Shown here: positions 1 to 64,000 of the stretch, one piece after another
How the letters are laid out: each line of letters opens with the position of its first letter
Numbering within the stretch: the stretch's first letter is position 1
Assembly: GCF_021917145.1 (NCBI RefSeq)
Contig: NC_061081.1
Span: 7,004,777-7,068,776 of the forward strand
DNA from: Hypomesus transpacificus
Taxonomy: Eukaryota > Chordata > Actinopteri > Osmeriformes > Osmeridae
Length of the DNA: 64,000 nt
Reading direction: 5' to 3'
Notes under the pieces: generated by a model
Told to the model about the DNA's origin: nothing
What the model saw: only the letters and a program-made list of their open reading frames with translations
The model's database searches: none
Made by a program: the position numbers and the translations under genes

Positions 1-136
1 TGACTGTCCTCACTTGATGGCCATGCACAACCAGATAGGTCATTAACAGACAAGCTGTCAATAAAAGTTGTCAAAAGGTCAAAACGACAAACGTCATCTG
101 CACATCTGTAACAACAGCACCAACAATGACACCCAC

Positions 137-881
137 CTTTGGTACGGCAGATCTCTATCAGATTCACAACATTCTCATGTTTCAATAGCTGCAGAATCTT
201 TATTTCTCTCAGTGCTGTGATGGGAAACTGTGAACAAATGTGAAACAATGGCGATGAAACAATGAACAGCAAATTAAAAGGGCAATGCATGTGTCTGACT
301 TTTACAAACAAATGTCATTACAGAGATGGAGTAAACGTATGGACAGGGTAAACGTAAAGTAGCCAACTATTTTGACATGACTTGAGCACGAACGAACACA
401 AAAGCCTATTTCTTACCCCTTCTTTCTCGTTCTCCATTAGAACTTTCTTCAGTGCTACCTTCTTTCCAGTTTGTCTGTGCTTGGCTTTGAACACTTCACT
501 GGAAAAATAATGTTTATTGATCCGTATAAATGTCAAATAATGGGTCGCTAAGCTAGCAACACGAGTGACACATACCTGCCTCAATTAGAATGCGACGAGG
601 TACAGTTACCCAACCAATCTTACTAAATAACATCAATACAGGCCAAGCTAGGAAGATTAGCTAACAAGCTACCAACTTCTGAAGAAGCAAATGTGGGAAT
701 CTACTTCCTCGTTTAAGTGTACTTGAGCTTTAACGTTGCTATCAAGGGGTATTCCCTGGCATTAACAGCATGCAATAAGACAATTTTACCCAAAAGTTCC
801 TTGGCCAATTTTAGCAAGCTTCTCATATTTGGAAAACTCGTCACAGAAAGGGAATTCAACGCCATCGTAATATTTGGACAT
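137..881 (-). CDS. cdk9: Cyclin-dependent kinase 9, 5' part (exons 1-3)
   Basis: Catalytic subunit of P-TEFb; with cyclin T it phosphorylates the RNA polymerase II tail and releases paused polymerase in the nucleus. Coding exons read 790-881, 417-498 and 137-227, with consensus GT/AG sites and matching phases. Together they encode about the first 88 residues and the gene continues past the left edge. Visible are the start MSKYYDGVEFPF, the glycine-rich loop GQGTFGEV (about residues 26-33, split by intron 1), the ATP-binding lysine in VALKK, and the PITALRE helix that gave the kinase its original name. The start codon lies in GCCGCCATCATG, a strong Kozak and YY1-like context. The next exon is not in the window: 1-136 is intron. 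A hAT element lies 506 bp upstream of the ATG. Identification is by recognised family sequence; no other CDK carries this N-terminus plus PITALRE. Confidence 0.93.
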
Positions 882-1386
882 GATGGCGGCCTCCCGGTCG
901 GGCCTGTGGATGATAATTTAGTTTCGTTAACATGATATCATTTTCACGGATCTGCACATTTGAGGCAGACATAAATACAGTATTTTATGAAGTATATAAT
1001 ATTACGCAACAGTGCATACATTGTGTGATAAATGAATATTGGTCATACTTTTCAGCCGCACCGGCGTTTCCACTTTTGTCTCGCTGCATCCTTGTTTGTG
1101 TGTGTTTGACGCTTCAATAAAAAAGCGTTTTTCTACGGAAGCCATAAGCTACGGAAGCCTTAGAGGGTTGTAGGCCTGTCATTGTTTTTTTCAGTAGCTG
1201 ATATTGTATTCAACAGTTTCACTCTTTTTCAAAATATTTCTCTCTAGTGGAGACATAAAAACAATAAGCTATTGTGAAAATCCTATTTAGATGTTTAGCT
1301 GACAGTCAAATATGTAAGCTAGTTAAATTTCCCTTTAGGCCTGCAGTAGCCTACTTTGTTATGAAATGTCGTCCAACCTGTTAAAC
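882..1386. other. cdk9 upstream region
   Basis: About 500 bp between the cdk9 ATG and the hAT element. The first 30 bases are GC-rich and should hold the 5' UTR; no TATA box is seen. The rest is AT-rich and holds no coding or repeat signal that I recognise. Confidence 0.4.
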
Positions 1387-2225
1387 CAGGGGTGTCAAAC
1401 ATACGGCCCGCGGGCCGGAACCGGCCCCCAAGGAGGTTCGATCAGGCCCGCAGGATAATTTGAAAGTGGAAAAAATGCATAAAAGACATGGAATTAATAT
1501 TTTTAAATCGCTGTAATTCATGGATTATCCGCTAAGGGGCGCACTCTTTCCATCAGAGTAGAAGACAAGCCGCATCACTGAGACAGACTGAAAACAGCAG
1601 ACGGTATCAATTAATACCTTGGTCTCTACTAGGGATGGGCGAACGATGCCTTGTGAAGCTTTGGTGGTTTCTTCCGGATTGTGCCGGCCCAAAGAGCCGA
1701 ACTATCGGCGCTTTGAAAATGAACAGCGTCATCTAGCAGCCGTTTAAACTGGCTGAATGAGGCGTAGTGGTTGTCTCCGACGGTAGACTACCCTACGTTA
1801 TTCAATATTTAATTAAGGCTACATGTGTTCATTTTGATCTGATATTAGTGCTCACACATTAAAATGTTGTGATACATCCGTAGGCCTTTAGAATTATGTC
1901 ATTTTCTCACAGTAAAAGTTAAAGAATATCGTACGAGATTCACTGGACTGGGGCGCGAACTTGGGATCCCAGATTCGCATTAACAATATGTAACCGTACA
2001 ACGCTTTAACCAACTGCACCACCGAAGAGATCATTACTTGTTAAAGCGGTTGGACGGACTTTATACGATATGGTCTTTATATCAATTAAACTAGATAACA
2101 CAGAAGAAAGACATGATATTTTGGTTATTTATAGCAGAGTATGGTATAATTTTAATGGTCCGGCCCACTTGACATCTCCCTAGGCCGTATGTGGCCCACG
2201 ATGCGAAATGAGTTTGACACCCCTG
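1387..2225. mobile_element. Non-autonomous hAT transposon, copy 1 (839 bp)
   Basis: Ends are CAGGGGTGTCAAAC and GTTTGACACCCCTG, perfect 14-bp terminal inverted repeats. They are flanked by the perfect 8-bp target duplication TGTTAAAC at 1379-1386 and 2226-2233, which is diagnostic of hAT elements. There is no transposase reading frame. A second copy of the same length lies at 17116-17954 with about four mismatches, so both are recent. A tRNA-like segment is embedded at about 1945-2030 on the minus strand. Confidence 0.93.
1945..2030 (-). other. tRNA-like segment inside hAT copy 1
   Basis: Read on the minus strand, the segment has an A-box-like GGTGCAGTTGGTTAAAGCG and, about 45 bases later, a B-box-like AAGTTCGCGCCCC. 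These are the internal promoter elements of a tRNA or tRNA-derived SINE head. It has no clean cloverleaf, so it is not called a tRNA gene. The same segment recurs in copy 2 at about 17674-17759 with two or three substitutions. Confidence 0.5.
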
Positions 2226-2233
2226 TGTTAAAC

Positions 2234-3252
2234 TATAATCAAACGTACAAGGAGGACCTTAGCTCAAAATGCATTCTCTTTAAAACCTTAATCTTTTTGA
2301 TCTACAAAACATCAACTTTATATTTCAATGAGTGCCATTAAATAGTAGCCTAAACAAATGTCCATTCACCTGAATTGTATATGTGTTTGAACTGTACAAG
2401 GGGCCAGTACTGTTCGACCAACGGAAATGTGTTTATTTGACTATACATTACATTACATTTACTAACATAAAATCAGTTATAAGCCAATCATGTTACAGAA
2501 TAAAGGTTTCTAAGAGAATAGATAATATGCACTTTTATAGCCTACCCAACCCAAATATCATCTATATTCTATAAGAACAACCAATCTGCCCACATCTTGA
2601 CTCTTATCCCTATATCACTATAATGGACGTTGCACAATCGGTGTGACAAGCACCCAGCAACTAAAGTCTTCAGCAAGAGGTGGCGGAATGTCTCCCAGCC
2701 TACAGTATGATTTATGCGTCATGTTTTGAATATATATTCAAGTAGCACATAATATTCAAACCAAACCCACTTTCTACTTACTTACAGGCCACACAGTTCA
2801 AACAACTAGTTCAGTGAGTAGGACTAACATAACATTGTGTAATGTTGCATTGTTAATAGTTATGTGGTTCAGATCTCGCCCGCCTCCAAATCATATGACT
2901 GTCACAGGTGTTGCTATCAACACGCAGTCCTATGCATACTCCTATGATCCAGTACAGGTTTTACAAACCTCCTTCTCTAAAAATCCAAACAACTGTCTCG
3001 TGATTTGTTGCACACACCAAGAATAGAGTACATTCGATATGGAGTACTGCAGGTAGTGATGGGGAAGCGAAGCTCTGTGACGCAATACACCATTATAAAA
3101 TAGGGCAGAGGTTTAATGTCTGCTGTGGCTACAATACAATCCTGGATCCCTGTACTGGAGCTGGAGTATCTGTTACGAACTGTTTATAAGGAAGTGACTA
3201 AGCATTCCTCCATTAGTGTGTTTTGTGTGTACAAGAAACGTTGGAAAGCAGC
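2234..3252. other. Intergenic region and ependymin-like promoter
   Basis: 2234-3050 is AT-rich with no gene signal. A TATA box (TATAAAA, 3094-3100) precedes the ependymin-like start codon by about 155 bp. A CRE/ATF-like TGACGCAA lies about 15 bp upstream of it. This is a plausible focused promoter for the secreted protein downstream. Confidence 0.5.
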
Positions 3253-4766
3253 ATGAAAACGATTGTTCTGTTCGCGTCTCTGGTTCTGGGCTGCCTGGCT
3301 CAGATACCTCACCCCTGCAGTAAGTAACCAAGTTAACAGAGTATGTGATAGAGACACCTAGCATTGGGAATATCTGCTTTCTATAAAAAAGATGACCTAT
3401 TACCTACTTTATGGTCAATGCTTAATTTTGTTCCGTTTTAAATGCAATATAATGGCATTTTACTTGGGTCAAAGAACATATTTAATGCAAATTGTGTCAG
3501 TAAAATCATTCTTAACTTCCTGCCCTAGAATCTCCACCTCTTCTGACAGGTAGCCTCTCTGTGGTGAGTTTCCTTTAAGGGGATTTTGCCAAGCATACCC
3601 TGTATCGACCCCTTTAGTGGCATATCATTGCAACATTGTACCCTGCAAAAAGTGTAGGATACACAATATACTAAAGATCTCTATACATGGTACAATACAA
3701 AATCAGACTAATTTGACTCCATTTCGACTAAACTCCAGATCAGTTACCAACTAACCCATCCTCCTGTATTTGTGTTTAAATAATTTAATTTCACAAGAAT
3801 TCAAAATTGTATTCAGAATTCGTCCTACACCTGTTGTTCAAATATTGGTTTATAATTACAGATTGCTCATCATGATCTGATGGCCAGTGCCAAATATACC
3901 TATGATGCATTTGGGCAGCGAATCCGCTTCAGAGAAATTGGATCTTACCAGAACCAGACATTCTGGATTGATGCGCTGCTGCTCTTCAGAGAGGTAATCA
4001 ACAAATCTTCCCAAAACATCTGATGTTTCTCTGCTAAGTCTAAGGCCAATTATGTGTGGGGGGAAAAATACAATGATAAGCATTGCCACCCCTTTAAAGA
4101 AATGTTTTATCAGGGTGTCATCTATAAGATCAACCATCATAACCGCACGTGTAAGAAGGAGAAATTAAGGGCAGACTTTCATCCTATGGAAGTTCCTAAA
4201 AATGCAACTCTGCTGGGGCAAGTCATCTTGGGTGGCTCCTCTGGTCCAGGAGAGGGTCTTCTGGTCAATAGCTGGTATGGAGAAATGAAACGGGGTAAGA
4301 ACAAATGAGAGTTCGTTTTGTGTTCTTTGGTGTCCCTTCCTCTTCTCACATCTGTACTATTGTTGATCATGTGATGCTTTTGTCTACAGGGAAATATGTG
4401 AGCACTGTAACGGAATTCGGATGTTTGCCAGTCAGCACTTTATTTCACACAGAACGAACTGGATGGATATTGACAAGGTTAGTCTGCATTTATTTAGCAA
4501 AAGGCTACAACACATTTGGTACTTAAAAGGTTTTATTATATTCCTTGTGTATGTGTGGTATATCTGATCATTCCATTAGCTAATAGTATATTAAAGGTAA
4601 ATATCCATAGATGTCTGATCTGTATTCTCTGTTCATTTCCAGTTTCTTCAACATTCTCCTTGGAATTGAGGACCCTCAAGATTTCTTCCCTCCTGAGTTC
4701 TGTCAGGATGCAGTGCCAGACAACAAAGGAGAACCTGCTGACTTCTACAGCCTGTTTTTTGAGTAG
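3253..4766 (+). CDS. Ependymin-like secreted glycoprotein
   Basis: Coding exons: 3253-3319, 3529-3563, 3862-3993, 4114-4294, 4390-4477 and 4643-4766. All have GT-AG introns and consistent phases, giving 208 residues, close to the usual ependymin length of about 215. Residues 1-16 form a signal peptide (MKTIVLFASLVLGCLA). Ependymin-family landmarks follow: the HHDLMASAKYTYD block, three N-glycosylation sequons (NQT, NRT, NAT), the central FGCLPVS motif and the C-terminal FFPPEFCQ block ending YSLFFE. Ependymins are calcium-binding extracellular glycoproteins abundant in fish cerebrospinal fluid, but many paralogs are expressed elsewhere. Which paralog this is (epd or an epdl type) cannot be settled here. 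It is transcribed against cskmt, with which it is convergent. Polyadenylation signal AATAAA is at 5155-5160. Confidence 0.88.
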
Positions 4767-5154
4767 CAACAACAAGTTCAACAGTCTTTTATTTGTTCTT
4801 TATACTTAAACCTGTGCTAATATTAATTAGATCACAATCATATATGTTTTAATTTGCTATGAAAGTTTTATGAAGGAACAAAATGTAACTTTTATAGGAG
4901 TTAAAAGGGATGACCTGCAATAGGCATTTTTCAAGACATGTAATCAAACACTGGGATATGTTACTATATTCTACCTTTAAGCTTCTATTTCCAAGCAACA
5001 CTGGAATAGTTTCTGTGTCATGTGTAAAGTTGACTGAAATTTGTAATCTCTCAATACTATTTTAGTCCAGCTTTACACTGGCGTTTTCCAGGCTGCACCC
5101 CTGATCAAACTTAAATTGCACTCAATCATTGTCACTATAAAAAGGGAATGTATG

Positions 5155-5160
5155 AATAAA
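5155..5160 (+). terminator. Polyadenylation signal of the ependymin-like gene
   Basis: AATAAA about 390 bp after the stop codon, the first canonical signal on this strand downstream of the gene. A (TA)n run follows at about 5213-5232. The remaining 170 bp to the cskmt stop codon shows nothing else. Confidence 0.5.
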
Positions 5161-5407
5161 CAGTAAGTTCTGATCACAGTGACAATATTGTTGCACAGAT
5201 TTCACACACTAATATATATATATATATATATACCTACGAGACATTCCTGGTTAAGGCTACACCCATTTACTAAATCACTAGGAAAGAGGCATAGTTGTAT
5301 GATATTTAATTAAATCCATTCACAAAGCAATCGCAAACAAGTGTTCTCCACCTCCTGATCTCAGGATGTGAACAGTCCAATTCAGCACAGTAGTACCAAC
5401 TAGGCTA

Positions 5408-6431
5408 CTATGCAGCATGTCGTGGTCTGATTTGGTAGCAGAAGTAACAAATTCCCCTCAGATCGCCTACCTCTTGCACGCATACATCTGCAGTCATCCC
5501 CCCAAGGTCCTGGCCCACCGTTTCCAACCAAAGTAGCCTGGCATCAGGGTCCTCGTCCGAAAACTGCAGATATAACCCAGAACTTCGTAATACTCGCAGA
5601 GACTGCTGAAGAACCTGATCAGCTTTGCCTCTCCCTTCCCTGGATCTCAACAAGGCATCCGTTGTACCCTTATCAATTATTAGGTCTAGGCTTTCAGAGC
5701 CATAGTGTTGGTGGAGTTCTGTACAATCCAGTTCTAAGAATTCCAGTCTTGAATCAGGATTACGAGGTTCTGCTGCTTTGGTTCTAATTTGTTCTTGCAT
5801 AAAGCGCACAGCTACTGGGGAAATATCTGCGCAGGTAACTTGCACTGCAGAGAAGGAGTTCTTGTATATATCAAGACCTAAGGCAGAGGTTCCGCAGCCC
5901 AAATCCAATACTTGGAAAATAGTATTAGAGTCAGGTTTCGAATGCAGCAAGGGCAAGATAAAGTCCTGAACTGTGCCAAAACCAAAAAACCACTCAAAGT
6001 TTTTAAAGTTTGGTGTTCTGCCGCGGTTTTCAGTGTAAAACCGGTCCCACGTTGCTTTCTTATCCATGTTCTCAATTAATTCAGCTGGAGGAATAAATAC
6101 ATGTGTTAAATAAAAAGAATCAGCCAACATTTTCCATTACAACTTCATGTCTCATATTAGATCCCTGATGATAAAGGTGTTTATAAAGCTACAGGAAGTG
6201 TGATGAATGATAACGCTAAGGCAATGGTATAGCCTGTGACGTAGCGTACTGGCTACGAGTTAGCAGTTCAGAATGGCATGTCTTGTCTTTATGATAATCA
6301 TGCGTCTAGTTGAACGTATATTGTGTAGCAAACATACTTGTAAGTGAAGAATGGTTCCTGGAAATCACCGACACAAGCTTTCCTAACCTTTTGTATGACA
6401 TTAGCAACACGTTGGACATCAACGGCGCCAT
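5408..6431 (-). CDS. cskmt: Citrate synthase lysine methyltransferase (METTL12-type)
   Basis: Mitochondrial SAM-dependent methyltransferase of the family that trimethylates citrate synthase. I read two coding exons: 6338-6431 (31 codons plus 1 base) and 5408-6084 (2 bases plus 225 codons), separated by a 253-bp GTATGT...CAG intron, for 256 residues. Exon 1 supplies a basic, Ser-rich, acid-free N-terminus (MAPLMSNVLLMSYKRLGKL) typical of a mitochondrial presequence. Exon 2 carries the family core: WFFGFGTVQ, motif I LDLGCGTSALG, ADISPVAV, LIIDKGTTDAL and the hallmark QFSDEDPDARL. A single-exon reading that starts at 6130 is open but uses intron sequence as its N-terminus and lacks the presequence. 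It lies between fpgs (same strand, upstream) and the convergent ependymin-like gene. Confidence 0.88.
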
Positions 6432-6476
6432 GATGATGCTCGTTGAACTGCGCAAATGCGCAGACTGCACGTGAAA

Positions 6477-6488
6477 CGCGCATGCGCG
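6477..6488. promoter_or_regulatory. NRF1-type palindrome upstream of cskmt
   Basis: CGCGCATGCGCG is an exact match to the NRF1 consensus YGCGCAYGCGCR, 46 bp upstream of the inferred cskmt start codon. A second partial site (TGCGCAAATGCGCA) lies about 25 bp closer, and there is a CACGTG E-box at about 6468. NRF1 drives many nuclear genes for mitochondrial proteins, which fits the product. Confidence 0.65.
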
Positions 6489-7557
6489 TCAATTGGCCCA
6501 ATTTATTTACCAAAATATTGGACATTGTGCAAGACAACGACACGGCCCCTCCGATCACCACCAACATTCATTCACATCCACACGATGCATGTCTTATGAT
6601 GTGAGCATACTATTACATGTTACCATATATGTGAATGACTTTAAACACAACATTCTTCAACACATGGTAAATATAAATTGTATATTTATTGCACAAACAT
6701 ACAAAAAATATATATATTAAGACAGTATACAAGATGACTAGCTACGAACAATTCTTGATTTGTTTCTAACTGACAAATCTATTGACGCAGTGACATTTCT
6801 AAAGCAACAACAACTTTGTGTTACAATACATGAAGCTCACGTCCCATTCTTAAACTGTCATTTTAACATGGTATTCATACTAATGCCAAGTGTGAATAAG
6901 TCATGTTAAACATAAATAGTAACTATGCCTTCTTACAGCACAAGTAAGTATGTACAGCCGTGTCTTAGACAAAGCACTTAAATTAAAATAAATGTTAATT
7001 ATTTTCTTATCAGATCAGTAAAACTGTTAAGTATTTTACTAACAGAGCTATTTTTAAGCCTTTATCTACAATTGATACACATTTGAATGATGCCGTGCTT
7101 GTGAAAAGTTTTATAATAAACGCTAAAGCTTTTAAAGTACAACTTGTGCAATTTATGATCATGCCACTTAATGAGGTTATGAATATCCTTCAAGAGTCAG
7201 TGTTAACAGTTTTTGGCTTCAAGTAGAGGCTTAATTTTTGCAATACACAAAAGGCAGCTGTGTGTTTCTGGCTAATACATTTGGCATCAAGTTGTACATG
7301 CCAGGTCATGTATTCATATTAAACAAGACTATATTCGACATCTCTGAAAACTTAACTGCCATGTCTATTAAAATTAGATATTTTAACCACATTAAACCAC
7401 CAATGATGCTACTAACCCCTACCATACACCCCATCTAAACATTTTACCTTTATAGGCATATATTCTGCTTTTTCACATAGAACAAGCCCAGAGGTATGCT
7501 ACTACTTATATCCAACTACTTGTACACAATCCACAAACTTTAACCTCAAATTCTGTT
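6489..7557. other. Intergenic region between cskmt and fpgs
   Basis: AT-rich. No gene is seen. On the minus strand a possible fpgs polyadenylation signal (AATAAA, reverse of 6685-6690) lies about 870 bp after the fpgs stop. Most of this stretch could therefore be fpgs 3' UTR. Confidence 0.35.
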
Positions 7558-10500
7558 TTACACAGCAAAAGAAGGGTCAAGGTGTTTCAGCACCCCTCCT
7601 ACAAGATGGAGGCTGCCTGTGACAAGGACATGAATCCCAGTGGCCTCTCTTAAGGGGGATGCTTTCGCTGTGATGCTGTCCTTGACTGGTACGGCTATTT
7701 TGGCCGGGTCTGCCAGGACAGAGTCCTTTCCCTGGCAGATCCACTGGAGGGCGCTAAGGATGCAGGGGAAAACAAGGGTGTCGCTCTTGTGTTTGGCCAT
7801 CAGGGGGAGATGGTCATGGATGAGCCCCGCAGCCTTCAGCCCCTCCTCCTCGCCGGTATGCAGACGCCAGCTCTGTTGGTTGTCCAGGCAGCGGGTCAGC
7901 ATGTTCTCCACAGATACATTAAAGTTCTGTTGGTCTGGGGGAGTAAAGGTCTGAGTGTGAGAGAGGGACAAATCCCCACCATGCTGAGAACATGGCATCA
8001 AAAATGATGGTCTAGTAGTAGTTACATCTCTCAGCTCTCCAACATATACCATGAGAAAATGTTTTTATGTATGGTCAACAGCATTTATTTTGTTCCATTT
8101 GTACCAGTTCATAGTGCAATGTAAAATTTACTTAAAAATGATCACAGCACATCTTTAAAGAAAGCCTCCATATGCACCCAATTGTAGACAATGGTAGCCT
8201 TACCTGCATTACATGATGCTGTGGCTTCAGTGATGTTGGGGCAGAACACAGCCAAGTCAAAATGACAAGGCTATAGGGGGGGGAAAGGAACACTTGTTTG
8301 CAAAAAGATGAGTTCAATATGGATATTTTGTGGAGCTGGTCTGCATAGGTCAACCACAACTACATATTCGTTGCTGTGCAAAAAGATTACAGCTGCAACC
8401 TAACCAAATCTGTCTTAAGTACATTGAAAATGTGCTGTATTTGGAAAGAGATCACTCCAATCTATTCATTTGGCTCTCCTTGAAACTATTTGAAGTTTGT
8501 TTGATTTGTAGTGTGCCCTTTTTGGTTTACACAGGGTGACCTAATTCAAGCGAACCACAAGAACCACAAGTATTGGTACACATTGTTCACTCACCACCAA
8601 CAGTTTCAGCATGGCTGCACAGTCTCTCTCTCCCGTAGCGTTGAAAAGAAGCACTCGGACCACAGGTCCACTGTGCGGGTAACAAGGCATGGGAGTACAA
8701 GGTCAGGTCAGTGTATTGGATTTGAACTAATAGTTTGCATCATTTCAGTGCCCATGATAGAAATTGATACTGCAATCGGAATACTGCAAACTTAACTACA
8801 GAGTAATGACATCTGCTACAGTTATGTATTCGTATAAACATGACATTTTGCTAAAAACATTTCCAAATCTCCATGCTCACCCTGCCCTCTTCTCATGCTG
8901 AGCGGCAGCATGGTTGAACCAGTGGACGCATGCCTGCATGCTGCGCATGGTGTGGGCTCCATCCAGGAAGTAGGTGACAGGGCCGTGCTCCAGAGTCTGT
9001 GTGCGGCCAGGCCACTCTGTGTCTGCTAGTCCTGTGGACCAGAGAAGTGGAGCGATGAAGGGAGGGCAAGAAAGTGTTTTAATGAGCCAAAAGAAACCAC
9101 CATCCTGTAGTACCTACACCAATTACAATAACTGATTTGCTTTGTTGGGATCACAATGTAATTTCATTAGACCACACTTCATGTATTGCTTATTGTGGCC
9201 AGTGATTGACTGCCTACCATTGCAAATGTTGACTTGGCCAGACAATAGTAATTTCATAGCAAGAATAACATGTTATTTACAAAGAGCTAGTCTAATTATT
9301 CTCTATGACTATAGAGGTGCTCTATGACAATGCAATGAGCATTGCATAAACATGCAAGCAGTCAAATCAATAAACAAGTGATTTAAGTTTCTGGCCCGTT
9401 ATAATATTAGTTTGAAAGTACGTTCAAAGCTGAATCTTACACTACTTTCTGCTGCAGGGCGTAACAGCTTAGTATCTGTATTCATACCACCACCGTTAAA
9501 CGTGTGAGTGGTAGGAAGGAGTTTGACCACTAACACACAAACAATTTATTGACACATCACACATCAACATTCGGATACTGGAGTTCACCTTTTGTTCACG
9601 TATGGGTTTGTTACAAAAGAGGGTTTAAGAGTTATTCAGCATGACTCACCTTTTGCCATGATTGGGCTTAATTGGAAGGCTGACGCCAACGGAACAGTTG
9701 TGGTTTCACTTGTTAGGGATGGGAGGCCATCTTCTGTGGGTGGACAAACAGTTAGGTTGTGAATAAAGATTGAATGATTACTATATGACTTAATTACTAC
9801 ACAATGTTGGTCATAATCAGACTACAACTAGGATTTGAAAAGATGAAGGAAGTAACTCAAAAAACATGCAAAATGAACACAAAAATACCAAAACACTAAA
9901 GAAAGCAGGTGTACACTTTTTGAATCTGACACAGCCACATGCACACACACGCACACACACCGGGCAAGCAGCGTCTCTGTAGCCAGGTGTGGCTGAGCTG
10001 CAGGGCCAGGGAGGCATTGGAGTACTGATGCTGCCCAGCCAGGCCCAGATGCAGGGTGGCCTCTGCTCTGTACTCGTTCAGTTCTGGGCACATCGACAGC
10101 GGACACTGGGAAACACACCAAAGAGAGGATGGACAAGACCCAGAGTAAGGACATACAGATGTTTGCAATTCTATGTTTCTAGTATCGCTGTTGATCTGAT
10201 TGATTTCCCCTTCATTGGGATTGATTAATGACATTATAAATATGTTTGTTAGATCAGGCTAACCAGATAAATATGTTTTAGCAATGTTTTCACAATCTGC
10301 ATAAATCGAAGGCTCCAACAAAATTTGATTCATATGACTTGAACACCAGAAATTTATATTTTCTACATATTCATTCAGTGAGCTTCAAATACAGCCTCAA
10401 CATGGAGCAAGCCTCCAACCCAGAGGGTATAAAGGCCTCTATGTACTTCAGTTTTGTACAAGTATGTCTGCTTTCATTACTCATATACTCCACTACTTAA

Positions 10501-13500
10501 AAGCTATATCCATTAGGAGGCAGGTTAGACAAAAATAACATTTGAATGTGACAAGAGGAACATTGAAAGCTCAAGTCCTTAGCATGAAGTTTATTACTGC
10601 CTTAAGAGAGGTTGACCAAGGTGAGAAGGCAATATTTAACTTCTCATCAACATTTAATTTCCATGGCATTTCAAGGGCTGAATACATACATTTTTACATT
10701 CTCTGTTTAACTGTATTTTGTGCTTTGTCAATTTAATGAGAAGTCTCTCACCCCAATCTCCACAGCACGCTCTTTTAAAACGGTCATAGGCCCTTCAGGT
10801 TGCTTCACAGTGAAGGCTGGAACCCCTGGCTGGGGGGACGTCCAGAGAACCATTTGATTAATGACACGTTTCTGTAGTTTGATGATTGTAACTTTTTCTG
10901 CTATGTGATATCAGTACTGTTGGATATTATTTATTATTGCTTTGTATGCAGTTACAGGAGAACATGGAAGTCACACAAATCAAATGGTCAAAAAGGGTGA
11001 AAGAAATAAATGTAAAGAACCACAAAATACACACAAAAACAGAATGATGAATTCTCGGAGTAAGTTATCTTTCTAACATCGCAATCACCTTGAAGATGCC
11101 CCCTTTCTGCCAGGCAATCTTCTCAATGGTATCCCCCAAGATCTGGGTATGATCGATACCCAAAGATGAGATGCCACACACCCATGGTCTCCTGTGTGTG
11201 TGTGTGTGTGGGGGGGGGGGTCAGTTAGTATTCTCTTTCTCACCCTCTCTAGATATCACTAGGAATACAATAATTCCAGTTAAGGACAACAACAAAAAAT
11301 ATGACAGACAACACTCATTTATAAGACTTTCTTGACGTGCTGCATTTTCTATTGTGCAAATGTTAATATTGTTTAGCAAATTTCATCAGTTTATATTCTG
11401 ATCGACTACTGTTTTGCCACAGTCCATGCTGCCACTGCTCAACATAGAGTAAGTAAGTTCTACATTAGCAATGTAACAGTTAACTTCCAGAGTAACCTTC
11501 CCTACATTCAATCTCAGAACAGCTGTTTAATATATTTGAAGGGGGTACAAATTAGGAGCACATGGACCTCACAGTTACAGATTCTTCACAGGTCAGGCTA
11601 TATTTGGAACCATGTTACAGCAACTTCACTTAAATCCCTGTTGCTATTAAGTTAGCTGTAGTCTAACATGTTGTCTTAAATATAAGATAAATTACTTTTA
11701 AATAGTTTTAGCAGCATCTCAGGTGTATGGATAAATATATGGTGTTGCATGAGAGCGTGGGGAATGGCTGAAATGAGTGAGTCTTGCGGCGAATGTGAGG
11801 GACTTGAGTCCTGCAACTTTGTGTGTTGTTTATTCAAGTAGGCCTACAAAGAAATAGGCCTCTCCATGTGGTCACTTTATGTTAACTATTTATTCATTGA
11901 ATTTACAAAAAATGTGCCATATCATGATTTATATTTAGTCATTTTTACATATTACATATCACATACATGATATGTATGTCATCGTTATTGGGATATGAAA
12001 GGACCTTTATCAGGATATGAGATTTTGGTCACGTCGCACAGCCATTTTGGCATTTTACCTGATTATGTTTGTGCAGTCATAGGCTCCACCAATCCCAACT
12101 TCAAGCAAAGCTAAATCCACCTAGACAAAGAGGAAAATTATCAATTTACTAATCCACAGTTCATGGCAAAATATTCACCTGGAAACAATCTTCTTTGCAC
12201 TTGTAAGGTGACCATGAGGTTGTCACTGTTTTTGAGTTTAAAACCAAACATACTTTGCCTGACAGGCTTACTGGAACTAGGGTTTGCAAGGATGGCTCAA
12301 CGAGTTGGTGTTAATTTACTAGCAGTAAATTCAACGAGTTGGTGTTAATATACTAGCAGTAAATTAACTATCAATCAAAGCATTGTACTATATTGTGTTA
12401 TAATTAGACCAACATTGAAAAGCTACAATGCAGGCAGTACTTTTGAGCCATGTGGTGGCATTGGTCAAATATATTCAATTTCCGAATGAACGGCACAGTT
12501 GAACTGTCATAACTAGCAACTATTGTGCAGTCACAAGCTGAAATCTGTCTCATATTTGCTTTTGTAAAATGTAATGCGTTTTGGGAACACGTCAAGGTGT
12601 TACCTTAATCTCCATTTTACATGTTCATACAAAAAGCTTTTTTATAAATTCCGGTTGGGATGGGGTTAGGTACTTGGATAGAAGTTTGGACAAGGAACCT
12701 GCACACCTGATTAAACTGTGCAATTTCAAATTAAGGAATCCAGAAGAGAAAATAAGGTTTAGAAGAATACTATGTGGAGAGCTTAAAGATGACTTTAGAC
12801 TACATTATGAGGATGAGTAGAGTGCCAGGAAAACAAACCAACCAAGTGTATAGAGTTGGAAGTCAAGGGTGGGACACTTTCCTATTCCCTTCAAGTTCTT
12901 ACTGCCTAAATACAACTAAGGGCCAACTAGGGGCTAACCATTTTGCATCCAATAGTAAGGATGATACATGAACATGACCTACCTTCTCCTGCAGGAAGAT
13001 GTGAAAGGCCAGGATGGTGAGGAAGCGAAAATAGGCAGGCATTGTCTGCCCGTTACCATCCTGTGAGGGGTAGAAGTACAGGGCACTACTAGCTGCAGCT
13101 AATTATTACATTGGACAAAGGGTGCAGTCACATGATGTGCATGCACTGGTCATTATGGAACGAGAAGTCCCACATTATCTCACTAAACTTAAGTTTGTGG
13201 CTGTGGGATTCAGCTATCCTTTGAAATAGCTAAGTTGTTTAAATTAAATCCACTGATAATGGTACATGAACTGAGACATAGTTTGTAATGTTTACAAAAG
13301 TTGCTTGGCTAATGATACTATGCTGTGCGTCCTATGTAACTAAAGGTCGCTTTTCAACATTGAACTCATTCATCTTTTCTTTTTGCTATTCCTATGGTTT
13401 TGAAACTCAAATTAATTTCTCTATGCATCACTGGGGAATGTCTTATAATAACATTTAAAAAGTGTGTACCACTGGGACATTTTACCAGGCCTACCTTTGT

Positions 13501-16500
13501 TTCATCCAATCGCCCATAAACCTGCCAGAAGTATTTGGTGAAGAGTTCTTTGCTGATGGGTTGTCCATTAATTCTTATCCTCTCCCTTACTTGCACTAAA
13601 TGTGGGGAACTACAGGGAGACGCATACACTCTTTAACCAGAATCTTTTTAAAATATATTTTTCTCTTTCTATGTCTTTCAAGATAGAAACTCTCTGGGGA
13701 AAAGGAAAATGGCATTGCAATGGCAAACGACTACAACTACACATTGTATGAGTCATTGTTATTTGATACTGATTTAGACATGCCTATAAAATCCAGTCCG
13801 AAAGCCGTAGCCTCTCAATATCTTCTCTGTGAAAGCGCACGTTGACCCCTGATGATATAAGACCAGTGGTTATATGCACAAACACACACAGCACAGTTGC
13901 ATGTACAATTAATATTTAGAGTAATGCACACAAACAAAGGCTCACCTTGCCCTTGGTTCCAGTGACATGAATTATATTCAGATGGTCAAGATCCTCTACC
14001 TTTGAACCCCAAAAAAAGTTTTTTTACTTAATTTAGTTTAAAACTATATTATAATCTATAAAAGACAATGCAGAATGAGTATGCTATTTGAGTAAACTGA
14101 TTTTTCAATAGGTTTGAGGATAAGGCTAGGAATATTTACAATGTGCCACCCAAGTTGGGCGACATTACATTTTTACATTGATTATTTTTTCTTACAAACA
14201 AAATACAAAAAGACAAGGGAATTATTCAATTACATTTTAACAATAAAAATTACTAAGAAGTAAACAACCAAAGATTAAAAGACCCCTACACCCACGTTGA
14301 AGTGCGTACAGCAAGTTGTTGCAGTGTGGAATCCACATAACGCATCGCTGGATATGTGAATGCCCAGTTATCCTTTATACCTACTCAAGCTCAGGGAAGC
14401 AGTGGAGGTTCCGTACCAGGCTACCCAAGTTTAACATCGTCCTAAACCATAGATTTGAAATTAATTAATAAAATTACTTCATTTAATTTTTTGCCCAGCT
14501 TTAGTGCCACCATACTTTAGTGAGAGGTTTAATTTATCTCATACTCAAAAGATATAAACAAAGGCATTGACACAGACTTACCTTGCAATTCCTTTCACAT
14601 TCTAATGCACTATGCCACAGTATGCATGATTACATCCACAGTATCCTTAGTGCTACCTAATAACTGCTACCTCAACACACTACTTGTTTATTTTACCTGT
14701 GAACTGGTCGGCGCTGCACTGTCTCTCACTGTGCCTATTGCCCGGTTTGCGCAAGCACTTTATGTAGGAACCTTGTGAAATACCTGTCTCATGTATTGTT
14801 TGTTGTGTAAGTTGTTTATGTGGCACCATGGTCCTAGAGGAATGTTTCATTTAATTGTGTACAACCGTATATGATTGAATTGACAAATAAAAACCACTTG
14901 ATAAATTGCCAGTGTGCTGGGTGTGCCAGGTAGCAAAGGGATCGTCATTTACTCACCTCCAGTCCAGTCCGCTCCAGGAAGCCCCTCATGGCCTGGAGCT
15001 GGAGCTGAGGATTCCCCCGCTCCCGTCGCACCTGCTCAAGTGCACTGGAATTGGTTTGTAAGGTATTGAGGGTGCACACAGCATCCTGTCGTGGAAAAAT
15101 TGTATATACTGTTTAGAATTTAAATAAAACATCCATTTACTGGTAAGTTTCAGTACAACTGAAGTTATTTAATCCAGCTGATATTCACTTGACATTTACA
15201 ATGTCACTTGATCAATGACAAGTTTAACTATTTTATGTAGGGCTGCAAAGGGGTTGACAATTTCTATAAAGGTATTTTCAAGAAAATGGCCATCATGTTA
15301 CTTCAAAATATTGTTAATTCAAGTTTTGTCCATTGTCCGCACTTTTCTAAATGTAAATTAAGTTAAAGACCAAGATATGCACATGACATGGAAAAAACCT
15401 GGCATACAATCCCAAGTAACAGGAATCGTAAATTGCAGTCTGATTTGTTCCATAGGCCATTTTGCGCCCTCAATGACCTAAAGCAGTGGTCTTCAACCTT
15501 GGTCCTCAAGGACCCCAGTCCTGCACGTTTTAGATGTTTCCCTGCTCCAACACACCTGATTCACTTATCTAGTTATGCAGAAGCCTGTTAATGACCCATT
15601 CCTTTGATTCAGGTGTGTTGAAGCAGGGAAACATCTAAAAATGCAGAGCAGGGAGTCCCTGAGGACCAGGCTTGAAGACCACTGACCTAAAGCTTGACGG
15701 ACCTTCTTCAGGTAGTGACCGGTTGCTAAGGTAGGATTGGTCAAGGCCGTCTGGGGGCAGGGCTTTCCAAAACGTCAACTGAGTTTTGGGGCACAAAGGT
15801 AAAAAATTGCAACAAAAGCAAGTTTAATTCTCATTGAGGGTGTTGTGCATCCTTTCAAACGTTTCACTTTTAATAACCTTAGTCTGAATTTGAAAGGGAG
15901 AAAATGGGCTGCATTTATTTCCTTCCAGGTGTACACAGAATACCTCATTTTACCGAAGTGAAAACATTTAGTGTAGCCTAATAATAAGCAAACATGTAGT
16001 TAGATCGCATGTGTATATTTCTGTTCATGTTTTTGCATTTCTTGTTTTTACTTATTTATAACGTTACGTTACAAGCCCATTAGCTTAACTTCAAGTTTCG
16101 AAAATGAGAATCACCCAGAAAACGTAAATTGATTCAACATAATTCGAGACTGGCGTAATGTTGCTTCATAAAGCTAACTAGCTAACATGTCTATTCCACA
16201 GCACATTTTGCACGTGGCATCTGGCTAAAGTTGACCATTTGAATAGGGGCATGTCAGCTATCTAAAACTTGTCAAACTAGCAAATTGGCTAACGAAATCT
16301 AGTTAGGTTGCAAATTAGTTAGCTTGTAGCTAGTTAGCTAGCTAGATCAGCACATTGGTTATTACATATCGCATACGAGCCACACGAAGTTACAAAGGGG
16401 TCTATATTACCTGATATTCCATTTTTGGAAACCGCGGAGCAGCCTTGGTACTTGAGCAGTTGAATGACAACGTCAACTTTGAAGTCCAGCCCTTGTGCTT

Positions 16501-16551
16501 GAACAACGCAAATACGGAGCTCCACTCCCGCACGCGGGAGAAGCGTACCAT
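7558..16551 (-). CDS. fpgs: Folylpolyglutamate synthase
   Basis: ATP-dependent ligase that adds gamma-linked glutamates to folates so that they are retained in cytosol and mitochondria. Fifteen coding exons: 16411-16551, 14957-15085, 13946-13999, 13784-13848, 13495-13609, 12983-13060, 12059-12120, 11089-11191, 10752-10829, 9961-10105, 9650-9733, 8881-9031, 8595-8670, 8204-8270 and 7558-7934. All phases close to 574 residues (human about 587). Landmarks are the P-loop HVTGTKGKGSTCAF (split by intron 3), SSPHLVQVRERIRING, VGIGGAYDCTNII, the YFLDGAHT motif and the C-terminal HVLVTGSLHLVGGVL. The first ATG opens a basic mitochondrial presequence. Met44 (codon 16420-16422, in KMEYQ) matches the known cytosolic-isoform start. 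Intron 4 has a GC donor. No key residue is missing. Confidence 0.97.
9937..9960 (-). repeat. (GT)n microsatellite forming the fpgs exon 10 donor
   Basis: On the minus strand the donor after exon 10 is itself the first GT of an imperfect GTGTGTGC repeat, so the donor lacks the usual GTRAGT context. The in-frame continuation into exon 11 supports this junction. Confidence 0.7.
11192..11222 (-). repeat. C-run and (CA)n forming the fpgs exon 8 acceptor tract
   Basis: On the minus strand a run of ten C is followed by about eight CA repeats and then AG at the exon 8 boundary. The polypyrimidine tract of this acceptor is therefore microsatellite sequence and likely to vary in length. Confidence 0.75.
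12297..12364. repeat. 34-bp tandem duplication in fpgs intron 6
   Basis: Two adjacent 34-bp units, 12297-12330 and 12331-12364, begin TCAACGAGTTGGTGTTAAT and differ at one base. Confidence 0.9.
15484..15684. mobile_element. hAT-type MITE in fpgs intron 1 (201 bp)
   Basis: The ends CAGTGGTCTTCAA and TTGAAGACCACTG are inverted repeats, and the two halves pair over most of their length. It is flanked by the perfect 8-bp duplication ACCTAAAG at 15476-15483 and 15685-15692. It is too small to code. Confidence 0.9.
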
Positions 16552-16975
16552 CGTGGGGTTTGAGTAAATTGCATGCAGGAAGTCTTAACCAAATTTGGGT
16601 GCTTCCCTTTTTTATTACATTATGCAGTAGGGGAAGCCAGCCTCAATGTGTAATCTAATTTCCGGTTGATTTATTCCTATCTTTTCAAAATAAAGGTAAT
16701 GTCACAAACTGTACTTTGTAGTGCACAACGCCCATCATGCAGTCGGTGATTAAGATGTCGGTGAGACACACACCGAAAAAATAAATCGCACACAGTGCCT
16801 GTGATGAAGTAGGTGACACACAAATTCCTGGAATTATAAATAGGGCACAGTGCCCGTGAAGCCATCTGTGAGGGCTACAGTGGACAGGGGCTCCAGTGAG
16901 TGTATTGAGTTAATCCAGTGTTTTATTGATTCCAAAATTTAAGCACAGTAATATCCAGTTGTGTCATCTTATAAT
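16552..16975. other. fpgs upstream region with a short dispersed repeat
   Basis: There is no TATA box near the fpgs start. At 16716-16860 an imperfect repeat (GTGCACAACGCCCATCATGC, then GGAATTATAAA) occurs in two or three degenerate units. A related unit lies at 36658-36722. Nothing coding is seen. Confidence 0.45.
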
Positions 16976-17083
16976 GGCCGGGTTTCCCAGATTCGTTAAG
17001 AAGCTCTTAACGCTAAGATCTTAGAACGCTCCTAAGAAGCTCTTAGCGTTAAGAGCTTCTCAACGAATCTGGGAAACCGGGCC
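16976..17083. mobile_element. Palindromic MITE, family GGGTTTCCCAGATTCG, copy 1
   Basis: Arms GGGTTTCCCAGATTCGTTAA and its near-perfect inverted partner fold almost end to end. A second member is at 45277-45422. Target duplications are not clear, so the superfamily is not assigned. Confidence 0.75.
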
Positions 17084-17115
17084 AACTTCTGTCAAGGAAA
17101 CAAAATAGACTAGAC

Positions 17116-17954
17116 CAGGGGTGTCAAACATACGGCCCGCGGGCCGGAACCGGCCCCCAAGGAGGTTCGATCAGGCCCGCAGGATAATTTGAAAGTGGAA
17201 AAAATGCATAAAAGACATGGAATTAATATTTTTAATTCGCTGTAATTCATGGATTATCCGCTAAGGGGCGCACTCTTTCCATCAGAGTAGAAGACAAGCC
17301 GCATCACTGAGACAGACTGAAAACAGCAGACGGTATCAATTAATACCTTGGTCTCTACTAGGGATGGGCGAACGATGCCTTGTGAAGCTTTGGTGGTTTC
17401 TTCCGGATTGTGCCGGCCCAAAGAGCCGAACTATCGGCGCTTTGAAAATGAACAGCGTCATCTAGCAGCCGTTTAAACTGGCTGAATGAGGCGTAGTGGT
17501 TGTCTCCGACGGTAGACTACCCTACGTTATTCAATATTTAATTAAGGCTACATGTGTTCATTTTGATCTGATATTAGTGCTCACACATTAAAATGTTGTG
17601 ATACATCCGTAGGCCTTTAGAATTATGTCATTTTCTCACAGTAAAAGTTAAAGAATATCGTACGAGATTCACTGGACTGGGGCGCGAACTTGGGATCCCA
17701 GATTCGCATTAACAATATGTAGCCGTACAACGCTTTAACCAACTACACCACCGAAGAGATCATTACTTGTTAAAGCGGTTGGACGGAGTTTATACGATAT
17801 GGTCTTTATATCAATTAAACTAGATAACACAGAAGAAAGACATGATATTTTGGTTATTTATAGCAGAGTATGGTATAATTTTAATGGTCCGGCCCACTTG
17901 ACATCTCCCTAGGCCGTATGTGGCCCACGATGCGAAATGAGTTTGACACCCCTG
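17116..17954. mobile_element. Non-autonomous hAT transposon, copy 2 (839 bp)
   Basis: It has the same length, orientation and ends as the element at 1387-2225, with about four substitutions. The perfect 8-bp target duplication GACTAGAC lies at 17108-17115 and 17955-17962. It starts 565 bp upstream of the fpgs start codon. The tRNA-like segment is at about 17674-17759. Confidence 0.93.
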
Positions 17955-17962
17955 GACTAGAC

Positions 17963-19080
17963 CCTTTTCACTCCATTCAAAAAGGGTCAAGCAATAAATT
18001 ACCCATCTTCAAGGAATAAACTGTAACTCAAATTGGTATCCTCATAGCTAAACCTATAAACCATGCTCACATCTCAGTGTATGCAAATGAGTGGATACAT
18101 CTGCAGCTTTTGGAAGCAGAGAGTTCAAGTTCAAGTCTTTTTGAAGAGGCAAAAGGACAGACTAAGGTATATAGCTCAATTGGTAGAGAAGTGTGACTGG
18201 TGTGTCTAGCTGATCCATTAGCAGGGGACTTTACTATATCTTCCCTTCAGGATGTTGTGGCACCTCAGGAGAATTCTAGATAAGTCTGTAAAATGGATGC
18301 ACAACATACAGTTTTATTGTTCATTTAAAAAATTACTCTTTCTTTTTCAATCACCTCTTTGATTGTTCAGAGAAGCAGAACCAAATAATCCCATAATCCA
18401 ATACATTTTCATCTTTGTCCAATCCTGATACTGGATTCATAATTGTAGGCTAAATTGATCAAATCAATGTATTGTTCCTTATTTAAAAACGTCACGTGAT
18501 TAGATACGAAAACCAGGCCCCAAAAACAAAAATAAAAGGAAATCAATATCGATGGTTATTGCCTCTGGTCGACACAAGGGGGCGTCGAATTATCGGTAAT
18601 GGAGCCTTCTATATTTAAGCAATAAACCCCAAGAGGCCGTGGTTTACGCTGATTTTAGAACAGGTAAGGGGAGTTTCTTAGGCACGACGCGAAGCGGAGC
18701 TTTTCTAAAACTGTTACTACAAATATTTGATATGGATTCATCAATAAAAACAATTAGAAAAACAAAATAGTTTAATAATAAACCGTCATTCTTCCGCTAC
18801 TACAAAGTATAGTTCCTACATAAATCGTTGCCACGCAACAGCCAGATGGACATCTTTGCCGTCTTTTTCAATTTGAAATATTCGATGCGCAGTAATATGG
18901 AATGTTAAAGAATGTTATGAGGACAACCTGTGAGGTTATGCTGGATTTTACAACGGCATGGAATGCCATATAGCCAATCACAATCAAGGATGGGAACAAC
19001 CAGTTTTAGAAAATTATATAATTAATCGGACAGCATTCAGTCATCTCGTGACACCTGTGCGCATGAGAAGTGCTCTCACA
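17963..19080. other. Intergenic region without recognised genes
   Basis: Mixed AT-rich DNA. No open frame of interest and no repeat ends that I can pair are seen here. Confidence 0.3.
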
Positions 19081-19084
19081 CACA

Positions 19085-19330
19085 TACCACATACCATGTG
19101 GTGTTTCTCCTTCCGTGCTCTACAGTAGTGGAATAATCTTGTCGTTCAGCAACGCAGCATTCCGTCACTACCGACGATGTCTTAAAAACCCACCTCTTTA
19201 AATGTTATATGTACAAAATGCTTACAGCTGCACTTATCGGTAGCCTAGAATACTTGTGTAACAGCTGCTGTCCTCTTGTGCATGTTGTAGTCGTGAATCC
19301 AAAACGTATTGCACATAAGAAATAGTGTAG
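19085..19330 (+). pseudogene. Possible degenerate LINE 3' coding fragment
   Basis: Translated across frames, the stretch around 19110-19220 resembles the tail of fish non-LTR reverse transcriptases: a tryptophan-centred 'WNNL' piece, then 'RRCLK', then 'THLFKCYMYKML'. An extra A in the run at about 19183-19187 breaks the frame. It is adjacent to the fold-back element. Confidence 0.35.
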
Positions 19331-19624
19331 CCTAAAATGTTGAATTTAAGATCTATTGTTTTGTTGCACGGTAATATTGTAGATTGAATCAAACTGGAGA
19401 GTAACCAAAACAACTGTGACACTTGGGATTTCAGGTTATAGGAGCGAGGTGAAGTTAGTTTCATATTCGACATTCGACATTCGTCTCACATTCGGAAGAC
19501 GCTACTTTGCAGCGCCGAGTTAGGGACCGGGTGAAAATTACCCATACAATTTTGAAAAATGATGACATTTATAATATTTGTATGACTATAAAACCTCAAA
19601 CAAACAGCAGAGCATTCCAACAAT

Positions 19625-21985
19625 GTCTGGCCTACTTCCAAACCCTTTACTTTTTCAATAAAACATTTTAAAAAATGATAGAAAATCGCTAATCTCTGAA
19701 AATAGCATGAAATCATTGATAATCTCAATAACTTTTTCAAACTTGGGTCAGAAAATCTCGAATATACACCATATTATTCTAATAGTGTCTGGCCTACTTC
19801 CACACGCTTTACTTTTTCAATAAAACATTTAAAAAAATGATAGAAAATCGCTAATCTCTGAAAATAGCATGAAATCATTGATAATGTCAATAATTTTTTC
19901 AAACGTGGGTCAAAAAATCTCGAATATACACCATATTATTCTAATAGTGTCTGGCCTACTTCCACACCCTTTACTTTTTCAATAAAACATAAAAAAAAAT
20001 GATAGAAAATCGCTAATCTCTGAAAATAGCATGAAATCCTTGCTAATCTCAATATATTTTCCAAACTTGGGTCAAAAAATCTCAAATACACACCAGATTA
20101 TTCTAATAGTGTCTGGCCTACTTCCACACCCTTTACTTTTTCAATAAAACATTTAAAAAAATGATAGAAAATCGCTAATCTCTGAAAATAGCATGAAATC
20201 ATTGATAATCTCAATAATTTTTTCAAACGTGGGTCAAAAAATCTCGAATATACACCATATTATTCTAATAGTGTCTGGCCTACTTCCACACCCTTTACTT
20301 TTTCAATAAAACATTTTAAAAAATGATAGAAAATCGCTTATCTCTGAAAATAGCATGAAATCCTTGCTAATCTCAATATATTTTCCAAACTTGGGTCAAA
20401 AAATCTCAAATACACACCAGATTATTCTAATAGTGTCTGGCCTACTTCCACACCCTTTACTTTTTCAATAATGTTTTTAAAAAAATGATAGAAAATCGCT
20501 AATCTCTGAAAATAGCATGAAATCGTTGATAATCTCAATATCTTTTCCAGACTTGGGTCAAAAAATCTCTAATATACACCTGATTATTATAATAGTGTCT
20601 GGCCTACTTCCACACTCTTTACTTTTTTAATAAAACCTTTTAAAAAATGATAGAAAATCGCTAATCTCTGAAAATAGCATGAAATCCTTGCTAATCTCAA
20701 TAATATTTCCAGACTTGGGTCAAAAAATCTCAAATATACACCAGATTATTCTAATAGTGTCTGGCCTACTTCCACACCCTTTACTTTTTCAATAATGTTT
20801 TTAAAAAAATGATAGAAAATCGCTAATCTCTGAAAATAGCATGAAATCCTTGCTAATCTCAATATATTTTCCAAACTTGGGTCAAAAAATCTCAAATACA
20901 CACCAGATTATTCTAATAGTGTCTGGCCTACTTCCACACCCTTTACTTTTTCAATAAAACATTTAAAAAAATGATAGAAAATCGCTAATCTCTGAAAATA
21001 GCATGAAATCATTGATAATCTCAATAATTTTTTCAAACGTGGGTCAAAAAATCTCGAATATACACCATATTATTCTAATAGTGTCTGGCCTACTTCCACA
21101 CCCTTTACTTTTTCAATAAAACATTTAAAAAAATGATAGAAAATCGCTTATCTCTGAAAATAGCATGAAATCCTTGCTAATCTCAATATATTTTCCAAAC
21201 TTGGGTCAAAAAATCTCAAATACACACCAGATTATTCTAATAGTGTCTGGCCTACTTCCACACCCTTTACTTTTTCAATAAAACATTTTAAAAAATGATA
21301 GAAAATCGCTAATCTCTGAAAATAGCATGAAATCATTGATAATCTCAATAACTTTTTCAAACTTGGGTCAAAAAATATCGAATATACACCATATTATTCT
21401 AATAGTGTCTGGCCTACTTCCACACCCTTTACTTTTTCAATAATGTTTTTAAAAAAATGATAGAAAATCGCTAATCTCTGAAAATAGCATGAAATCGTTG
21501 ATAATCTCAATATCTTTTCCAGACTTGGGTCAAAAAATCTCTAATATACACCTGATTATTATAATAGTGTCTGGCCTACTTCCACACTCTTTACTTTTTT
21601 AATAAAACCTTTTAAAAAATGATAGAAAATCGCTAATCTCTGAAAATAGCATGAAATCCTTGCTAATCTCAATAATATTTCCAGACTTGGGTCAAAAAAT
21701 CTCAAATATACACCAGATTATTCTAATAGTGTCTGGCCTACTTCCACACCCTTTACTTTTTCAATAATGTTTTTAAAAAAATGATAGAAAATCGCTAATC
21801 TCTGAAAATAGCATGAAATCATTGATAATCTCAATAACTTTTTCAAACTTGTTTTAAAAAATATCTAATATACACCTGATTATTCTAATAGTGTCTGGCA
21901 TACTTCCACACCCTTTACTTTTTCAATAATGTGTTTTAAAAATGATAGAAAATCGCTAAACTCTGAAAATAGCATGAAATCCCTC
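19625..21985. repeat. 15-unit 162-bp tandem array (left arm)
   Basis: The anchor GTCTGGCCTAC (last unit GTCTGGCATAC) occurs at 19625, 19787, 19949, 20111, 20273, 20435, 20597, 20759, 20921, 21083, 21245, 21407, 21569, 21731 and 21893, every step exactly 162 bp. Units differ by subtype blocks. Subtypes at 20435-20758 recur at 21407-21730 (972 bp, six units later), and those at 20111-20434 recur at 20921-21244 (810 bp, five units later). Confidence 0.97.
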
Positions 21986-22138
21986 AGAAATTTTATAGAA
22001 GACGAGTAATCATGTCATACAGGAAGACAGGATCACAATCCACCACAACGGATCAATTGACAGTCTCAGCTGTCAAGTCTTAGGTAAAACACTTTATATA
22101 TAAGGAATATTTTGAATCCAGTCGATACTGATCTGACT

Positions 22139-22139
<1 letters not shown>

Positions 22140-22170
<31 letters not shown>

Positions 22171-22190
22171 GAGCGCGAATTAGAGAGAGA
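22140..22190. repeat. GA/GACA microsatellite
   Basis: (GA)n, then (GACA)n, then GA-rich sequence in the unique centre of the fold-back element. Confidence 0.85.
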
Positions 22191-22479
22191 GGTATGTGTA
22201 AGATTACTCTGATGTAACCCCTTGACACACCCCATCACTTTGAGTGTCTGCCTGTCAGAAAAATTGAAGATGTATCTTTTTTTATTCTGTATAAAATGAT
22301 ACTGTGTTCAGCATTCCTTGTGTGGAAAGAGAGGCCTACTCCCAAACCTGGAATAGATGGAGACGCAAACTCTGGTGACCATTTGCTTGACACCTATATG
22401 GTCAACTAGGGTTGATGACGCAAACACTCACACACACGTGCGCAAGGTCTATGCAAGGGAGCCAATGAAAGAAGAGTTA

Positions 22480-22895
22480 TGAAGAAATTGGGATTTCCTA
22501 TGTGCTTACATTATTCACTTATCAATAGAACTAGTCATTGGATACTAGTTAGTAAGTTCTCATGTAAACTTGCTATTAATAAGAGTAGATTGTGTCTATG
22601 TGTCAGGATTAATAGATGTTCGGGGTCAGGAGAAAGTACTGGCTAAACGTTCCTTGTCATGACTACAATTAGAGCTCCATATGAACTCTCTAGTCTGAGA
22701 GTTGTCATGGTGTTGGGAGCAGTGAATCTCTTTCTCTGAGACTGTCGTAACGTCAATACTGTCTGACTGTTACAATCTATGTTTACATTCTTGTGCCCCT
22801 ATAAAAGATGGTCCTCCGGCTTTCAGAGCTGAGAGAGACATGATTGAGACCTAAGCCTGGTGTTGTGTTGTCATTTATTGTCAGAGATCTGGTTC
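22480..22895 (+). mobile_element. LTR-like interspersed repeat, copy 1
   Basis: About 415 bp similar throughout to 51459-51872. It carries a TATA motif (CTATAAAAG, about 22800) followed by a conserved stretch to the end, as in the U3-R-U5 order of a solo LTR. No TG...CA ends or target duplication can be fixed, and no retroelement coding sequence adjoins it. Confidence 0.45.
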
Positions 22896-23019
22896 TTTGT
22901 TTGGCAAAACTCATTGCCACAACTTGTGCCACTGTGTTTAAATGCACGCTTCAGATAAAAAAGAAACAGGCAATGAAAATAAGCAAAGGCTGTAATCATA
23001 ATATATATGGGGTTCCATA

Positions 23020-23640
23020 AAAGTTATTGATTGAGATTAGTGAAGATTTCATGCTATTTTCAGAGATTAGCGATTTATTTTCTATCATTTTTTTAAATGT
23101 TTTATTGAAAAAGTAAAGGGTGTGGAAGTAGGCCAGACACTATTAGAATAATATGGTGTATATTCGAGATTTTTTGACCCAAGTTTGAAAAAGTTATTGA
23201 GATTATCAATGATTTCATGCTATTTTCAGAGATTAGCGATTTTCTATCATTTTTTTAAATGTTTTATTGAAAAACTAAAGGGTGTGGAAGTAGGCCAGAC
23301 ACTATTAGAATAATCCGGTGTGTATTTGAGATTTTTTGACCCAAGTTTGGAAAAGATATTGAGATTAGCAAGGATTTCATGCTATTTTCAGAGATTAGCG
23401 ATTTTCTATCATTTTTTTAAATGTTTTATTGAAAAAGTAAAGGGTGTGGAAGTAGGCCAGACACTATTAAAATAATATGGTGTATATTCGAGATTTTTTG
23501 AAACAAGTTTGAAAAAGTTATTGAGATTATCAATGATTTCATGCTATTTTCAGAGATTAGCGATTTTCTATCATTTTTTAAAATGTTTTATTGAAAAAGT
23601 AAAGGGTTTGGAAGTAGGCCAGACATTGTTGGAATGCTCT
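23020..23640. repeat. 4-unit inverted 162-bp tandem array (right arm)
   Basis: The reverse anchor GGCCAGACA occurs at 23131, 23293, 23455 and 23617, again exactly 162 bp apart and inverted relative to the left arm. Confidence 0.95.
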
Positions 23641-23804
23641 GCTGTTTGTTTGAGATTTTATAGTCATAGAAATATTATAAATGTCATCATTTTTCAAAAT
23701 TGTATGGGTAATTTTCACCCGGTCCCTAACTCGGCGCTGCAAAGTAGCGTCTTCCGAATGTGAGACGAATGTCGAATGTCGAATATGAAACTAACTTCAC
23801 CTCG

Positions 23805-24887
23805 GTGGTAATAGGACACTTTTTGGTAGAGGCTCCAGTAGACTTACAAAATAACTGTTAACTCGCCCCAGTGGTGTTTCTGTAAATCGTTTTAGGGTTT
23901 AGGAACATTTTCATGTTGGAATAAAATGGGAATACACATTATTTTAGAAGCTACACACTTTCTAACATAACCCCCTCTCTCACTCAGGCAGCATTTTCAG
24001 GTAATGAGGGACAGCTTCTGGTAAAGTGGGTTAGGGTTAGGTAGTCTGTCTGCTAATATAATAATAATAATTAGTTTATATAGGCCTACAACAATGCTAG
24101 GTGCAAAGGTGTGGCAAGTTTCATTAAGTTGTGGGGTTTGACTTATACAATAGGCATAAAGTGTAACTGATGTAAACCTTGGTGATCTGCAGTCTTTGTG
24201 CTAGCTAGCAAGTCCCGCTGAGTTAGCATTTCGTTGGACTAGCGTTAGTGGTCACGCTTACAAGTCTGAAAGCGCTAGTTCGATGACAGTGTAAGTTGTT
24301 ATTTAGTTGGGAACTTAAGTGCAGTATGATGCATTGGTATTAAACATTTGAGAACTGTCGAATTAAATAACTTTTGTAGCATAAACACAGCATACTAGAT
24401 GTCCCACTTTAACCTACCTGACAAATGCTGTCCCACATTACCTGAAATGATCAGGTAATGTGGGACAGTCACATAAAACGTTTTTTTGTCTTTCTAACAA
24501 AGCATTATTTTACAAATTTGTATGTGTTTCAATCAGTGGTTAAACCCCTTCAATGTGCTGCAATAGTACTCATTGTAACTTAATTTAAATTCCTTTGCCA
24601 GCTTTATTATTGAGAAATATAAAGTCATATGCCTCTGAGCTTTCGATGCGTTTTTTCTGTATATCTCTTGTCAGGCAGATCACGCCTACTCTGATGATGT
24701 CAGACAAATACAAACTTTGTGACTAGAAGTGTTGTATTTGTCAAGATAAGGTCTGGTGATTGGATGTCCGTTTTGCACCTATTACATTATCAAAATGCAT
24801 AACTGTCCCACTTTACCAGATGTCCCACATTACTTGAACTCACCCTTGTAAAAAAAAAAAAAACTCTTGTATTGAATGGGTCACATG
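23805..24887. other. Repeat-derived spacer with TGTCCCACWTTAC motifs
   Basis: The motif TGTCCCAC(A/T)TTA recurs at about 24402, 24429, 24804 and 24821, and in reverse near 24455. At 24428-24468 two of these form a perfect 18-bp-arm hairpin with a 5-base loop. A poly-A tract lies at 24850-24863. No gene is seen. Confidence 0.5.
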
Positions 24888-26163
24888 TAGTGATGGGCAT
24901 TCCCGTGTTGCGCGCCCCAATGCACCCCGTCGCGGGAGCGCGCGCAAACCACTCGGAATCAAAGAGTGGATTTCATCTTCATAACTCAACCAAACGAAGG
25001 GTAGACAGAAGTCTCACATTATACTTTCTTTGTTATGGAATTTGTTATAGAATTCAAGAACAGTATGTCGGTTATCTGTGTAAATATCAGATGCTATTTT
25101 CAACACAATATCCTTAAAATTCGTCATTCAAACCGTATAGTAACGAACGCGAACCAACATTATTGCTGCACGACATCACATTCTGAGGAAATAAATATAC
25201 CCCAGCTATGATTACCAAAGGAAATGTATTTTGTGTAGCAGGTTCAAAGTAGGCTATTTTACATGGCTCTTCAAAGGCATGCGATTTTAATTCAGTTAGC
25301 TTGTGCGTATAAGGTTACTCACAGGTCGAAAACAACAGCCTTGTAATCCAGAATAGGTTATCAGATGTCCTGAAAAGGGGTCAAAGGTTCACATGCCTAT
25401 TGCCTACAAAAGTAGGTAGCCTACTAAAAACGATGTATCAACATCAAAACAAATGTTCTCACCATAAAATCCTTTTTTAAGATAGGATATCTAACTCTTA
25501 TTGTTTAAGTCAATTAAATAAATGAAAACATAATAATCCCCCACCTACCATGGATTATTCTGTTTTCAGACCTGTCCAATTTATACATACACATGTAGGC
25601 TATTGGTATTAAATTTATGCTATTAAATGTACATAATGCTGGAGTAGAAGGGAAGAAATGCGAAGGGAGAACATTTCATGGCATGGTTTTCCATTTGATG
25701 TAAGTGCAATGCACCCCCTGCTAACCCTGACTAAGAAAGTGTTACATGCCTAAAATTGACTGTGGTTACTCATACGAATCCCTGCAGTGTACAGTAAGAA
25801 TAATTTGATGCTGGGATATACAGAACTGCCTTGACATGAAGTAGCCTACTTTATGAAGATTTACCACAATAAACTAGCCTGGCTGGCAGCCCAATTTAGC
25901 CCCGCCCACAAAAGAATTGTGAAGTTTGGTCTGGGTTAGCCTGGCTCTGCCCTCCTACGTACTTCCGCTCAATTTGGATTTTGCTTCTGTACTAGGTCTG
26001 GGATTTCAATGCATCATTCTGTTTTCAGAAAAAAAAAAATTGTATGTCCAATCAGCGTACTAAGGGAGTGGCTGATAACAATGACGTTGATGTCGTGCAT
26101 TAGTTTGAGTTGTTGTTCAGTAATGGCGGCGGAGAAAGATGCGAGCAAAGCTACCCATCACTA
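24888..26163. mobile_element. hAT-like element (1.28 kb), no transposase
   Basis: Ends TAGTGATGGGCA and TACCCATCACTA are inverted repeats (11 of 12). The flanks GTCACATG (24880-24887) and GTCATATG (26164-26171) are an 8-bp target duplication with one difference. No transposase reading frame is visible, so it would be non-autonomous. Confidence 0.75.
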
Positions 26164-26171
26164 GTCATATG

Positions 26172-27395
26172 ACTGCGTCACATGAATACAAATACGTTGT
26201 TTTCTAAAGCCTCTGTTTTCACAGTCCACACTACAACGCTAAAAGTTTTCACATTTAAAAGATATGCGTTTTCAAACAAAAACGTAGGCCTATTAGTGTG
26301 GACATGGCCACAGAGAAAATACTAATAACAATGTTCAATTTTCAAGCTCATGCGGGCATGACAGCACAAGTGTCACTAATCACTGTGCTTAATTAGTGCA
26401 GGTCTGTCATCCTTGTTCTTGGTACTTCCGTTAAGGTTACTTGGATGCCAAGTGAAATGGAATAAGCCTTACATGTCCAAATCCTGTTGAAAACCCTTTA
26501 ACGTTTTAAGTTGGAAAAAATCCTTTAATGTATAAAGAGTGACAGGAGAAGATGGAGTGACGTAGAAGCAAACTATTTAACCACTTATCTAATAAGCTTA
26601 TGGCGCACTACAGCACCTTTCTGGTGCTCAAATCTCTTAATTAACAGTACAGTGGATGGCTAATGAATGGAATAGAACTAGGTCAGAGGAAACTTAACCT
26701 TACCTTAACTGCCCTCTGGCAGATTTTCAGAAAAAATGTACTTTGCTCATACTGTCATCATTCCAGATGTGATCTTTTAGTGACAAATTAAATTGGCTTT
26801 TTCTGCAAGTGCAGTAAGCCAAATTAAAATTTTGGAAAGAAAAACACCATCAAAGTACATTTTACAGAGTGCTGTAATTGCATATAGCAAGATTTTTGTG
26901 GACGACAGGTCATTGTTTTCTGTGCATTGAGTCCATCTGGTCCGTCCCTGCCACACAGGACCAAAGGTATTTGCTGCCTGTAGCCGACGAGGGATTTCTG
27001 CTTGGTTGATCTTGACTGATTCATGATTGTCTTGTCTCTGTTTGAGTGTTTGATTAATTTTGTGTTAAAGTGGCAGCACTGGAATCGTTCAACAGATGGG
27101 TTTGTCCAAATAGACTGGTCTTGAAGGGTTTGACCCTCTGACTTTAAAACTAGTGCTTGGCTAATTTATAAATCCTTGCTTAGCATGGGTGTCTATCCGG
27201 TGTTAAGCACAATTACGGACTAGACGTTTAACGCCTAACTTCTTTACAATCCCCTGGTAATCTTACTTAGACAATTGGTGCAGGCTTCCAAAGGGTATAA
27301 AAGCCATGACCAAGACAACACTTACTGTGGAGTTGATTAACACCATTGTCCTTAGACAGCAAGTTCCCTGTCAGAGCAGACCTTAGTGACTGAAG
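26172..27395. other. RH2 opsin upstream region
   Basis: AT-rich DNA without coding signal. Near the gene, a TAATCT (CRX/OTX-type) motif at about 27257 lies 40 bp upstream of a TATA box (TATAAAAG, about 27296-27303). That box is about 95 bp before the start codon. This is a compact promoter layout expected of a photoreceptor gene. Confidence 0.5.
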
Positions 27396-29804
27396 ATGAA
27401 CGGCACGGAGGGCAACAATTTCTACATCCCCATGTCCAACCGGACTGGGCTTGTCAGGAATCCTTTTGAGTACACACAGTATTACTTGGCAGACCCATGG
27501 CAATTCAAATTGCTTGCCGTCTACATGTTTTTCTTGATCTGTTTTGGCTTTCCTATCAACGGTCTGACACTGCTGGTTACAGCTCAGCACAAGAAGCTCC
27601 GGCAACCTCTCAACTTCATCCTGGTCAACTTGGCTGTGGCTGGAATGATCATGGTCCTCTTTGGGTTCACCATCACCATCACATCTGCTGTTAATGGTTA
27701 CTTTATCGCTGGGCCACTGGGCTGTGCCATTGAGGGCTTCATGGCTACCCTTGGAGGTAAGAAAAACTGTATATGAGGCTATACATTCTTCTATTGATTA
27801 CTAAATCTGCAACTTGCATGATTTTTATCATTTGAGATTTTAAACACAATTTAATCATTATATTCATTCTCAATTCTAGGTGAAGTTGCCTTGTGGTCAT
27901 TGGTAGTCCTGGCCATTGAGAGATACATTGTGGTTTGCAAACCCATGGGGAGCTTCAAGTTTGGATCCACTCATGCAGGAGCAGGAGTTGCGTTCACCTG
28001 GGTCATGGCAATGGCCTGTGCTGCTCCCCCACTTGTTGGCTGGTCAAGGTACAATACATAGTACTTACATAGTACTTACATAGTACTTACATACAAACAC
28101 AGTCAATATTTGTTCAAATTTTTACATTTATGCATTTAGCAGACGCTTTTATCCAAAGCGACTTCCAAGAGTTTTACAAAAGTGCATAGGACACTGATCA
28201 TAACAATGAGATAGCCCCAAACATTGAGGGTAGCCAAACATGAACCATACATTGTGAAAACCAAATATGTCCCAAAGGGAAGAACAATAAGAACATGTAG
28301 TTAGACAAGTTACAATTAAACAGCAAGAACCTCAAAAGTGCAAGAGTGTACCTGTGGAAAAAAGCAAGCAACAATAATATATTTTACGGTGAGTACAATA
28401 CTTTTAAGACAGTTGCAACAAACAAGCTCTTGAGCGGTGGGACCACCAGACGGTTGTCAGAAGAAGACCGTAGGTAGCGGATGGGGGTGTAAGGATGGAG
28501 GAGAGACTTGATGTAGTCGGGTGCAGTCCCGTTCACCTCTCTAAAGGTCAGTACCAGAGTCTTCAATCTGATACGGGCTGTGATGGGAAGCCAGTGGAGG
28601 GAGATGAGGAGTGGGGTAACATGGGAGCGTCTGGGTAGATTCAAGACCAGACGGGCTGTTGAGTTCTGAATCCTCTGGAGAGGGCGGGTTGCGCATGCTG
28701 GGAGACCGGCAAGCAGCGAGTTGCAGTAGTCCAACTTTTGAGAGGACAAGTGCTTGGACTAGCAGCTGGGTGGAATGCTCAGACGGGTATCTCCTGATCT
28801 CTGGATATTGTAGAGGGTGAATCTACACGACCGGGAGACCGCAGCAATGTGGGCTGTGAGGGAGAGCTCGTCATCCATGTTAACCAATAATGTACTTGGT
28901 TGGGAAATGCATTGTAAGTAAAGATATATTCTCTACACAGGTACATTCCTGAGGGGCTGCAGTGTTCCTGTGGCCCTGATTATTACACGTTGGCCCCAGG
29001 TTTCAACAATGAATCCTACGTCTTGTACATGTTCAGCTGCCACTTCATTATTCCTGTTATCGTCATTTTCTTCACTTATGGAAACCTTGTGTGCACAGTC
29101 AAGGCGGTAAGATATGTTTTGATGTTCATAACTAATAGAAAAAGCTTTTTCCAAAACAGTTTTAGTACTGAAAAATGCAAACAAGCTTCTCATTGAAACT
29201 CACTTTTGTGATTATGTTCTTAATTAGTCCAGAGAGATGAATGGAATACCCAGCTAAATGTTGATCACTCATGGAGTCCTTCTCCACTCTTATCTCTTCA
29301 CAATTTCAGGCTGCAGCTTCACAGCAGGACTCAGCCTCCACCCAGAAAGCTGAGAGGGAAGTGACACGTATGTGCATCTTGATGGTGGTGGGCTTTCTTG
29401 TGGCTTGGACCCCCTATGCCAGTGTTGCTGCTTATATCTTCTTCAACAAGGGAGTTGCCTTCACTGCCCAGTCCATGGCAATCCCTGCCTTCTTTTCCAA
29501 AAGCTCAGCCTTGTTCAATCCTATTATCTATGTGCTGCTGAACAAACAGGTGCGTAGCACAAGCCAAAACTTGAAAGTAATACCTATTCCAAATGGTTTA
29601 CAGTTCTTTGCAGTTTTCTTATATTGCTACTGAATATTTGTAATGGCACTGTATAGTTCAGCTTCAGATTCTCTGTACCAATTCTCTGCTCTCTTCCAGT
29701 TCCGTAACTGTATGCTGACAACTGTGGGCATGGGCGGTATGACTGATGACGAAACATCAGTGTCACAGAGTAAAACAGAAGTGTCTTCTGTGGCACCGGC
29801 CTAA
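27396..29804 (+). CDS. rh2: RH2 green-sensitive cone opsin
   Basis: Seven-helix visual pigment of cone outer segments that couples to transducin. Five coding exons: 27396-27756 (361), 27880-28048 (169), 28941-29106 (166), 29310-29549 (240) and 29700-29804 (105). The first four lengths are the classic vertebrate rhodopsin-family sizes. Total 346 residues. Visible (bovine numbering): N-glycan sites N2 and N15, counter-ion E113, E122, ERY at 134-136, disulphide C110-C187, E181, H211, W265, A292, the retinal-binding K296 and NPIIY. Gly83 instead of Asp, the [13 protein letters not shown] helix 1 and the [16 protein letters not shown] block are RH2-like. The introns exclude the intronless ocular rod rhodopsin of teleosts. 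Exo-rhodopsin is the main alternative. Glu122 suggests a green rather than blue-shifted pigment. The C-terminus ([13 protein letters not shown]) has no cysteine at the palmitoylation position. AATAAA is at 29900-29905. Confidence 0.9.
28059..28091. repeat. 11-bp triple tandem repeat in opsin intron 2
   Basis: Three copies of TAGTACTTACA, 11 bases after the exon 2 donor. Confidence 0.85.
28115..28880 (-). mobile_element. 5'-truncated LINE in opsin intron 2
   Basis: On the minus strand, 28384-28749 encodes the C-terminal part of a non-LTR reverse transcriptase protein ([12 protein letters not shown] ... [11 protein letters not shown] ... PDYIKSLL), typical of fish L2/CR1-related LINEs. It is followed by a 3' UTR ending AAAGCGTCTGCTAAATGCAT at about 28125. 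The 5' end is lost, so it is inactive. It makes opsin intron 2 the longest of the gene (892 bp). Confidence 0.85.
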
Positions 29805-31260
29805 AGATGTCCCACCTCAACAAGCAAGACAACATGCAATTCATCACCTTGATTTCCAGTCTGATCTGAATATGATCTTCAAAAAATACAAAAAATACAA
29901 ATAAAGACATAGAAAGGCAAGAAAAAGAGAATGAAGGCTGTTTGAGATGAGACTCAACTCTATTTGCAATCTATATCTCTGTACCCTCATCACAGTGAAG
30001 GCAATCTCCAGAGAGGGCTTGGAGGTTTGTAATATACCATGTGGACAGCAACTACTGGATAAACAACAAGGCAATATCTAGGTAAATCCATTTAAAAGGC
30101 ATCTGAAGAGTCAGAAAATTTGCTACTAAAATAAAGAGCAAACTTTCCGCTGCTTGGTGGTAACAAATGTTGGAATGGCTGAGCATCAGACCTGCCAATA
30201 AGCTCTGATGTTTGACTCAGTAACAAGAGATAATTTTGTTATTGAAAGGCAATAATTTATTTTTGGCCTGTGTCATCATTTGCTGTATATAATTTATTTT
30301 TTAAATATACAAGTTAGATTAAGTTAATTAAATGCATGCATGAAAAAAAGTCTCTTGTCTTCATTAAAACACTAAGAAGTAATCTCAGTAAACACATCAA
30401 CTAACTCAGCATCACTTCTTGCCTGCATTCACTTAGTTATAACCCCCCCTTTCCCAATTTCACTAAAGATCTCTTCACAGCTCCTAAATTCAAACAAAAT
30501 CAATTTAAGAAAGTGAGCTATGGTGAAATATCACTTAACTTTAGTCAGAATATTTTCTTTTTTCTTTACATCTCACAAAACCTGCCCTTTGGGAAAAGTA
30601 ATTTAAAAGTGGGAATTCTTATCAGTACCACTTAATGTGTTACGGTTTTTGACAATGTATAAATATATTATTAGTGGCATCACTGCTAAACTTGCAGTAT
30701 AAGAGAACAGCTACAGCCTCTAACATGCAATCCTCCATCATTAAGAGTTGCCTATTCTATAACCTTAATGTAGATTGTTAATACCACTTCTGTCAATTGG
30801 TCATTTTAGGTATCCAATAGCAAATATTTGTTAAATGCTATTTACATTTAAATGTGTATATATATTTACCTCTTTGTGTGTAAATAACTATTTGTAAAAA
30901 CATGACCTGCCAACATGCTTCGTTGGTTATTTCTATGGCCACGGTCCTATTTACAACAACAACAAAAAATAGGCCATGGCCTGATATGGAATTTTTATAC
31001 CAACACCATAGATCTGGAGACACATTAGAACAATAAAATTGACTTTTCCATACAGTACAATCTCATATGTAGGTTTAAAGATTGAATAGCTAATGTTTTG
31101 GTATTTCAGTTTGCAGTGTCCTTTGATTGACTTAATAGCCTACGTTCGTATGACTTGTATTAGGCTAGTATTTTATGGTGGATACTGCTTTGAGGGTGTT
31201 TTCATGCTGAAGCCTGTACTCGACCCTTCCGGCATCTATCACCAATGGCAAACGTTCAGT
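29805..31260. other. Opsin 3' flank
   Basis: Opsin 3' UTR with polyadenylation signal AATAAA at 29900-29905, then AT-rich DNA with no recognised gene or repeat. Confidence 0.4.
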
Positions 31261-31272
31261 TGAGGAACTTCA

Positions 31273-31353
31273 ATGCTGTGTTCACACCAAACGCTAATGT
31301 GCTCGTATGTGCCTTCGAATGAGACGAATTCGTGTTTGGTGTGAACACAGCAT
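31273..31353. repeat. MITE-like hairpin (81 bp)
   Basis: Perfect 20-bp inverted arms (ATGCTGTGTTCACACCAAAC and its complement) around a 41-base loop. It is probably a miniature transposon; no target duplication is evident. Confidence 0.7.
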
Positions 31354-32066
31354 AAGTATAAACTCTTGAGCCCTTAATACCCTGTGTTAGGTTTGCCACA
31401 CGTCCTTTAAAATACGGAATCGTCCCGTATTTGAGAATAAAATAGCGCGTCCCGTTTTGAATCATTACGGAACGGGTTTTGTCGCGTATTTTCAGAATTG
31501 TCTTGTCATCAACGCAACATCCAATGCAAATCATCCCACCCACATTCTATGAAGACTCGTCCTATTCTACCCCCGATTGGGTAATACTCGCTGCAATCGT
31601 TGGTTTGATCGGTTTGTTTCAGGGTCACGGCCAATCAAAGTCAGAGGAGGGCGGGTCTCTTGGTGGAGAGTATCTGGAGCTGCTTGCCAGGCTGCTCCCC
31701 CCGCGTAATAAGAAGTACACTTATAAGAGGAAGTAGGCTTGACATGCTCCAATACTGCGCACACTAACTAGCCTACTTCTGGTCCGCTGACGTTATCATG
31801 TTCTTTCAAGATCCTCTGCAAGTCTCCTGCACTATATATTTTTTCCCAATATACCTTTTGAGTATCAATGCAGTTGTTTAATTTAAAGTTAATAAGTTAT
31901 AGATCTGTACATTTTATAAGTTGATAAAATATGCTATAAACATCTCACAAGTTCTTCCAAAAGCCTATTTTTGTGGTCTCACCCCCCCCCCCCCCCCCCC
32001 CTCCCCCCCTATCGTGTTCATACTGTGTCGGCTGGTGCAAATGAATTTTTTTTACTTGCCCTCCAA
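31354..32066. other. Spacer with C-run
   Basis: No gene is recognised; an 85-codon open frame at 31479-31736 has no family features. 31983-32008 is almost pure C on the plus strand. Confidence 0.35.
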
Positions 32067-32250
32067 TTCCAGAAAGCAGGTTATGTGATATACCCAGGTA
32101 AGTTAACTCCCCAGTTGATACCCAGAGTTGTAGCAAGTTGCTACAACGCAGCAACTGATGTTGCTACTAGCAACTAGCAACATCAGTAGGTTGCTGCAAA
32201 ATTGTGAATCATTGTTAACTTGGTTATGTTGCATAACCTGCTTTCTGGAA
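32067..32250. mobile_element. Palindromic MITE upstream of tubb4b (about 184 bp)
   Basis: TTCCAGAAAGCAGGTTATG at the left pairs with CATAACCTGCTTTCTGGAA at the right. A small internal hairpin of GTTGCTA repeats lies at the centre. The superfamily is not assigned. Confidence 0.75.
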
Positions 32251-32545
32251 TACACCTGTTCTACTTCCTTACTTCAAATGTATGTAGGCCTATTCATTTC
32301 ATTTGATCTTCTGTAGATCTTCACTGATCCCTTTGTTGGGTAGCGTGCCTAGTTACAAATAATACAAACGGGTCACAGAAAGAACTTCAATGTTTACATA
32401 TGTCCTTGTTACTGTTGACAACAGTTTATTGTAACTAATAGCCAATGAGAATTATGAACTGACAGTTTCTGAGTAAGAAACCTCCTACAAAATGTGACTG
32501 GCAGGATACTGATCCAATCACTTCAATTACCTTTCTTTGCATGGG

Positions 32546-32553
32546 TATATAAA
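32546..32553 (+). promoter_or_regulatory. tubb4b TATA box
   Basis: TATATAAA about 90 bp upstream of the tubulin start codon. CCAAT motifs lie at about 32441 and 32513. The spacing fits a TATA/CCAAT promoter. Confidence 0.6.
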
Positions 32554-32642
32554 GCTACACACCTCTGTCATCTTCATTTCAGCATTTTACTACAAGAGGC
32601 TTGTCGTAGATGTGTGTATTTTGTATTCCAACTTAAATCAAA

Positions 32643-35511
<2,869 letters not shown>

Positions 35512-37370
35512 GGAGGAAGGAAAGGAGCAGCTGGCTAAATACATGTCCAAGTACTTTACTTGCTTTCAGGATTCCTGTTTGTCAGTCTGTCTCTTTTTAA
35601 AATTTAAATTTTGGCATTCATAATCTCTTTTGACCAAATATCTACTTTCATGGCAATGCCTTGTGATTGCCATTTGTTCCATCCTTTACTCCACTTTCAC
35701 CTTCACTTTGTTGCAGTAAAAGGTAATACTTTGACGCTTGCATTATGCCAACTGTTGGCAGGTTCAACAAATTAAAAAACTTCTCATTTGACAGTAAAGC
35801 TAAAGATTTTACTAAACAAAAATTCAAGTGTTTTGCTTTTCGCAAATCATTTGATGTTACCTCAATGGCCATTTAATTTGACAAAATCTGTTCTTGAGTG
35901 TTTTAACGGAATCTGAGCATAACCGAGTAGCATAGACAATGCTGCATAATAAAATGACTGTTCTCTCAAATCCACTCTTCCCTTGATTTCTGTCGCCAGC
36001 TTAAGAATTTAAATTCTGCACATCAGTGTCAATGTCCTGTTCCTGTATTCAACATCTCTTAAAATGTACTTAATGTACAAATATTTTCTACAAAACAATG
36101 TAAGGCAACAACAAGCAATGGCAACTCTCATCCAGTAGATGGAGCTGTCATATCGCAGATAAATTAAAGATGGATGAAGCGTCATGATATTACGATACCC
36201 AAAGTTGTAAGATTGTAACTCAACACACCAGAAGACTACACACCAGAAGACATTGTAAGTGATGGGCCTCCTATCAGAAGATATGTCCCAGTAGTTTTCT
36301 ATTATAGCCAATTATCTTCATAAAAATGCTTTACGGTCAGTAATATAAAATTGGTATAGACAACTTGAAGGCTACAAAATTCCATCTTAAAAGTGATTCT
36401 ATGCAGAATAGCTGTATGGCTCCATTTAGAATCCTTATGCTATATGAGTTCTCCATGTTTGCTTGCAGTGAAAAACTACATGTAATGTTTTCCCTCCCAT
36501 AGGCGGAGCGCTTAGCCTACTTTGGGTCAGTTTTGTACTGTTGCATTACAGCTTTTCTCCATTGATTTGACACGTGTCTAAACTCGGGTAATGGCTCTCA
36601 AAGTTAATACAGTGATCTGAACACTTATTTTAATTGTCCTAAACAGATTACATTTTCTAGTGCACAGTGCCCATGATGCAGTCGGTGACATACACATATT
36701 TCTGGAATTAAACATAGTGATTCTTCAGTGGTTTTGGTACCTACATTTCTGTCATCACAATTGAAATTCTCAAAGTACTTGTTTAACCTCCATCATCTAG
36801 TCAATTAAGCACATGAAAGCAATTGCCAATGCTCTGGTACATTCATGCAAATGATTATACAGTCAAAAATGGTCTGCTCTTTCCTACATTATCAATTGCT
36901 TCGGTTAAATTATATATTGACGTGTTATACATGTTCTCTATTAAATTGTCTTACTCCCACAAATGTGTAGAAAAAATGTGTAGAACATTTAGTTCATTAC
37001 GTAAGTCATTACATGCACAATGGTTGAGTTGGTGCCCAAGCCTGTGATGCAGCTACATTTAGTTACTTTATTTATTTAGCAGACACTTATCCAGAGCTAG
37101 TGATAACGTTTGTTATTTGACTTGGTGTTAGTTTAATTAGAGTTTGCAATGTGCAGGCTGTCTTTGACCATCAATTTATGATGTAGACTTCTTGAAGTAC
37201 TTACAAGTACACTTTAAACTATAAATTGAAACATTCACGCCTATCCTGAATTGACTATTTGTCAAGAAAAAACATTTGCAATTTATTTTCTTGCCCGCCA
37301 TGTGAAATATGCATGTTTTAAATTTTGTATATGTTACATCAATTTGTAATTATTTTACAATATCGCCAAA
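35512..37370. other. tubb4b 3' UTR and intergenic region
   Basis: tubb4b 3' UTR to about 35,970 with AATAAA at 35948-35953. A short repeat at 36658-36722 resembles 16716-16860. A degenerate LINE/SINE tail in reverse orientation (TTTAGCAGACACTTATCCAG) is at about 37074-37095. No gene is seen. Confidence 0.5.
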
Positions 37371-37371
37371 T

Positions 37372-37712
37372 TCAGCTTTTTAGTATAGGCTCCTGGAAGT
37401 ACTGCTGCAAGCAGTCTTGGGCTGAGTTGCCAGCCACCAGATTCAGAAACAAGTTGATCAAGTCCTCTTTCCTGCAGAACTTCAGTCTACACCCTACAGA
37501 AGGGAAGCCAGAGCTGCCAGAGAGAGATGTGACACAAATGTACTTCAACAACATGGCATTAGTGGATTTCTCTTATGTTTTCAGCAGAGCGCCGTGTTGA
37601 CGACAATAGTGTTGGTACCACTTACCTTCTGGTCATTATCCTGTAACTCATCAGCCTGCTCAGTCACAAAGTTCTTCAAAGCCCTGAGAAAGTTGCATCT
37701 TGTGCTCTGGGT
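37372..37712 (-). pseudogene. Unrecognised helix-rich coding fragments, possibly broken gene
   Basis: On the minus strand an ATG at 37712 opens 33 codons (MATTQSTRCNFLRALKNFVT...) ending at a good donor (AAG|GTAAGT, 37625/37624). About 110-150 bp downstream are acceptor-like sites leading into a helix-rich C-terminal frame (KEDLINLFLNLVAGNSAQD ... then stop at about 37372). The donor phase does not fit the frame of that piece with any acceptor I can find. It is therefore either a decayed gene, a gene with a missed exon, or chance. The short amphipathic helices vaguely recall death-fold proteins, but no family is claimed. Confidence 0.2.
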
Positions 37713-37740
37713 GGTTGCCATATCTGGCTACTTTGATGTT

Positions 37741-40700
37741 GAAGAATCACCTGCACAGAGAGAAATGGGCAGAGAGAGAGCAAGAGACAAAGGAAAAAGT
37801 GACCGGATTACAGATCCTGTCTTGTTATGTATAATATGCTCTCTGAGTCACTTATGAGGTGATCCTATCAAGAAAGTGTGTATGTACTTGAGTAGGCTGG
37901 CAGTGAGTGCACTCTGCCATATGACCTTCTGCCCTAGGAGCTCCCAGGCACAGCATACAGTAAATTGTGAAATTCAGATATCATGTCTATGATTTGGCAA
38001 CCTTGGAAGTCAAAACAAACAGGGTTGAAAGACTCTGTGTCAATAAGGAAACAGATGACTGTGTGGGAGTTGGAGATTTTAGATATGATCTTTAGATCTG
38101 ATCTTCTGTGCTCATAAAGTTAATTGACTGACTTTACACTGTTTGAGTGTTTAAAATAAAGTTGTTGGTATTTTTTTCTCAGATGCCCTACTTGTGGTTC
38201 TTGGCTATTCACCTTTGACACAGGGAGGTCAGCCAAGCCAGCAATACTAATGGGATGTAATACCTTTTTCAAACTCTAAATATATATCTCTTCCTAGATT
38301 TGTATTTGTCTGTGTGTATTTTCTGCCTAATCTCTCTCCCATTTTTCTTGTCGAACACACTATTTTCTATCTTGCCATTTTATTTGGATCATACTTTCCC
38401 CTTCCCTTTCCCCCACTTTATCCCTACATACTTATCTCTCTTTCTCTCTCCTTCACTCTCTATTCCATACCCCTTTTTTCTTCATGCCATTCAGCTCCTA
38501 GCCGGCGGCGGCTGTGCGTGGCTGATGGCATCCAGCATTCGGGCGCCACGCGCGAAAGGGGTCCTGTCACTCACTCGAGGCGGCCATATGTGTGCCTGCG
38601 TGAGCTCTGCGCCAGCGGCAGCCCAACCTTGCCAGAAGACATTAGAGGAGCAGCGGGGCGTCATTAAGGCGTCGCGATGATTGATTAACCGTGAATAGTG
38701 AGTGCAAGCTTCCGCTCTGTGTGTGATGTACCAACCAATACCAAGTACTGCATGCATAGACCTACTACCCACCAACAGACACATACACATGCACACACAT
38801 CATTTTAGGCTTGGCCCCACTTTAGAAGGGACACACAGAAAGCCCCTTGCAGTTCCGGGGGTGTAATTGTATCACGGCCCCAGTAGGGATGGGATGAGCT
38901 GGCTTTGCACTGAAATGAACACAGTCAGGGGGCCGTATCAAACCATTAGCGGCACGGCAGAGACTTTTCTCCACTGTGTCCAAGGAACGCCTTGAGGAAA
39001 AAATATGCCAAGACTTTATGAATCTGCTTTAGCTGTCCTGTGGTGACCATAGAGGTTGAACTGTCTCATAAAAAGTGGTCAAGATTTAAAATGGTGGAAA
39101 ATGTCAGACACACCATCTGCAGGCCATTAAATTGACACTCCATCCTTGTATTTTGGGTTCAATAGGGTTGATTGATTGTGAAATTCTCATTGTGTGAAAT
39201 CATACATTTCTGCCCTATTAACATAGTCAGAATTGAGACTACAAGGTGTGACCTAACACTCAGAGCCAATAGTAGAAAATATTTAAAATAGCATCTGACA
39301 GAAAACGCATTCCATCTGGAACCTTCTTACAGAAGGGTTGGATCATTGCAAATACAGTTGTCCATGTGGCCATTGATAAAGAGATGATTTATACAGTCAA
39401 AACTGGTCTCAATCTTCTTTCATGGTTTGGCAACTAATTTATTTAGTTCTATATACGTATGTTAGGTCGGTTGTCACTCAGATTGTAGGACTGACTTCTC
39501 CACTGGCACATCTAAATCTCCCTAGAGATGACCCAGAATTCAAACCTCAGTCCTATCAACTTTTTATGCTGTTTACCCTTTAGTCTGTGACCAACAAACA
39601 TTGTTACACCAAACACCAGGAAGAGAGAGACAGAGACCTCAAGACCGCCATTTGAAAGTTCAATACCCCCTGTAAGCAGACCAGATAAAATAAAAAGGAG
39701 GGCATTTTCCACTTAAACTTTCCGGGATTTCCGAGCAGTAGGGCATCACCAAATTAGATTATCATCCTGTAATGGCCCCCCGCCATCCATCGTTCACTGT
39801 CCCTCCCTCCTTCCCTCACATCCCTCCATCTCTACCCCTCTCTGTCCTGAAGCCATGTGGGGCGTGTTTGTTCACAGTGGAGGGGATGACTAATGAAATG
39901 GTTGGAGGGACTGTTTGGGGTTAATGTTTTCTTTGGTATTAAAATGCACCAGGCAGCTATGCCCCCACTGATTTAGATGAAACAACATTTGGAATGGGGC
40001 TCATCAATCAAGAGTCCCCACACCGGAGCTGTCGAAATCCTGGGGTGCATGTCTATATGTGGGTGAGTGTGTGTGTGTGTGTGAGTATGCCTGAATGCAT
40101 GTATTATGTTCAAAACACTCATAATCATTCACAATTGAGCATTGTGTTTGTGTTGATCTATACACTAAAGTCGAAAACCAAATAAACACAAACAAAATAC
40201 TTGATTTAAAACTTTAGAAGAGACAATAGCGTTGTCAACTGAAGAGAAAAAGGCCTTCCCAATTGACTTAATGTGTTCTCATTTAGTATCTATGCATGAA
40301 AACTACGTTAAATGTGTGCTGTGTTTAGAACTCAAAACTTCTGACCAGATATTGAAACCAGATTATTCAGGTTGACTCTCCAAACTATATATGAACATAT
40401 TCTAGCAAAATGTGTAATTACTTATTTAATTTGATTATTCCTTCCTATGCATTACAGACGATAAGGACGTCATTCACTTTTGTACCCCCCCCTTTCCATA
40501 TATTTCTCTTGTTTGACTGTTGTTTGAGATTGTGTAGATGTAGTTTAATTTTCTTCTAAATACAAACTTGAGAATCAAATGATGCTTCTTATCAATCATC
40601 TGTGTTTAATACTTTATGAACACCAATGACTTATTGTCCATATGACTTCAACAACGATGGCAAATGAATGCTCGAGAAGAAACTGTAATTGCTAACAAAA

Positions 40701-43700
40701 TGCTTCTTTCAATACTGAATAAAGGGTATGAATACTTATGTCAATGACATTTCAGCATTTTTATAGAAACCCCCCAAAATGCTCAGTTCAGTGCATGCTG
40801 TGGGGTGGACTCTAGAGGGCCAGAAGATTAAAATGGGAATAGTGTGCCGCTCACCTTAGTTTGAAGACTAGAACAATCACACCTTGCCCCTGGCTTTCAA
40901 ACCCACCACCAGCTGGTTACGTCAATCATCAAGGCAGAGGCAGGGTTCTTGGTATGTGTTTGAGATGTGTACATGTGTATGATTGTGTGTTGTCTTGTAC
41001 AAAGCCAAAGCTGAAAGAAAAAAAGAAAGAAGTTATACTGGTGTCTGACCTGTTAAAGTAAACACTGTACATCCTTACATCACATACCCAGCTAAACCAA
41101 TTTACCCAAGTACATTTGTTATTAGTCTGATCAACTCAAGAGCATCCTTTGCAATGATGGAGGAATTGGTTTTCATTTGTCTCCATCTATCATTTTCCGT
41201 TTCATTCTCTGCTCCCCTTTGAACTTGTTTTCTTTTCCTATCCCCCTCTGCCTTCTTTCTTGAGCTCTTTTATCATGTTCCTTCTTTCTTCTCCTCTCGT
41301 CTCTTTCTCTCTCTCCCTGGAGCTGGCACGTCAGTCACCCTCTCCCAGCTATGCCCCCTGCTGTTGGAAGGAGCTCTAGTGGAACGTCCCATCTGTCTCA
41401 GGGGAGGGAAGGATGTGGTAGGGGCTGCTGTCTTGTCTCTCACACACACACACACACATACACACCATGGCCAACGTCAGTCGAAAACCACCATGGGAAA
41501 GGGAGAGGATGGAAATTACACATGCTATACTTGGAGGAGATGATCAGCTCTCTGCTCACCAGGGCATTCAGTTCATCACTCTATCCATCCTCTCTATTGT
41601 GGTTAGATGGAGCATAACCATTATGCCAATTCTGTTAGTTTAGACAGATGTTCCCTAAGACCGGTGAAAGTTATGGAGATATAGATTTGAACACTGCAGC
41701 CACAAAACGTTACACAGTTTTTTAACACCATTTGTCAAGACTGCCTGCAGAGGTGAAGATAGAAATATTTTAAGTGGTTGACACTAAGTCTGAGTTGAAA
41801 GCAAGTTATTCTCAGTTCCAACTCACACACATTTCAGGCCAGTTCACCGTCTGTAGACCAATTATTATAATTTTGTTCTGGTTTACTTGTGTCTTTAAAG
41901 TCTTTCAGACAATACAGTGTGATTCAAGCACTGATCCAGGAATCTACTACCTGCTTGCCAAGGTAAACTATGACACGGACATAAAAGGGATGTTTGAGCC
42001 TGACAATGCCATCTTTAACCGTTAAAGCATTGGCTTACCATAACCCTATCCTCACCTGCAATTTGGCAGTCATTGGTTCAATGTTTGGGGTATTAATGTA
42101 TATCTTGGTGCCAGTTACGTTCAGTCAATAACCTGGATTTGAACATACCAGTGTTTTACCCACCAGGGGGCTGCCAAGGACACAAAGGAGAGACCAAGTG
42201 TTTGAGACCTGAGATTGGCCAGAGATTCAAGAGTAGAGTACAAGGATGTAGGTACAATGTATAGCACTACTTTATTAAATCCCCTGAGATAAATTATGTT
42301 GAAGGTTTGAACCCCCACTCCAAGATCTCCGCCCCCACCCTTTGGTTGTTGCCTTAAATAAAAGGGTCTGCGAAATATTAAAATTATTTGTATACAAATG
42401 GTGTCCATGGCAAAGCATTGGTTGTGTGAGTTAATGTGCCAAGGGGCTTCGCAATTTGAATGAAAGTGCAGAACAAACTCTAACTAAGGCCATGGCTGTT
42501 GTGAGTAGGATGGTACATTGTTGGTATTCTTGGTTATGTGTGTTGGTGTTATATAGGATAACATGTGCAATTGTAGGTGCAAGTACTGTTTTGCTAACTT
42601 CTCAAACACACTATTAAAACTCTACAAACTACTGTAACACATTACTGGACAAGCTGATGTCACATTGTGTCCACCTGTCTGGCTCTTCCCTGCTTTTGGA
42701 TGATATGTTTCACAATCTCAGACACTTTCTGTCATCTCTTCTTAATACCACTGTCCCCCAGCCAACGGCTCTCTGGAGACCTGGTCTAGCTTGAATATAA
42801 GAAATGTCCATTTGACAGGGCCTTTGAGTCGCTTAACTGTAATGTCAGTGCTGGCCTCTTTCAGATAGAATGGAAAGGGAAATGTCAAAAGAGATTTTAT
42901 CATGCAGAGGATTGGATAAAGAGCGCCCCCTAGGTAGCCAACTTTGTGCCAGAGGTCGGTAGACGTCCAGAAAAAGAGGGAAAAGGGGGTTTCATCTGCA
43001 GGTGGTCCTATTGAATAGGAGAAGAGAGGGTATGGTTAAAGAGGGGACAGATGGATGGATAGATGGAGTTGTTGTGTGGCCAAAACTTCAGTATACAGTC
43101 TCCCATGACATGGTCATCACAAGATGGAAATGACAGGTTGAAAAGATGGGAAAGAGGGTTATTGTGGGAATTCAATATTTACTGAAATTGTATCTGTGAG
43201 ATGAACAGTATGAGTAGACCAGGAAATATCATGTTCCTATTTGCTGCTTAGTTTTTTTATACAAATATGAACATAACACTTAATTTTTTTATAGTAGAAA
43301 ATCTTCTAGACATCAGAGAACCAGAAGGAAAGAGTAAGTAAACTGATCAACAATTGATCACAGAAAGGTGTTGTAAAATGTGTTAATTAGAACAGATAGC
43401 TCCTCTCCTAGCTATATTATACATTTTGACTTGTTTACCTATAAATAGAAGCACAAAATGATAAGGGGCAGGACACAGAAGTCCTGACACTGAACCTCCC
43501 TAATCATCCTGACCCTCGGTGGTCTGCCTTGACCATGAGCACAAGACAGAGGCATCTTTGAGAAGTCCAGAAGCTCATTGTGAGATTGCAGTCCAGTGAA
43601 TGTGTACTGTGAGCTTGGAGGTATTTAGTTTACCTTTTATACCACTTCAGATTAAATAAGTGGTGAAATCGTTTTTTCATAAATGGCAAGGAGTTGGGCG

Positions 43701-45270
43701 TCAGTCAATTTGACTTATGACTTTTTCCCACTGGCCCATGCTGAAATGACAGCTACTAAAACTGAATTCTAGTATTTTGGTTTAAAGGATTCTCATGCAT
43801 AGACTAGCATTTGCACTCATCTATCTAACAAACGCTATTCTCGATGGGCTCACAGAAGTAGAGAGGAAAGATAGAAAGTATTTCTGACCAATGCATGCAC
43901 ATGAGTTTATCTTAAACAGTATTTGCAATGTAGATCCTCTAGAGGGCAATGTAGGAGGAAATTGCATTAGGGACTAAAGGCCTAAATGAACTAGTCAGAC
44001 TGAATCAAGTACATGGGTGTGTTTCTACATGCACACACATAAGTGTGTGGACTGTGACGTCCTCAAAAGTTATTTGATGTGTGTGAGTTTGAGGGTGAAG
44101 CAGCAGGTTGGGAATGGGACAGGGGCGATTCGTCTTGGCTCTTGTCCGCTGAGCTTGATTGGCATAGCTCACTCCTTCAATCACATTTGTGTTGATTAAC
44201 AAGCTTCACAAACATAACTAGGCTCTGAATAGGTTGCACAGTTTTCATCTCTTTAGTCTCTTTGTCCCTTTTTGTCCTTTCACTCTCACACTCTCACTTT
44301 CTCTCCCTCCCTTCTTATGTCTTGTCAGGCCATGAATAACGGTCCCTATGCAGAGCACACACACACACTAGCCTTTAGGAGAATTCTTCAGCATGGAAGC
44401 TTGCTGTTTTGCTCGACTCCCTACCCAGTGCTTCTCTGAGAGGTGTCCGGTGTACAGCCTCTCCATCTGTCTCAGGCTCCAAGTCTCTCTCTTTCTCCCT
44501 GTTCAATTAACTGATGAGCTCATTCATTATGTCATCCATATCCATAGGTCTAGGTTGAATATATAATATGTTGATCCTATAGGTCTAGGAGATCCCAAAA
44601 ATGTACTAGGCTTTAACCCTTGAGATCAGTTGAATGCATTTGCTGTTCTGGTATTTCGGTTGCACTGAAGTTTAGAGATGTACTCCTCATTCCTCTACCT
44701 TTGCTCCATGCATTTACACACACACACAAACACGAACACACACACACTATTGCACACACATACACCCACTGCTTCGAAGCTGCAAACGAAACCAGACGGA
44801 CTCATTTATAGCCAATTAGCTCCAACACAGTAAGCAGAGCCTCACCTGCCCAATTAAAGAGCTTTATTGAAACCACCCAGCAACTATTTCAATGCAAGGG
44901 CACACACATTTATTACATTACATTTAGTCATTTGGCAGACGCTCTTATCCAGAGCGACTTACAGTAAGTACAGGGACATTCCCCCCGAGGCAAGTAGGGT
45001 GAAGTGCCTTGCCCAAGGACACAACATCATGTGGCGCGGCGGGGAATCGATCCGGCAACCTTCTGATTACTAGCCCGACCCCCTCACCGCTCACCCATCT
45101 GACTCCCAACATACACACACAACATACACACAATGCATGAGTAGAAACGTAAACAAAAAAAAACTAATGCACTCGCATTTCAGCATTCATGTTGTTCTGC
45201 TGTGTCAAAGTGTCTAGTATCCCCACATTGGCTATTGACTGTCCCAAAGAACATTCTTTATGTGCTGAAC
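37741..45270. other. Gene desert, left part
   Basis: No coding exon was recognised. 38485-38700 is an unusually GC-rich island containing a PBX/HOX-type TGATTGATTAA. 39840-40050 is a more complex stretch with TAATGA, TTAATG and ATCAATCA motifs. The rest is AT-rich with short (CA)n or (TG)n runs at about 40068-40085, 41440-41465, 44350 and 44718-44750. Confidence 0.4.
44913..45107 (-). mobile_element. tRNA-derived SINE, full length, reverse orientation
   Basis: Read on the minus strand it has a tRNA-like head with a degenerate A box (AGATGGGTGAGCGGTGAGG), a good B box (GGATCGATTCCC), a body with CCTTGGGCAAGGCACTTCAC, and a tail GAGCGTCTGCCAAATGACTA ending ATGTAATGTAA. Related copies are at 51015-51190 and 63707-63896. 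Confidence 0.9.
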
Positions 45271-45276
45271 ACACAT

Positions 45277-45422
45277 TGGCTGGGTTTCCCAGATTCGTTA
45301 AGAAGCTCTTAACGCTAAGAGTTTCTTAAGAGCGTTCTGAGAGCGTTCTAGGGCGTTCTTATAACGCTCTTAAGAAGCTCTTAGCATTAAGAGCTTCTTA
45401 ACGAATCTGGGAAACCCGACCA
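45277..45422. mobile_element. Palindromic MITE, family GGGTTTCCCAGATTCG, copy 2
   Basis: About 146 bp. The arms GGGTTTCCCAGATTCGTTAA and complement fold end to end. It is the same family as 16976-17083 but with a longer centre of GAGCGTTCT-type repeats. Confidence 0.8.
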
Positions 45423-45574
45423 TTTTCATGTATTCCTTTATCAGGAGCTTTTATCTGAAGTGACTCGCAATGTGGCAGAGAAGGTCAGATTACACTTACA
45501 GTTCATTTGCACAAGTCAGTGTTTAATAACATACAATGACCTGTATACCTACCATCATTGCTCTGAAAATCCAT

Positions 45575-45624
<50 letters not shown>

Positions 45625-45690
45625 GTCTGTCTGTCTTCCATGTCTCTTTCTCTCTCTGTCTTCCATGTCTGTCTCTCTCTCTCTCTGTCT

Positions 45691-45742
<52 letters not shown>

Positions 45743-45867
45743 CCGTCTCTGGTCTCTGTCTCTCTGCCTCTGTCTCTGTCTCTCTCTCTCTCTCTCTCTT
45801 CTCTCTGTCTGTCTGTCTTCCATGTCTCTTTCTCTCTCTGTCTTCCATGTCTGTCTCTCTCTCTCTG

Positions 45868-45955
<88 letters not shown>
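45575..45955. repeat. (TC)n tract with internal duplication
   Basis: About 380 bp of pure pyrimidine-rich (TC)n broken by TGTCTTCCATG blocks. A block of about 75 bp around 45612-45686 is repeated at about 45798-45872. Long open frames here on both strands are low-complexity artefacts. Confidence 0.95.
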
Positions 45956-48900
45956 TCCATGACTCTGTGTGACAATGCTGCCACTGTAATGTTGTAAAGA
46001 TACACTGATTGTGTTAGCTAAACTGAAGGGTGGCCAACAGAAAATGTTTTAGAAGCATGTGATAGACCTGCACATCAATTCCCCGCACCTGCTTTCTCCC
46101 AACATATACATTTATTTTTGATTCAGCAAAAAACATACAACCCATTTTCATGTATTTACGTTATACTTTATACCTGCATTATTGAGTGAGGATAGAATGT
46201 TTGAAAGCTGGTATCACAAGTGGTGAATCCTAGGGTATTCATGTAGAACTCCCTTGAGGAATGTTTCTCTGAGTTTTTTCCAATAGAGAGAAAGAGAGAA
46301 AGAGAGAGACGAAGAGAGAGCGAGAAAGAGAGCGAGCGAAAGAGAGAGAAAGAGAGAGAGAGAGAAAGAGAGAGAAAGAGAAGATATTGAGGATATGGTT
46401 ATGTAGTGGTTATAAGACAAGAAGAGAAAGCATATGGACTGAATAAGAGAGTGAGATAATGTGCATGCTTGTGGAAAGGCAATGGAAAGAAATACAAAGA
46501 CAGCAAGAGGAAAAGACGGAGACCATTCTGTTGGAATGCTCCAGGAAATTTGGGGATTATGTGTGAAGTGAGCAGCAGGAGTGGGCTGAGTGTGAATCAG
46601 CACATGTGTGTGTGTGGCCTCTGAGGAGAAGTCAGTAACAAAGCACTAGGCCAGGTGTTTTATTGGGATACTGTCAGGAGTCTGTGATGAGATGGTCATG
46701 AGGTTGGAACATGTATGTGTGTGTGTAACTATGAAGTATGTAGGTGACGTTTATGACTTGCTGAGTGTATGTTTGTGTGCAATGTTTTCATATACAGTGT
46801 TGATCTGTATTTCCCTCTGTGATTAAGTATGTGTATTAGGCAATGTTGATCGTCTGATCCATTTCCAGCACAGCAGAGTCAAAGCTCTTTAAGGATCTTC
46901 CCCGCACATGCCTGCAGAGCTGCTTCTTTTGGTCCCTGGGGTCTGCCTCTAGTGGGGCACACAATGGGCATTAAGTCATTTATGTGCTATCTTAAATGTC
47001 CCTAAATGTGTATGCATGTGTATTTAGCTCAGAACAGAGACCATATCAAACTGAGTTCTGTTTTGTGGTGTGTTGTGGTTTGCTCTATTTGATAACAAAA
47101 GCCACATGTTAACAGATGAGTATCCTCCTTGTTTCCCTCCATTCTGTGCCAATAAAGGGTCCCCTGCCGTCCCTCAACTCCTCACACACAGGCACTCATG
47201 CAACAACACACTGGTACAGACAAGGCATCAATGGAGGGGGATTATTATGCGGTGCTAGTAGAGCTTTTTGAGAGCAGGTTATGAAATAACGGTTTGTTTT
47301 TTTTGCTAAACAAAAGAAGGATGGATTTTGAGAGGATGCAGGAGAGATGGATGAACAAGTGGACTGATTTTTCTTCTCCGTACTTTCTATACTCTAATCA
47401 TTCTCTCCATCACCCTCCCTAAAGTCTCTGTGATGGTCTATTTCTCTCAGATCAAAAACAGCATGGCCGTCCTTCACGATCTGGGTGGAGGGAGGTCGGT
47501 GCAGAGAGGTTGTGTCACTGTCAGGTGTTCCATGGTCCACACATTTCTTCCCCATGGTTTGTATAGCAATTTACCTACCATTGTCTAAAGATTATAACTT
47601 CCTCGTCAAAACATAGGGTAAGACATTACTGAGAAAAATCAGACATGTACTGGTAAATTTGAAATAGACAACATTGTTAGCAAATGTTTAGATTTGTACT
47701 TGTATTTGTCTTAAGCTTGATTTGAAAAATGGTTGAAGATTAGTGATGGCTCATTTCACAATCTTGCAAAGTCATATGGTCTTCTTAAAGACATTTAAGT
47801 TTATATTCTCAAACACTCTCAGAGAATTTGAATCATTTTAGGCTCTTTAGTGGTCCATGTCGAAAATCAAGGCACAAATTTAAAATAAACTAGACAAGAA
47901 CCAAGCCACTTTCTTAAACGGGAAGGCAAGGGTTAGTATATTCAAATGTGTGTGTGTGAGAGAGAATAACTGTGGCAGAATATCTTGTCATTTTTCTCCT
48001 CTCCAACTTGTTGGAGCATACATGGTCCACTTTTAGAAAGTTGCACGTCTTTGGGTTCTGAAACGGACACCTGCCAAACTATAACTTTGCACACTTCTCA
48101 ATTCTCGAGCAAGTCGTTAAACAATCGTTGCACTAAAATCCCACTATAAAACTTGCACAGACAGACACTAACAGAGATTTCTTGCATTATAATATAGATG
48201 AATCGAGAAATGCGGTTATATTTAGATCTCTTTGCAAACGCTAATCAAGGCTAAATCCTGACAATAAATGCGTGAATGTTGCCTAATTGACTCATTTGAA
48301 CTTAATGAGGCATACAAGGAATGCCAGTGTACTGTATTCCCTCCATACATCTAGATTACTATACAGTACACTATATGCAAATATTTGTGTGCGTGTGGGA
48401 TAGTGGGTTAAATGGAAAAAGGATGTGTTCATGTCCATGTCCTTGTCCACTTCCGGAAATAGTTGCCTTCTCTCACCATAGTGCCCAGAACAACAATAAC
48501 AAATGACTCCATGGCTATTCTGGGCTCTAGCTACCTCCTCCTCATTAAAACATTCCCCAAGCTGCCAACACATTTCCCCCTATGTAGGGAAATGTAGTTT
48601 CCCCCTCACCCTTCTTTTATTTTAGGTGCCTAATTAGGGTCCTATGGCTTGAAAGCTCTGTGTCGACTTTAACTGGGCAATTAGTGATATTGTGCTCTTC
48701 TCTCTTACAAGAGATTTGCAAAGTGGGGGGTTAGAGAGGGACATGGGCAGGATGGGGGAGAGTAATAAGAAAAAGGATGTAGGACAGCAACGCATGCTAA
48801 TAATGGGAGAGGCCATGTTAGTAAAAGAGGGAAAAGAAATGATAGCAAAACACACCCCCCACCAAGTTCTATGATAAAGTTACAATAAGGAGATTTAAAA

Positions 48901-51014
48901 CTTTAAACACATTTTCTCTCTGAGAAAAAAACGGCCACTAAATTTAGAGCTTATTTTTTCTGGTTTTCCAATAATAAAGGTGTTCAATCTAAACCATAAA
49001 TGAGAAATGGTTGTCGCTAGACTGTTGTAGGTGTTGTCAGATTCATTTTCAGTAAACATGACATGAAATCTAATCAAACAGACAACGCTTGGTGGATTAG
49101 ACAGTTTCCTCCAGTTTCTGTGTTCTGACAAACTTTTTAATCTTCTTTGTGCATCATCTTTTCCATAGCACATACCATAACAGTGAGCAATGTGTTTAGT
49201 ATTGGCTGGGTGAGCATGTGTAAAGCTTTTAGTACATAAAAAGCACTTTATATTAAACAGGTATATGTGTGGGAATGTGTGTCTGTTGGCCTTGACCGAT
49301 TTTAAATGACCGATTTTGAGTACCAACATGATTATCACAATCAGTCAACTATGTTTAATACACTAATCAGATTGAGAGTCAGGTTCATTTGGAGCAAAAA
49401 AGAACAAAAGGGACAAAATCCATGAAATGTCTTTAGTATTCCCACAGGGGTGTCTGCTTCTGCTGAGGCAAACATTACCACCCGACCACACACACACATA
49501 CACACACACACACATTCAGTCTCTCTCAAACACAGACATGCGCTGAATTTTCTGTACAGACAGCTGTCGTGAAGCAGCACAGACATAGCATATGAAAACA
49601 TATGCACCGTAGATCAATGCAAAATGTAAATATGTTATTGTTAACTGGAACATAATTTCTCAGGGGCTTTGGGATCTTCAGAAGCATTCCTACTGTGGAG
49701 CGACATGAGAGGAAGAAGAGACTGTGTGAAGAGAGAGGAGGGGGGGGGAGGTGAAATTGGAAGCGGGAGGGAGGGACCATAGCATTGGGACAACAGCTCA
49801 GTCTAATCAATTTGGAAGTTTTCTTAATTACACATATGGCTCCTAACTGTGTGTGTGTTTAAGAGTGATTCTTAAAAGTGTATAGTGTGTGGCAGATAAG
49901 GAAGTTGAATAGGGGAGACATAGAAGCTCAGTGTATTAAAAGTGTAAGGGGTTCTGAGTGTGTGCATTTGCCTTATGAACAGGCTTTAGGTTTGCTATAT
50001 ATAAATCCAGTCTGTATTGTTAAAAAGTGTGTGTGTGTGTTTTAAGGGAATGTGTGTGTGCTGGAGCTAGAGGAAGAATGTGTGCGCATGTGTGTGTGTC
50101 TAGGGCCCCGTGCTGTAAATTGCATCTGTTCCTAATTACAGAGTGCTAATGAAGGCCCGTGTTCCTGGCGAGCCAACTGAGAGCCAGCCTGGCCCCTAGC
50201 CTCAGTCCTGGCAGAGGGGGGAGGGAAAGGCTCAAAGAGGACACAAAAAACAACACTAAAAGGTAGATACAGCTGGTTCCTTTAGCGGTTAGCAGTAAAG
50301 GAACGTTATGGTCCAACATGATCACGGCTAGTTCAGGCTAGTTAGTACAATACACTCAATAGGGGTATCCCCGTATCTCTTAAATCCTTGTTCCTTGATG
50401 CTACCCCATTTTAGTTTTTGTACTTAATTCTTTGCAAAGGGGATGCGAGTTGTTGTCATTCAAGCAAACAGCGTGTGAGTGTGACCCTGGTGAAAGGAGC
50501 GAGTGTAATTAGCAGGAATTTTTCCAGCTAACAAACTCCCTTGCAGCCAGGGGTGGCGTGGTGGGTTAGGCCTGTGTCAGACATTCCCACAGCCTGCTGA
50601 GAGGGCAGGTGGCCTCCCATTTGACCATTCCCTCCATCCATTTCTACATCTAAATAAACATGTGAAATAAGGCACGGCTGTTCAAGGCAAATGCAATATT
50701 CTCAACATGCCCATCTTTCCTCAACAAAACATTCTGAAGGCCAAGGCCAATGTCTCAATAAAGTAATAAAACATTTCTCAACAATCCTCCCTCCCAACTT
50801 CTATAGATCAACATTAGGTGAATTTCCCTTCATATTCTGTTGACATACTCTTGTCTATTTCAGAATAACAGTTATACATTTAGAACAAGTTTACCCATGT
50901 CAAAGTTGGAAAGAAAGGGTAAGTTTGCCCCATTTGTACTGAGCACTCATGTCAAGACAATATTTTGGTGATACACCCACTGTGGTGACCTCAAATGAAA
51001 TTTGACTAACAACT
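45956..51014. other. Gene desert, middle part
   Basis: A purine (GA)n tract lies at 46284-46382. (TG)n and (CA)n runs lie at about 46605, 46715, 49488-49512 and 50028-50040. 46870-46990 and 50100-50240 are complex, GC-balanced stretches; the second has CTAATTACAG and GCTAATGA homeodomain cores. No exon was recognised. Confidence 0.4.
46284..46382. repeat. (GA)n purine tract
   Basis: About 100 bp of GA-rich repeat, opposite in polarity to the (TC)n tract about 330 bp upstream. Confidence 0.9.
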
Positions 51015-51190
51015 GGGAGTCAGGTAGGGAATAAGGGCTAGTAATCTGAAGGTTGCCAGTTCAATTCCCAGCTGTGCCAAATGACGTTGTGTCCTTGGGA
51101 AAGGCACTTCACCCTACTTGAATGTCCCTGTACTTACTGTAAGTCGGTCTGGATAAGAGTGTCTGCTCAATGACTAAATGTTAATGTAAC
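51015..51190 (+). mobile_element. tRNA-derived SINE, degenerate head
   Basis: It has the same body and tail as the SINE at 63707-63896 (TTGGGAAAGGCACTTCACCC, then GATAAGAGTGTCTGCTCAAT). The A-box region is partly deleted. The B-box-like AGTTCAATTCCC remains. Confidence 0.88.
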
Positions 51191-51458
51191 TGAAAAACTA
51201 CAGTTACGTAGAAACTTACCTGGGGCTTGCTGCATGGAGGCTACCTCCACTAGAACCAGTTGTGATCCCCCTACTGGCTAGGATGGGCATACCTCACAGG
51301 AGTAGGTGTAGGGATGTTAACGGCTGTGAGCACACAAGTTGCTAGTGGAGTCCAGTGGTACACACATAGCATATGGTTGGATATTCTATTCTTCAGATGA
51401 GTGGAAAGTGTTTAAATTCAAACACTATCATCACACTTTTCATTGTCACTTGTCAACT

Positions 51459-51872
51459 GTGGAAGAAATTGCGATTTCCTGTGTGCGTACATTATTCACT
51501 AATCAATAGAACTAGTCATTGGATACTAGTTAGTATGTTCTCATGTAAGCTTGTTATTAATAAGAGTAGATTGCGTCTGTGTCAGGGTTAATAGATGTTT
51601 GGGATCAGGAGAAAGTACTGGATAAACATCTCTTGTCATGACTACAAGGAGAGGGCCAACTATGATCTCTCTAGTCTGAGAGGTCATGTGTTGGGAGCCG
51701 TGAATCTCTTTCTCTGAGACTGTTGTAACGTCATTACTGCCCGACTGTCACTATCTATGTTTACATTCTTGTGCCCTATAAAAGATGGTCCTCCAGCCTT
51801 CAGGGCGGAGAGAGACATGATTGAGACCTAAGCCTGGTGTTGTGTTGTCATTTATTGTCAGAGGTCTGGTTT
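51459..51872 (+). mobile_element. LTR-like interspersed repeat, copy 2
   Basis: Aligned over about 415 bp with 22480-22895, with scattered substitutions and small indels. It shares the CTATAAAAGATGG TATA region and the downstream GAGACCTAAGCCTGGTGTTG block. It stands alone, with no adjacent coding sequence. Confidence 0.5.
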
Positions 51873-54800
51873 TCTCTCCCAATCTGCAGATTGATAATAC
51901 TTATTGAAATCCAGAACTCAACTGAACTTAGTCACTCCGTTAATGATGAAACGGACTAAACACTTTCTTCATCACATCTCATTGTCATCACCTGCTTCCT
52001 TGTGTGTGTCCTTCCATGGGCCAAATACAACTTTGCAACAACAGAAAAACAGGCGTGCATGTTGCATGGCTTGAGCTTGTTTTATGGATAAATAGTCAAG
52101 TCATTTATATATACATTTATTTTCTATATTAATTACAAAAACTCACACATCCCACACATTGTTTTATTTTGTTGAGATATTAAAATGGCTGGCGATGCCG
52201 CTGCTCCACAACCGAGGTAAACAAAGATAACGATAAGTTATCGTTATAAGTTAACGGAGATAACAGCAGGTGTGAAGCAAGTTTGTCTGATCAAAAGATG
52301 TTTTAATGTCAAGCCCAGAGCATCTCCAGACTATTTCCAGCAACCCTAGAAGGCTGAAGGCTGCACGCATCTGGGGATTAAAAGGCGACAGTAACCATTC
52401 TTCTGTTCCAATTTACTCCATTAGTGGCTGCTTACAGAAATGTCTCTGTCAATCAATAACTTTTGTTTGTCATATTAACATTGGACAAAAAAATGGACAG
52501 CAGTATAATCATTAACTCATTAACCATGAAGTTAATATTTAGAGCATAAGTTAGTATTCAAACGTCCTGAACTAGGCTAAATTACATTATGAACTACCTA
52601 TATTTGAATATGTATATAAATAAATCTCTACTGACACCTCCACCCAACACTGCTCTACCTATTCTGTGACACCTATATTGACCAGACATATGTCGGTGTA
52701 AAATTAAGACATAAGCCAACAATATTTCAAGAAATTAATACACACCTCCATGTTCAATTTGTATATAACCTCTTCCCATATTTCAGCAGCAGCCAATTAA
52801 TTTAATATGCAAATTACATCCTTGTCAGTCTATGTGATTTCTGTTAATTAGTCTTACAAATCCCTTTTCCCATTGAAATGGAGGACAGGGTGCAGACGGT
52901 GTGTCCTCCAGGGAGAGATAAAGAAAAGAGGTAGACTGTGGGTGGGAGACAACATGTGTCAGGGTCCAAATAGTGGAGAGCAACTCCTAATACTAATTTG
53001 AATTAGTATTAGGAGTAAAGCAATGAATATGGTGGTTTAAAACCTGCTTGTAATGCGTTTTACCAGTATCGAGAATTCGTTCTCATCCACATTCAAGTTA
53101 TATGATTCCACAAGATGGAGGAAGGTACGATAAAAAGGAAAATGCACCCAAGGACCTCAATCACAGAGCAGTAAACATGTGCTGCTGTATGCCTCAATCA
53201 TAGAGCAGTAAAGATATGCTGCTGCGCAGCACCCTTAGCACTTTCTTATCCTTCTTTGTCTTTGGAAACAATACTCACTTTTGTTTTGCCAATATGAAAG
53301 TTGAAAAAAGTGCTTGTCCTTCTGGGAAGTGGATGTAAGACCAACTGCCCTTAGCAGAGACAAAGACATCTTATCCCTCGAAACCAATTGTCCTACTTTC
53401 AACTGTATGTTGACATTTAGGATGCAATAGTAACTGCGTAACCCTGGGACAGTGTATCAGAAATCATTAACTTAATGAGTATGTCAGTATGTGTGTTACA
53501 CCTGTGTACAGTATGCGCGTGTACTGTATATTTTCTATGTGGGGATGAACATTTGGCGGTGTGTGTCTACGTAGTTATTTGGGAAGTGCAGTGTGGGAGG
53601 TGGGGTGTAAAATCAAGCAGGGACCCTCAATGTTGCTAATTCATTTACAGATTTAATTAGATGGATGGAGCCCTTGCCGTTATTAAGACAGGGAGGGAGA
53701 GAATGTTGCCAGCACTACAGCATTTTTAATTACGACTCCACAGCCTCGCTTGCTGACGTCTGGGGAACCAGTTAATTAAAATCCTCATTATTTTACTTTT
53801 AATTAGTTCCCCCCTCTTTTGTTTCCTCACACCGTATGGCCAGGCTCCGTGGTCAAATCAACTTAATTGAGCTAATTAAGTTGATCAGTTTAATTATTCA
53901 AAGTACTGTGATTGGACAGAATTGCTACGCCCACCCACGCCCCAGTAGCTCCACCAATATTGCAGCATCCTATTATGTGCCTTATCACCATGGTACACTT
54001 GTGTACGGATATGGGCACTTGATAACCCTCGCCATATCAACTGAAAACAAGAGAAAGGCCTCAGTAAAGAATGACCCACATTTACAAATATTAAACCCTT
54101 GCAGTCAAATCTGAAGGATTAAGATGTTTTATCATTGACTAAAACAGTGCCTCTGACATGAATCTTTTTGATCCATCCCTGACAGTTTTAGGCTGGCACT
54201 ATGTGGTCTTGGTTATTGACAAACAAGAAGCCGGCTAGCCTAGCCTAGCTCCCTTCACAAGCTTTAAAGGTTCAGTCTGTCCTCAGACTGGGCCCATGAC
54301 TCAAGTTAATGAGAGCTGATTCATCTGAGGTGGTTGCCAACAACACCTCGCAACTTTACTCTTTCACTACCTTGTTTGTTTTCCGTCAACATCAAAAAGG
54401 GGGGGGGGGGGGGGGGGGTAGGACTAGGGGATGGATGGCTATATTAAGTCTGTACAATCCAGCTGCTGCCTTGCAAGGTCGAGCTGTGTTTGCTGCAGAA
54501 TTAAAAATCCAGAAGAAAATGAAATGTTCAATCCTATCAACAGATGATGGTCTCATTAGGACTACTTTTTGAATTGTTTGACACACATCACCAGCTCCAC
54601 CACTGTTGCCAAACACCTGTTACAAATGGAGATGAAGCAATAGGGTAAAGACAAAGCCCAGCTGCACCTGGACTGGAGACCCAAACCACTGTGATTTTGG
54701 AAAATGTTCAAGCCAAGTAAGCTAGTTAGTAGCAAGGCCCATTTCTGGGGAGTTCTACTCCCCATTCAATGATTTGTATTTTGATTGATCTGTACCATAC

Positions 54801-57800
54801 ATGATCAATGTAACGTGACAATTTCTTAAATTAGTTTGGAAAAGTTCCTTTCTTGCTTCACCTGGAGGAGTTAGCCAACTCACTATCTAGTCGATAATAT
54901 TATCATCACGCTTTTGGTGCTACACATAACATCCAAAAGTAGGCGAGTTCTAGGAACATTGAAGTAAATTGTATGTCAACACACCCCAATGTAGTTTTCA
55001 ATTAACTGTTTTATTTGTAATGTTGAGTTTCAAGCTACAATATGTAACATGATCAAATTAATCCAAATATGAAAAGCAGCGCCTATTCTTGTGTTAACTT
55101 TCCTACAGCTTAAGTTTGATTGACAGTGGTTTCACATTGTCTCGCCGAAGGCAATTGGCTGGAACAAGATTGCTGGAACATAATTGGCTGGAAAATAGCA
55201 GGCTGCTCCAAAAATTTGGCACTGAGCTGTCTGTGTGGCTGAACAACTCTGAAGACCTCATTAGCTTACAGAACATGTTTATTGGGGAGAAAACATTGGT
55301 TTTGTCTTACCTATTTTACCTTAAACCTACTCCTAGGACTCCAACCCTATGAGCCCAGCCTCATGGCATCCTCACTATAGCCAAACCCCTGCAGCGAGTG
55401 GCTTATCAGTGGCATCTTTCTCTTCCTGGCACTTGGTAAAAATATCTGGGCTGTTAGGTTGCCTGCACAATTTTCTTTTCTTCACACAACATGAGGTGAC
55501 AAAACAATGCAATTACACCAATTTGCATGTGTTAATTTGATTAATTAGTGAAATGGAGGGGGGAAATGAAAGAAACTAACCCTACTGTGAAGTTTGTGCA
55601 TCTTAAACTTTTTTCTGTCAAAAAAAGTTCAATAGTTCTTGGGAGATATTTGAGAGAACTACTAATTAGTTATATGTAGATGAGGCTTGATAGGTTTGAA
55701 TTCAAAGTATAACTTGCACCACAGAGTAGGACTGGAAGGCTCCCTCCCCCTTCTACTTATCAAAATACAGAGATGATTGCAATTAAGGTTATTTGCATAC
55801 GTTAATTAATTTGTCTGATGCTTTTCAAAATGACAAACTTGTCCAAAAAAAAATATGATAACATATCAGCATTTATGTGCATGGGCTGGCATCAAGTTGG
55901 CACTGTGTAGAAGGTGTAAGGATTGCTCTACTGAATGCTGAATAAGGAGCACCTTCAGCAGCAGGTTAGTCACACAGTGGTGCTCCACTGAGTGTTTCCG
56001 TGGTCCTTCATGCCAGCTGCTCCCAAACTGTTCCACACTCCTGGCTAGCTTGATACTATATGGACCCAAATCAAAGTCCACCACAACCATGTATTACACT
56101 TACAGGAAATATGAGGATGAGTGACCAAACATGAGTTTGACCAATACACTGTTACAACAAGTACACTGCAGTATGCATAGCAGGCTTGGAGATTTCTTTC
56201 TTTGCATTGACAAGAACCTTTTTTTTCCCTTCTTCAACGTGTTCTGAATCTAACTGGGAGAATGAAGACATTGTTAGACTGATTCTCAGACTCAACCCTT
56301 ATCTGTCAGTGGTTGGGTGGAACAAGTTACAGGTCCCACTGGGGAAAACTAACACCAAATTATAAAAAAAATACCTTCATTATGGCACAACAAAAAAAAG
56401 TTTTTCGAAAGTTTAGGTTAGCATTACCAGTTCATAACCAGGGGAATAGGTTCATCCCAAACCACTCATCAATACATAATTTAAACTGACACTAAATAGT
56501 TAATTTGGGTGTTTAACTTCATTGGCCTAACTGTATGATGAGGAGACACCACAGAGTCTTATGGTACACTAGGAGTTTTCTGGGGACACAATCTTAAGAT
56601 ACAGTTGGCTAAGTAAACCGTTTTTCCTTAACCTCTTTGTACTTTTGCACTGTTTGGTTTTAATTTCTCTTTAGCATAATAATTATTATAATAAAAAGTA
56701 TACAAATAAATAAGGATCATAAAATAGATTGTGATATTCAGACATCACCACAGCTAAAAAATAGCTGTGTTTAATTAGCTAATTAAATAAATAACATCTG
56801 CAGTAGGATTAGTGCCAAAAAACAATTACAGCATCCCATGAAGTAGAAGCCTTTAAGACGTGACGAGAGACACTAGGAAGGTTTGGTTATACAATTGCAA
56901 AAAGAGAAGTTCACTTTGTTTTTTCCCCCCTTCTCTTTGCAGTGCAGTTAAGTACAGCTTCACAATAAAGATTTCTACTTGGAAATAGGAAAGGGGTCCC
57001 TCCCTTTTAATTAGCCCTGCTCACCAGATTACCCTCAAGAATGGAATTTCAAAGGCTAATCGGCCATGTTTGTCTGAGTGCCGCCGGCTTTCCCTTACCC
57101 GAAGCTACATTTCAGTTAGAAAGGACCATTTGTCACACCTTGCTACACATCCACCCTCTCTCCTAAACCCTAATCGCTGAGCATCAGGGAAATATTTTCT
57201 AATCACACACTTAGAGATACGAGACAAGTGACTGACAATATCATGATTATTAGTTATTTAGAAAGCACTTTTTTCTCAATATAGCTGCTTTACAGCATAT
57301 GAAATGGGGCCTGTACCTACAATGCTATGCACACATCGTTTAACCATATAACACAATGTATATAAAATAATAAAATAAAAATATTTGTACAGTTATAGTT
57401 CACCATTCAAAAGTCCCTTTTCTGTTTCTTTGACCAGTTTAGAAACAGACCGGTTCAAACCGCACTGACAGAAAGAGAACACATTTAGATCCATGGATCA
57501 CGGCAGCTAAAGACATCCCACGGAAAGAAACACCTTTTCAAAGACAATCACAAATGCATATATCAACATGAAACCTAAACCACTGTGTTCATTTGGTATG
57601 TGGGGCACTCCTTTGTTTGAGAGACGTGCTGTTTATCGAGGTTTATGTTTTGAGACACTTTTCTATTGTTATGTGACAACCGATAACATTTGTATAATCA
57701 TAATTTTAAAATTCTATAATCACCCCAAAAACGACCACACACATTTTAAAAAGACAATCGAGAAATAACTCACAGCACAAATCAATTTCAGAATCCTCTG

Positions 57801-58431
57801 TTGGAGAATCCCAAAGTTATTATATTTGTACAGTCCATTTTTGAAAGCAGGTTGGATGTACAATGAGATTTTACGACATTCACTTGGCAGATCCAGCACC
57901 TTTTAGAGTGCAAAACACGTCCAATGACAATCTACTGTACAGCCACATCACCTCCTGCCTCTGACCAACATCTGGAATCTGCTTCTGTGATGTCTCAGTC
58001 TTGATTTGAATGCAGTCTTTCTGATATAAAAGTTACCATAGCAGTTCCCCATGTCCTCTATTGATCCCTGTGCACAAGCAGGCAGGATGGGTCAAGGTGC
58101 TCCTTTATGCAAGATGGCTCCATGAGTAGACATTTGCCAGTCCTTTCCAGGTAAGCCACTTCTTAATAAGCCTACCATCATTGTTTGGCCAAAATTAGAC
58201 ACTGGTTTACTTGACTAAATCAATGTAAGCTTCCCCTCCCCTTCTTTCCCATTCCCTTGACTGGGAACTTGATTGTACTGAGAAAGGCTTTGACACTTGT
58301 ATCAGTGTCAGTAATGCGTACAGACAACAGCCTGGATAAAAGGATGGATAGATGATGCAGGATACATTGACAGGTGGATAAAAGAAAGTAGGAGGAGGAG
58401 AAGGCACATGTTGCTTAATTCATCATCTTCT
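51873..58431. other. Gene desert, right part, and lmo4 3' flank
   Basis: No exon was recognised. There is an octamer ATGCAAAT at about 52807 beside TAATT motifs. A homeodomain-motif cluster lies at 53620-53890, a G20 run at 54399-54418, and a complex stretch at 56990-57130. The last kilobase or more before 58432 is probably lmo4 3' UTR, because the gene is read leftward. Confidence 0.4.
53620..53890. promoter_or_regulatory. Candidate enhancer: dense homeodomain motifs
   Basis: At least six TAATTA/TTAATT cores occur in about 270 bp, including TTTAATTAG twice and AGTTAATTAA. There is also a perfect palindrome (AACTTAATT-GAGCT-AATTAAGTT, 53860-53882). It lies in the desert downstream of the lmo4-family gene. 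Regulatory function is an inference from motif density only. Confidence 0.35.
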
Positions 58432-61400
58432 TCAGCATACCTAAAGGCGAAATAATGAAATTAGTATTTAGAGAAGACAGACTTTATGCATTTTGATTCA
58501 TTTTAATCTTGATTTAGATGGAAGCTCAAATCCTGGCCTTAGCCTCACTTTCTGGTCAGGCATCATGGCATTGCCCTGCAACGGTGCCAGGTGACTGCTG
58601 AGGAGCCCTCCCCCTGGCCGATCATGTTCGCAGAAAATGGTTCCGTTCACATAGTGGAATCGGTCACCAGGAACGAGGCGGTTCCTACAAGTGGCACAGG
58701 AGAAACACTGTAGAGGGAGATGAGGGGGAAAGAGAGATATGGATGAAGAAAGAGATGGAGAACAAATTATTGACTGACACAAAAGCACACACCAGAACAA
58801 ACTTGCACATGAATACCGTGTGTGGCACTAACAACTGGCATCCACTTTCATGAGCATCCCCACAACCATACTGCAGTCTCACATTGTAAAATGGTCCTGG
58901 ATTGAAGGTTCATAGTACAATAGCTCCTCAATTGAAATAGGACTCACCTTAAGATGGTAGACGTTTCCTTGTGCCCGCATCACCATCTCACTGGCAGGGA
59001 TGGACTGCCCACAGGCACTGCAAGCCCCGGTATGCCCGAACAGTCTGCGGTTGAACCCAAAAAGACTCAGGTCAGAAGAGGGCAACAACTTCCAATGCGA
59101 ACACTTCAGGGAGGAATTACAGTTGCATTTTTTCCACCTACCGATTCAGAATCAGACCTCTATTATAATTTGTTGGACACCTTTGGGTACAGCATGTGTA
59201 CACCAAAGAACAAAGTACATAAAACTGACCTCCCTTTCTAGAAGTGAGAAGACAATTTTCTGGCGGAAAGGTTATGCCCAATAGCTGACTTCCCCTTTAA
59301 ACCATCTGAGGGGACAACAATTATCCAAACTGTTTCTGGTTTCAGCTAAATGAGAGGCATATGAGGTGGTTGTGGTCAGAATATATGTGACTTAAATGTT
59401 ATGGACAAGAGCTACACATTTGGTGTATGTAGAATACAGCTGTATTCTACATGTTCACAAGTTTGCTCTTCTCTTAAACTCATGCCTTGAACAACAAAAA
59501 CACAAATAGCCCCTCTCCCCCGCTCTTTATTTGGAATGCTTTTAAACTGTAGATTTGTGTTTAATAGGAAACCTGTCTTCCACTCTTAAGCTCTCCTTAT
59601 TGCTGTTCCTCATGACACCTACCAGACCGGTTTGATTGCAGCCTACCCCCTTCCAGACACACACCCACACACTCTCCATATCAGTGTCCCTGATCTCAAT
59701 CCAAACAGTAACTGTATAAGAGTCCCAAGGAGCCCTGTTTTCTCCTTCTCTCTTCCTTCCTACCCCTGTTGTTTTCTCCTTCTCTCTTCCTACCCCTATT
59801 TTCTCCCTCTCTTCCTTCCTACCCCCATTTTCTCCCTCTCTCTTCCTTTCTACCCCCTTGCTCCCTTGCCTCAGCACCACCTGGCAATGATTACAACTCT
59901 TTAGGCTACTAGTGATATACATATTGTGCTGTGAATTGCAGGCCATTATCGCTCTCAATGCTATGGAGGACACCGTTTACGTTTGCAACTGGGACAGATA
60001 CCCGTCTTTTACACGGATGTCAGTTGATGTCTTGACTGGAGACATTTTTCAAAAAGTAGCATGCTTTACTGGCCAGAGTTTACAGTTTATACAGTTTTTG
60101 TATATTTTTTAAAATATTCACTAAAATGGCCACATTATTTGTTGCTATTGGATGAGAGCGTCTGCTAAATGACTGAATGCTATTAAATCAAGACCGCAAT
60201 AGCATCATTTGCCAAACTGACATTTTACATAGTATCTCATTTAGAACCTATTTTGACAGCCATATTGCATCTTAAAGGCTGGGTTGGTAATGCTGTCGAG
60301 ATGCACTTTTTGCTACATCCTGATAGCAACCAATAAATCAAAACATCTGTGGGCATCGCAGGTTTGTAATAAACATGTCCAATCATTTAGTTCAGACCAA
60401 ACTTAATGACTAGACGGCATTCAGACAAATGTAATGATTGGACGAGCTACTTGTCTGTGTCTACCTACTTCCTGGCAGTAGTCAGGCAGCACATTCATGT
60501 GTTTTGGGGGAGTGGCTTTGAAGGGAGGGGGTGTCATTTTGGTTTGAATCCTTTCGAACTCGAGCCAGAATTGCTAGATTAGCCACAATTACCGGCCGTG
60601 CCTGAGTGAAAGAGCTCTGTTTATTCCAATGCTAAAGTGTTTCTCTCATTCTCCCTACAGTGTATTATCATTACTAATATACAGAGTGCCCAGCATGCGT
60701 GGCTCTCAACAGAATTCTGTACAAGCATTATTGGGTTGTGGGCTTCCAGACGGCACTGGATCAAGTCCAATATTTGCCCTGGAGGGTGCCCGCCCAGGCA
60801 TTGCCAGCAAGGGCACCCACACAGTCCTCTGCCTATGTTGCACCAGTTGTATATCAGTCTGTGTTGCCCTACAAAAACCAAGCACACACAATCAATAAGC
60901 ACATTTGAACACACCTCCTTAAGTTCAGACACAGCAAATGATTGTAAAATAGATGCACCACACAAACACACAGAAGACCAATGAGAACATGTGCTCACAC
61001 ACACACCTACTTAACTAGTCTAGACTTATAGCATTAAGTATAGCCCCAACATTGCAGTGAAGATGTTAACACACACAGATTTCAGGAGATTAAGTAAATC
61101 TCCTCAAACTAACTAACATATCTCTTTCAAGATAAAACTTCTTTCATTGTATAACTGTACTTGACATTCCCACAAGTTCTCAGTCACACCAAAACAAAGT
61201 TTGGAAAGTGTTAGAGGAGTTAATAGGCAGTAATAGTTTGAGAGATGACCTCCAGGACCTCCAATTTTAAGTGGCTTTACGTTCTCTTTCCTATTTTGTT
61301 AAAAAATATTGCTCTTTAAAAACATATCCACGTCCAGGTCAAAAAGCTAATTTGCATAATTCTAAGAAGTGTCACTGTTCTCGTGCTGATCTGCCCACCC

Positions 61401-61785
61401 CAGAACCAGGTTGGACAATAAAATACAAACAGCCTTCCCTGCTTTTTCCATTGCGTTCCGTTTCTCTACCACCTGGGTTTCCAGAAGGAGAGGTGGAGCT
61501 ATACAATAAGCCATATTGTTAACACCCCGTCTCCCACCAGTCTTCTCACCTGATGTAGTCATTCTTGCAGAGGATCATGCCCCCTTTGCTGTAGCAGGTG
61601 CTGCCGATCTCGCCCAGATGGGCATGGCAACATGAGCACTTGAGGCAACGCGTGTGCCAGTAGCGCTCCATGGAGAAAAGCAGGAAGCGGTCTGCGATGC
61701 GGCCCCCACAGCCGGCGCACTGCCGCCCTGCCACCCCGCCCCCTGTCACTGACACAGCCGACGCCTCCACCCGGCTGTTTACCAT
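58432..61785 (-). CDS. lmo4: LIM-only transcriptional cofactor, LMO4 type
   Basis: Small nuclear adaptor made of two LIM zinc-binding domains; LMO4 proteins bind LDB1 and other factors and modulate neural and epithelial development. Coding exons 61550-61785, 58948-59044, 58549-58707 and 58432-58440 give 166 residues (LMO4 is 165). LIM1 runs from QCAGCGGRIADRFLLF to CKNDYIRLFG; LIM2 from CSACGQSIPASEMVMR to FCEHD. All zinc ligands I can check are present. The last coding exon holds only Val-Cys-stop, giving the family's usual C-terminus (PDQKVC). If its intron is retained, exon 3 runs on for 16 other residues to 58498. A strong acceptor seven bases before the ATG (TGCCTTCAG|GCCAGCC) shows that the 5' UTR is split by an intron. 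Which teleost lmo4 paralog this is cannot be decided from the sequence. Confidence 0.93.
59738..59868. repeat. Pyrimidine-rich minisatellite in lmo4 intron 1
   Basis: Three to four imperfect units of about 35 bp, built on TTTTCTCC-TCTCTCTTCC-TACCCC. Confidence 0.85.
60148..60182 (+). mobile_element. SINE/LINE 3' tail fragment in lmo4 intron 1
   Basis: GGATGAGAGCGTCTGCTAAA followed by TGACTGAATG matches the tail of the SINEs in this window. The rest of the element is absent. The remainder of this intron (59045-61549) shows no coding exon that I can defend. Confidence 0.6.
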
Positions 61786-63700
61786 GGCTGGCCTGAAGGC
61801 AGAAGAAAGAAGGGAAAATCATGATGTTTAGTGACAGGGGACACAGATTTACTTGGGTATATAGCTTTCTGACATTGAACTTCTCCAATGGTTCGAAGAT
61901 GGGCATAACACCTGATATTAGTTAAGGGTTATTAGACACTTGTCGGTAACAGTCATGGTTGATAAAAATCTACATTTATTTCAATTCCTTACAGGCAGTC
62001 TGATGACAATGAGAGAAAATAGTGGCCTAAATAAGCATTTGTGCTCATTTTGAGCGAAGATTTTCATACATAGCTATGACATCTAGAAACACATATAACT
62101 TATGACAGAATAGGATCAATTAACCTAGTCACAAGCCTTTATTATAAAGGATGTGAAATAAACAAATACACATGCTCTTTAACTCCCAAAAAGTCAGGAA
62201 AAGTCCAGGAAATTGGAGCTTCCTTGGGAATGTTAAGGAGGACTGCCTCTCAGTCATCCGTGTTATTATCACTTATCCCACACAAATCCATGCCATACCA
62301 TATCATACCACACAGCAGGAACGTGGGTGACAGAGAAGTCCGACAGACAGGAAGGACTTTGATTCCCATTTGGCACCATGGCTTATCAGTTGGCTTTAAG
62401 AGTGGGACCCCCTCTGGCATTAGGGCTTAGATCATTTCCCTTTATAACTATGCGCCTTCCAGGCAACGGCTACTCTGGATGGAAGATGTCCTACAGTAAC
62501 CTTTACACGTATCACTCAAGCCTCCTCACACAGTCCAGAGAGGAAATCTATTTGGGCTCAGCAGCAAATAACCTTTGATGTTGTGGAATGTTAGTCTCTG
62601 AATGCATGTTTTTTGGTGTTCCGAGTTTAGGTTGTTGGGTTGCAATAGTCCTGTAGGCAAGGCTCATTCGTTTACGTTCATGCACTTGTACCCACCATGA
62701 ATACGTTGCTAACAAGTGTAACATTATCCTTAAGTAATTTCTACTCATTTGTTGAAACAAATTGTTTATAGTTTTGATTATTTAAATACTGGAAATGAGC
62801 TTGGAATGCTAAAATGATTGTGATCCAGAAACAAATATTTTTAAAGGGGCAGCACACTGACAAACTACACTGACATACATTCTACTCTAGCTGTGCTCAT
62901 CGACAGTATGTATACACATATGCCCACTATCCCGTTTTTCCACAGCAAAAAGTAAATGATTTCCAACAGCTGGTGATAATATTCCTCTCGAATCACGCAA
63001 AGTAGAACCATACCAGCACTCCACTCTGCGCCGATTCAGCTCAGCTGCTTTGCAGTGGGTTCCATGATTCATAATTACGGCCAACAACAACAGTAAATAA
63101 TTGCAGGGGACTGGATTGTATTTTCCAAATTAACAGCAGCATTACAATTTGTCCTCCAGTGCTATTAATTTTGTGGTGATGGCATATTTAGCTTCACAAG
63201 TGCCCTTCCTATTACACACTCAAATCCAGCAACTGCTTGACCGCAGCCGGCTTGCTATCCACATCGACACCTGGCTTCAATCAAGGAGTTCCTTAAGAGG
63301 GGGTCATTGCAAAGCTGGACAGACCCCTCTTCTCTCCCAAGCACCACGCAGGGCACCAAGACGTCTACCTCAGGAACCTTGGCCAAGGAAGAATCAGGGA
63401 GTTGTACATTGAAGTTACCAACTGGGCGGGCGTAGATTATGATACGGAGGTTCCGTCCTTGTAGGAATGTTTGCCTGCGGTCTACAACTGTCACTCCCTC
63501 TTGGAATGAAAAGGGCTGAGTCTATCGCCAAGTTGTGTCGATTTTTATGTGGAAACCAGAGTACATCTTTCTGAATTATAAGCAACATACGTTCTAGCAC
63601 TGGCATAGTTTCCATATCCCTCCCCCCCCCCCCCCCAAGACTAACCCTTTTGTGGATGTTGAAGAACCACTAAATCCTGAAAGATCAATGGACAAAAGAA
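61786..63700. other. Upstream flank of lmo4
   Basis: It begins with the acceptor of the 5' UTR intron. The non-coding first exon was not located. 63240-63420 is a complex GC-balanced stretch that could be a non-coding exon or conserved element. A C-run lies at about 63623-63637. No other gene is seen. Confidence 0.35.
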
Positions 63701-63706
63701 AGGTCA

Positions 63707-63896
63707 GAGTCAGATGGCCGAGCGGTTAGGGAATCAGGCTAGTAATCAAGTTACCGGTTCGATTCCCGGCCGTGCAAAATGACATGTCCTTGGGCAAGGC
63801 ACTTCACCCTACTTGCCTCGGGGGAATTTCCCTGTACTTACTGTAAGTCGCTCTGGATAAGAGTGTCTGCAGCTAAATGACTAAATGTACATGTAA
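63707..63896 (+). mobile_element. tRNA-derived SINE, full length
   Basis: The tRNA-Leu-like head has an A box (TGGCCGAGCGGTTAGGG) and a B box (GGTTCGATTCCC). The body contains CCTTGGGCAAGGCACTTCAC, and the tail GATAAGAGTGTCTGC (here with a 2-base insertion) ends ATGTACATGTAA. It is the best-preserved copy in the window. 63897-64000 shows nothing further. Confidence 0.92.
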
Positions 63897-64000
63897 GGTT
63901 GTTGCCTAAAATCTAAAAGTAAAAAATGGCAGCCAGAGGAAATAAAGGTCTTACGTCTAGGTGCAGATGGCAACATACTGAGACAGTATTCGGCTACCTC

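Follow-up and report, generated by a model that had tools for sequence, protein, structure and literature searches.

Within the window, the whole 64-kb stretch of DNA analyzed here, lie an opsin exon with a Rhodopsin_N domain, a tubulin, and LIM-domain exons; the host is taken to be a fish. Positioned at 19443-23806 is an element of 4.36 kb, in which two inverted arms surround a middle of 1.05 kb. Each arm is formed by a 145-bp terminal domain followed by an array of 162-bp units. The individual features are as follows.

19434..19442, unstranded: left target site duplication, 9 bp, GGTTATAGG, set by the family-wide AG/GT boundary, one mismatch relative to the right copy
19443..19444, plus strand: left terminal dinucleotide AG, lying just beyond the perfect inverted repeat
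19445..19589, plus strand: left terminal domain (FD), 145 bp, CpG observed/expected 1.67 versus 0.40 for the window
19590..21982, plus strand: left arm array, with 14 complete 162-bp units plus a 15th that is truncated
19993..20316, plus strand: 324-bp block, repeated exactly 5 units on at 20803-21126
20421..20848, plus strand: 428-bp block, repeated exactly 6 units on at 21393-21820
21983..23029, plus strand: middle domain (M), 96.8-99.6% identical to M of 21 other copies
22481..22894, plus strand: 414-bp segment of M, common to a separate dispersed repeat
23030..23659, minus strand: right arm array, with 3 complete 162-bp units plus an innermost 4th that is degenerate
23660..23804, minus strand: right terminal domain (FD), 144/145 identical to the left FD
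23805..23806, minus strand: right terminal dinucleotide, GT on the plus strand and AC when read inward
23807..23815, unstranded: right target site duplication, 9 bp, GGTAATAGG, one mismatch relative to the left copy

The arms, 19445-20172 and 23077-23804, display 96% complementarity over 728 nt. Their outer regions differ at 2 positions in 300 bp and at 5 in 310 bp, in agreement with the approximately 99% identity that a sequence-only reading of this DNA had assigned to the outer 300 bp. That reading placed the limits of the element at 19445..23804, which positions the arms correctly but leaves out 2 bp on each side. According to TRF, the left array has a period of 162 bp from 19590 to 21981 (14.8 copies, 0% indels) and the right array the same period from 23030 to 23625 (3.7 copies, 1% indels); a further count gives the latter about 3.9 units. 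The 15 and 4 units counted previously thus comprise 14 and 3 full ones, with a left 15th unit that ends at about 125 positions and carries a 1-bp deletion, and a right 4th unit, the innermost, that is degenerate by virtue of a 4-bp insertion and small gaps. The spacings in the window copy are exactly 162 bp in 14 of 14 cases on the left and 3 of 3 on the right. The consensus unit is interrupted by stop codons in each of the six frames.

Elsewhere in the 64-kb window neither the terminal domain nor the 162-bp unit was found again, and a candidate near 24503 scored 44, which is inside the window background (up to 48). Such isolation would be in keeping with a satellite array that was duplicated once, locally and in inverted orientation, and is immobile. 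The probability of this explanation is close to nil, however, given that the host genome, comprising 376 contigs and 437 Mb, contains dozens of scattered copies that share its ends, carry 9-bp duplications, and lie between unrelated flanks. With a 301-bp arm query, at least 38 near-full-length matches (293-306 bp, 95-100% identity, the two in the window counted) were observed when the 38 best of 566 first-look candidates were scored; the search gave 396 matches overall. The terminal domain, with the best 40 of 410 candidates scored, yielded at least 40 matches at 99% identity or higher, again including the two in the window, and one more at 89%. Each of the 24 stretches taken at arm matches has a 162-bp array attached to a terminal domain, and the outer arms contain from about 2.6 to at least 43 units. 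A comparison of 47 flanks of 300 bp from family copies revealed no mutual similarity at E 1e-5, and thus the copies represent separate insertions, neither one duplicated segment nor two haplotypes. The viral and phage collections contained no match to the element, and those in two bacterial MAGs, which span 18-38 nt, were taken as chance.

The ends were evaluated in 21 copies, namely 19 with both ends in one stretch (the window element included), a giant copy referred to as C22, and the copy C16; L037 and L038 were left out of this test. With the boundary fixed at AG/GT, the 9-bp target site duplication is exact in 13 of the 21, contains one mismatch in three and two mismatches in two, and is absent from three. 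For the 19 two-ended copies the corresponding numbers are 12 exact, three with one mismatch (L016, L021, and the window element), two with two mismatches (L012 and L031), and two with none (L029 and L030); together with C16, the last four are those without a duplication of zero or one mismatch. Judged on the window alone, the duplication bordering the element is weak (P 0.024). The giant C22 copy is flanked by an exact 9-bp duplication, CTGAAGGCA, and has AG/AC ends. The pairing of an AG end with an AC end is observed in 17 of the 21 copies (16 of the 19 two-ended ones plus the giant), the exceptions being L022, L029, in which the right end is truncated, L030, and C16. In C16 the AC end is missing and the fixed boundary shows no duplication, but a 7-bp match (TCCCAGC) extends over the right end of this copy and leaves the status of its target duplication ambiguous.

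The family is thus a unit found at many unrelated sites with AG...GT ends and, usually, a 9-bp target site duplication, and its copies are very alike. The element in the window is very probably a non-autonomous fold-back DNA transposon belonging to this young, multi-copy family. The sequence-only reading had likened it to a fold-back transposon or a satellite seed spread by transposition, to be recognized by further insertions with the same ends and target duplications, and had held that it would be a local duplication were no other locus to carry the termini joined to 162-bp arrays. Many such loci exist, with 9-bp duplications and unrelated flanks, and the proposal is borne out.

The middle domain, approximately 1.05 kb in length, lies between the arms in 22 of the 22 fetched stretches tested. 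Its identity of 96.8-99.6% to the window sequence refers to aligned columns without gaps in 21 copies, three of which were compared over part; L015 and L024 were compared over 634 bp of M only, and L032, the interior of which consists of two middles, was left out. The domain has been partly lost from L012 and L029. It is absent from the stretches read of L025 and L028, and from C16 and L045, and L044 has part of it. M has one orientation relative to the AG end in 12 copies and the opposite one in 7, and L015 and L024 have opposite orientations relative to their AG/AC ends. Such flips are what recombination between the arms would produce, with conversion of the ends being an alternative. The 414-bp segment recurs in a separate dispersed repeat (window 51462-51871, L039, and L040), near the copies of which no arms were found. 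It was considered as a nested insertion but proved to be part of M throughout the family, though common to another repeat.

The M domain of the window contains two open reading frames of at least 70 amino acids, neither with a Pfam match, and no recognisable genes. A scan for open reading frames of at least 130 amino acids, covering the 19 two-ended copies plus 8 additional stretches, yielded a Tc1-type reading frame and one of 131 amino acids in the middles of L013, L026, and L027. Several are present in L032, which by eye are retroelement-like, and those in L025, L027, and L028 lie outside the arms. The L025 frames of 258 and 179 amino acids have no Pfam match; in this copy a 38-unit arm adjoins sequence without the usual middle, and it may be truncated or have a different interior. 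C16 has no reading frame longer than 150 amino acids. Those longer than 120 amino acids in L044 and L045 were judged by eye, and no autonomous copy was recognised. A 1.66-kb insert was considered as a candidate for the transposase of the element itself; its Tc3-type HTH (PF01498) and, by eye, inverted ends beside TA identify it as a Tc1-type passenger. The copies scanned contained no recognisable transposase, just as had been noted for the window.

The 1.66-kb insertion provides a view of how the arrays change. It is found at the same position of M in both L015 (C366) and L024 (C15), is 99.3% alike over 1,665 bp, and resides in copies with unrelated flanks, demonstrating that the element multiplied as a unit after receiving it. 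The arrays contain 13.9 and 18.8 units in L015, and 3.9 and at least 38 in L024, the last being cut by the stretch end; they are therefore at least two- to three-fold apart. Given that the shared part of M is 99.7% identical, array length changes much faster than sequence. Each arm is a fixed 145-bp terminal domain attached to a variable array of 162-bp units.

Within the left array of the window element, when the phase is shifted by 124 bases, units L03 and L08, L06 and L12, and L07 and L13 form identical pairs, and exact copies of a 428-bp and a 324-bp block lie 6 and 5 units apart, respectively. Shuffling the unit order gave such a run in 1 of 300 trials (P 0.003). For the family, the longest exact internal duplication (237 to 3,767 bp) deviates by no more than 3 bp from a whole-unit multiple in 10 of 11 arms examined. 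Duplications of 1,021-1,148 bp are present in 4 of the 10 arms other than that of the window, and C16 has one of 3,767 bp, or 15 units. The exception to whole-unit spacing is an arm of L016, with a longest duplication of 1,073 bp that is off a whole-unit multiple. In all, 109 units are exact repeats of another unit in the same arm, and 22 unit sequences are present in more than one copy. When 35% of the pairs formed by 535 full units were drawn at random, the mean number of differences was 10.0 within an arm, 10.8 between the two arms of one copy, and 12.8 between copies. The exact multi-unit duplications support the unequal exchange that had been suggested from the window alone.

The 162-bp length itself might be under selection, for nucleosome phasing or protein spacing, and in the window copy 14 of the 14 left spacings are 162 bp even though at least 36 substitutions are needed to account for the 15 full units compared (13 left and 2 right). 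When the window element is taken together with the 24 fetched stretches, making 25 records, 535 of 639 spacings are 162 bp and 104 differ, mostly by 1 bp to 161 or 163. The strict length is therefore a property of the clean window copy: the earlier claim of units of exactly 162 bp holds for all 17 spacings of that copy but not for its innermost units or for the family. In addition, exact block duplication accounts for the uniform length of young arrays. A selected length is thus quite improbable, and the suggestion of a constraint close to nucleosome scale is not upheld by the family spacings. Copying, and not a strict constraint, seems to maintain the length. A regular higher-order repeat of two units, hinted at by the window copy, is hardly visible family-wide, the mean differences at lags of 1 to 4 units being 10.8, 10.3, 10.5, and 10.5. 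An ancestral 81-bp half unit was likewise rejected (score 16 versus a shuffled mean of 16.5).

The arms attain considerable lengths inside the element. In C16, arrays of 77.4 and 6.5 units are separated by only about 110 bp. The largest insertion, C22:5166926-5206528, is 39.6 kb, and its left array would be 228 units if uninterrupted; the four stretches sampled, which cover 13.9 of 37.0 kb (37.7%), are array in every case. Across the family, arms thus range from about 2.6 to about 228 units, as measured in one assembly. Arms of 77 and about 228 units, the near disappearance of the middle from C16, and the 38-unit arm of L025 beside sequence without the usual middle could be taken to mean that a satellite, of which the terminal domain is part, spread by other means such as extrachromosomal circles or segmental duplication. 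That explanation is highly improbable in that every fetched arm begins at the same terminal domain, target site duplications border the whole two-arm unit, even in the 39.6-kb copy, and the flanks are unrelated.

With respect to the fold-back transposon reading, the element has the long inverted arms, the variable tandem repeats, and the target site duplications at dispersed insertions that characterize fold-back elements, and its 9-bp duplication and long inverted ends agree with those of MULEs. Members of the P superfamily generate 8-bp target site duplications. The 7-8 bp of the P superfamily and Galileo disagree with the duplication observed here, which is 9 bp and exact in 13 of 21 copies, and the AG/AC ends disagree with the terminal 5'-GG of Merlin. 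MULEs are defined by target duplications of 8-11 bp and long inverted ends, and the presence of Mutator-type elements in vertebrates is treated as an open question (PMC6446971). A search of the element's own genome with the MULE model PF10551 gave 0 matches with 5 candidates scored, which weakens the usual assignment for 9-bp duplications; the model found matches in 3 of 14 control genomes, and a divergent MULE clade could escape a single model. The 9-bp duplication fits both Mutator-type and Merlin elements, and the superfamily is left open.

On the basis of the published descriptions, as far as the excerpts available extend, the closest known system in structure is Tetris of Drosophila virilis (PMC4079207), the likeness being one of description rather than of sequence. 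Tetris is also non-autonomous, with a terminal flanking domain followed by variable AT-rich tandem repeats and then a middle, and its target site duplications are 8-10 bp as compared to 9 bp here. Its arrays likewise grow into satellite and show allelic changes in length; the lengths reported here derive from one assembly. It differs in having a unit of about 220 bp and a terminal domain of up to 866 bp, as opposed to 162 and 145 bp, and satellite-like arrays of up to 66 copies, as opposed to about 228 units between perfect duplications; its amplification is thought to disrupt the element (PMC4079207). The present family differs further in its vertebrate host and asymmetric AG/AC ends. A stretch common to the terminal domain and the unit, as in Tetris, was not significant (P 0.07 and 0.19). 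In the parts of the reports consulted, Galileo, a P-superfamily element of Drosophila, similarly has long, internally repetitive inverted arms with unequal repeat numbers per copy, but its duplications are 7 bp and its repeats about 210 bp, with up to three per arm (PMC3573991, PMC3688188). As excerpted, Tm1, a Mutator/Foldback element of root-knot nematodes, resembles the fish family in its composite arms with variable tandem repeats, mostly 9-bp duplications, and short asymmetric end motifs outside the inverted repeat, and differs in its repeats of about 14 bp, its 7-bp asymmetric motifs, and the Phantom-type transposase in some copies (PMC3169594). Merlin elements, from a partial text, share duplications of 8-9 bp, have internal tandem repeats in some families, and are reported in zebrafish, but have conserved 5'-GG ends rather than AG/AC (PMC8101967). 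Searches of the open-licence full-text literature listed no fold-back element of this kind from fish. An entry for the family in a fish repeat library may exist.

From the 9-bp duplications and inverted ends we infer, and as no transposase was found can only infer, that movement was by cut-and-paste in trans. A transposase made elsewhere would recognize the terminal domain, and perhaps the units as well. The arrays would lengthen and shorten by unequal exchange between chromatids or homologues, and recombination between the inverted arms would flip the middle. The arms would thus be satellite arrays that grow inside, and spread with, the transposon.

The units may alternatively be repeated binding sites for the transposase, such that longer arms transpose better and selection on transposition expands the arrays. 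The tandem repeats of Galileo are described, in the section of the report available, as holding sites for its transposase domain (PMC3688188), and parts of the unit are nearly invariant, with 78 of 162 columns varying in fewer than 1% of the 535 units. The conserved columns of the window copy are, on the other hand, weakly clustered (P 0.012 for a 45-column stretch, with wider stretches giving 0.06 and 0.30), no transposase has been recognised, and an arm of about 228 units seems far beyond what binding would need. This role for the units is possible but doubtful.

A satellite repeat growing inside a transposon is of a kind already known from flies. That the fold-back transposon itself serves as both factory and vehicle of a satellite in a vertebrate family, with recently mobile intact copies, tens to hundreds of units, and a not yet recognised transposase lineage (9-bp duplications and asymmetric AG/AC ends), is a tentative and rather unlikely proposition; if true, the family would constitute a living link between transposon and satellite. 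The birth of satellites has mostly been inferred from old remains, and here many states coexist in one genome: older copies with approximately 3-6 units per arm, young ones with approximately 3 to 77, and a 39.6-kb insertion with approximately 228 and a perfect target site duplication. The shared Tc1-type insertion serves as a clock for measuring array change, and the missing transposase of the family offers a concrete test of whether vertebrates have Mutator-type elements.

The older copies, L037 and L038, have terminal domains of 87-97% identity, middles of about 85%, and arms of approximately 3 to 6 units; two such copies are too few to reveal a trend. The terminal domains of the window element have kept 9 CpG per arm, the basis of the elevated observed/expected ratio given above, which fits a recent insertion.

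At L021, a stretch fetched from the same genome, an older fold-back copy, the terminal domain of which is 89% similar, appears to have received the insertion of a young one. The copy in L032 retains an exact 9-bp target site duplication. Between its ends lie two middle domains, additional array pieces, and open reading frames of retroelement appearance, and it is apparently rearranged or nested.

L021 80-286 and 3967-4210, older fold-back copy with a young one apparently inside
C158:218200-228104, fold-back copy of L032
C8:12804300-12814211, L025; sequence beside a 38-unit arm at positions 1-3233

In L025, the usual middle is absent from the sequence adjoining the 38-unit arm, which could reflect either a truncation or a different interior. 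Neither of the open reading frames in this sequence (258 and 179 aa) matched a Pfam entry; part of the latter resembles, by eye, the UnaL2-type repeat.

The fold-back middle has 414 bp in common with a distinct dispersed repeat of ∼520 bp, two copies of which are arranged in L039 in inverted orientation with ∼1.5 kb between them.

Window 51462-51871, dispersed repeat
L039 1892-2412 and 3883-4417, dispersed repeat
L040, dispersed repeat

Other repeats within the window are as follows.

1382-2225 and 17111-17954, 844-bp repeat, two copies
44913-45105, 51025-51189, and 63707-63896, mutually related repeats
44922-44975, minus strand, UnaL2 LINE 3' element (RF00436), inside the first of these
16975-17084 and 45282-45417, short, almost palindromic elements, ∼70% alike
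15484-15684, imperfect palindrome of ∼200 bp, CAGTGGTCTTCAACC...
24428-24468 and about 24800-24835, hairpin TGTCCCACATTACCTGA...TCAGGTAATGTGGGACA

The 844-bp copies are 99.4% identical and display the termini CAGGGGTG...CACCCCTG. As judged by eye, TGTTAAAC is repeated in the flanks of the first and GACTAGAC in those of the second. The element, which we take to be of the hAT type, has been active recently. The short elements resemble the palindromic MITEs of fish. The ∼200-bp palindrome is flanked at either side by acctaaag, and motifs related to the hairpin are present close by it.
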